This document shows positions 1 to 64,000 of a DNA stretch of 64,000 nt, in pieces (positions within the stretch are counted from its first letter, which is position 1; every line of letters begins with the position of its first letter). A program made the position numbers and the translations under genes. Source of the stretch: Rhizophagus irregularis (Eukaryota > Glomeromycota > Glomeromycetes > Glomerales > Glomeraceae); assembly GCF_026210795.1 (NCBI RefSeq), contig NC_089434.1:4154001-4218000 (forward strand). Reading direction: 5' to 3'. Below the pieces are notes generated by a model, which saw only the letters and a program-made list of their open reading frames with translations, was not told where the DNA came from and did not search any database.

Positions 1-289
1 GAATATACTTGGTTAGTTCATTGAAGTGGAAATCCCATGCGGTGTTTGTTAGTAGTTTGGTGCATATAGTGATGCCTTTGCTTCGTTTAATATTTAATAA
101 TTTTATAATTCTGGTTGTAGTGGCTGAGTCAATCTTTCCCATCATTGCCTCCTTATACAAGAATGAAAATTCTTCTGAACAGGCTGACTTACCTATTATT
201 TTATTTAGCAAATTATCAACCATCGACTGTTTTATATCTAAACTAGAATATGCGATTTGCCGGGGGACTTCGTCCCCCAAATATAACAT
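1..289 (-). CDS. Partial hypothetical protein, runs off the left edge
   Basis: An open frame starts at ATG 289, directly after an in-frame TAA, and stays open for 96 codons to the window edge. It is hydrophilic, with a run of charged and Leu/Ile residues (for example MVDNLLNKIIGKSACSEEF, from the second ATG at 223), and reads more like a real protein than the opposite strand, whose frame would need a TTG start. The first codons run through the GGGGGAC-TTC-GTCCCCC hairpin (read as LGDEVPR), so the true start may be ATG 223 with the hairpin in the 5' leader. I do not recognise the family. The rest of the gene lies outside the window. Confidence 0.4.
   Translation of the reverse strand, partial: MLYLGDEVPRQIAYSSLDIKQSMVDNLLNKIIGKSACSEEFSFLYKEAMMGKIDSATTTRIIKLLNIKRSKGITICTKLLTNTAWDFHFNELTKYI
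262..278. repeat. Perfect 7-bp hairpin with TTC/GAA triloop, copy 1
   Basis: GGGGGAC-TTC-GTCCCCC is a perfect inverted repeat. An identical copy lies at 2549-2565. On the complementary strand the loop is C-GAA-G, a member of the GNA triloop class known to make unusually stable DNA mini-hairpins. It is strikingly GC-rich against an AT-rich background. Confidence 0.9.
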
Positions 290-382
290 TTATAATTAAA
301 AAAATTCTTTGATATAAATAAATTGAATTGTATGTAAAATCACTAAAATATTACTGAATAATAAAATTTATTATAATTAGAT

Positions 383-700
383 CCTATAAAAAATCATGTT
401 TTTAATAAGGTTTTATACAATTTTTTCTTAAAAATAATATTTCTAATCTATATAGGAATACAGAAAATGCACAATTCCATATTACAAAATGCATCATTTG
501 CATGATTTGACCATAATTTATGCTGAATTTATATTGATTTGATCACAGAAATTACATACTTTAAGCATAGAATTTACATGATTTGGTTAATGAATTTACT
601 ACTTAAATTACAATTATTAATATTAGTTGCATTTATATGAATTTGATTTTAATAATATTTTATTAAATTATTAAAAATAAAAAAAATCCTTAGTATCAAT
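383..700 (+). repeat. Left arm of a CCCTATAA-type element
   Basis: Starting at CCTATAAAAAA, this stretch aligns by eye with the first ~280 bp of the element at 46868-48371. It shares the terminus, an internal AATGCACAATTCC block and the downstream TTTACATGATTTG block. No matching right terminus was found nearby, so this is a solo arm or a copy whose interior was replaced, perhaps by the 174-bp repeats that begin ~100 bp further on. Confidence 0.55.
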
Positions 701-799
701 GTGATTATAATTAGCCAATAATATAAATTAATTCTTATGATTTAAAATAATGATGCAAGTTGTAATAAGTGTTTTAAAGTTAATACAGCTACAAAAAAA

Positions 800-2121
800 T
801 GAAATCTTATAAAAATTAATATTCAAGTAGAATCAACCCGCCTGAACAACTTTCAATTAATAAATAAAGTTGATTTCATTTGTCCAAAGTAGATATATTA
901 CGCTCTAAATTAAAAAAACAGAAAAGAGAGTTAATATCATTAAGAAAAATGCAATTTTCTTTAAGCACTACACCTACATTCATGAAAATTAATATTCAAG
1001 TGGTTTCAACCCACCTGAACAATTTTAATTAATAAATGAAGTTGATTTCATTTGTCCAAAGTAGAGTTATTACGCTCTAAATTAAAAAAAAAAACAGAAA
1101 AGAGAGTTAATATCATCAAGAAAATGCAATTTTCTCTAAGTACTACACCTACATTCATGAAAATTAATATTCAAGTAGAATCAACCCACCTGAACAACAT
1201 TCAATTAATAAATAAAGTTGATTTCATTTGTCCGAAGTGGATATATTACGCTCTAAATTAAAAAAACAGAAAAGATAAAGAGTTAATCATCAAGAAAAAT
1301 GCAATCTTCTCTAAGCACTACACCTATATTCATGAAAATTAATATTCAAGTAGAATCAACCCACCCGAACAACTTTCAATTAATAAATGAAGTTGATTTC
1401 ATTTGTCCAAAGTGGAGATATTACGCTCTAAATTAAAAAAAAACAGAAAAGAGAGTTAATATCATCAAGAAAAATGCAATCTTCTCTAAGCACTACACCT
1501 ATGTTCGTGAAAATTAATATTCAAGCAGAATCAACCCACCTGAACAACTTTCAATTAATAAATGAAGTTGATTTCATTTGTCCAAAGTGGAGATATTACG
1601 CTCTAATTAAAAAAAAAACAGAAAAAAGAGATATCATCAAGAAAAATGCAATCTTCTCTAAGTACTACACCTATATTCATGAAAATTAATATTCAAGCAG
1701 AATCAACCCACCTGAACAACTTTCAATTAATAAATGAAGTTGATTTCATTTGTCCAAAGTGGAGATATTACGCTCTAAATTAAAAAAAACAGAAAAGAGA
1801 GTTAATATCATCAAGAAAAATGCAATCTTCTCTAAGCACTACACCTATATTCATGAAAATTAATATTCAAGTAGAATCAACCCGCCTGAACAACTTTCAA
1901 TTAATAAATGAAGTTGATTTCATTTGTCCAAAGTGGAGATATTACGCTCTAAATTAAAAAAAAAACAGAAAAGAGAGTTAATATCATCAAGAAAAATGCA
2001 ATCTTCTCTAAGCACTACATCTACATTCATGAAAATTAATATTCAAGTGCTTTTAACCCGCCTGAACAACTTTCAATTAATAAATGAAGTTGATTTCATT
2101 TGTTCAAAGTGGAGATTATAG
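800..2121 (+). repeat. Tandem array, eight copies of a ~174-bp unit
   Basis: The marker TGATTTCATTTGT recurs at 871, 1043, 1219, 1394, 1569, 1741, 1915 and 2091, a spacing of 172-176 bp. Each unit also holds AAAACAGAAAAGAGAG, CACTACACCTA and AACCCACCTGAACAAC. Unit differences are mostly point changes and A-run length. The short open frames inside (65-71 codons) are interrupted, mutually out of register and not conserved between units, so I read the array as non-coding satellite DNA. The period is close to a nucleosome repeat length. Confidence 0.93.
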
Positions 2122-2548
2122 TGTGTTTGAAAAAAGAAGTTTAATTTAAAAAAATTTTATATAAAAAAAAATGTAATATAAAAATTAAGAACTGAGTTGA
2201 CAAAAATTTGAAATAACATGAATTTTAAATTAATTCTTTCATTAATTATAAATTCAAGTAGTTTAAAAATAAAAATAGTAAAAAAAAATATTTTTTATGA
2301 AATATCACAGTATTTTTTAAAAGAAATACACTTATAATTTTAATTTGTAATTATGTAATATCCAAATATTTAATCTTACAAATAGAAAAAAATGTAAAAA
2401 AAATTTTATGATGTTTTTATAAAAAAAGAAAAAATTTTAAATTTTTGAAAAAAAATTTCGTCTAACACTTTTTTAATTGATTATCACAAGATCTGCATGA
2501 TCATCTATACGTTTTTAATTTTTTTAACTTTATTTATTTCTTAAATAA

Positions 2549-2565
2549 GGGGGACTTCGTCCCCC
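2549..2565. repeat. Perfect 7-bp hairpin with TTC/GAA triloop, copy 2
   Basis: Identical in sequence to the hairpin at 262-278, and also followed by AA. The two copies bracket the interval that holds the CCTATAA arm and the 174-bp array. Confidence 0.9.
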
Positions 2566-3020
2566 AAGCATATCATTTGTTCATATATGCCAATTTTTGG
2601 AATTAGCACTTTTTGATTCTAAAAAACAAACTTTACCAAATTACTGGTTGCACAAAATAATAATCTATGAATAAAATTGTTAATCATATTTTTTTTAATA
2701 CACCATTATTGAAATTTAAATAATCATTATAAAATTCTTGGAACAAAATTGCAAATAACTTGATGTCTATGTAAGATAAATGGATGAATTTATATTCATC
2801 CAAAAGAGAAAATTAAGACCTATCTAATGAATCCAAAAACAAATGAATTGATTCACTGGTTGCCGAGCAAATGCATTCAATATATTTTTTTTTTAATTTT
2901 TATCTTTGATTGTTGATATCACCATGCCTAGTAATGCTAAAATAAAGTACATTCTTACCTTTCAAATGAGTTTAAAATTATTTGATTAGCATATATGAAT
3001 GCCAAGATATTAATGAACTT

Positions 3021-3120
3021 GTTAATTGCATAAACTGACATAAAGTTATCATTTCTTATCAAAAAAAAATGTTAATTGCATAAACTGACATAAAGTTATC
3101 ATTTCTTATCAAAAAAAAAA
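3021..3120 (+). repeat. 50-bp direct tandem duplication
   Basis: The unit starting GTTAATTGCATAAACTG and ending in a run of nine A is present twice back to back (3021-3070, 3071-3120), nearly identical. It is a recent local duplication. Confidence 0.95.
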
Positions 3121-3717
3121 TTTTAGAATCTTATTAACTTAAAAAAAATAAAAAATCTTATATTATAGCTTATATTTTTAATATTTTATATAAAAAAAAG
3201 TAGGGAACTGAAGTTAAACAAATAAAAAATAATTTTTTCTTATGAATAATAATTTTTTTTTTTACTTACTGTTTAAAATAACCACTTTATATATTTATTA
3301 ATTTTTTTTAACAAAAAAGTGATTGAAAAGTGATTGAAAAAAAGAATTGGTTATTACCTTTGTTTTTGAATATAATAAAAAAAATTTTTTTATTTTCTGA
3401 TAAATTTGGATTATCTGAACATATAACACATATTTAATTTAGGTTTATAAAAGTTAAATGGATAAAATTTTATGAAAAATTTAATTTTGGGTTAACTTTA
3501 CTAACTGAAAGTTTCTTGAAGTTAAATCAGATGACCTTTGATTAAATATGTATTAAATTTTTTGTAAAGTTTAAAAATTGATAAGTATTGAATAAAAAGT
3601 AAAATAATTCTACAAAAAATAATATAGCATTAAACAATACAATGAGCAATTCTTGAGTGAATAATGTTCAGTAAATGTCAATAATCAGTACATAATATTA
3701 TTTTGCGTATTGTTTAA

Positions 3718-3952
3718 AGCTCCTGGCCAAATGGTTCCAATTTTTATTTTTTTTGATAATGTGTCAAAATAACTCGCCATCTATCGATGCTAAAATGATG
3801 ATTTTGGCATCATTTGAAAGCTCTCAATAAGAGGATTCTAATGAGCTCTTAATCATCTTTCTACGATCACTGGATGGTGAGTTATTACGTGAAAACGATT
3901 CTGACCAATTAAAAAAGAATTGAAAATTGGAACTGTTCGGAGCTTTTTTATT
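3718..3952. repeat. Imperfect fold-back element (~235 bp)
   Basis: The ends are AGCTCC..GGTTCCAATTTTT on the left and AAAATTGGAAC..GGAGCT on the right. Inside them, AATAACTCGCCATC on the left pairs with GATGGTGAGTTATT on the right. The central part is unpaired. No coding potential and no clear target duplication were seen. It is consistent with an old MITE or fold-back element. Confidence 0.6.
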
Positions 3953-4381
3953 ATTCAATGTTTTGATCATTGAAATGATCAACGCACTAGTATTATTGGT
4001 TTAATTTTTAATATAAAAATTATATTGTAATGGATAAAATAATTAAAACAATACAATATATTATTTTTATTTAATAAATTTTAGTAAAAACTTCATTATT
4101 TAATTAAATGTTAATTAAATTTAATTGTTTTTTCATTTTTTAATTTTTTTTAATTTTTTTTATTTATCTCTTTGACGATGATCAAAGAAAAAAGATGATC
4201 AACAAAATTTTTTTTTACAAAAGTTTATTATTTGATAATTAAACTTAACAAGCAATAAGAGTATCACAGAAGTGCCCAATTTATGATTTTATTCTAATGA
4301 TGTCAAAAGAAGCAATATTTGCATATAGCAATATTTTTTGAAATATTAGCATTAAATAATGTATTACTATTGAAATTGCGA

Positions 4382-4467
4382 ATATGCATATGCATATGCA
4401 TATGCATATGCTGTTGCGATTGCATATGCATATGCAATATGCAATATGCATATTTATATATATATAA
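4382..4467. repeat. ATGCAT/TATA microsatellite
   Basis: Repeated ATGCAT steps, interrupted once by CTGTTGCGAT, run into (TA)n. The tract is largely alternating purine-pyrimidine. Confidence 0.9.
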
Positions 4468-4614
4468 ATTTGAACTCTAAAGTTCGCGTTGCACACTTCC
4501 AAATTTCTGAAAAAATACTTGAAGATCACACAACAAATACCAAATTAAGCGAAAAAGTACATTTATTTGGAAAGTGATCATCAATAACTATCACATTAAA
4601 AGTATACTATCGCG

Positions 4615-4632
4615 AATAAATCTTTTCTTAAT
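4615..4632 (+). repeat. Target-site duplication, left copy, of the full-length LINE
   Basis: AATAAATCTTTTCTTAAT here is repeated exactly at 12652-12669. It fixes the LINE 5' end at about 4633. It also shows that upstream in-frame start codons (GTG 4574, ATG 4631) are flanking DNA and not the ORF1 start. Confidence 0.95.
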
Positions 4633-4735
4633 GAGACTTCTTCTTCTTTGTATTCAAGACCATTTTTACTGCGGAATTTTTAAAGGAAAAAGTTCAATTT
4701 TAAGAGTAAGTTTATTAAGTTTTAACTTGTTCGAG

Positions 4736-6826
4736 ATGTCAGGGTCGCAACCTAGGGTCCACGCCACTCGGTCAAGTACAAGACAGCAACAAGATAAAGA
4801 AGTTAACAAACCAGGACAACAGCAAACTCTTCAAGACTCGATACATAAACCAGTCTTCAATATCAATCCTATTATTCAGGATTGGCAACCTGCAAGTTCT
4901 CGTAAAACTAAAAGAAAAGATAAAGAAAAACAAGTTGAACAAAAACAACAGAAAAAACAACTTCGTTTGTCTTTTAGGCAACATAAATCTACTGAAAAAA
5001 CTACTGATGATATGGATATTAGTCAAGATACTTTTGCTTCTTCATCTGAAAGCGGTGGCGCAGCAAAATCCAATACAGATAATCAAGTAACACCAGAAAA
5101 TCTAGATGCACCAATTGATGGTGAAAAAAATGATGAAATGATCATCGACAATGGAAAAATTGATAATCAAACAGATGATCAATCTTTTAATAAGGATAAT
5201 CAGAAAAATGGTGATACTAATGACATAATTAGTGATAATCATTCAGAAATTTTTAATAAGGCTAAACCTATTTTAGTTAAAATCAAAAAAGATTCTATTC
5301 CAGGAAACAATATTATTCAAAAAAAGTTTAATTTGAGAAAACAACTAGCTGGAATTAATGTTACCCTGACCGGGGGAGTTATCTTAAATAAGAAAGAACC
5401 CGAATTTATCATTTTACCAATCATGAAAAATGATTATGATAAAATTATTAATCTAGAAATTGATATTATTGATGATGAACAGTCACATGAAAATGGTGAA
5501 GATGCAGAGTCGAGTACTAATAGTAAGGTTAAGGAAATAATAAAATTTACACCATATCAAAAAACTAAAAAAGTTTTTACTGAAGAAGAAATTAAAGACA
5601 GAAATTGTAGAACGATTAAAGTTATAAATATTCCAATTGAAATTCCTAATTATCAAATTAGAGCTGTATTTAACAAATATGGTGAAATAGAAGAAAATGG
5701 CTTTTATACCAGAATTAGAAATTTATATATTCAAGCTTTTATTACATATAAAAAAGAAGAAAGTCTACAAAAATTTTACAAAGGCATATGGTCAGAATGG
5801 ATTGGAAAACATCAAGTACTTATTGTGCCAAAAATTTTGTCAGAAGATGAAATAGAAAAAAGATCAATGTATACAGTTAAATTAACTGGATTACCATGGA
5901 ATTCAACTGCTTATGATATACATGAAGCTTTAGAAGTTAACAATCCTAAGTATATTTTTATACCACGTAATCCAAATAATAATAAACCATTGAATTATGC
6001 AATAGTTTATTATGAAAATGATGAAGATATAGGTATTGCAGCAGAAAGAAATATTATTTTTTGTAATAGAACGCTTCATTGGGGAACTCCAGGTGAAAAA
6101 TCATGCCATAGATGTGGTTCCTTTGATCATTTAATTAGTAAGTGTGATATTGAACCATCTGCTAAACCACGTGTAATGAATAGAAAGCAAAAGCTTAAGG
6201 AGTTTCGTCAAGAAAATAACAAGAAGTTTAAAAAAGGCAGTTATGCAAATGTAACAAAACAAAATTCATTTGAAAAACGTCAGCAAAGTAATAATTCAAA
6301 TAATTATTCTAAATATAATAATGGAAATATTAATAGATATTGGAATAAAAATATTTCACGTGATAGAAATAATAACGTTAATGAAAAGTCACTTGATCAA
6401 GGAATTTTCACGCAAATTAAACAACTTAATGAGAATTTGAATAAATTAGCTAATGATTTCAAAAAAATCCAACAAGAAAACTATCGTATTAAATCTGAAT
6501 TTTATAAATATAAAGAAAACAAGTCTACAACAAGTTCAGGAAAAAATATTAAAGTCAATCAAGATAGAAGTACAATCGCCTTACAAAATGAGAATAACAA
6601 AAGATCAAGAGTTGATAATGAACAACTTGAAGCCTCAGGATCTTCAGATATAGAAAATAGTTTAAATAAACAAAATAACGAAATTAATAGATTCGGTGAT
6701 GCTTTATCAACTATGAGTAAAAATATCTCAAAAATTATGGAATATTTTACTTCTGACAATAATAATGACGTTAATAATTTTCAAGGGGATAAAATTATTG
6801 ACAATAATGAATCCCATGAGGATTAA
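4736..6826 (+). CDS. LINE ORF1: RRM-like / CCHC zinc-knuckle nucleic-acid-binding protein
   Basis: The frame encodes 696 aa from ATG 4736 (MSGSQPRVHATRSS). This start is chosen because the only in-frame ATG upstream lies in the target-site duplication. The N-terminal ~290 residues are polar, low-complexity and rich in Q, K, D and N. Two RRM-like folds follow (about residues 291-370 and 383-453; the second opens with YTVKLTGLPWNS), then a CCHC zinc knuckle, CHRCGSFDHLISKC (C-X2-C-X4-H-X4-C), at about 457-470. A coiled-coil-like stretch lies near 552-600 (IKQLNENLNKLANDFKKIQ) and the tail is acidic. By family knowledge ORF1p binds LINE RNA and acts as a chaperone in the RNP. The frame is uninterrupted, 23 bp before ORF2's ATG. 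Confidence 0.9.
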   Translation: MSGSQPRVHATRSSTRQQQDKEVNKPGQQQTLQDSIHKPVFNINPIIQDWQPASSRKTKRKDKEKQVEQKQQKKQLRLSFRQHKSTEKTTDDMDISQDTFASSSESGGAAKSNTDNQVTPENLDAPIDGEKNDEMIIDNGKIDNQTDDQSFNKDNQKNGDTNDIISDNHSEIFNKAKPILVKIKKDSIPGNNIIQKKFNLRKQLAGINVTLTGGVILNKKEPEFIILPIMKNDYDKIINLEIDIIDDEQSHENGEDAESSTNSKVKEIIKFTPYQKTKKVFTEEEIKDRNCRTIKVINIPIEIPNYQIRAVFNKYGEIEENGFYTRIRNLYIQAFITYKKEESLQKFYKGIWSEWIGKHQVLIVPKILSEDEIEKRSMYTVKLTGLPWNSTAYDIHEALEVNNPKYIFIPRNPNNNKPLNYAIVYYENDEDIGIAAERNIIFCNRTLHWGTPGEKSCHRCGSFDHLISKCDIEPSAKPRVMNRKQKLKEFRQENNKKFKKGSYANVTKQNSFEKRQQSNNSNNYSKYNNGNINRYWNKNISRDRNNNVNEKSLDQGIFTQIKQLNENLNKLANDFKKIQQENYRIKSEFYKYKENKSTTSSGKNIKVNQDRSTIALQNENNKRSRVDNEQLEASGSSDIENSLNKQNNEINRFGDALSTMSKNISKIMEYFTSDNNNDVNNFQGDKIIDNNESHED

Positions 6827-6849
6827 ATACCCTTTAAATATTATCTTTA

Positions 6850-9800
6850 ATGATGAACAATAAAAAAACACATTCTTTTAAGAAAAAACATTATAATAAT
6901 CCTTCCCCTGTTAATCAAAAATCACGTTCAAATTTAAATAATCAACAAATTTATCATCTGAAAACACGTCAATGACTCAATTTATCAGATATAATTAAAA
7001 TAGCTTCATTGAATATTAAAGGTATAACTGATGTTAAAAAACAATTCTTAATTGATATATTAGGTGAATATAATATAACTATTTTGGGTCTATCAGAAAC
7101 TAATATATCGAACAAAATGGCAAAACATTCTTTTAATTTTTATAGAAATAATTATGTTACTTATTTTGCAAATGAGGAAACTAATTATAGGGGAAATGGC
7201 GTAGGTCTTATTATTAAGAAAAATTATGCACGGCATATAGTCAATTATAATAGCTTCAAAGGAAGAATTATATATGTTGATTTTATTTTTAGTGGAAATA
7301 AAAAAATGAGAATCATTAATTATTATGGAAAATCTGGACGAGTTACTTTAGACAATTTTAATCAAGAAGTTAAAATTTATTTTGATAAAATCAAAGAATT
7401 GGTTAGAGAAAGTAAAGCACAAAATGCAGAAATTATTCTTCTTGGTGATTTTAATCTTCATTATGAAAAATATCTAGATGATAAAAATAATAATCGTAAA
7501 ATGAAAAAAGAACATAAACTTTTTGAATGGATTGAAGATGAACAAAATTTTTATGATCCTTTCTATATCATGTTCGATAATTTATCACAACATTCCTTAA
7601 ATACTTTCTATCCTTTTAATACAAATCAAAATCCTTCTAGAATAGATTACATTTGGGTAACAGAAAATTTATTTTCAGAAACACAAGAATGCAAAATTGT
7701 TAATACAACAACAATTAATACTGATCATAGAATGTTAGTGTATTCAATATGGTCAGAAGATTTGATTGGGAATATTGCTAATATCAAACGGAAGGAAGGA
7801 TTTAAAGAAGTTTATAAGTATGATAAAATGGATGGAGAGCAGTGGGAATTATTTCAGAATGATCTTAATAAATACATTTCAAATTCAGAAATTTTAAAAT
7901 TTAATTTTAACGATAAAAATAATATTAATCATATATGGGATAAGATCAAAAAAGGTCTTGTTCAAGCTAGTAAAAATTGTATTCCAATAGAAAAAATCAA
8001 ATTAACTAAAAGTCGAGTCAACCCAATGAAAATATCTAATGCATATAAAGTAATGAAATTTTTAATAAATTTCAGACGTTCAATTAAAGATTCAAGAAAA
8101 AGAAATCATGTAATCAGAAATTGGATTACATATAGAAAAAAATTATTGGAAATTGGAAGAGAAAAAAGTGATTATTGTTGGAATAAAATTCCTAAGGATG
8201 ATAAAAGTGTCAAGGAAATTTTTGAAGAAATAAAAAATTTATATCAAATTTATTTAATCCTATATAATCACGATCTTTTACAATTCAAAGAAGAAAAAAT
8301 TAAACTAGCAATTGACCAACGCTGTGAAGATTTATTAGAAAATCAAAAACGTATGATTAATAGTGTAATGGAACGTGAAATTAAATCCATTGTATTAGAC
8401 AGAGTTCTAATTAAAGAAAATAATGAAGATAAATTAATCACTGATGAAGAAAAAATAAAAGATATTGTAAATGATCATTTTCAAAATATTGCAGGATCAA
8501 CAAACCAACCTAAGATTTTATCAGAATATTGGGCAAAATTTTATTTTCCACAAGATGAAATTAATGATAAAATTTATAAAGATTTGATGGTAGAGCCTAC
8601 AAATGATGAATTGAATGAAGCTTTAAATAAATTATCTAATAATAAAGCTTCTGGACCTACGGGTATTAGTAATGAAATGTTGAAACACACATCTCCAGAA
8701 TTTAAAGAAATTATTAGAAAATTAATTATTTTAATTTTTAATAATCAAGAGATACCATTAGAATGGAAATATGCTAATGTTTATCCTATACCAAAACCAA
8801 AGCCATGGGGTTGTCAACTAGTTAATACACGCCCAATAACTTTATTGGAAACGGCTAGGAAATTAATGGTATCAATAATGAATGCAAGATTATCAACAAT
8901 TCTTCAGAAAAACAAAATTCTTAAAGGTTTACAATTTGCTGGATTGCCTTTCAGTTCAACTTTTGAACCATTAAGAATTATTAATGAAATAATTCAAGAT
9001 GCTAATGAGAATGATAAGGAACTGTGGATTTTATCATTAGACATGTCAAAAGCGTATGATCGTGTTAATATTTTTATGTTAGAAAAAGCAATGCAACGTC
9101 TTAAAATACCAAGTTCTTTTATTAATTTAACAAAAGAGTTGTTTTTAGGACGGAAAAATAGTGTATTTACAGCAGGAGGATTAAGTAATCCATATGATGT
9201 AATGGTTGGAATCGATCAAGGGGAAATAATCTCACCACTTTTGTGGTGTATATATTATGATCCACTTTTTACTGCCATACAGCAAGAACACTTTGGATAT
9301 CGTGTAAAGGCAAAAAGAAAATCAATTTATATGAAAATATAGAGGTAGAAGTAAAACAAAACATTACCAGCATGGCATATATGGATGATACTAATATGTT
9401 AGCTGGCAATAAAGAAGAATTAGAAAAAATATTAAAAACAGCTGATGACTTCTATACTCTTAACGATATTCAAATAAATAAAGAAAAATCTGAATTGTTA
9501 CTTAAGAAAAAGAATTTTAATTTTAATGAAAAAATAGAGTTAGAATTTGGCAATCAGAAAATCAAAATCAAACCTAAAGGAAAAACAGAAAGTCTTAGAA
9601 TCTTGGGTGTTTGGTTCAATATATATAATGATAACAATTTTATCAAACAACAAGCCTTTGATGAAGTCAAAAATTTAAGTAATAACCTGCTGAAGAACAA
9701 ATGCATAACAGATAAAATTAGTTCCTATATTTTTAATGCTGTAATATTACCACGTATCGAATATAGGACACAAACGATAATACTATCAGAAAAAGATTGT

Positions 9801-12353
9801 GAAAAAATCATGGTTCCTTATAGAAAAAATTTTAAAAATAAATTAAAGTTAGCTTCAACTGCACCAAATATAATTATGGAATTGAATTTATTATATAATA
9901 TTCGTTCAATTTTTGATAATCAATTGCAAGCTAAGGTTAATAATTTTATAATTCAAATTAATGATCAAGGAATTCTAGGAAAAATAATGGAGATTCGTTT
10001 AGTAGATATTCAAAATAAACTACTTTTACCTTTCAATCCTTTAATTAATTTTCCTTTTTCTAATAAAGATTTAATCTTTATGGGTCAACATTTGCGAAAT
10101 AATTTTATTATTAATAATTTATTATTAATGAAAAGTTATAATTTTAGTATAGAATTTAATAAACACAATATTGGGAAAAATAGTACTGTATTAGGAAGGG
10201 GTCGTCATATTATGGAAATTGTTGGAACTGAAAGTTTTTTGAAAAATATAAAAATTTTACGTATGAATAATTTATACTTTTTAGACCAATTTTTATCTCC
10301 TGATAACAAAACTCTTCTGACATGGTGGAATATAAAAAATAAGATATTTGCTCTTAGTAATAATAGAAATAGTAATGTAGTTAATATGCCAAATATATAT
10401 AAAAAAATTCAGTCTTTAGTTACAACTAATGGAAAAAATTATAATGTTAAAGAGGAATATATAGATAATAATGTAGTCACAAATTTGGGTGGTTATGAAT
10501 TTTTACCAATTAATATTCATATTAATAATATTATAACATCTTTTAATATGTTTCATTTTGAAAATATTTATGGAAAAATAATTGAAGAAAAGCCCTTTAC
10601 ATATATTTTTGAACATTTTAAAAGAATATCGAACACAAGTGAAATTAATTTGTTTATTAAAGTATGTAATGGTTGTGAATATAATATTGGTCAAATAGAG
10701 GGTAAATGTATAATAGAATCAATGAAAACTGAAATATATGAAGTGAGATATAAAAGACTTATTAAATGGAAGGGATATAAGGCATATCTTCTAAAGGAAG
10801 CACAACATAATTATATGGAAAATATTATAAGATATGATCAATTTTTCAAACGAAACCCTTTATATTACTCTTCATATGATAATTATCAATTACGTTTTGA
10901 TGAAAATAGTTTAGATATTATTGAAAAATATATAGATTTATCATTAGATAAACAGAAATTATTTGATTCAAGAAAAATTTTATATGATTCAAATGTTAAA
11001 GATTTTGTTTGCTATACAGATGGTTCAATTAAAAATATTACCAAAGAATATGTATCAGCTACTTTTGGAACAACTTTTTATAATTTGTCCTTGCAAAAAA
11101 TTTTGGAATTAATATCATCTTATAATAATTGGATTTCATCAACACGTGCAGAAATTTTTGCTTTATTAATTACTTTGCTAATAGCACCTTCTAATAGTAA
11201 TTTAACAGTTTATACAGATAGTGCTAGCGTTATTAGTAATTTTGAAAAATTTAAATTTTATAATTTTACTTTAGTTACTAGACAAATTTTTAAAATTAGT
11301 AATAACAACATTCTTTGGAAAATAATTATGGATATTATTAAAGAAAATAATTTATCTGTTAATATATTTAAAGTTAATGCTCATACAGATGATTCTTTAA
11401 ATAATTATGTCGACAATATTGTTTCTTTGGCACATAATGATCAAAATTTAGGAATTAATTTAAATTATAATAATTTTTATGATCTTCCTTGGATTCCCAA
11501 ATGGAATGGCATAGTTATAGAAAAATCTTTAAGAAAGTTAATTACATTAACAACCAATACGAAAAATTTGGAAAGGTTTTTAAATTTAAATAGAAATGAT
11601 AAGTATAGAAAATGTGAAATAGATTGGTCAATTTTTTTTAATAATTTTTTGGGAGAAAAACAAAAATTATACACTGATTTCAAAGAATCAAAAATTAGAA
11701 GACGCAAAATTCAGTTGATGATTGAAGAACTTTCTTGCATTGAACAAATTAAAAGAACTTTATTTTCATTATATAAAGAAAGATTTTGTCCTATGTGTGA
11801 AGAGGATGAAGAAGATTTCAATCATATCTGGTTTTGTGAAGAAAGACGAGAGGATATGGATGATTTAATTTCAGGAGTACAAAATTGGCTTCTTTTAGAA
11901 ATTAATAAAATTTTAGATCCTATTAATCATATTACTCTTGAACATATTAAAAATCTCAATGATATTTGGAAACTTGAAGTATCAGAGGATCACATAACTT
12001 TTATAGATTTAATTAAAGGTTTCTTTCCTTGTTCGTTAATTAATTTTTTTAAACAATTATTATCTACGAAATCAAAAGTTGAAATTTTGTCATATAATTT
12101 TAGGAATGAAATTTTGGATAAATCTATGATTTTTTGGAAAGTGAGGTGTAATAAACTTAATGAAATTGATAGAGGTTTGGGAATTGATAAAAATGTTAAA
12201 AAACAACATTTTGGTAAAGAGCAGTTTATTGACAAAACGCGTAAATCAAAAAATAAGAAATACTTTAATCTACAAAGTCTTCAAAGTCATATTTATTTTG
12301 GGGGTAATACAATAGATTACTATAATATTGTTGATTACGGTAGTGTTTCGTAG
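6850..12353 (+). pseudogene. LINE ORF2: APE endonuclease, reverse transcriptase, RNase H; one stop and one frameshift
   Basis: ATG 6850 is in frame with the endonuclease domain but a TGA at 6973-6975 interrupts it. Downstream, APE motifs follow: SLNIKG, GLSETN, LLGDFN (~7440), RIDYIW and TDHRML. The RT shows SGPTGISNEMLK, LDMSKAYDR (motif A), GIDQGEIISPLLW and YMDD (9378-9389, motif C). Between the last two, one base is missing in the A-rich run at 9312-9321, so the frame changes and would otherwise stop at 9342. RNase H has YTDGS (11013), RAE (11145), YTDSAS (11211), AHTDD and the last Asp at 11412. The C-terminal finger is C-X2-C-X8-H-X3-C (11787-11837). All catalytic residues are present. 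With two simple lesions it is either a very young pseudogene or, if the homopolymer lesion is a sequencing error, a single-stop copy. Confidence 0.92.
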
Positions 12354-12618
12354 TATTATTTTTATTATCTTTTGATGTTGTAGTAGTAATTAAAGGAGTT
12401 GTGGTGAGTTTTTATATAACATTACCGAAGTCCATACGAATAGTAGTAGTTATGCGGATAGTTTAGTGAACCTATTTGGGTGAGCAGGATGGTAGATAGT
12501 TCTTTTGAACATAAAATCTTAAGTCCCTAATAATATTATAGTACTAGTTCGATCGTGTTCTTTACTAAATGTTATATAATGTAGATCTTTTCCTTTTTTG
12601 TAATTTTTCTTATTTCTA

Positions 12619-12624
12619 AATAAA
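12619..12624 (+). promoter_or_regulatory. LINE polyadenylation signal AATAAA
   Basis: AATAAA lies ~13 bp before the A-rich tail at 12637-12651, as expected for a LINE transcript 3' end. Confidence 0.7.
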
Positions 12625-12651
12625 GTTGACTTCGTTAAAAAAAAAAAAAAA

Positions 12652-12669
12652 AATAAATCTTTTCTTAAT
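12652..12669 (+). repeat. Target-site duplication, right copy, of the full-length LINE
   Basis: Exact repeat of 4615-4632. The TTA at 12665-12667 inside it is the stop codon (minus strand) of the older LINE relic that was the target. Confidence 0.95.
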
Positions 12670-15596
12670 ATATCAAGCAAGGATTTGCGAAGATTTGTAT
12701 AAATTTTTCCTTTGCTTCAGTTGTGGGGGAACCCGTACAGGAAGTAATGTGTGATATCATTTCGTCTACTAAGTTGTACATCGGGCAGATGAAATTTTTA
12801 TATAAGTTCGGGTGCCGCAATTTAAGGGTCTTATCGATCGGTAGAAGGTTGTTTAATAATTTGAACCAAAAAGCCCATAAAGCCCATAACTTGTTGTGTT
12901 TGGAACTTGTGCACTTAAAATGTTTAACTTGTTTTAGAGCATTCCATGTAATATCCCAATCGTAATCCTTTGTTCTGTCCAGTAGAGCATCTTGATTACA
13001 GCTCAGTTGGCTCCATTGTCCATCATTAACGAAGTTCATTACATTCTTCACAAATTTTCTGAGTTTTTGTTCCACTGGCACCTCATTTATCATTGGAACG
13101 AAATTTAAACCATCATGGCCCTGGTTGAACTGTACAATATTCGAAGCTGAAGTACTAGAAGAAGCTTGTTTGGCTAATTCGTCTACTTTGTCGTTCCATA
13201 AATTCCCACTATGTCCTTTGACCTTGTGTAAATTTAAATCTAAATTATTTTCCTTAACTACCCTAAAAATTTTAAATAAAAGTAAAGAATTATTATAATC
13301 TCGTTCGTCTATAAAGAAAACTATTAATTGCTTGAATCGCAGCTGCGCTATCTGTATATATATACACTTTTGAGTTTGGTGAGCAAGTAAGTAAGGCTAA
13401 GAGTATTGCATAGATCTCTGCTCTTGTTGAGGATGGCAATTATCAATACGTGAGATTAAGGATTCTTATGTCGTGGTCTCTATAAAGGCAGCTCCCTGAA
13501 TAACTTCATAAGTACCTGAATCCCACCTATTATTTAGGATAGCGTTTCCGTCTTGGATTGTGCGGTAATGATGCTTCTTGAGGCTACCGTCAGTGTAGAA
13601 GTGTAATTGATCCAAGTTCGATAGACGATCTTTAGTAGCCATCAGGGATTTACCTAATTCTGAGGAGCCAAACCACTTTTGTATCTGTCTAAATCTGTCT
13701 GCTACTGCAATTTATGTATCAATTAATTACCACTCCGTATTCCTGTTTTCCTTTATGGGTTGCACATGATCCATCATTATGTAATTATCTGTGTCAGATT
13801 CCCATCTGTTAATAGTCGAGATTGATCGTAGTTGTTGTGAGTCTGTGATATTCATCGGAGTGTTAATGGTTACGGGACCATTGTCAATGGTCTGATTAAC
13901 AACTCTTGCTGCTCTTCTATGTATTACCTTTGTAATCTTGGAATTCGGTTTTTCTAGCCGATATAAATTACCTAGTTGAGGCTCGAATTCTGTTATATGA
14001 CAGATTTCCACCGTTAGCGACTCGGAATTTTGCGATTTTTCAATAATTTTGGCGGCTTGCCACCCTTTGTATTCTTTTGACTATAGCCCATTCTTTTGTG
14101 CGTCTATCTTTAGACGGAAACTGTAAATAACAATTATAACAAGAAACAACTTTGCAGTATATTGCCTATTACTTACATATGACATGAGGATGCGACTCAA
14201 TGTAGAACAAGTTATGACGAAGTCTTTCACAATTAATGGGAGAGGAGTCAAGATAATTGATGAATGGACAAAACGCTTTACGCCGTCATCATTGTTAACG
14301 ATGAATAGACACACGGACAGACACCCGTTATTCTTCACCTCACAACTCACCGTACATGATGGAAGACACATGCTCTCATGGACACAATCGAGATTACTCT
14401 CCAGCCTCTCAGCCAAGGGAGAAAAGCCACATGGTTTAAACACTTAGAATTGATGTTCCTTCAAGATATTCCCACGCGCCTTATGAGGGCAGATTTATGG
14501 TCCAACCCAACTGATTTTTATTAGGCTATCTTGGGGTAAAGAACCTTATTGATTAAATAGACTACATGAGCGATGGAAAGTGATTTCTTCCCAATTGTCT
14601 GTATGAAGGCATCCCTGATTCCGATTATTCGCTGTTTATTCAAGAACTTTGCTTTCTTTTCAACAAGCCACACCCCAAGGTATCTTATTTCCCTGTGGAG
14701 GTCCTAATGATGTCTTATTCCTTGGGAAGTGGTGAATTAAATACCAACAGATCGCACTTTTTCACGTTGATATTAATATCCATCATAGCATAAAACGAGT
14801 TAGCAATGTTCAAAACTTCCTGCATTCTCTCTTTAGAAGTTTCAATAAAGGCTGTATAAGCGGTTACAGTGACAGACTTCTTATAAATGATCCATGTATT
14901 TGGGTCGGATCAGTGGATCATAGTATATTCGCCATAATAATGACGAAAGGCTATCTCCTTGATCAACTCCATCTCCTGCATTAAAGGATCTGGTGGGGCC
15001 AAAAGCAATTAGGATTCGGGCATTTCTACCATTGAAAATTTCTATTACCAGGTCGACAAGTCGATCAGGAAGGGCTAATCTTCGTAGGGCCAAATCAAGA
15101 CCTGTGATGCTGATGGAATCAAAGGCTTTCGATATGTCTTGGAACATAATCCATAATTGTTTGTTATTAGTTTTGGCATACTCAATAATGTTATTTAAAA
15201 CATGTATGGGCGTCGATGTAGAGTCTCCTGGGAGCCCACAGTAATTTTGTGGACATAAAGTGTCGTTGTTAGTTGAAAAGATGATGTCCAAACGCATGCT
15301 TAAGGTTTTAGTTAAAATTTTCCTGAAAGTGTCCAAAAGAGCTATGGACCTAACATTGGCCATATTGTAATTAAACTTCTCAGGCTTGGGGATCGGAAGT
15401 ATGGTTGAGCATTTCCATTTCTCTGGTATCTGCCCTGAAAGAAGTGTTACTCCTGAATCAATTTCTGAAGCTGAGGGGGTAGGCGTTTGATCATTATATA
15501 GGTAATTCCCGTCACATCAGCGGCTGAGTGCTCATTTAAACTCTTCAAAATGGTCGACCATTCATCATTAATTTCCTTGACTATATCATAACATTA
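12665..15596 (-). pseudogene. Decayed, 5'-truncated LINE ORF2 (RT, RNase H, C-terminal finger)
   Basis: Read from high to low coordinates, the relic starts inside the RT fingers (NEHSAADVTGITYIMIK near 15500). It continues with PIPKPEKFNYNMANVRSIAL, FQDISKAFDS (motif A), GVDQGDSLSSLLW, a destroyed catalytic box (YTAF where YMDD is expected, ~14850) and RYLGVW. The RNase H has YTDGSLKKHH (~13590), STRAEIYA, YTDSAA and LHKVKGHSGNLWND (~13200). A C-terminal CPMYNLVDEMISHITSC remnant (~12740) follows, in which one Cys of the finger is Tyr. At least five frameshifts or stops break it. A middle segment (14130-14522) reads on the opposite strand. 15597-15790 shows nothing recognisable. It is related to, but clearly older than, the intact LINE beside it. 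Confidence 0.88.
14130..14522 (+). pseudogene. LINE-type linker segment in opposite orientation
   Basis: The plus strand encodes HDGRHMLSWTQSRLLSSLSA, then after a one-base shift near 14425 WFKHLELMFLQDIPTRLM, ending at a stop at ~14522. The pattern (GRxxLSWTQ..LSAKG..WFKxLE) resembles the RT-to-RNase H linker of these fungal LINEs, from memory of the family and without a search. It lies exactly between the RT (to ~14560) and the RNase H linker (from ~14080) of the minus-strand relic. An internal inversion is therefore the simplest reading; an insertion from another LINE is the alternative. Confidence 0.5.
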
Positions 15597-15790
15597 TTTT
15601 TTAACTTATTTTTATATAGAATTTATAGTTTTTAAAATATCATTAACCTCAATTAGTAATGATCTACGATTAGATCGAATAGTGCATTAATCAAACGTCA
15701 CGCGTTAGTCTTCCTTTTCCTCAAGTCCCTCGAGTTCCCGAGTTTGGAGCATTTCCATGACTGTTGTTATCGTTATTGTATTTGATATAT

Positions 15791-16125
15791 ATGAACGGGA
15801 ACGCCGGTCGAAACTACGAACCGGAATTAAGGTAAATGGGAGAGGGAGTCATTTTTTTATTTTAGAAGCGTTTTAACGTTTCTTTTTCTTTCTTTTTCTT
15901 GTAGGTATTGCCGGACGAAACGGGTTCGTGGTAATAAGGAAAAACTGGAACGGCTCGGGTGGCTTCCGAAGAACAGAATTACAGAAAGAACTAAGATTCG
16001 TAAGAATAACTAAGATTCGTAAGCAATTAGCAGTTTTTCTTTTAATATTATGGAACGGTTTACTAACCGTCCTTATTCTTCTTTATAGGTTTCGGGTAGG
16101 CTTCCGTTGGTAATTTTCACTACTC
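15791..16125 (+). other. Spliced-looking cassette: short exons and introns with TACTAAC branch point
   Basis: A possible first exon (ATG 15791-15831, 41 nt) is followed by a GT..AG intron (15832-15904) with a T/C tract ending CTTGTAG. The next exon-like stretch (from 15905) ends in AACTAAGATTC with GTAAG donors at about 16008 and 16020. The next intron contains GGTTTACTAACCG and ends TTCTTTATAG. A short exon, GTTTCGGGTAGGCTTCCGTTG, follows, then a GTAATT donor leading into the SF3B4 pseudogene. The conceptual peptide across the first splice is MNGNAGRNYEPEL followed by a basic stretch. Related cassettes are at 20893-21110 and 22385-22535 (minus). Function unknown. Confidence 0.55.
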
Positions 16126-16183
16126 ATTTTTATTTTGTTATTAGTTCAGCATTACTAATCAGAAAATATATTTTAACTTCAAG

Positions 16184-17232
16184 TCAATGTCACTTACCGA
16201 AAGATCTCGTAACTCAAACACATAAAGATTATGGATTTTGTGAGTATGAGTGAAGATGATGCAGATTATGCTATTAAAATATGAATCAAATCAAGCTGTA
16301 TGGGAAACCAATTCGTGTCAATTAAGTAAGCTGAAACATTTTGGTTTGCTTTTATTGTTCCTGTGTAGTATTGACGCTTCGTCGTATTATTATTAAGCAA
16401 CTTCGGACAAAAAGAATTTGGACGTAGGCGCTTCATTATTTATAAGGAACTTGGATCCTGGTGTTGGTGAAAAAATGTTGTACGATACGTTCAGCGCTTT
16501 TGGTGTTATCGTACAGACTCCCAAGGTATTAATATAGACTAATAATCGAATATCGAATTCATTTTGCATATTTAATTTTATTAAGTCGAAATATTTAATT
16601 TAGATTGCATGAGATCCCGATACTGGTAATAGTAAAGGGTATGGGTTTATTTCATATGATAATTTCGATTCTCAGATGCGGCAATTGATGCAATATCTGA
16701 ATAAACCAGTTACTGTATCATACGCGTTCAAAAGGGTAAAGGTGAAAGACATGGAAGTGCTGCAGGTTCGTATTTCTTCCGAATCGAATGTATTACTTTC
16801 AATGGGTGATCATTTTTTTTTATTGGTATACCTAGAACGTTTATTGGCAACCCAAGCGAAGAAAATCAAAGTCTTTTGTTTGCAGATGTTCGTCCACCTA
16901 CTGTTCCACCTCCAATGATAGGAGTTCGCCAGCTTCACCACAACAAATAAATACTGGAATGTCTCGTCCTGGCATACCACTTCCAATCGTTTCTCCAACA
17001 CGGAGGATATCATGCGCCAGGGACAAATACACAAACAGCAACACAATCATCGCCTAGACTATCTATCTATGATGAACGGAGCGTCAGGAGTATTTTATTT
17101 GATATGTTGTTTATCAAGAAAACGGTAAGGAATCTATGTGTATAATATTATAATTTATTTACATTATAATGCTATATCACTTAATCATATTTATTTGAAT
17201 AAATATTTTTTGAATGTCATAGAATACTCAAT
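16184..17232 (+). pseudogene. SF3B4: SF3B4 (Hsh49-type splicing factor 3b subunit 4) pseudogene, left copy
   Basis: Exon-like blocks encode recognisable SF3B4 segments: YGFCEYE..DDADYAIK (end of RRM1, ~16230), [28 protein letters not shown] (start of RRM2, ~16430), [15 protein letters not shown] (~16490), [20 protein letters not shown] (~16620), [11 protein letters not shown] and RLLATQAKK, then a proline-rich [14 protein letters not shown]. Introns are retained between the blocks (for example from 16527, GTATTAAT..TTTAG), so this is a DNA-level copy and not a processed one. Stops and frameshifts (TAA after GKPIRVN, lost frame after NFDS) make it non-functional. The functional family member is a U2 snRNP SF3b component with two RRMs. 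Homology with the inverted copy continues past the coding end to 17232. Confidence 0.9.
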
Positions 17233-18090
17233 AATCTTAAATCGCTTACTGAAAAACCAGGGGATTATCGATAATGTTTTGGAGATTGGGACCAGTAGTC
17301 GACCCATCTGCAGGATTTCCGTTAGACGGCATGAGTTTATGGAGCTCGGGCCAATGTAGGTCTACAGCACTTAATGTGAAGAACATCAAACTTACATCAA
17401 CCCTTCTGGACCTATCTGTTTAATCATGTGTCGAGAACCGCGTAGAGCCGTAGAGTGATTTGAGCATCGGCAAGGTTTATTTAAAATACACCTTCCCTTC
17501 TTGTAGTGTTCGCCAATGCATTTGAGAATTCGGAGCAAAGTATTTATTACCAATGGGAATAGCATGCAAATCTCCTTTCTTTATACAGGTGCAGGTTTTA
17601 CATTTTTAATACGCTCCGCACGAAAGATCTGCGCATCTAGTTGGGTATAATGTTGGCCTGGCGTTTGGATTTCATTGATGGGATGATTATTTATATGTGG
17701 CCATTCCATAGGATATTTTTCTTTTCGCATACGGTTAAGGGTGTTTTGGATGACGACATCTTCGTGATGAACCAAAGGACGAAAGTACGCGTGATTACAT
17801 CATCCTCCTCATAATGATCCAAATCTTCAGCAACTATTCGAGTATTTTACCGCAATATCATTACACGTTTAATGGATTTGACAACGGTTGAACAACGTTC
17901 AGAATTTCGTGTTCTTGCTAATATTAACCAGGAAAGAAACATAATTTGATGTCGCGAGTTTTCTGAATCGAGTTTAATCGAGGACCCGAACCAGAGCCAA
18001 AACAGACGATAGCGCTGCGAAATGAAGCCGGTTATCAATGGAACCATCGAAAGGCAAGGATTGAAGAATTTCATTATCGATTATAATGTC
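17233..18090 (-). pseudogene. N-terminal half of a Helitron helicase-type protein, decayed
   Basis: On the minus strand, from 18090 down, the relic encodes AEDLDHYEEDDV (~17800), HHEDVVIQNTLNRMRKEKYP and MEWPHINNHPINEIQTPG (17700-17775), a QMHWRTLQEG block (~17540), MIKQIGPEGLM (~17410), SAVDLHWPELHKLMP (~17350), NIIDNPLVF and finally WFFSKRFKI (~17240). These match in order the region before and inside the Helitron-like N domain of fungal Helitron proteins, recognised from memory. Frameshifts separate the blocks. The protein continues, with no missing residues that I can see, in the plus-strand piece starting at ~22536 (KDVIKRQWNLEDWWY). The two halves of one gene thus lie ~4.5 kb apart in opposite orientation. 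Confidence 0.75.
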
Positions 18091-20480
18091 TATGTAATAA
18101 CGGTTATTTTCTTTCAACCAGCATTATCTTATTACATTAAAAAAAAATACAATTATTCCATATCACAAATAAATCGTGTACTTTGCTTTTCGAATTAAAC
18201 TCTTTCACTCTAACTACCTGTAAATATTTTCTATGGGTAAAATTCAGTTTAAAAAAATTAATTAAAAGTTTCTAGTCCACCAACTGCTTTTTTACTGATA
18301 TTGCAGGTATTTTCATCATCATTACTTAATTAATCAGCTTGTACCAAATTAATAATTTCTTCATCAGTAAGACTTACATTAGGATTTACTATATATATTA
18401 ATATTAATTAGTAAGTCTGATTTTGACCATCAGTATATCTAAATTTCTGATGCGACTTTTTATGATGAATATAGCTTTCATGATTTTTGCTTCTATTAGA
18501 GAAACTGTTAAATAAAATTAGACTTCAAATTTTTTTCAATTGATGGAAAATTTAATTTTAAAGTTTATTCTAATCAGCTTGAAACTAAGAGTTTAGTTAG
18601 TAAATTCATCAATTCATCTTGTAATTCTTAGAATATAATAATTAAGTTTGGACATTTTTTTTTAGTTAATCTGTTAAAAAATGAACTTATTAAATATTTT
18701 TTAAAAATAATATTATATAGTAATTGAAATATGTTAATTACAAGAAAAAAAAAATTTAAGAGAATAAAGAGAAAAATGAAGAAATATTAAAAAAAATTCC
18801 ATAATACAAAAAAATTTTTTTTTTTTATATATTTAGATTTGTAAATTTTTAATTGTATTACAATGGTACATATGGGGATTTTTTGGTTGGGTCTGCTATT
18901 TAGAAACTTTGAATTGATTACTATATAAGAGTATTTGTACTGTTATTTTTCTTTTTAGCAAAAATCCAGAATTTTTTATTATATAATTCATAAATATAAA
19001 AGTTTCAAAAAAACTTTTATTTACAATTTACATATACAGTATATCATTTTTTTGAATCTTTTATAAAATCACTAAAATGCTTTTCATATAAATTTAGGAC
19101 TGAATCAGCTAGTTCTAGGCTAAAAAGTAAAAACTCTTCATAAAAATTATGATACAAAAAAAATATATATATAAATAGATAATATAAATATTATATAGTG
19201 GCATAATATCTATAAACTATGAGAACTTTTTTATTTTGAAGTAAAAATTTTTTTTCAGTAGAACTAATAATATTATATTTAAAGTACTAATAATTTATAA
19301 AATAAAATTTGACTTTTAAGTTTATAAACTTGTATTTTATTCATTTTAAAATCAAATTTTAATTACTTTTATTTAATTATTTTGATAAGTAAATTGTTGG
19401 CAAAAAGTAATTGGAAATGCAAAAAATGCAATAAATAAGAAAGTAAATTTTATAATTGGTTTTTTTTTAAAAAATTTAATATTGCACTATGTTATTAACA
19501 ATTAACTATATATTATAATAAAAAATTAAATATAAAAATATATCTTTAATTAATTTGGTTGTTATTTAGTATTTTTGTAAATAAAATTTACTAAAATATA
19601 CATGTACTACTGGTAGTATTTAATATTATAATATATATTTTTATAAAAATTATAGCTTAAATTATCAAAGAAGTTTAGTTATTCTAATTAATATTTTTAG
19701 TAATCTTAAAAACATGTGGAAAAAAAAATTTGGTTAGTACTATTCTTGCAAATATTGCAAAATAAAAAAAATTTGTAAAGTATATACTTATATTTTATAT
19801 TGAAATATAATTATTATATTAATAATATCAATTTAACCAAATTATTAATAATTCATATAAAATAAAAAGTTAAGGTAATAATAAATAAGAAAATGCATTA
19901 ATTATATAATTATGATATTAAATACTATAGTATGAAATATAATCTTTATAAATTAATATTAAATAGAAACTTTAATTTCAACTTTTTAACAACTAACAAA
20001 TAGATTTTTTTAATAAAATTAGTATAATGTATATTTTAATTTATAATCATCCAATTTTTTAATTTAAATTTTATTTTAAAATTTTTTTTTTTTGAATTAA
20101 AAAATCAATTGTGAAACAAGCAAATAAAATAAAAAGCTAATGCTTTATATATATAATAACAATCTATTTGGCAACGAATATATAAAATTTGATAACTGGT
20201 TTTTATTTATCAAATTTTTTGCAATTCCAATTACTTTTTATTAGTATTAATTTACAATTTAATCTAATTTATCTAAATAACCTATATATAAGTTATATAT
20301 TGTTAACTTGTTAATAATTAAAGCTATATTTAATGACTATACAATTAATTTTAAACAATTATGTGAAACTATATTTAGTCAAAAAAATTAGGTTTTTATT
20401 AAATCAATGTAAGATTTTACAAAATAAAAAAAGTCAACATAGTAATCCACAATTTTCACAATCACGTGATCCGCATCCGT
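18091..20480. other. Very AT-rich spacer, no gene seen
   Basis: About 2.4 kb of A/T-run-rich DNA with no open frame worth reporting, no clear tandem repeat and no terminal repeats recognised. It lies between the Helitron N-half and the microexon chain. Confidence 0.7.
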
Positions 20481-20485
20481 CTCAC

Positions 20486-20892
20486 TATACCTAAAGAAAA
20501 ATTAAAGTCCAAGTCTAAGTCCAACCTGAAATAAAATTCGGAAAGACAAAATTAAAAAAAAAGTTTCAAAACGAACTGTTTTAAAACTTACCAATCGATC
20601 CTATCATCCAGGATCCAGAAAGTTTAAGGAAGCTGAACCTACAAAAAAAAAGATAACTGAAAAAAATTAATAAAAAAATTTTTAAAAAAAGTTTTGAAGT
20701 GAAACACTTCAATACCTACCAATTCGGTCCAGGAAGTGCGAATCTGTCGATTTCTACAAATTAAAAGAAAAAAATTAATAATAAGAAAATAAAACTACCG
20801 ATTCCAAGACGCTGATCTACACGCTCTACAAAAGAAAATCACCAAAGCTGAAGAAAATTCAGAAAGGAAGAGAGAAAGAAGGCCTCGGAGTT
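20486..20892 (-). other. Chain of microexon-like units with canonical splice sites
   Basis: On the minus strand, short exon-like stretches alternate with GT..AG introns: 20799-20825 (27 nt), 20720-20753 (34 nt), 20592-20638 (47 nt) and 20491-20525 (35 nt). The introns between them are 45, 81 and 66 nt, with donors GTAGTTTTA, GTAGGTATT and GTAAGTTTT. Acceptors are preceded by T-rich tracts (TTTGTAG, TTTTTGTAG, TTTCAG). The exon-like parts are visibly richer in G+C than the introns. No continuous protein with a recognisable domain emerges. It follows the exon at 20979-21019 in the same orientation, so the chain may be one transcript. Confidence 0.5.
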
Positions 20893-21110
20893 CTTACAAA
20901 ATAACGAAATAGAAACGTTAATACAGTATAACGTTTCTTTTTTTTAAAAAAAAAATTGCTAAGATTCATAATACTTACAAATCTTAGTTCTTTTTTGTTC
21001 TTCAGAAGCCCACCCAAACCTATTAAAAAAAGAATAAGAACGGTTAGTAACCGATTCATAATATTAAAAAAAAACAAAAAAAGATTCGTAATGCTTACGA
21101 ATTGTAATTT
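20893..21110 (-). other. Exon/intron cassette, second copy
   Basis: On the minus strand the donor GTAAGCATT at 21098 sits in the palindrome ATTCGTAAGCATTACGAAT. The intron (21020-21098, 79 nt) holds GGTTACTAACCG and ends TTTTTAATAG. The exon 20979-21019 (41 nt, starting GTTTGGGTGGGCTTCTGAAG) ends at donor GTAAGTATT. The next intron (~85 nt) contains GTATTAACG within another imperfect palindrome and ends TTTTGTAAG at ~20893. The same exon and intron recur at 15791-16125 and 22385-22535. Confidence 0.6.
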
Positions 21111-22356
21111 TTGAGTATTCTATGACATTCAAAAAATATTTTTTCAAATAAATTGCATAATAAAGTGAAAATGAAAATGAACATGATTAAGTGATATAGC
21201 ATTGTAATGTAAATAAATTAGATTCCTTACCCGTTTTCTTGATAAACAACATATCAAATAAAAATACGCCTGACGCTACTATCATTGGAGGTGGAACAGT
21301 AGGTGGACGAACATCTGCAAACAAAGACTTTGATTTTCTTCGCTTTGGTGCAATGAACGTTCAAGGTATGCCAATAAAAAAAAATGATCAATTGAAAGTA
21401 ATACATTCTATTCAGAAGAAATTCGAACCTGCAGCACTTCCATGTCTTTCACCTTTACCCTTTTGAATGCGTATGATACAGTAATTGGTTTATTCAGATA
21501 TTGCATCAATTGCCGCATCTGAAGAATCGAAATTATCATATGAAATAAACCCATATCCTTTACTATTACCAGTCATGTAATCTAAATTAAATATTTCGAC
21601 TAAATAAAATTAAATATGCAAAATGAACTCGATAGATTATTAATCTATATTAATACCTTGGGAGTAGTGCTTCGATCCATAGCGGTTTTATCCGGATTTT
21701 CATCCAGATTGAATTTCATTAAATTTCGCTGGCACTATGAGTTTGGCCAGAATTAGTATAAATTTTTGGGATAATAATACTTTAATGTTATAGTCTGTTT
21801 AAATCTGAAATTCATAATCTTTCTCAGCCATAATCGTCATATGAAAATATTCAAGTTTTCATCCAGATCGAAGCACTACTTGGGAGTATGTACGATAACA
21901 TCAAAAGCGCTGAACGTATCATACAACATTTTTTCACCAACACCAGAATCCAAGTTCCTTATAAATAATGAAACGCCTACGTCCAAATTCTTTTTGTCTG
22001 AAGTTGCCTAATAATAATACGACAAAGCGTCAATACTACACAGCAAACAATAAAAACAAAACAAAATGTTTCAGCTTACTTAATTGACATGAATAGGTTT
22101 TCCATAGAGCTTGATTTGATTCATTATTTTAATAGCATAATCTGCATCCTCTTCACTCATACTCACAAAATCCATAATTTTGATGTGTTTGAATTACACG
22201 ATCTTCTGGTAAGTAAACATTGACTTGAAGTTAAAATATATTTTCTGATTAGTAATGCTGAACTTATAACAAAATAAAAATGAGCAGTGAAAATTACTAA
22301 CAGGTCCTGCCAGAAGCATTAACTCCCAAATAAGGTTACCAATGGACGAGCCATAA
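21111..22356 (-). pseudogene. SF3B4: SF3B4 pseudogene, right (inverted) copy
   Basis: This is the reverse complement of the left copy, with extra 5' sequence. From high to low coordinates it encodes IWELMLLAGPV (~22310), an intron with a TACTAAT branch-like site, [20 protein letters not shown] (~22210), the DADYAIK region, DKKNLDVG and the RRM2 blocks, then [13 protein letters not shown] (~21290). Intron positions match the left copy. It has a 216-bp MITE at 21664-21879 that the left copy lacks, and it lacks ~130 bp that the left copy has near 16920-17060. The first exon is shortened between GNL and IWELM. Stops and shifts differ from the left copy, so both decayed independently after duplication. 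Confidence 0.9.
21664..21879. mobile_element. MITE with 14-bp TIR GTAGTGCTTCGATC
   Basis: The ends are perfect inverted repeats (GTAGTGCTTCGATC at 21664-21677, complement at 21866-21879). A TTGGGAGTA direct repeat flanks it (21658-21666 and 21880-21888). It overlaps the TIR by three bases, so the TSD is 6-9 bp depending on where the end is placed. The left SF3B4 copy at ~16515 has the uninterrupted site, so the insertion is directly visible as an empty/filled pair. No coding capacity. Confidence 0.88.
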
Positions 22357-22384
22357 TGTCAAGAAAAAAAAAATTTTTTGACGC

Positions 22385-22535
22385 TAAATAATCTTGGTTC
22401 CACTTTTTCCGTTCTTCGGAAATCTACCCGAAACATATAAAAAAAGAACGGTTAGTAAACCGTTCCATAATATTAAAAAAAAAGCTACTAAGATTCGTAA
22501 TACTTACAAATTGTAATTTTTTCTTTAAGATGTTA
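22385..22535 (-). other. Exon/intron cassette, third copy
   Basis: On the minus strand, the donor GTAAGTATTACGAATC (~22511) is followed by a T tract, GGTTTACTAACCG (branch point inside a palindrome) and TTTCGGGTAGATTTCCGAAG. The acceptor reads TTTATATG where the other copies have TATAGG, so this copy appears to have lost its 3' splice site. It adjoins the Helitron C-half directly. Confidence 0.55.
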
Positions 22536-25500
22536 TAAAACGCCAATGGAATTTAGAAGATTGGTGGTACAGTTTCAAGTGGTAACACTGAGTAGTGTCC
22601 ATGTGCATGGAATCGGAAAAAGACGAAACGCAACTAAAATAGAATGGACCCGAATGAAAACGAGATGAATAATGTAGCACAATATCTTGATTCGCTCGTC
22701 ACAACGATAAATCCAGGTCTTAACGTACCTTAAAAAAGCAAAAGATGATGAACAAGATTACATTATCTTTGTCAATAAGCTGCAATGACACACACGTTAT
22801 AGTCCTTCGTATTGCCTTTGCAAATTCAATTACCCAAAGGAAAGTGTCAAACGTACCTTCGTACATGAAGAGGAACGTGATCAGCCAGAACTTATAAGTC
22901 AAAAGGCGACCCATTGGTCAACCAACATAGCCGGCTTCAATTGCAAGGTTGGCGAGCAAATGTTATTCATGTAGCCTTGCAGTATGTTTCAAAGTACGCA
23001 AGCCGCAAAACAATATTTCTGCTCAAAAAACTTTCCACCTTCTCTTAGGTATTCCCCTCTACCATTCAAGTAGGACATCTGTATGCTTGAATCTTAATAA
23101 GAAAACGCTAAGGTGGATTCGTGGCACCAGAGAAAGTGGAGAGTTTAATATAGTCGATTCTGGACGGGCGGAACAATCATTTTTAAAGAGATACTAAGAT
23201 TGACCTGCTTAATTTGATGATTTTACGTATTTCAAACATAATACGTAACTTTCTGCGCAATTACCTTTGTGTAAAGGCCCTCAATGGGAAGAGTTTTGCC
23301 TCAGAATTAAGATCTTCAACAATTGACTGAGACATTCCATAGTCAGCTTTATACGACCGCCATATTGAAGTAATCAAACGCTGATTTAATTGATATGCTT
23401 GGGCACCCGTAAATAACAAACCAAACGAAATTGTTGATGAAAAGGATGAAGAAACTCTCGAATAGGGATCGGAAAAGATTCGATTAAAATCGAAACTATC
23501 GAAAATTGATAAGAATCGATTTTAAATCGAATCTCGAATAAAAATCGAATCTACTTATTGTGGCGCAGTTCCGTTAATTTGACCGTAAATTATTATTTGT
23601 TCATAATAGTTAATTTTGGCCAAATTCATAATTCCGCTCGCGAATCATGTGACAGAACACAAACTTCCTAAAAAGGAAATTTTATCTCCCAATAAAATTC
23701 AAGTTGCTATCGCACAAGGTTGTACAAATTTCCAAAAAAGGAAATTTGTTCGTCGATCACTGTAATTTTTTGTAATCACATAATATGTGTTTAAACACAC
23801 CTATTATAAATAGTATAAAAAAAAATCGGAAACGATTAATCGCGATTAATCGATTTTAGAATCGATTCTAATAATGGGAATTGATTCCAATCCCTACTCT
23901 CAAAGATGATGATAACGACGAATTTTGATTTGATTGGATGTTTCTAGCAGAAATGCAATCATCGACAGTCCTTCCGACCTAGGTTTACGAAATATGGATT
24001 GGAGCTACGATTGGATTAACGAAGCTAGGCAAAGATATTCCAATACAGACTTTCTGGAAGCAGATACTTTTGTGAGTAGAGTTTCCATTAATTGGCAAGA
24101 AAATAACGTTCTAAATACAGGTACCTTGGATTATCAGATATTAAATGATGGCCTTCAAGCGAATAGAGTCGCATTACAACGATATACTTAAAGACCATCG
24201 AATTGAGCGGACTGCAGGAAATGGAAAAACATACTTCAATAATGAAATATGAAGTAAACTTCGTGAGATGATAGGAGTCGGGTCTGAGTTGTTCTTACGC
24301 CAACAGATGTAGCTTTCAACATCAATGGGATTACAATCCATTCAGCGCTTTCCATCCTAATAAATTGCTAATAGAAGTCTTGTCATTAATGGTGAACAGC
24401 TACAGCAGCTATATTGTAATCGATGAGAAAGTATAATCAGTTGCCGAATGTTTGGATTAATCGACATGAGACTCAGCAAGAACATAGTAATGAACCCTTT
24501 GGTAGTAGAACAGCTATGACTTTGGACAACCTCCGTCTGTGCTTGATCTTCCTATGTATACCAACATTCCGCAAGATCAATTGTTTAATAACGGTATCGC
24601 AGCATACCATCAGTTTAAAGAAGTATACAAACTTGATGTTGTTCAACGCCAATCTGGGAATACCAAAAGAGCAGCAAAACTTTAGTGGCCTTCTCTTACG
24701 GTTGCGTAATGGAGAGTCTATATTAGATGACTGGAAGGTGCTTACTACACTATTTGAAGGAAAGATAGATATAATAGAGAATAAAGATTAAGATTCTTCA
24801 ACTCTATGTTCATGCTAACGAGGTGGAAGGTGTTGATGCAGTCAACATTGATAAGCTCAGGTCACTGAATGCTCCTGTTGCTAAAATTCATGCTGTACAT
24901 ACAATCAGCAACGAAGCCGAAAAAGCAAATTATGATGTTGCACATAGACCGTGAAATAAAATTGTTACTGACAAGAGGTGCACGTATTTTGCTGACGGCA
25001 AACTTGTGAACGGAAGCTGGATAAGTTAATGGTGCGATGGGATCAGTCAGGATATTTTATTCAGAGGAGATCAAGGGCCGCCTTCTCTTTCTGTGGCAGT
25101 TTTGGCTTCTTTTGACAAAGAATTGAAAAGAATTTAGACTTTTTTAAAAAAAAAAATTTTTTTTTATTTATTTTATGATGTCAAAAAATCCAGTATTGAA
25201 CACATACAAGTTCGTGAGTACGTCAATTACGAAGGTCCTACTCTTACCAGCTTAGAGGGCACAAAGAGTTATTCGACGTAACTGGGAGTATAATTCCGGA
25301 ATACTATGTTCATGACTACAGATTCCTGTTCGTCTCGCATGGGCCATTACCGTATACAAGAGCCAGGGATTCACGTTACAGAAGGCTATAATAGATCTTG
25401 ACAGCAAAGAATTTACAGCCGGTCTCTCATTTGTGGCGGTGTTCTGAGTCTATTCTATCAAAGATCTCTTCAAACCCTTTAGTTTTGAGAGGCTCCAACA

Positions 25501-25575
25501 GATCAAAGAATAAAAGATTAGGAGGAAAGACGAAGAAGAATGGCTGGTTTCTCTGACAAGAAATTGAGATCTTAA
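22536..25575 (+). pseudogene. C-terminal half of a Helitron Pif1-type helicase protein, decayed
   Basis: Blocks in order are KRQWNLEDWWYSFKW (~22550), a VHVHGIGKRRNATKIEW HUH-region stretch (~22600), AQYLDSLVTTINPGLNVP, YPKESVKRTFVHEEERDQPE (~22850), LQLQGWRANVI and HLLLGIPLYHSSR (~23040). The Pif1 helicase follows: AGNGKTYF (Walker A, ~24220), FNINGI, VIDEKV (Walker B, ~24420), EPFGSR, LLLRLRNGESILDDWKVLTT (~24700), LLTRGARMLLT-like remains, NYEGPTLTSLEG (~25225) and KDEEEWL (~25540). Many stops and shifts. A hAT-type MITE (23463-23896) splits it, and ~105 bp of foreign A/T-rich DNA lies at ~25118-25222. The Helitron_like_N plus Pif1 order is diagnostic of Helitrons. No Helitron 3' terminus (CTRR after a hairpin) was recognised. 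Confidence 0.82.
23463..23896. mobile_element. Non-autonomous hAT-type element (434 bp) inside the Helitron
   Basis: The TIRs are TAGGGATCGGAA and, inverted, TAGGGATTGGAA. The flanks are CTCTCGAA (23455-23462) and CTCTCAAA (23897-23904), an 8-bp TSD with one change. Removing it joins the Helitron codons EETL to KDDDNDEF in frame. Subterminal palindromes include CGATTAATCGCGATTAATCG at ~23838. The TIR resembles that of the complete hAT at 44192-46590 (TAGGGATGGG), which could have mobilised it. Confidence 0.85.
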
Positions 25576-28500
25576 TTACGAATAATAAAGCATATATTTC
25601 ATTGAAATAAGCGAGAAAAATGTTTTTATTCAGAATAGAGTACGTAAAAAATATCTTTTATTAAGCATGTACACATAAACAATTAAAAAAAAAAAAATTT
25701 TTTTCTCTAATTTATACAAAGCAAGTACAAAGCATAAAAACGGAGGCTAAAAAAGGCAAAAGAGTTCGTGAAAAGTTGATTTTTCAAATTTTGTGCGATA
25801 ATCTTATCAGTTTTTATTGATTGATTATTTATTTTTACATTTTTTTTGTCGCGCCTAACGTGATCTATAATTAATGGCAGTTATTTAATAAGCAACTAAT
25901 ACAAATATACATAGATAGATAGTCAACTTTTTCTATAATTTATCTTATAACAAATAACAAATGATACAAAAGTTTTTTTTTTAAAAAACAAAAAAAGCTT
26001 CGCTTTTTATAAAAAAATTGGTTGGGGAACGAGAAATTGCTCCCTTTAAACTCTGTACTTCTTTATTTTATATTAAAAATTAAATCTTTATTTTATTACT
26101 TTAATTCAAATGATTTAATCGTATTTCAATTTCTTCCCCAATAACACCAATTTTTCATCCCACGTGATCATATTAAAATGTCATATCCATTTTTCATAAG
26201 TAAATGCCATAATGCAAATGAAAAATTGTTGGTGTTTAAATTCAGGTAAAAAACATGATGTCAGATAAGGAATTCGAGATGTCGATGAATACTATCTTCA
26301 AGATGGTTTAATACTTGCATTTTTTTTTATTTATATATTTTCCTTCATCTGATAAAAATGCCATACTATAAATAATAAAAATACATACACATATATATAT
26401 TATTTGTAAATTCAACACAAAGAGGAATTGTGAATAAAGTTTGTTAATTCTAGCCCATTCTATTGATAAAATATAATCTAGAACATGTAATCCGTGTGAA
26501 TTCGTGAATTAAAAATGTTATTTCTTACCTGTGAGGCTGTGACATCTGCAGTTAAAATAAATGAAAAATCCTTCTTATCTCTTCACATTAATTTTGTAAT
26601 AGATCGAATGAAATATCTATTTGGCAAGTATCAAATTCTAAATGATAATTTATTTAAAATCTTATTGTCCTATAAAAAGGTTGGTTGTCATTTTAAACAT
26701 GACTTTATATGCAATTACCATAATTAATAGAACTTGAAGAAGTCGCATCTTAGATTTTTGGATGTATTACAACATTTATATATTTTAGAATTTTTTTAAA
26801 ACATTATTACTTGCATATTTTCACACATATAAGGTTGAATGATTTTAACTCTGTTTTAACGATATTCCGATATTCTACTCCTTTGTATTTAATTACTATA
26901 TATATTTAATAATATTAAATAATTATTTTTTTGCATTATTTATTTAATTATTCTTTTTGCGTACATCTGACAATCATCCAATAGCACGTTCATACTAATA
27001 TATATAAATATTTGAAAAACAAACTCCTAATCATAGTCAGTAACCATAAAATTTAATATGTGTATATATATGTTTTTCTAAATGTTGGAACTACTCAAAA
27101 ACCCTAATCAGTTAATTAAACTTAAAAAATATTTAATTTTTTGGCTGAAATTATACCAATTTAATTTACTTACATAATTATTTATTTACTATTTAGTAAA
27201 TTGAGAAACGTAGCATCATAATTACAATTCCTAATTCTAACTCTATTTTTCGTCAACTAATCGTTATTAATACTAAATCAAGGAGTTACCTACCCCTAGC
27301 CAAGACAATGCCAAATTATACGCTCGGTAAGGTCATCGTGCAACTAAATGTCAGTACTAGCAATAAAAGAATCATTCTATACTAAAAAAAATACTGACCG
27401 GTTGAGTGATCGTATGTACTTACGTACTATATCCTTCCTTGTCACGTGTTTTGTAAGTGCGTGATAATGGTTACCACCACAAGATTTCTCTTGTTTAAAT
27501 CATCCTTCTTTCCTTCAGATGTTTGTGATTTTAGACAATTTACTTACACACGTCTATGAACATGGGACCACAATTGTTTATCGGATATTTATATTTATTT
27601 TTATTTATTATAATGACAAGAACAGAGAATACATAACAGATACTAGACGCTAAATTACAAAGTAACTAGACTATCAATAATGATAAATTTTTTATTTGAC
27701 AAACAGGACAAATAAATGAATAAATATAAATTAAAAATAATAATATAAAAAGGTAGAGTACGAGTTTGCGTAAATTTAATCATATTGACTGGCACGGCTC
27801 TGAAAAAATGCCTTCCTCTGTATATTATAACTCGAGTCATCAATCTACTATTGGCCAGAAATAAATGCTATAACATGTACTTACTTTTGCTCATATGGTT
27901 AAAAAAAAAAGAAGTTAGGTACATCAAGAATGCGAAATTCTAAAATTTATATACGTGTATTTATCTTGGAATTTACTGTATATGTAATGACCTCTACAGC
28001 TCTACTTTATGAATTAAAATATATGGACCTAGAAATAAAGTTTTAAATAAATTATAATCTTTCAAGAGACATAACAAAACGTTCGGTTGTTATACAATGC
28101 ATATTAAGAATATGAGCACCAAGAATTTAAGAATATTGAACCAATTCCAAATAAAAAATTTACAACAACCAAAGTAATTTTATTGCAAAAATAACTGCTA
28201 TTTGTTTATCAAAAAACCTACATGTTAAATGCGTACACATTAATAAATGGCGCTATCTGAAGCATAGTTACTTAGTAATTATTTACTTAAAAATATCAAA
28301 ATGAGCTAATCACATTTTTTTGAGTGGTTCTTATCATTTTGTAATTAAGGAATGATAAAAAATTAATCTACTGCTTTTATTAATCAAGCCTCTAAAAACA
28401 AAAAATGTATACTTTCTGCTTTATGTAAATTGAAACGTGGTTACATATATGTAATAGAATTAATGTAAGTGAATAAAAATTATTCACCAAATGATAATTA

Positions 28501-28645
28501 CGAAATATAATCTTATGATTATGATGATTATGACGCTAATGTTTATAATTATCAGTAATTGGAATATTGAATTTTTACTTTTATAAACATTCCTCGAAAC
28601 TCAAACCATTTTTATTGAATATTATAAGATAAGCATATTGATGCT
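25576..28645. other. AT-rich spacer, no supported gene
   Basis: No frame here looks like a protein; a 70-codon ATG frame at 26515 has no recognisable feature. The only structured items are the hairpin at 25992-26008 and a short C/T-rich stretch near 27440-27540. Confidence 0.6.
25992..26008. repeat. 7-bp hairpin with TTC/GAA triloop, copy 3 (A/T stem)
   Basis: AAAAAGC-TTC-GCTTTTT. The innermost part on the minus strand is GC-GAA-GC, the same loop and closing pair as the hairpins at 262, 2549 and 39911, although the outer stem differs. Confidence 0.8.
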
Positions 28646-28653
28646 GATACTAA

Positions 28654-28966
28654 GAGTCACATTTCACTGACAATCATTTCACTGACAATTATCTCACCGA
28701 CAGACATTTCACTGACAGGACATTTCGCAGACAAATGTTTCGCCAACAATTATCTCACCGACAAGGGAATTTAGGATTAGAGTTATTAGGGTTAGGTAAG
28801 AAAATTAGGATTAGGATTAGGATAGGTAAGGAATTAGGGTTAGTATTAGGGTTAGGATAAGGTTAGTGAGGGCAAGTGGATAAGGATTTCGTAACTGTCT
28901 GGTGAAATGACTGTTGGTAAAATGATCCTGTTGGTGAAATGATTGTTGGTGAAATGAGTCATACCC
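28654..28966. mobile_element. Fold-back element with TTAGGG-like core, copy 1
   Basis: The left arm is made of 15-17 bp units of the type CATTTCACTGACAAT. The right arm is the same units in reverse (ATTGTTGGTGAAATG). Between them lies ~90 bp of degenerate TTAGGGTTAGG repeats (28780-28870). The 8-bp direct repeat GATACTAA flanks it (28646-28653 and 28967-28974), indicating transposition. A second copy is at ~62090-62245. Confidence 0.8.
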
Positions 28967-28974
28967 GATACTAA

Positions 28975-30187
28975 AGCCTTGTGTGAAAGAACCTATATGA
29001 ATTATGTTGAATGAATTTATAAAATTATGAACATTTAATAAATTTACTTAAAATAAAAAAGTTGTAAAAATTTATTTATTAATATTTAATAGATTAGATT
29101 ATATTTTAACAGATAAATTACATTATTGGTGCAATTGTGACAAATAAATTATGTGCTATTCAATTATTATTACTTGTGCAACACAATCAGAATTATATAC
29201 TGCATAGCCAAAATCATATGCACAGCCAAAATCACATAATCATAAATACTTATATATTGCACAGCCAAACTCATTACACAGCCTTAATGGATATTTTACC
29301 ATATAATCTTATTGAGTTTTACCAAGTATTACATATTTCTCACATGTAAGATCAATTATGAAGGCTTCAAAGATAGCTTTTCCAATATTTCTGCAAATGA
29401 ATTCTCAAAAATTTCACCTAATTTTTACCTTATCCAATAGTCATATTAATTCTATTGGTTATATTATTACTAAATCTCCAATCTGTTTTGTGTTTATTCT
29501 TGAAATATTGAAAATATTGAAGAAATAAGTATAATTTTTTCAGTATGGCATATATGGATAGTAAATATGTTATCTCATGTAATGTCAAGCATTCCTCTTT
29601 GCACTTCCTACCGAATATCTTCTAATGTATCATCATCAACGATTTCAATTATGCAAGATGCCTCAGTAGAAGTGCTAATTGAATGTTTAATTTATGAAAT
29701 TAAAATTCCTTTTCAGTATATAATGGCATGATATAATTTAAGACATGATCTGTAAATCTCCATTAAGGTTCTTTTATAAAGATTTATAAAGAATGGATGA
29801 TCTATAATTCTACTATGTGTATGTGCAACAAAAAACGTATCACTTTTGATGAAACTTTGGTAAAAGAATAACTTTACTACATACTGATTTCAGGAATAGA
29901 AATAATCATGTAGATACGCATATACATCATATTATTCATATTTGAAATTTAAAATTTCTACTCTTTCACAGTAAACTCTTTTATAATACAAAATTGGATA
30001 AAAGTGCTGAAAGAAGAAGATTTAACTATTGTACACTTCGTCAAAAAATCCGCTATTGATTATTTTGTGCAACTGGAATATTGGGGACTTGAAATAGCAG
30101 AATTCTGGGAAAATATTGAGATATACTGGGAAGATTTCATCCTCTGATAATCCTAACCATGAAGAATTTATTAAACGTACATACAAA
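28975..30187. other. Spacer with a short GCACAGCCAAAATCAT repeat
   Basis: Mostly AT-rich and non-coding. At ~29202-29290 the phrase CACAGCCAAAATCA occurs about four times, imperfectly. No gene is supported. Confidence 0.55.
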
Positions 30188-30560
30188 TATACTTGCCGCC
30201 CATTTAAATGGGATGGGAGTCCCATCCCATCCCATCCCATTCCATCCCAAATCCCAAATCCCATTCCCATTCCAATCCCAAATCCCAATCCCAATCCCAT
30301 CCCAAATCCCAAATCCCATCCCAAATCCCATTTCCTATAATTTCAGCCAAATTTTATAATTCCGGTCAAAATTTCCTTTTTTGGGCACTTGAGTAACGTT
30401 ACACAATCCAAAAAAGGCAATTTTGATTCTCATCAAAAACGGGGAAATGAGTTACACGATAATCCAAAAAAGGAAATTTTATGTCGATCACTTAATTCCG
30501 GCCAAAATTAAAAATTACGTGACTCCGGCGATAAATAGCAAACTCCTTCTTTTTTAACAT
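30188..30560 (+). repeat. CCCAT-minisatellite element, forward copy
   Basis: It starts TACTTGCCGCCCATTTAAATG, carries a CCCAT/CCCAAAT minisatellite (30212-30335), then CAAAATTTCCTTTTTTGG blocks, and ends near AATTCCGGCCAAAATTA. The same parts in the same order, reverse-complemented, are at 31195-31560. No coding function; the long Gly/Met/Trp or Pro/Ser frames over it come from the repeat. Confidence 0.75.
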
Positions 30561-31194
30561 AAAATTTTTTCAAATATAATACTCTTTAATCTAAGAATTG
30601 ATTAATTACAGATTATATGATAATAATATGAATGCTTAATAGGTTAATACTTTACAAATAATTAAATATACAAAAAATTATAAATAAATCTCTTTAAAGA
30701 TATTATATCTTATACTGTATATGCTAATAATTTAAATTTAAATTAAAAAAATTAGAAAACTAAATCCATTTTTATTGAATACCAAGCCATTTTAATTAAA
30801 TACTAAGCATTTGATGTTAATGAATTATTATTTATTATTTTATAGATAAATTTTTTATTATTTTAATAGATAGGTTAAAATAAAGTTAAAATATTACATT
30901 TTTGTTATAAAAAATTTATAATTTTGTAATGTTTTTTTATAAATGCAACAATAAAAAATTAATTCCAAATATTCTTATTTAATTGATATTACAGGACCTC
31001 AGACATCTATTATAGAATTCATAATGGCTTTTTGCAAAAATTAACCTAATCTGCTCTTTTTTTTATTATTTCTTGCAAGAAATTTTTTTATTTTATAGAG
31101 CTTAATATTAGCTACAAATTAAAAAAAAGTTTATCAAAATTGGATCACTGGATATTGAGAAAATCGCAAAAAACTAATTTGAAAAAGGACCGTA

Positions 31195-31560
31195 ATACTA
31201 GAGCTGTAATTCTGGCCGGAATTATATGATCGGCATAAAAATTGCCTTTTTCGGAATGCTTGTGAAACCAAATCTCTCATTTTTTGTGGGAAGAAAAATT
31301 TCCTTTTTTGGAATTTTGTGTAACATCACGTGATAGATAGACCAATGGGAGTAAGGTTACACAATATACATGTATAAGATTAATGGGATATGGGATGGGA
31401 TATGGGATATGGGATTGGAATGGGATTGGGATTTGGGATTGGAATGGGATTATGACAAATGGGATGGGATAAATGGGATATGGGATGGGATATGGGTGGG
31501 ATGGGATATGGGATTCTCCCAATCCCATTTATATGGGCGGCAAGTATACATACAAACATT
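31195..31560 (-). repeat. CCCAT-minisatellite element, inverted copy
   Basis: Read on the minus strand this has the same GCCGCCCAT start (~31545), the (CCCAT)n block (31380-31530), GTAACC..CACGTGAT, a CCAAAAAAGGAAATTT block and an AATTCCGGCC end (~31215). It forms an inverted pair with 30188-30560 across ~640 bp of AT-rich DNA. Confidence 0.75.
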
Positions 31561-32349
31561 ACAATATTACAGGACTATAAGTATATGCAAAATAGAACAA
31601 TTTGCATATTTTTATTAATGTATATGACAACTATGAGGAGTTAAGAAATATAATAAAACTGGAAGATCTATCACTACCAAAGTATTAGTTGAGTAGGAGT
31701 TATTTGAATAAGAAAAAAGATTTTATATAAATACTAAACCATGCATGGTGTTTGTATATACAACACATCTATTTTTGGAATTTCAGTTTTTTTGTGATGG
31801 AATTCTGTAACTGCCTCTGATTTTTTAAAAAGACTGCTAGTGAGAGAAAATTTCAGTTTTTTATTAAGGGCTTTAAATAATGCAATATTATCTTAATATA
31901 CAAATAAGGTTGAATTTAGATCACACTATATTAATTAAACAAAAATCATTTAATATAATTTTTATTTTAAAATGTAATTATTAATTCAACCTGGCCTGAA
32001 ACAAGATCATGGTAATATATTTGATAATTTTATCATATTTAAATGTTAGAGAATATTGAATAATTAACTGTTCAAAGGTTTCTCAAGAATGCAGAGAGTA
32101 CTATATTAGATATTGGAAATTGATGCCAAAAACTTGATTATCAAAGCCAAGAGCCAAGCCAAGTACTTTAAAATCAATTAATCATATTTTCAGCCACTAG
32201 CTTTTTATGGAATCAGGCACCTTGGTATGACTAAAATATTTGTGAAAGTGAATGAGCTTGAAATTTCATACTTGATCATATTTTATAACTGATGTTTTTG
32301 GAAGAACTATTATTGCTTAATTAATAACCTACCTATAGTATCTTTAGTA
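31561..32349. other. AT-rich spacer, no gene seen
   Basis: No open frame or structured repeat recognised between the inverted minisatellite element and the MITE. Confidence 0.6.
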
Positions 32350-32357
32350 TTTACAGC

Positions 32358-32570
32358 AGGACCCCGAAATATATATGTAGAGGTCAGGTCCAGAAGTGGT
32401 CCAAAATACGCATTCTTTCAGGGCCGGAATTACGATAATTTCAGCCATTATCTAAATTAGGAAATATTATTTTGGCTGGGATTATCCATAAAAGGAATGA
32501 TCTACATGATTTTTTTGACTCATTATACGCAAACTCTGACCTGACCCTTTTATGTATATTTCGGGGTCCT
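32358..32570. mobile_element. 213-bp MITE with TIR AGGACCCCGAAATATA and perfect 8-bp TSD
   Basis: The TIR begins AGGACCCCGAAATATA on both ends, with similarity extending through GGTCAGGTC to ~33 bp. The TSD is TTTACAGC at 32350-32357 and 32571-32578, identical. The interior includes GGCCGGAATTA and AATTTCAGCC, motifs shared with the minisatellite elements at 30.2 and 31.2 kb. Non-coding. The 8-bp TSD suggests hAT-type mobilisation. Confidence 0.93.
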
Positions 32571-32578
32571 TTTACAGC

Positions 32579-33140
32579 TTTCTTCCGAATCAAAATGCAC
32601 AAGATCATCCTGATTTAATAAGTCGTATCTTTAATATGAAGCTGAAATCAATATTGAATGATATTTTGCATTGAAAAATGACATTTTTGGAAAAGTCATA
32701 GCTTAAATACTGTAAGTGTTGTAAATATAATCTAAGTTTACAACCTAACACAGTTTACATGGAATGGGAATTCTTCAAGGAAATGTCTGATTCAGAGACC
32801 AGAATTAGTATTACTTTTGTTGGGGAAGTTTATCAGCCACCTTTTATAACATATATCATATTGGATCCAGTTTGAAATCAGAAAAAATTTCAAAAGCATA
32901 GTTTACCTCATGCTCATCATCTTATTTTGCTCAAGAATATAAACCTAAAACTGTTAATGTTAAATAATTGCTTACAGATGCTGGAAATTTAAAAGAACTC
33001 CTTACAGTGTATTTAGTTTTCAACAGTCTTAAGGCATTAACTGATCATGGCGGAACTGTGGATAAAAAATTGGAAACATATCATTCTGGTGGGTCAGAAG
33101 ATATAATAAAATTGCTTCTTAAAAAAAGAAGAAACTAGAT
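32579..33140 (+). pseudogene. Helitron Rep (HUH) domain fragment, decayed
   Basis: Directly after the MITE the plus strand encodes LPNQNAQDHPDLISRIFNMK then LKSILNDILH and DIFGKVIA (32583-32706), which is the Helitron_like_N domain. After ~180 bp of unmatched DNA, KKFQKHSLPHAHHLILL follows (~32890-32945), with the HUH (HAH) motif of rolling-circle replication initiators. Frames change between blocks. Further downstream, LTDAGNLKELLTVYLVFNSL and DHGGTVDKKLETYHSGGSED (32972-33105) read well but I cannot name them; they may belong to the same relic. It is separate from the Helitron at 22.5 kb. Confidence 0.65.
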
Positions 33141-34415
33141 CAATACCCTTTAAAAACAATTTTTTAAAGCCATCTAAATTACTTAAATTTTTTGGTCAGT
33201 TTGAGGAATAATTAATAATAATATATTACTTCAAATACATTATTTATTTAATTTTTTTAAACTAATTAAACTGCAGAGTTATCAGACATATTTTTTTTTT
33301 TGTGATCCAGTTGAAAATAAACCTATTGATAATTTGGATGATAACGAAATGGTTAATAGTCCAAAAAGGTTGAAATTCACAGTAAATTAATTCCCAATAA
33401 AATAACAGTTTCTCTTTTTCATTAAGTATACATTACTAGACTTTAACTTTTAAACACTTGGCTTAATTTAATGATAAATTATTTTTTGGCAAAAAATTGA
33501 CAATATTTTATTATGGTTATTTTTTATATTTAAAAAGACCTTCTTTTTGATGAAGAAAAAAAAATTTCATTTGCAAAAAAAAAAATTCTTTTGTTTTGTA
33601 AGAAAAAAATGTCATATGATAAGATTAACTTAATGGAAAATCTGGATTTTTTTTAAAAATGTAACATTCTTTTATACTCAGGAATATATGACCTTCAGTT
33701 TCAAATATCCTAACTTGGAATTTTATTTTTTGTCTAATGATGTATCAACAAAACTACAAAAATAGTATTTGACTACAGTTAACATACAAGATGGTAGTAA
33801 ATATGTTCTTCAACCTAAAGATATAGAGCAACTCAAGATAATTTTTAATCACAGGCAAGGGTCAGTTGGCAAGAATTTTTGCAGATGCATACTTTATTAA
33901 AGAAAGATTAAAAGAGATATTGTGAAATACAGTATAATGGGAACTTATTTTTTCTCATATATTTCTTTATTATTAATATAACATTTTTCTTATAAAAACA
34001 TTTAAAAAATCAAATACAACATCTATTCTACTAGAACAAAAAAGAGCTTCTAATACCATCTTTTTAAAATGTCAAATTCTGAGACTCCAGGATAATTAAT
34101 TGTAGTTAAAAAATTATTATAATACTTATTATTATATGGGATGTCTGAAGTCTTGAAGGCAGATAGAGGGTGTAAAGTGTGGTTAGTTGAGGACCTGAAG
34201 ATTCATTGCTTATGGGGTCACATGTTGCTACACATACATTAGTATTTTCAACTGTAAACCACTTTTAGATGTTGAATTTGATTTTCTGTGAGGGTTCCTG
34301 TTCAGGTTGCATGTAGAACACTTTGATTATTGGGAAGATTAATTTTCCATTAAAAGAAACCTGAATAGAAGAAATCGTGAAGTAAATTTGATACAGAATT
34401 TAAATTCTGTTTATT
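33141..34415. other. AT-rich spacer with an 18-bp perfect palindrome
   Basis: No gene is supported. ACAGAATTTAAATTCTGT at ~34393-34410 is a perfect palindrome. A short GQLARIFADAYFIKERLKE reading near 33860 could be a coding remnant but has no support on either side. Confidence 0.5.
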
Positions 34416-34806
34416 TATGCCTTCCCCATTTCCAACAACTAAAAAACAAAAGCTAAATGATGGACAAACTTCTATTCAATCTTTTTATAAAAATAAAGAA
34501 TTGGAAAAGGTTATTGTAATGAAATAAATCGTTCAATAACAAAAGCTTTCATGATGTGTAATATTCCATTTAGTATATCCCAACTACTTCAATGCTCAAA
34601 ACTCAGTTGAAAGTGTTATGCCTATCTCAACAGGAAGAAGTATCAGAAATACCATAAACCATTTGTTCAAACAAAAAACACAAATGACACCTTCAACACC
34701 CTCTCCACCAAGTGCAAGTACTACTTTACTGATAGATACTTTATTTAACAGATGTCCTAAGGACGTCTACATTGTAATAGCCTATGGCATTGTATTACAA
34801 TATTAA
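34416..34806 (+). pseudogene. Decayed N-terminal piece of a hAT/BED-like transposase
   Basis: ATG ~34417 opens MPSPFPTTKKQKLNDGQTS followed by IQSFYKNKELEKVIV. After a one-base shift it continues NEINRSITKAFMMCNIPFSI, a pattern seen before the catalytic domain of fungal hAT-type transposases (lysine-rich lead, then an ITKAF..NIPFS helix). A further frame, 34618-34800, adds a low-complexity Thr/Ser/Pro stretch. The catalytic region is absent. Assignment is from pattern memory only. Confidence 0.4.
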
Positions 34807-34826
34807 TAAAGTTTGATTACGTATGT

Positions 34827-35551
34827 GAATTTGTGGAAGTTTGAAAAATAGTATTTTAGAAAGCAAGAATACTCTTGATAAAAGAAATAGGTTTTATATA
34901 ATAATTGATTGTTTGAAAATTAAAGGTATAGTAAGTATAGAGGGAAGAAAGGAATTTGATTATTTGATAACATGGATAATAAGAAGTAAAGAGGAAAATA
35001 AAAAGAATGAAATAAGGATAAGTGCAAAAATGTTAATGCATAATGAGAATGAATATAAGGTTTTATTAAGAAGTTTGATTATTGGTTTAGTACTGATTGA
35101 AAATAATAGTGATGTATTTTTAGAGATTAATAAGAATGTTAAAAGAGTTTTAAGAGAATTTTTAGATAATTTAAGTAATAGGAGATTAGACAATGAATTT
35201 TTTACAGAACTCATATTCATAGAAATTTTTTTGAAAAAAATGGATATGAAGATAATGGAATGTAGTAATAATGAAAGAAAAATTTTGGAGGAAGTTAGAA
35301 CAGAAATAAGAAAATTACAAGCGTTAATGAGTACAAATAAGTTGGATAAGCAAGCATTTGAAGTTTTAGAAGAAGGTCTCATTACTAATGAATGTAATTT
35401 ATTTTGGAAAAGAAATTTAATTAAAGGAAATTATAGAGGTTGGAGGAAAAAGTGCACTGAAGCAATATGGAAGTATGAGATTCTTAATAGCAGAAAAATA
35501 GAAGATTTATTCTTTTATAATTATAAGAATGAATTTGATTGGGAACGTTAA
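34827..35551 (+). CDS. Unknown helical protein, part 1 of an A/G-rich coding block
   Basis: An open frame of ~240 codons follows a TGA at 34826. Its first in-frame ATG is internal (35029), so the natural start is either a spliced exon boundary or lost. The sequence is Lys/Glu/Leu/Ile-rich and predicted helical by eye (SNNERKILEEVRTEIRKLQ, then a NLIKGNYRGWRKKCTEAIWK segment near the end). It ends at a TAA after NEFDWER. The sense strand is strongly purine-rich, unlike its surroundings. I do not recognise the family. It is followed at 54 bp by a second frame of the same character, so the two may be one broken gene. Confidence 0.4.
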
Positions 35552-35604
35552 AATGATTTTGGCAATATGCAGAGGAAGATACTATTTATGATTTTCGTAA
35601 TTTG

Positions 35605-36042
35605 ATGGATGAATTAAAAATTAAATTGAGTCAGTATGAAAATGATGATGAAAATGATGATAATGATGCTGGTAATACTGGTGTTGCTGTGAATAGAAAT
35701 AGGAAAAAGACTCAAGTTGAAATGTTTGATTGTATTAAGAAATTCATTGAAGATTTTTCGTTGAATTCTGATGACGAAAGGGAGAATTTTGATGACATAG
35801 ACGTTCCTCAACTGCACAATGAAGAAATTGAAAGGAAGAAGGTTTTAAAGGAATGTATGAGTCAGATAGAAGGTAAAGCGTCTGAAACAACATATATGAA
35901 TATTATCCAGTTTGGTTTAGTTTATTTCAAATATATCAATGAATTTGGTATTTCTGATAAAGCAGATGAAGTAGACGGGGATGAAAGGTTTAGAAGAGAA
36001 CTTCAATCACTAAGGAGCGAGCGTATTAAATTAAGAATCTAA
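35605..36042 (+). CDS. Unknown acidic protein, part 2 of the A/G-rich block
   Basis: From ATG 35605 the frame gives 145 aa: MDELKIKLSQYENDDENDDND, a basic patch (NRNRKKTQVEMF), a D/E-rich middle and a helical C-terminus (RRELQSLRSERIKLRI). No domain recognised. Further short frames of the same composition follow (MTVREVIEQLIYEYEEN at 36143; EILRDCNIAFIQILCENSN to 36410) broken by stops. The whole 34827-36413 block therefore looks like one decaying gene. Confidence 0.35.
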   Translation: MDELKIKLSQYENDDENDDNDAGNTGVAVNRNRKKTQVEMFDCIKKFIEDFSLNSDDERENFDDIDVPQLHNEEIERKKVLKECMSQIEGKASETTYMNIIQFGLVYFKYINEFGISDKADEVDGDERFRRELQSLRSERIKLRI

Positions 36043-37285
36043 TAAAAGAATTACCAACATATGTGTACTATTTGAAAGAGAAGAGGGTATAGATTAATAT
36101 GCCTAAGGTATAAAGAAGACTGAAATCATATATGGATATGAGATGACAGTAAGAGAAGTAATAGAACAATTGATTTATGAATATGAAGAAAATTGATTGA
36201 TGAAAGAAAAATGAAGATGTGGAAATTTTGAGAGATTGTAATATAGCTTTTATTCAGATATTATGTGAAAACTCAAATGTATTTATAGGATACACCAGTG
36301 AATGGGAATTATTAAGAGGTGTTTATAATATTAAATTTAATTACATCTCGAATAAGAAAGAATTTAAAGCATTAATTGAAGTTATTGTTATGAGAAGATC
36401 AGGACGATGATTTGGATAAAACACTGTGAAGAAGTGAACAAATAGAAAAGGAGAAAGGTATAAAGTTACAAGATAAAAGAAAGTGAAAAGAAAGGACGGA
36501 AAATATAGATTTAGTATTTAGGAAAATTAAAAAAGTAGGAAAAACAGATGAAAATAAACAAAAAGAAAAATAATTAGAAATACAATTCGTTTAGTAGCAA
36601 AAGATAAATTAATACAAGATGTGACTGAAGGGAATTCAATTAGTTATAAAGACATGGAGCAATGGAGCATGGTAAATAAAATATTATACTGGTTTAGTAT
36701 AATAGAATAGATTATATAATTGTTAGTATAGTTAATTTTATATAATTAGCATAGATCATGGAGGATAACTTGAATTTTATTCTTGTTATTTTCTAGGTAT
36801 TTATAATAATTATGTAATCAATATATTTGTTTTTATAATTAATAAATGCGCTAACTAATTTTTTTTTTTAAAAAAAAAAAGCATGATTACGTGAATTTAA
36901 CAATTTTTTTTGCGAGGATCGCTTGAACGAAATTTTTGAATATTTTGAAGACTGTAACAGAATTACTTTACTTAGTAAATGAGAAGTTCAATTAGTAGCT
37001 TTCCTATTAATTATTTATTATTTCTTAAGATATTACATATTTCATAATATAACTAACTACCTTACGAATATTTCTCTCGTGCTTTAAATATCCTTTGATC
37101 ATTATAACTTATTTCTAAGTATTACGCATAATTTGTAAATAAATTTAATTTTTAAATGATTTATGCAATTGTCATTTTCCTTAAAATTTGAAAGATCATG
37201 TCAAATACGTTAATTGCCATGAAGTTTAGTATACATAATTTATAAAATATATATAATATTGCGAAAAAAACATAAATTTATTTAT

Positions 37286-37818
37286 TTATTTATAATATTC
37301 CTCAAATGTAATTTCAAAATTTTTAATTACACCTTCATTTTTATATTTTTTAAATAAATTCTTGTAGTAATCTACTTGATAATTTGTATCGCATGTTAGA
37401 AAATTTGAAATTATTAAAAAATCTAATCTCTTTAGATTTGTTTTCGAACTAAATATTATATCAACTACATAGTAGTATCTGATTGAAAAATTATCAATAA
37501 TGACTGCAAATTTTGACAAACTTTTAGTAATTTTTCGAATTCTATAAATGTTCATCTGTTACTAATAATACGTGATAAATATTCAATAAATGGGCAAATT
37601 TTACGAATAAATTCAAGAGAATCATCCGAAAAATTATCCTCACGTTCAAAAAATATTGGCGCAGAAAAATTAACTATTGTATTTCCCACGCGAAATTTCA
37701 AATAAAAGAAATCTCTTATAATCTCAAGAATGGGAATGAATAGCAGGATGTGTAATCTATGGTTCGATTCACGATAAATTATTATAACGTTTATTAAAAT
37801 CAAAATCACAAAATTCAT
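37286..37818 (-). pseudogene. Two abutting minus-strand frames, probably one unknown gene with a frameshift
   Basis: The first frame (37552-37818, ATG at 37818) encodes 88 aa ending FSDDSLEFIRKICPFIEYLS and six more residues. Its TGA overlaps the ATG (ATGA) of the second (37286-37555), which encodes 89 aa starting MNIYRIRKITKSLSKFAVII and ending EGVIKNFEITFEEYYK. In a fungus this overlap is better explained by a one-base shift in a single frame than by two genes. The alternation of hydrophobic and charged stretches recalls LRR/F-box-type proteins but no motif proves it. Confidence 0.35.
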
Positions 37819-38084
37819 TAGAAAACATGATTAAATTTTCGCAACTCGGCTGAAGATAAAAATTTTCTGTTATTTATTTGTAACTAACTTGCGTGATAAT
37901 TAAACTTTATAATACTGTATGTTATAAATTTCGTGATCATATCAGTTATCACCAATATACAACGTTTATTGAAGATTTTCACAAGATATAGCGACCTAAA
38001 GTTAATAGAAGTTATTTTATATTATTTTATTTATTGTAATATAAAAAATTTTTAAAATATAATTTGTAAATCTTAGTGACATAT

Positions 38085-39612
38085 TTTCATAATTTTGATA
38101 ATTTTGGCCAAAATCAGTAACATCAGATTCCTTTTTCGTTTTAGAACATAGATTTGTTCCAGGCTCCTAATAAAGAAATACAAATAGAACAATAGAATAA
38201 TCTGAAGAATAAGTTATGCAGCTTATTTATACGTACAATGCAATTACACAAAAGGAATAATAATAGGAAATTTTTATTTAATTATTATAAAATTATGTTT
38301 ATTATTATAAATTTTTTAAATCAAACCATTAAATAATTAATTTCAATAACATAAAAAATGTGAAAAATATATTAAATATATTAAATAATTTTACAAATAA
38401 TTTATACAATTAAAAGCGTCAATAAGGACTTTCAAAATCTAATTTAAGTAAGGGTTTACTTGATTCTAACAAGTTCAAAATGAAAATTTTATAAATAATT
38501 CTTTTAAAAAAATACATTTTCGGAAAACACAAATGCATATTGGCGCTCCTGAATTGGTCATATGCCATCTTTTATTTATTTAATTTTTTTTTAAAAAAAT
38601 CATTGGAAATAAAATGCCCAATTTTAGTCGATCGACTTGCATGTAATGGAGTTTTTCCAGCTATTGCGCCCTATCTCTTTACGAAATAATCACAATTAAT
38701 TAAAAAGTTAACCAATCCTTCATACTGTAATTACTCTCCATTCTCTAAAATTCACTAGATAAATGCATTAACCTATAAGCTATAACCGATTTTCGTAAAG
38801 TTGTATCTATCAAAATTCTTTTAAATTTTGGCTGCGGAAGAAAATCGATGTCACGGAAAATGCACATACGTCACACCTAGCCACACTTAATCCTTTACGA
38901 TAGTAAAAACGTAGAATTCCAAAATTTATGATATATCCTTTTTTTTTAAAAAAAAAATATCAACCCCATGTTTTGAAAAAAAAAATAAATAAATAATTTA
39001 TCTAAATTTAGTCTTATTGCCCATTTTTCTTTGATAAGTCACTTCATTTATATTGGTCTTTTTTTTCTTTCTTTTTTTAAAAAAAAATTATCTAAACAGA
39101 TGACCAATTCTGAAACGTCAACATGCATCGGAGTTTCCAAAAAAGCAGCTTTTTTAAAAAACTTTATTAATTTAATGTCATTTGGAACCCTTTGGAATCA
39201 AGTAAAATGAATTATTAATAAAAATTATGAAAGCTTCTATGACGTCTTTTGTGTTGAGTAATTCATTGTAAAATTTTATAAGAATCATATGATACATTCA
39301 TTTACTTGTTTCACATATGTTTACTCCATTTGAAATTATTTATTTAATTGTTTGATTTAAAAAATTTAAAATAAACAATATATTTTTACAATAAAGAAAC
39401 AAAAATAGTTATTTTTAATCCCTATTTATTATTCCTTTTACAGAAGTTCATTGCATGTATGAATTAACGCCTTTGGTGATCCTATTGTTCTTTGCATTCT
39501 TTGTGTAATTCCTTTTAAAGGTCTGGAACAAATCTATAGAACGTCTTTACCATTCTTCGTTAAAAAACAAAAAAGGAAATCTGACGTTATCTGACTTTGG
39601 CCAAAATTATGA
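38085..39612. repeat. Large imperfect inverted duplication (~1.5 kb fold-back)
   Basis: The arms are ~38085-38650 and ~39015-39612, centred near 38845. Outer ends carry ATTTTGGCCAAAATCAG and, inverted, ATTTTGGCCAAAGTCAG, then AGATTTGTTCCAG in both. Further in, TTTTTTAAATCAAAC, ACTTGATTC, CATATG and AATGCCCAAT blocks pair at mirror positions. The ~360-bp spacer holds no gene. A third, direct copy of the right arm is at 63490-64000. Confidence 0.7.
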
Positions 39613-39866
39613 AAATTATCACGGGTTTTAGCTGAGGATCTGCAAATTTACTTTATCTGGGTGATTGATCTAAAACTCTTTATACGTTAGCCATTCGCAT
39701 CTACAGATCAAATTTCTATAATCAGAATCATATGAACACATTTTTTTTTCTCTAATGGTGATATGATTTATTTATTTTGGTTAATGTATACTTATAATAT
39801 CAGACAATATAATAGTGATAACAGAAAATATATACGCTAGTATAAATGATAAATGATTGTAGTTGT

Positions 39867-40003
39867 ATAATTTATGGATATTGTACGTTGTTGTATTTAT
39901 ATTGGTTAATGTCACGAAGTGACGTTAACCAATATAAATACTACCGTACAATATTTACATATTATACTTGATAAAAGGATAAATGGCGCAGCCATTTTAT
40001 CCT
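39867..40003. repeat. Two adjacent strong hairpins with GAA and GCA triloops
   Basis: Hairpin 1 is centred on GTCAC-GAA-GTGAC (39911-39923). Its arms extend through TTGGTTAA / TTAACCAA and TATTTATA / TATAAATA to 39894-39940 with one mismatch, and less perfectly to 39867-39966. Hairpin 2 is AGGATAAATGGC-GCA-GCCATTTTATCCT split by one bulge (39976-40003). Both loops are C-GNA-G. No open frame covers them. Confidence 0.88.
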
Positions 40004-40357
40004 ATTGTTAAGTATATCACATACAATAATTATATTATCGTTTAGCTTTTTTTAGTTCATATTGAGAGTTAAAAAAGTTTATGAAAAAAATTATATGTAA
40101 AAGTTTAAAAAAAGTTAATTATATAAAAGTTTAAAAAGTTTATATAAATGTATAAATAAGTTTATTTTAAGTGGTTGCTTTATTTTTTTATTCTACTTAC
40201 TTAAATTATTGTATGATCATATATAGATTATTGTATTTCTGCATAAAATAAATGGATAGGATGTTCAATATGAACCTATGTGGCTAAATGATAATATTAA
40301 ATAAAGAATAAAGAATTTAGTTAGTTCTTGATTTATTGGTATTCCTTGGTTTTACAG

Positions 40358-40474
40358 GAGTATATTAAATATGATTGTCTAATTGGAAGTTTTGTTAACA
40401 AAGAAATTCTTTCGGATTCTTCTACTGTAGATGAAAAACTGGCATCGGGAATTATCGGAAGTTTCACAAACTAA
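40358..40474 (+). CDS. Possible terminal exon of an unknown gene
   Basis: After an acceptor-like GGTTTTACAG, an open stretch of 38 codons reads YIKYDCLIGSFVNKEILSDS and then EKLASGIIGSFTN, ending at TAA 40472-40474. Composition is protein-like and unlike the flanks, but no upstream exon was found and the family is unknown. Confidence 0.25.
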   Translation, partial: EYIKYDCLIGSFVNKEILSDSSTVDEKLASGIIGSFTN

Positions 40475-40929
40475 TACATATACGGTAATTATATTCGGAC
40501 AAAAGCATTTTTATGATTATGTTGGCAGAACCAATGCAACAATAACAAAATACGTGTTTATAATAAATTTTTCCTTTGTAAAAAAAAAAATAACCAAATA
40601 CGTGAAACAAAATCGGAGTATGCATTCTTCTAAAAAAAAATATATAAATGCTAAATTTTGTGCTGGATCAAATCGACTTCTAGTAATAGCAAACCATTAA
40701 TTTTTATAAATATAAACTGCTTCTCTCTTAATCGCAATTTCACGATACTTTTCGTATCAATCTCTAATAAGAACTCCTTAGAGAACAATAAATTCGTATT
40801 ATTAGAAGATTTAATTATTCTTAGATCAACCTATTGTTATTATTCAAAGATAACACATTTGATTTCGGATTCTTTACAACTTATAGAATCAAAATATAAT
40901 ACGCTTTAGATATTTTAATAAGGCCGGAT

Positions 40930-41300
40930 CAATTTGATTTTCTACCCCCCCCTCTCTCAAAAAATTTAATTTAGATAGACACTAAAAAAAGCAAAATTTT
41001 ATCAATTTTTTTTAAATCCCTCCCCCCTCCCTTCCTCTCAAAAATTTGGTTTCATATAGATATTAAAAAAAATTTTTTTATAATATTCCCCCATAGAAAT
41101 CTAATTTTTAGATTTCTTTTTTATTACTTTTCCCTCCTCTCCGTCCCCTCATTTTCTTTCAAAATTTTGATACTGTAGTAAAAAATAATTTAAAAAATTT
41201 TGTAAGTTATTTTTGGCCCTCTCCTCCTCCCCCCTCTTTTTTCAATAAAAATTCTTGTTAAATAGAAAATCCAATTGACCTGGCTTTATTTTTATTTTTA
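40930..41300 (+). repeat. Diverged tandem C/T-tract repeats
   Basis: Four C/T-rich tracts (CCCCCCCTCTCTC, CCCTCCCCCCTCCC, CCCTCCTCTCC, CCTCCTCCCCCC) recur every ~80-90 bp, each followed by AAAATTT/AAATAG text and a run of A or T. This resembles the minus strand of 47690-48060. No gene seen. Confidence 0.6.
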
Positions 41301-41357
41301 AATTCATCCGCCCTATAAAAAATTTTTATCCGAATATTTCCATTATTTCCGTAAAAA

Positions 41358-41384
41358 TTCCGTGAAAATGATACATTCACGGAA
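41358..41384. repeat. 9-bp perfect hairpin
   Basis: TTCCGTGAA and TTCACGGAA flank a 9-base loop, just inside a lone CCCTATAAAAAA terminus at 41325. Confidence 0.85.
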
Positions 41385-41440
41385 AAAACATGGAAAGATA
41401 AATCATGGATCAGATTTTTTACTAGGCTGTCCTGCAGAAT

Positions 41441-42097
41441 ATATGGTCATTATGGATTATGCAAGTGAAGGAAGCCTAAGACCAAACTTGCAAATTATAT
41501 GGTCATTATGGATTATGCAAGTGAAGGAAGCCTAAGACCAAACTTGCAAAATATATGGTCATTATGGATTATGCAAGTGAAGGAAGCCTAAGACCAAACT
41601 TGCAAATTATATGGTCATTATGGATTATGCAAGTGAAGGAAGCCTAAGAAAAAACTTGCAGATTATATGGTCATTATGGATTATGCAAGTGAAGGAAACC
41701 TAAGACTAAACTTGCAAATTATATGGTCATTATGGATTATGCAAGTGAAGGAAGCCTAAGAAAAAACTTGCAAATAGTAAGTAAAAAGAATTGGCGAAAT
41801 TTATGACAAGTTCTTGTTCGGAAATATCTTAATACATGAGTATAAAAATGGGAATGAAAAAATTTATAAGATACCACCCACGTCAATTTAATGAAAAGGA
41901 GATCCATCCAATTAAAAGATCATCGGCATCCGAAGTTTTGGAGATATAATTGAAGATTGGATTTATCTTTCTGATGAAAAGAAAATTGAAGATAATCCAA
42001 ATTATGGAATTCGTGCATAAGAATATTACTACAGAATCTTATCCACAAGCGGAATGTCTAAATTGTATGATTGATGACACTAAGAAAATTAATTAAT
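41441..42097 (+). pseudogene. Protein-kinase relic expanded by six 56-bp tandem copies
   Basis: Each unit encodes YMVIMDYASEGSLR followed by PNLQ or KNLQ, the hinge/alphaD stretch of a protein kinase (compare the generic ..MEYA.GGSL). Units start at 41441, 41497, 41553, 41609, 41665 and 41721. Only the last runs on into plausible kinase sequence (QIVSKKNWRNL, stop). Because 56 is not a multiple of three, the array cannot be read through in one frame. Further on, short in-frame bits (QFNEKEIHPIKRSSASEVLE, ~41885) recall the end of a kinase domain. The N-lobe and catalytic loop are missing. Fungal kinase families of this type are highly expanded in Glomeromycotina. Confidence 0.65.
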
Positions 42098-42225
42098 GGC
42101 TAAAGTAATAATACTGTAATTCCATAATTCTTTCTTTATATCATATCGATTACGATATACAGTACTGTATATGCTGAATATATAATTGAATTAAAAAGCT
42201 TTAACATGATATCATTTCGACATTT

Positions 42226-42289
42226 CCTATAAACATTTTTAGTTTCTACTCCAGAAAAACTCCGACATGTGATCAAAATTTTTATAGAG
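42226..42289. mobile_element. 64-bp MITE remnant with CCTATAA ends
   Basis: The ends are CCTATAAACATTTTT and, inverted, CTCTATAAAAATTTT. The core AAACTCCGACATGTGATCA is shared with the element at 50717-50824. Confidence 0.5.
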
Positions 42290-42880
42290 TTTGGCTGAAC
42301 AATAAAAAATTAAATTAAACAAGATAATCAACCTAGTCAGATTTAAGGCTATCTTTAATATCTCAATTTACTTTCTAAAACTGTCCAATTGCATCTTTTT
42401 TTTTGAATAAAGTGTATAAAATGTTCAATTTTTTTCGTCCTGCATAGGACATTTTAATTTCTCAGTTCTAAATTTCCATATGTACAAGTAGTTAGTGCAT
42501 TAAATCCAATGTAATTAAATGCAAGATAAACGTGTAATAAAATTATCATATAAATTCTATGCAATTTATTGTAGAGATAAGTATTTAATATATAAACTTG
42601 TTAATGTTTGAGAACGTACTATTCTTGAAACATATGACCAGCTTCAAACGACAAATAATAAATGATTGTGGAAAATTGAAAAAAAATATAAAAGAAATAT
42701 TATTTAATAATTATATTTTGATAAATTTAAATTTTATACTTTATATACGGTATATTAAATTTATTTTTTTTTGGCCACAAATTGTACTATACTCACATAT
42801 TTAGTTGTAGATAGGGAAGTCATTTTCTATTAGTCTTATTATTAAAAAAGTTGATTATTAAAATTTGAATTTATGGAACA
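42290..42880. other. AT-rich spacer, no gene seen
   Basis: No supported frame; an ATG frame at 42603 is A/T-run-driven and unconvincing. Confidence 0.5.
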
Positions 42881-44183
42881 CGTGACATTATATAGTTTTT
42901 TTAAGGTAAAATATTATGTAATAGTTATTTCGCCACGCGCTCGATCACACAAACACGGGAGGTTTCCCAATATACCAAGTAGATACTTTACGTACTACGG
43001 CTTACAACGCTCACCGCAACTTGGCATCTGCACTTTGTACACACAATTCACCTATACCTACCAATGAAACATCGTACCAACGCCAATACTTCAAACTCAA
43101 AGTGCACAAGATCACAAACACCCTTACATATAGACGATCGTTTCCTAGATAGGCGATGCCGATACTATTAGTTTACTAACTAATGTAGCTGCGAGCCTTC
43201 AACGTCATCATGTTTATACAGATGGCTCCTTCAGCACCGACTACCTCCACTAACACGACATTCAATACTCAATTCGGCTTCGGATGGATAGAAGTATCAT
43301 CGACAGACATTCCATCGATTAGTGTCAAAGGAAGCACTTTATTTACCCGTCTTCCACCAAAGCAGAGAGTTACGCAGTTCTTACCGCCTTAATAGGTTGT
43401 TCAAACTTCAAATAACAGCATTGTTAATATATGTTCAGATTCAAACAACGTTATCCACACTTTCAAGCAATTCACGAATCTCAAAGACGTAAATTAAAGA
43501 TTAACAACCACCACATCTGGAGGCTAATCGATTCATCAATATCTTCAAAAAGCCTTAGTGTCTCGTCAAGGCACACTCAGGAGACCACTACAACGACATA
43601 GCCGATGCATACGCCAACGAGGATCATCTTTTACCACCAAATCCAAAGGTCATCCCGGACGTGTTTATGACACCACTATGGGATGACATTGACCCTATAG
43701 ACAGAGACATACGAAATACGGAAGTGCGGGCGAGAATGAAATTGATCGTGTCGAGCATGGTCGGGCAGAAGTCTAGGTGTTGATTCGTATCTTCAGCTTG
43801 TTGACAATGAGGACATAATATAGTGTCATTGGTGTATAAGGTTGGGTACTAGTAGAATTTAAGGATGTCGCCACATGGTAAAATATAGTTACTGAAGGCT
43901 TTTAATTTTGTAAGCATCCCATTTAAATTTCAAATTTCCGTGGTACTGTTACTATGATGGATCAAAAATTTTGTCATGGTTCAGTTGATATCCGTAATTT
44001 TGTGGTCAAAGTCAGGTGATAACCTTTTGTTGTGTGTTAAGGAATCAAAAGTAATAGCTTCCGTAATGCGTTGAGCTCACGATTATATTATCGAGGCGGC
44101 AGCGAGGGATATCATAACCTTCTTCATTAAATCAGAAATAACAACTTTGGACTTAACCACAGAGTACACACAATCTACTTAAT

Positions 44184-44191
44184 ACTATACT
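44184..44191 (+). repeat. hAT target-site duplication, left copy
   Basis: ACTATACT, repeated exactly at 46591-46598. Confidence 0.95.
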
Positions 44192-46590
44192 TAGGGATGG
44201 GGGTTAATTAACCACGGTTAATTAACCATGGTTAATTAACCGTTAATTTTGTTAGTTATGATTGATTTAAAATGGTTAATTAACCGTTATTTATAATTAG
44301 CCAATCAAAATGCAGAATTTAAATCATGTGATTAAATGATAATCCATTATTTTGTTACACAATTAAATATTAATTAATATAAATATTGATTAAATCTATG
44401 ATCTACATATTGCATGATCTTTTTTTTAAGATAAATTTTTTTTAAAAAAACACTTTTTTTTTGCAAATTTATTGTTCATTATCATGGTAAAAAAAAAAGG
44501 GAACTGTTTGGAAACATTGGACAATAATTACTGAAGCAGAAAGTAATGAAGAAAGTAGTAGGTCTAAGAAAAAAACACATCCTTCTGTACGTTGTAATTA
44601 TTGTTCTAAAGTTTTTGAACAAGGTACAGCTAAAAGAATGCAAGTTCATATTAATGATAGTTGTCCTAGAGCTCCAGAAAGTGCAAAAACAAAGAAACAA
44701 CAAATTCCTGAACTATTAGAAACTTCTGATGCTACTACTTCTACTTTTATTCCTACAGTAAAAACATCAAAAAAGCATTTAAAAAATACAACAATTGAGA
44801 ATTTTGTTGATCGTATGAGTGAAGAAGAACAAGATACTCTTGAAATTTTACTAGCTCAAGCATTATTTGCTGCTGGAGTTCCTTTTTCTTTTCTTGAAAA
44901 TAATTATGTTATTCAGTTTTTTCAACAATTACGTCCAGCATTCAAATTACCTAATCGAAGAAAACTTGCTGATGAATTACTTGATGATGTTTTTGATGAA
45001 GTTAAAGCTGAATGTAATGAACAAATTTTACAAGCTAAATCTCTTACAATGGTTTCAGATGGTTGGTCTAATATTAATCGAGAATCAGTTCAAAATTTTG
45101 TTATTTGTACTCCAAAACCATTATTCTTTGATGCTATTTATTCTGGTGAAGAATCTCATACAGCTAAATGGGTTGCAGATGAAATTATTAAACAAATGGA
45201 AATTGTTGGTATTAATAAATTTTCAGCAGTTATTACAGATACAGCTAGTGTAATGAAAGCAGCTTGGCGAATTATTGAAGATAGTTATCCAAGTATTGTT
45301 TGTTTAGGATGTAATTCTCATGTAATGAATCTTTTAATTAGTGATATTTTAAAGATTGATCAAATTAAATCTGTTGTTGAAAATGCAAAAAAGTTGGTCA
45401 ATTATTTTAAGGCACATGTACAGGCAACAGCTAAATTGAAACGTATTCAAAAAGAAAATTATTCTAAAGAAATTGCATTGGTTTTACCAGCACTTACAAG
45501 ATGGGGAACACATCTTGCTTGTTTTCAATCACTTCAAAATTCAAGAACAGCACTTGAACAGGCTTTAATGGATATAAGAATTCGTCAAAATATGGATTTA
45601 ACTTTAAGAGCTCATATTTTATCAGATGAGTTTTGGGAAGATTTAGATATAATAACAAAAATTATGGAACCAATGGTTTCAGCATTAAAGTTATTTGAAT
45701 CAGATATTTCAATTCTTTCAAATGTTTATTCATATTTCAAAGAAGTAATGAATCAAATTAATCAAATAGATTGTAATTTTTCTGATAAACTTCAAGAACT
45801 TATTGCAAAGCGATGGGAATATACTTATCATCCTATTATGATAACAGCTTATATGTTAGATCCACAATTTTTGGAAAAAAGTAAAAATGATGAAGTTGAA
45901 TCTATTGGTTATGTAGAATTTACAACATTTGTAAATAAAAGATTTAATCAGGAAGAAGCAGTAGAATTATTTGCTGAATTGGTAAATTTTCGTAATAAAA
46001 ATTCACCTTATGATAATGAAATTATTTGGAAATCTGCTAATATTCTTAATTCATCTTTATGGTGGCAATCATGGCCAACTAGTAAACTTCAACAACTGGC
46101 TATTAAAATTCTCTCAATTCCTACATCTTCTGCAGCTGCAGAAAGAAATTTTTCTACTTTTGGTTTTATTCATAATAAAATTCGAAATAGATTGAAAAAT
46201 GAACGTGTTAAAAAATTAGTTTATATTTATGGAAATCTTCGAATGTGTAATAGACTTGTAAAAATACAAAAAAAGAAACAGATTAGTAATTTTAATGAAA
46301 ATGAAGAAGATAGTAATAATAGTTCTGATAATGAAAATAAAGAAGATGATAATAATAATAGTTCTGATAATGATAGTATATTTGGATTTGAAGCAAATGT
46401 TATTAATTTAGATGATGAAGAATAAATAAAATATATTAAAATTTTATAATATTTAATAAATTATAAATTTATTTTAACTTCCTTAAAATTATATATACAG
46501 GTTATTTATGGGTTAATTAACCGTTAACTAACCGTTAATTAACCGGTTAATTAACCAAATTCATAACTAACGGTTATTTTACCAACCCTA
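44192..46590 (+). mobile_element. Near-complete hAT DNA transposon, 2.4 kb
   Basis: Ends are TAGGGATGGG and, inverted, TAGGGTTGGT, with a perfect 8-bp TSD. Subterminal regions carry the 12-bp palindrome GGTTAATTAACC: four copies at the left (44202, 44216, 44230, 44274) and two perfect plus variant copies at the right (46511-46556). Such repeats are typical hAT transposase-binding sites. It contains one transposase gene and nothing else. The exact TSD and long open frame indicate a recent insertion, into the C-terminal part of the third LINE relic. Confidence 0.95.
44484..46425 (+). CDS. hAT transposase (BED finger, RNase H-like core, hATC), one N-terminal frameshift
   Basis: ATG 44484 opens MVKKK in the frame that stops after ~17 codons. 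One A too many in the A10 run (44489-44498) separates it from the main frame, which reads VWKHWTIITEAE and then a BED finger (RCNYCSKVFEQGTAKRMQVH, ending NDSC, 44590-44665). The uninterrupted frame from internal ATG 44638 is 595 aa. It shows VSDGW (Asp at residue 141, counted from 44638), ITDTASV (Asp 201), CLGCNSHVMNLL (the hAT C-X2-H insertion motif, ~222), a TRWGTH helix, and the C-terminal dimerisation signature SSAAAERNFSTFG from ~497. The tail is acidic. If the A10 run is a sequencing or late replication error, the gene is otherwise intact. Confidence 0.9.
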
Positions 46591-46598
46591 ACTATACT
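46591..46598 (+). repeat. hAT target-site duplication, right copy
   Basis: ACTATACT, identical to 44184-44191. Confidence 0.95.
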
Positions 46599-47219
46599 AC
46601 ATCAATTTTCAAAGCTATCATGTCAAAAAATTTTTCTCTTTAAAAAAGGTCATCTTAAATACAGTTCAAGCGATCCAAAAGGATATCTTCGAAGAAATAT
46701 GGATGACCCATAACCGATATCTTAAAGATTGGAAATCCTCGATCAATATCACAACAGCGTCCTTCTCGTCGGAATTACACAGGAACATCGTCAACATCAC
46801 AATACAAGATCCTTATACCCGAACGCGATCAAAGGTCGACGCACTTTACCCCGATATGGATCATTCGGCCCTATAAAAAAATTGGATACATTTTTTATAA
46901 AGTTTTTATACGATTTTTTTTCCTTAGAAATAACGTATCATAATAGGATACGGAAAAATGCACAATTCCGTATCACTAAAAATATGGTTTGGATACGGAA
47001 TTTGCACGGAATTCATATGGAATTTACATGATTTGATCACTGATTTTACCTACGATTTGGTCACTGAATTTACTATTTGTATTACAGTTTACTATAATTA
47101 TATTTACATAAATCTAATTTTACTTTATTAAATTAAATAAAAAATAAAAAATAAACAAAATACAAATACATTATGAAAATTCACTCCTTATTAAGGCCAC
47201 CTATTGCAACCAAAATTAT

Positions 47220-47690
47220 CTATAAGTTCAGGTTCATTTGGAGTCAAACAACCTAAAAAAAACAAAAAAGAACGTCTAACTTAATTGGAAACAAAACCCC
47301 CCTTCATATAGTATCTGCAATCGTCCAAGTCACCAAAGGTCAGCATTCCTACAAAAAAAGAAAGAGAACTCCAGAATGTCTGACCTACATAAATGAAAAG
47401 AATTATGAAGCATCTGATGAAAAAGAAACCAAAACAACAAAATAAATCCAAAACTGACCTACAAAAAAAGAAGACTCTGAAGCAACAAAACTGAAACAAC
47501 CTACAAAAATAAAAGAATCTGAACCCAACTTACAAAAAAAAAAAAAAAAGAAAATTTGAACTGACCTAAAAAAAGAAAAAAATCCTGAACAATCCTACAA
47601 AAAGGAAAGGACTCCCAAACTGATCTACAAAAAAACTGAATCTTCTCTCAAAAAAAAAATCTGCTGGCCTATGAAATAAAAAAAGGGATA
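47220..47690 (-). repeat. Array of about ten polypyrimidine-TAG units
   Basis: On the minus strand, TTTTTTTGTAGGTCAG and close variants recur every 30-60 bp. The text between often contains a further TTCAG. They resemble consecutive 3' splice sites, but unlike the chain at 20.5-20.9 kb there are no clear GTAAG donors. A 72-codon minus frame (47281-47499) includes VGMLTFGDLDDCRYYMKGG but is mostly Phe/Cys from the T tracts, so I do not call a gene. Confidence 0.65.
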
Positions 47691-48060
47691 AATATAAATA
47701 AAAAAGAAAGGGGAATAAAGAATAAATCAAAAAAAAAATATTTTTTTAAAAAGAGGGTAACGAAGTTAGGAGAGTTAAAAAAAATTTTTTTTTTAAAGGG
47801 AGGACGTCAAAGTTAGAAAAATAAAAAATTTTTTATAAAGAGGAAATAGAAATAGAAAGAAGAAAATTTTTAGAAGAGTGGGAATAAAAGAATAAAATCA
47901 AAAAAATTTTTTTTTAAAGGAGTGATGAAAAAGAAAAATTTTTAAAGTGAGGTACGAAAAAAAAAATTTTTTTTTAAAAGGGGGGTGACGAAAAAAGAAG
48001 AAAAATTTAGAAAAAATAACAAAAATAAGACAAGACAGAAAGGAAGATCGGAAGATCAAA
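47690..48060 (+). repeat. Diverged purine-tract tandem repeats
   Basis: Blocks of the type AAAATTTTTTTTTAAAGGG-AGG recur every 50-70 bp. Reverse-complemented they look like the C/T-tract repeats at 40930-41300. Non-coding. Confidence 0.6.
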
Positions 48061-48371
48061 CTCATCAAAGTAAGGGTTTATATAAAAAACAAAAAACGTA
48101 TCATAACAAAACAATAAACAATCATGTGATCTCGTGTTATGATACGGGATTTTTGTAAAATTATCTTCTAAAAATATTAAGTTTAAAAATTCCGTATACA
48201 TTCCGCATGATTAATTTTTTCCGTATACATTTCTTATACATTAGTTTTTTTAAAAAATGTTCAAAAATGAATTGCTTATTAAATATACGGAATTTGTATA
48301 CGGAATCTATAGAAACGTACATAAAATGTATACAAAACGTATCCTTTCCGTATACATATTTCTTATAGGGC

Positions 48372-50716
48372 GGGTGGATGGACTTCTTTATTAATACTTA
48401 TGGTTCAATAGAAAATTTTTATAATTATTTACATTTATTTTTTATTTTCTTTATTTTTTAGTTTAGATTCTTTTATTTTTTACTTTTAATATTTCTAATA
48501 GAACTGGATAGTTCGAGGTCTGTATTGGCGGGACGGTCTCACGCATGGGATTAAGTTTCAACTCTTTGAATGAACAGTTTATTACTTTATTTTAAAGTGA
48601 TTGATACATACTTGTTGTACTTCTGTTCTGTCGTTAAGTTAAAAATAAAAATAAAAATAAAATAAAGTAAAAGTTATTTCACAAGAAGCTTAGATATCAT
48701 TGGCGTAGACGTGATCCGTGAAATAACTGGTTTATACCGCGAAATCAATTTATCTGTTATTAAGTCTGCATAAAAAAATGTTTTTTATTTGAGATATGTA
48801 ATTTCTAATAGTTAATATCAATTAAAATTATTAAAATTTCAATTAAAAAAAAAAAGGTTATAAAGTAAAATCGAAAGTATACAACACTCTCACTATATGA
48901 TCTCTATAATTCTAAATAAAAATTTTCGTACTAATAAAATTCCGAACCATAAATAGTTACTGTATCCACCACACTACCACCACCAACATACAATGTTAAC
49001 AAAGTTTCAAAATTTTATATAAACTTGAAATAACTTATTTAAGGGCTTAATTATGAGAAAGGGTTTTTAAAATTAAAAAATTAAAAATGACAAGTTTTGT
49101 TATTTCAAGTTAACGGATTTTTTTTCTTTTAGGTGACAATTGAAACTTTGGAATCGCGGAGTATGGGATTATGGGACTACCATCATCAGTCATATCGACA
49201 TTGAGCCAACCATACTACTGAATAACTTGAAGGTGCAAAGAAAGAATATTTCCAATTCCATTATTTAGTTCGGTCAAGGGCTAGCTTCGTCAGTTGGGGC
49301 AAAAAAATCAACAGGTCTCGAAATTTTATTAGGACGAATATTTTCATTTAGAATTATATGATTATAGAATGAAAATATCGTCTCCTGTTCAATTTTAATT
49401 TAAAATACGAAGGATATGGAGGGAAAGTGATTTTTAATTGTTTACATGATTTTTTTTATTTTAATGTATTTTTTTTTTGATTTTTTATGGGCTTTTTTAC
49501 TAGCTATTTTATATTATATTGAAAGACTTTAGTTTCCTGTCCTGTATGCCATATTTAGGAAGTTATTAAGTTATTTGATAATGGAATTTTAAAATTAATA
49601 TGTTAGTTGCGAGACAAATAAACTTTAATGGACCACCGCCACTTTTACTATTATATGCTATATATGTCATACAAATAAGACTGATAATAGTTAACCGGTT
49701 ACTCGGAATTGAGAAGTTTTGTTAAACTGAATTAGAAACAATGGACAGAATATGTTATTTGCTATACGTACCGATTGACCTCAGTCACGTGGTTATTACT
49801 CAGTATATACGGAAATCATCATCTCATCCATGGCTCACTCATGGTGAGTTTTAAATTGTTAATAACAACGATAAATCGTATATTCTTCAGTACTTACTCT
49901 CACAACAAATAGTGATAATGCTAGTAATTCATTTCGGAGATTCACTATCTCGCATTATCGCTGTTTAAATGAAGAATTTCTGGTAAAACCTATTTTCCTA
50001 AGCGATATTTGTACGTAATTTCCATAAATAACATTCAATTGATTTACCTCAAATTAAGTTTTAACAATTTTTTCAGATGATGTAATTGGATTTGTAGTTC
50101 GTGTAACACTTATACCAATTAAATTTGCATTTGAAAGAAATATTTTATTTAATAAACAATCATTAATTAATTAAACTTAATATCGTGAGATAGTACAAAT
50201 ATCCTATTCAAATAAATGTAAGATTGGACAATCAATAGCGATATCATTGACTATGCATATCCATACTATAGAAATATGTTCCAGAAATTTGAAATAAACT
50301 TGGTTACTCCTGGTTTCAGAAATTCCCGTTCCTGTAATCCATTTTTGGGACAATTAAAGTTTATTGGAAATTATCAGGGATAATAGATTTTCCGATGCCT
50401 ACACATGGTCGCGCATTAAGAGAATTTATCAGTAACCTAATATTTATTTGACTTATCATACGACTCTTCGTTTTTACTATTTTTACTTAAATCATTTATT
50501 TAAAATGATTGAATATTTAAATTTATGACCTCATGAGACCAATTTTATTTGGAAATGCTAAAATATAAAATAATATTTTGTTTCAATTAAAATAAAAAGT
50601 TATCGTTGAAATTTTTATTTTTCGCGGTCTGAAACGATACGCTGTTAATATTTAATAAAATTTTATTATTTAAAAAGAAATTATAAAATAATTAATAATT
50701 TCCAACTACAAATTGA
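48372..50716. other. AT-rich spacer, no supported gene
   Basis: No convincing frame. A stretch at 49133-49300 after a TTTTCTTTTAG acceptor-like site is GC-richer and could be an exon remnant, but its translation carries stops. Confidence 0.55.
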
Positions 50717-50824
50717 CCCTATAAAAAAATTCTGGAAAAAACTCCGATAAATGATCATTTTTCTAGGGTTTATTCCGAAGAAACTCAGACACGTGATCAT
50801 TTTTCCGAAAAATTTTTTATAGTG
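50717..50824. mobile_element. 108-bp MITE with CCCTATAAAAAAATT / CACTATAAAAAATTT ends
   Basis: Inverted ends of ~19 bp with mismatches. The core holds AAACTCCGATAAATGATCA and its inverse GATCACGTGTCTGAGTTT. It belongs with 42226-42289 and, by termini, 46868-48371. No certain TSD. Confidence 0.6.
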
Positions 50825-53230
50825 ATCCTTTATTATTCATAAATTTCATTGTTCGTATTTCGTTAGTTGTCACAAATATATATTATCAATAATGTTTTAA
50901 AAATACTAAAGAATTTTATAATAAAGAACATAAAACTAATTTTTAAATAAAATACCTTGAGATAAGGATTATAAAATTAGTTTTGAGAACGAGGTTTACC
51001 GTAAGGTAAAGTGGAAATACAAGGTATCACCTTGTTACTTTTTAATAAATGAAATTAATGAAATTAATGAAATTAGAAGAAATGTAAATATAAATAAATA
51101 AATATAATAATTATATTTTAGTTATCGTTGATTACCAATAACTTTCTGGCCTGAAGTTTAATCTCCAAGCCGATTGGTACCAACAATATCAATATTGTAT
51201 AGTGATCATCCATTGCATGATTTCTTATATGCGTTGAGCGTACGTACATTATTCATAAAAGTCTAGCGCGCAACCAAAGTAGGCGTATATACTTTTATAT
51301 ATAAAAGTCAAATATAGTAAGCGTCGTTATTCAATCGCATGCGCGGAAATTTAAAACGATGATCGTACGCTTAATCAAATTTTACCCGTTAAAGCCGATC
51401 TTAATCAAAAAAAAATAATTAATCGAACAATGATATTTTTTAGCCAGTCAATTTCCTATACGAAACATGCATCAAATTTGGCTTTAAACAAAAGAATTAT
51501 TTTAATTTCCGTAAAATTATTGTAAAGATATATAAGTAAAAAATTATATTTACGGTTTACTAAAAATAAAAAATAAATTCTGCATTTTCTTCTAGCGTAA
51601 GAATAATTTCATTATAAGATTTAATAATCATGATATTTATATAAAATTAATAGTTTCGAAATTTAACAAGCATGATAATTGATGAACTTTTCTTATATTT
51701 TAACAGTTTTAGATTAATTTGGCATTTTATTTTTCGAGATAAGTTAATTAGATTATATGTTATCGTTTCCGTCATCGATTGGAGTATTGAAGTTCATTTT
51801 TTCTTGATTGAGGTCTTTTTCAAGAATTTCTCGTGAAGATCATTAAAAGTACTATTAGAACTCTTGCTATCAAACAGTAGTACAAATTTGACTTTGAATA
51901 ATGGAAAAATTCGGTTTTACCCGTTGTAATTGCCGATTGGCCAGAAGCTGTAACATATTTTCTTACAAGTCAACTATGAACTACTTCCTCCAATTAGATG
52001 CGAGTTTAAAAATTATCAAACAGCACGTTTGATAATTTCGTCGATATATAGTACAAAAATTTTTTATTATTTAGAACCGTTTTTGATTGGATTTTTTTTT
52101 TTTTTGAATTCTTGATTTATAATGTAAGCAAATCTGTTGTTTTTAACTGCCTGTATTCCAGATTTAGGAGGATAATTTTTAATTGTAAATTTAAGGGAGG
52201 AAAAACAAATAATTCGGATGCATATGATAAGATATCTTTGTGTTCTCGCTAAATAATGATTTAAAAAATGCTAAATTTAAATGCATTCCTGAGTATGGAA
52301 ATCAATTGAATACTTTAAACGGAATAAGAGGAGAAAATAAAGTATTATATTTTAAAAAAATTATTTTTCTTCCTTACATGACTGACGATCGAATTTTTTT
52401 TTTTTTTTTGCAGTAAAATATTATGACTGACGATCGTATGTTCATATGTTCAGCAATATATATGAAAATTTGACGATCAAACTGATAGTCAATTTTGCTA
52501 TTTATAACAATTACGCGTATAAATTAATTGTGTCGAATCGGAGATATGTATTTTTAAACTGAAAATACGGGAAATGCCGTTAAGAATTATTTCTCTAAAT
52601 CTGAAACATATTGGGATATTAGTGATAAGTTTATGTAATCTATTAAATTCTTTGGAGCATAGCTTTAAATCATTCCAATAATAAATATCGCAAAATTAAA
52701 TGAGTTAATAAAAAACTTTTATCACAAAGTTCAGAGAACAATGGACGGGTCACTCCAACTGAAATATATTCCTTGATATGATGCATTCAGTTGATGCAAT
52801 GACAATAATTTGTTACATATTTGACAAATTATAGCAATATTTTTTTTTTTATTGATGTAAATTTTTGGTATATTTTAACAAAATAATGGGCTCATAAATC
52901 ATAATGAGTATACGATCATTTAATCTTTTTCCCCAATCAAAACATACAAAGAAAAAAAATCATAATTATTGCTTTTTAAAAATAAATTAAAAAAGAATTT
53001 TACCAATATGGAATATCATTCAGAAGCACGCAGTGAAAATTGTCGTCATTGGACAACAATGATGAAGGGAAAACTTAGTATTTTAAAATTTTATTCAAAT
53101 AAAAAAAAAAGATTTAAGTAAACAAATAATTCAGGGGCTAAAGCAATACTAGCTTAATATGAAAATTTAATAATATGTATTATACAAAAAAAGGACATGT
53201 GAATAAAATTAAATTTCATGCATTTTTTCA
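50825..53230. other. AT-rich spacer with small hairpins, no supported gene
   Basis: ACAAGGT-ATC-ACCTTGT is a perfect hairpin at 51019-51035, next to TTACC-GTAA-GGTAA. A direct repeat around poly-T lies at 52378-52436. No gene recognised. Confidence 0.55.
52378..52436 (-). mobile_element. Tiny retro-insertion: poly(T) between 14-bp direct repeats
   Basis: ATGACTGACGATCG occurs at 52378-52391 and 52423-52436. Between them lie ~17 T and GCAGTAAAATATT. The arrangement TSD, poly(T), a few bases, TSD is what an extremely 5'-truncated, minus-oriented retrotransposition would leave. A simple duplication is the alternative. Confidence 0.45.
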
Positions 53231-53232
53231 CG

Positions 53233-53370
53233 GTATCCGGACTTTTCACCGAAGTCCATTTCACCGAAACCAATTTCGCCGAAGCAATTTCGCCGAAGTG
53301 CCATTTCACTTTCCCCGAATGAACATTTCCCCGAATGGCTATTTTACCGTAGGACATTTCGTCGAAGATA
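53233..53370 (+). repeat. Array of ~8 diverged TTTCRCCGAA units
   Basis: TTTCACCGAAGTCCA, TTTCACCGAAACCAA, TTTCGCCGAAGCAA and similar units of 14-22 bp follow each other. They are related in pattern to the arm units of the TTAGGG-core fold-backs (CATTTCACCGACAAT). The 99-codon plus frame across it is a by-product. Confidence 0.75.
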
Positions 53371-54417
53371 TGAATTTTTCAGTTTTCCTTTTCTTTTTTA
53401 TAAGACAAACGAATTATTTACACATTACAATTTGCTTTTGTTTATTTTATTTAATTACAGTAAAGGAAAATTAATTTTATGTAACAATTTCATCGTAGAT
53501 CGTACTCATCAATTTTCCGAAACATTTTCATTGATTAAGGAATTATGTTAATCACTAATGTTTTCAGCGAAATGACGCCCATTCAGTACCGAATGTGTAA
53601 CTTACCAGTTGTGCTACGAAAAAAAAAAGAAATGTAACATTTTTTCACATTTACTTGTTAAATAAATGTATTAGGATTCAATCAGTATAGTACATTAAAA
53701 TAATTATAGCGTTAAATTAATTAGTGAAAAAAGAAACTATTAACCGAAGTTAAGATCATTACTATTTGTTAAAAACAATTACCAGATATTAAAAGCATTT
53801 ATGCAACAATACAATCAATAATTACGCTGAACGTAAATTTTAAAATTTTGAAACGCTTATTTTATGCCCAGTAAAAAATATGCGAAGGTTTTATTATAGA
53901 AGACTTTTCCTATCGAAATTGTAAAAAAAAAAAATAATAATTTCAGTTTCTATATAAAAATATAAAATATTCATTCTCTTATTAAATTTCAAAAACTTTT
54001 TCCTGTATTATTTCTGTAAATTTATAAACTTTTAAAATTCACTTCTTAAAGGAGATTTTTCAAAATTGAGTCATCATGTTTCAAAGAGACACTATAAAGC
54101 TGATTCAACTTTGAGCTATTTTAGAAATAATTAAATTTTGGTTTCGGCCTATTTTTAAAAACTACCATCAAAGAAATTTTTTAACCTATTTTTTTGGTAT
54201 TTCGTCAGAGATATGATTATGAAATCGGCACGCAGATCTGATAAGAAAGATTTTTTTTAATTGATTTACCGGAATTTAGTTTACCTGGTTGAAGGTTAAT
54301 ATTTGAAAACAATCAGGAACTTCACGTGCACAAACATAAATAAAGTATCGATCCTACTTTAATGCATTGTCACGTGATGCACTTACAGTTGACTCCTGAA
54401 TATATGCAGTTAATCGA
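53371..54417. other. AT-rich spacer, no gene seen
   Basis: No supported frame or repeat. Confidence 0.5.
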
Positions 54418-54525
54418 TCAATTTGCGTGATCATTAGAATAAAATAAATAAAACAAATATCAAATTGCGTGATCTTTAGAATAAAATAAATAAAATAAAT
54501 CAATTTGTGTGAATATTTAGAATAC
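54418..54525 (+). repeat. ~42-bp tandem repeat, 2.6 copies
   Basis: TCAATTTGCGTGATCATTAG, TCAAATTGCGTGATCTTTAG and TCAATTTGTGTGAATATTTAG start at 54418, 54460 and 54500, each followed by AATAAAATAAATAAA text. Confidence 0.88.
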
Positions 54526-55002
54526 TTTATTATACAAAATTTATTTATTAAATCATAAATATATGTACTATATGTATTATAATTATTAATTTATTAAGTA
54601 TATAAATAGTGAAGTTATAAAAGGATTTATAATATTTTTTATCGTTTGATATTTATAATTTCTCAGTTTAATGAGGCATTTCTTATTCTATAATCCGTTC
54701 AACACTACAAACTCCGCCATCGCATGATTTTTATTATCTCATAATTTTTTTAAAAAAAATAATCAAAAATTTATTCGTTTAAAGTTCTTTCAATTACAAA
54801 AAAAAAATTGAAAAATAATTCATCTGAGTTACACAAAAACATATTAATTTGGTGATATGCAGATTAAAGTAGTAATAAATAGAGTGTGATTTAAATAAAA
54901 GTATGGGATTTAGACACGGCTACACGCTGCGGCTGCGCCAATATATGCATAACCCTTCTTTGTTTCCATTTTTCATAAGTATCGATACCCCCTGCAGGTT
55001 GA

Positions 55003-55065
55003 TGAAAAAAAGGGATATTTTGACGAGGCATATTATGTGAAAAAAAAAGGGATATTTTGACGAGG
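55003..55065 (+). repeat. Short direct duplication
   Basis: GAAAAAAAGGGATATTTTGA followed by CGAGG occurs twice, ~35 bp apart. The surrounding minus-strand frame (54891-55082) is not a convincing gene. Confidence 0.8.

Positions 55066-64000: not shown

Follow-up and report, generated by a model that had tools for sequence, protein, structure and literature searches.

A decayed Helitron and its neighbouring SF3B4 pseudogenes are probably rearranged by a single two-break inversion

Results

A decayed Helitron lies split in the analysed window (C6:4154001-4218000, 64,000 nucleotides of the 146.7-Mb genome G000, which comprises 32 contigs). Its N-half is found on the minus strand and its C-half on the plus strand, and two SF3B4 pseudogenes, here called copies A and B, stand beside it in opposite orientation (Table 1). 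Very probably, this arrangement arose when one inversion with two breaks flipped about 5.3 kb (17234-22519) and was sealed by end joining; until then, a direct array A-cassette-B would have been located upstream of the Helitron. The inversion is known from the assembly alone. The four edges created at the breaks fit two independent unbroken references. Moreover, flipping 17234-22519 closes the Helitron and makes A and B direct neighbours, so that one event would explain all four edges. The initial annotation had proposed that one Helitron was cut in two and that an inversion next to the SF3B4 copies turned one of the halves around, and this part is supported. It had attributed the flip to homologous recombination between the inverted SF3B4 copies, with ends at 17232 and 21110, and this part is not supported.

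Table 1. Features of the rearranged locus; positions are those of the window
Feature	Position	Strand	Remarks
Exon cassette upstream of SF3B4 copy A	15979..16106	+	Form AAGATTCGTAAG, without SF3B4 scar
SF3B4 pseudogene copy A	16104..17234	+	Including 3′ tail ending GTCATAGAATACTCAATAA
Proposed inversion junction 1, SF3B4-A tail to Helitron N-half	17232..17236		About 2 bases (AA) shared
Helitron N-half (decayed)	17233..18120	-	Starts at residue 292 of relative L007 ORF1
Insertion of ~180 bases in Helitron N-half	17843..18023		Gap between matches to L007 and L008
AT-rich spacer within inverted block	18120..20478		Patches of dispersed repeats
Microexon-like chain downstream of SF3B4-B	20478..20866	-	Paralogous to parts of L001, L002, L004
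Exon cassette after SF3B4-B	20946..21112	-	SF3B4 scar AAATTACAATTCGTAAG at 21094-21110
SF3B4 pseudogene copy B	21110..22392	-	
Dispersed repeat of 214 bases inside SF3B4 copy B	21665..21878		Not in copy A; many places at 88-94%
Exon cassette upstream of SF3B4-B	22390..22519	-	Begins with orphan SF3B4 scar AAATTACAATTTGTAAG at 22503-22519
Proposed inversion junction 2, cassette scar to Helitron C-half	22519..22524		0-1 shared bases
Helitron C-half (decayed)	22520..25555	+	Remaining Helitron_like_N region, then PIF1-type helicase homology

Identity of the two Helitron halves

The minus strand encodes the N-half up to WFFSKRFKI, which ends at 17233, and the next Helitron residues (DVIKRQWNLEDWWY) are read on the plus strand from about 22524, in agreement with the split initially annotated. 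When proteins of related Helitrons were compared with the window by tblastn, the N-half was matched at 18120-17255 and the C-half at 22529-25555. The point at which the window copy is split is uninterrupted in all seven relatives examined (L006-L012), and KRFEI[FY]FNDVL was found there in each of the six, among these seven, for which a frame was printed.

Domains were assigned to the window copy through the proteins of the relatives L007 and L008; searched against Pfam, the pieces of the window copy itself yielded no Helitron match and a single chance match under the cut-off. The L008 protein matches Helitron_like_N (PF14214) at 2e-16 over residues 15-97, and the window pieces align to its residues 13-55 and 70-89. 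As the window break is therefore located between L008 residues 55 and 70, it falls inside the Helitron_like_N region. L007 ORF3, which aligns to window positions 24288-25555, matches PIF1 (PF05970) at 8.3e-28. Helitrons encode a Rep protein together with a PIF1-type helicase, have 5′ TC and 3′ CTRR ends and insert between A and T. The relatives of the window copy bear both Helitron_like_N and PIF1. The window copy itself, on the other hand, is decayed, with many stops, and is split; for residues 1-291 of L007 ORF1 the window contains no match at E <= 1e-3. Pieces of the insertion in its N-half match many other places.

The Helitron edges abut in unbroken relatives

We aligned each of the four edges separately to unbroken references. 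In four of the seven Helitron relatives (L009, L010, L011 and L012) the N piece and the C piece overlap by 2 bases. The overlap is 1 base in L008 and 5 bases in L007, and in L006 the N alignment extends about 20 bases beyond the start of the C piece. Since the pieces abut or overlap in the relatives, the split need not have cost any Helitron sequence. The chance of the Helitron edges abutting this closely, to within 2 bases out of an assumed total of 4,250, was about 0.001 in a uniform simulation.

The SF3B4 copies and the join between SF3B4 tail and cassette

The inverted SF3B4 pair described in the initial annotation was recovered, with 92.9% identity between 16106-16525 and 22301-21879 and 91.4% between 16517-16924 and 21665-21276, as was the common tail text near 17218 and 21110. 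A third inverted block pairs 17072-17235 with 21285-21107 at 80%. The inverted homology extends past the other end of B and through its cassette, to 22491 or, at 77%, to 22528, and the Helitron C-half starts at the outer edge of this cassette unit. For a 39-residue fragment of copy A the best match was to the SF3B4 chains of solved spliceosomes (2.3e-17), and the same fragment matches RRM_1 at 1.9e-5. Both copies contain stops and frame changes. The fullest SF3B4 copy was found at L003 (2514-4234, on C2), the sole copy among those read with a further 3′ coding stretch. This stretch is missing from A, B, L005, L001, L002 and, at L004, from the minus copy; the plus copy there stops short of it. 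L003 is a probable parent gene.

In the paralogue L005 the SF3B4 tail passes directly into the cassette (GAATACTCAATAAATTACAATTCGTAAG). Aligned to it, the tail of A covers bases 21-66 and the cassette upstream of B covers bases 62-162, an overlap of 5 bases. With the window's own join at 21110 as the reference, the corresponding ranges are 19-64 and 59-159. In L004 the tail of A ends at base 73 and the cassette of B matches only from base 97; the cassette start has diverged there, and L004 therefore lends no support to the B edge. In a uniform simulation, the chance of the SF3B4 edges abutting this closely (to within 5 bases out of an assumed total of 1,300) was about 0.008.

The word ATTACAAT is part of the 3′ end of the SF3B4 gene, where L003 reads AATAAATTACAATAAATAAATT, so that a cassette starting with ATTACAAT once came after an SF3B4 copy. 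We found three occurrences of the scar AAATTACAATTYGTAAG in G000, at 21094-21110 and 22503-22519 of the window and in L005, compared to one occurrence of the reversed-pattern control. The scars at 21094-21110 and in L005 are preceded by an SF3B4 tail, whereas only the scar at 22519 adjoins the Helitron C-half instead. The tail GTCATAGAATAYTCAATAA occurs four times in the genome (control: 0). At C2, L004 and L005 it continues into ATTACAAT, and only the copy at 17234 passes into the Helitron N-half; the tail of copy B differs and was left out of this count. The flipped block extends from the orphan tail at 17234 to the orphan scar at 22519.

The scar is missing from the cassette upstream of A and present on the two later cassettes, which matches the prediction of a direct tandem A-cassette-B. 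It is because of the scar that we propose this array; no intact direct array SF3B4-cassette-SF3B4 was present among the five other SF3B4 loci read (L001-L005).

Proposed course of the inversion

Before the event, the plus strand would have carried cassette, SF3B4 A, cassette, SF3B4 B, cassette, microexon chain, AT-rich spacer and Helitron (N, C), all in one direction. Break 1 would have occurred where the 3′ tail of A met the cassette following it, and break 2 would have separated the KRFKI and KDV codons in the Helitron_like_N region. End joining would then have put the middle piece back in reverse, using about 0-2 shared bases and adding about 1 base net. By visual count, about 2 bases are shared at junction 1 and 0-1 at junction 2, and the bases balance to about one extra A, located in the A-run at junction 2. 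The few shared bases together with the near-balanced bases point to end joining. Most likely, A and B originally stood as direct repeats, and the inversion produced their inverted order instead of being brought about by it. The site at 21110 would in this course of events be an old join and no breakpoint.

Along the unit, A and B differ by 6.4%, 3.7% and 2.8% (gaps left out), and the inversion is younger than the duplication that gave rise to them. The split of the Helitron copy from its relatives is deeper than the A/B divergence (end branch about 0.27).

Small inversions made by non-homologous or microhomology end joining resemble this locus in having two breaks, a reversed middle, 0-2 shared bases and almost no loss or gain. 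We see no difference in kind; the locus is unusual only in that paralogues elsewhere in its own genome reveal both parental joins. With inversions made by homologous recombination the locus shares the inverted SF3B4 copies that now stand at both ends of the region. However, the best breakpoints, at the edge of the A tail and the outer edge of the unit of B on one side and in mid-Helitron on the other, are located outside the A/B homology. The locus has two non-homologous joins, one between SF3B4 tail and Helitron and one between cassette scar and Helitron, both of which resolve into known joins, and the breaks are not internal to the repeats; little sequence is shared at the joins, with few bases lost or gained.

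The inversion is of an ordinary kind, with both original joins recoverable almost to the base. Among the titles and opening lines of abstracts retrieved in literature searches, none concerned this inversion, and the word 'inversion' does not occur in the text of PMC11075540. The locus is a clean case in which paralogues within a single genome allow both joins that preceded an inversion to be reconstructed. As a caution, inverted repeats that flank an inversion today may have been generated by it and need not have caused it.

Alternative explanations

A crossover inside the A/B homology leaves the outer flanks and the tail neighbours unchanged, so that neither Helitron edge is produced by it. 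Homologous recombination could have contributed if the SF3B4 unit containing B had first inserted into the Helitron and the inverted copies A and B had then recombined, flipping 17232-21110. We consider this improbable. It would agree with the 91-93% likeness of A and B over two ~400-base inverted blocks, and flipping 17232-21110 likewise places a scarred cassette after an SF3B4 tail, since a join of this type already exists at 21110. However, two events are needed, and the inserted 1.4-kb SF3B4 unit would have to be exactly one array period, with edges complementary within about 5 bases that by coincidence form both sides of one known join. The word TTTAAGAT, which is present at both Helitron edges, could in principle be a target-site duplication left by the insertion. 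We dropped this reading as an 8-base duplication, as each of the two words aligns with sequence in the relatives (GATTTGAAAT and TCTTTAACGAC), and both therefore belong to the Helitron. Recombination also predicts a swap of lineage along A and B. In what is a weak test, the excess of B-private over A-private substitutions stayed the same in direction along the copies (13 to 4, 10 to 2 and 4 to 1); this tally covers 34 of the 46 listed sites, the 12 ambiguous ones being left out.

We also compared the history of the two Helitron halves in trees of 13 rows, from which L015 was removed as its N part formed a long branch; with L015 included, the window copy had no supported partner. The N-half grouped with L007/L008 (95/97), and the C-half branched outside the whole set of relatives L006-L012 (100/100). 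For the N data, a grouping of the seven relatives without the window copy was not quite rejected (p-AU 0.058), and a grouping of the window copy with L009-L012 gave the same p-AU. For the C data, the window copy with L007/L008 was rejected (p-AU 0.0006), and with L009-L012 the p-AU was 0.0007. Near the break, the N part is 71.9-74.3% identical to L006-L012, and the signal for L007/L008 comes from the far part. The different placements could mean that the halves derive from two different Helitron copies, each independently cut next to SF3B4 sequence. Against this stand the Helitron edges, which abut to 2 bases in four of the seven relatives (about 0.001 by chance), the similar end branches of the two halves (0.28 and 0.27) and the SF3B4 edges, which fit each other too, and we regard two separate copies as very unlikely.

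Least likely of all is that the locus was flipped in the assembly via the A/B inverted repeats, which span about 1.2 kb here, as a mis-join through repeats swaps only the interior and leaves the outer join at 22519 and the tail neighbours unchanged, so that no Helitron edges are made; the single inversion is presumably real in the organism beyond the assembly.

CACTA-like elements carrying cassettes and SF3B4

Two other SF3B4 loci, L001 (C13, 2451-5434) and L002 (C18, 2292-5241), are 98.4% alike over 2,987 bases. Both are bounded by CACTAGT...ACTAGTG terminal repeats, outside which GAA stands on either side, and both contain exon cassettes, an SF3B4 pseudogene and the downstream chain. We take these bounds to resemble those of a CACTA element with a 3-base duplication. 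The locus L019 (C30, 761-1785) has the same left end and cassettes, at 88% over 1,041 bases. In the 5,001 bases read there, no match to SF3B4 (L003) and no right end were found, and L019 may represent the state before SF3B4 capture. Of 78 candidate places for the right end of L001 in G000, 40 were scored, including L001 and L002 themselves. All but one of these 40 stop at query base 182-185, forming a large dispersed family, and at least 10 of the 40 sit a few hundred bases downstream of a cassette and microexon chain. Another inverted SF3B4 pair is located at L004 (2722-5210), where a CACTAGT end at 3311 directly adjoins the broken end of one copy.

The SF3B4 copies may have travelled as passengers. 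It is possible, if rather doubtful, that a CACTA-like family with tandem cassettes and microexon chains captured and spread an intron-containing splicing-factor gene, and that the SF3B4-cassette join was then broken repeatedly, as in the window inversion and in the L004 pair. That exon-cassette elements whose ends are CACTA-like contain a splicing-factor gene may be a more interesting lead than the inversion. We do not claim that the cassettes are SP7-type effector genes, as no link between the cassettes and SP7 was found in the passages of PMC11333574 consulted.

Two strong local direct-repeat arrays, distant from the Helitron/SF3B4 locus, were also observed in the window, at 804-2177 and 58111-59080.
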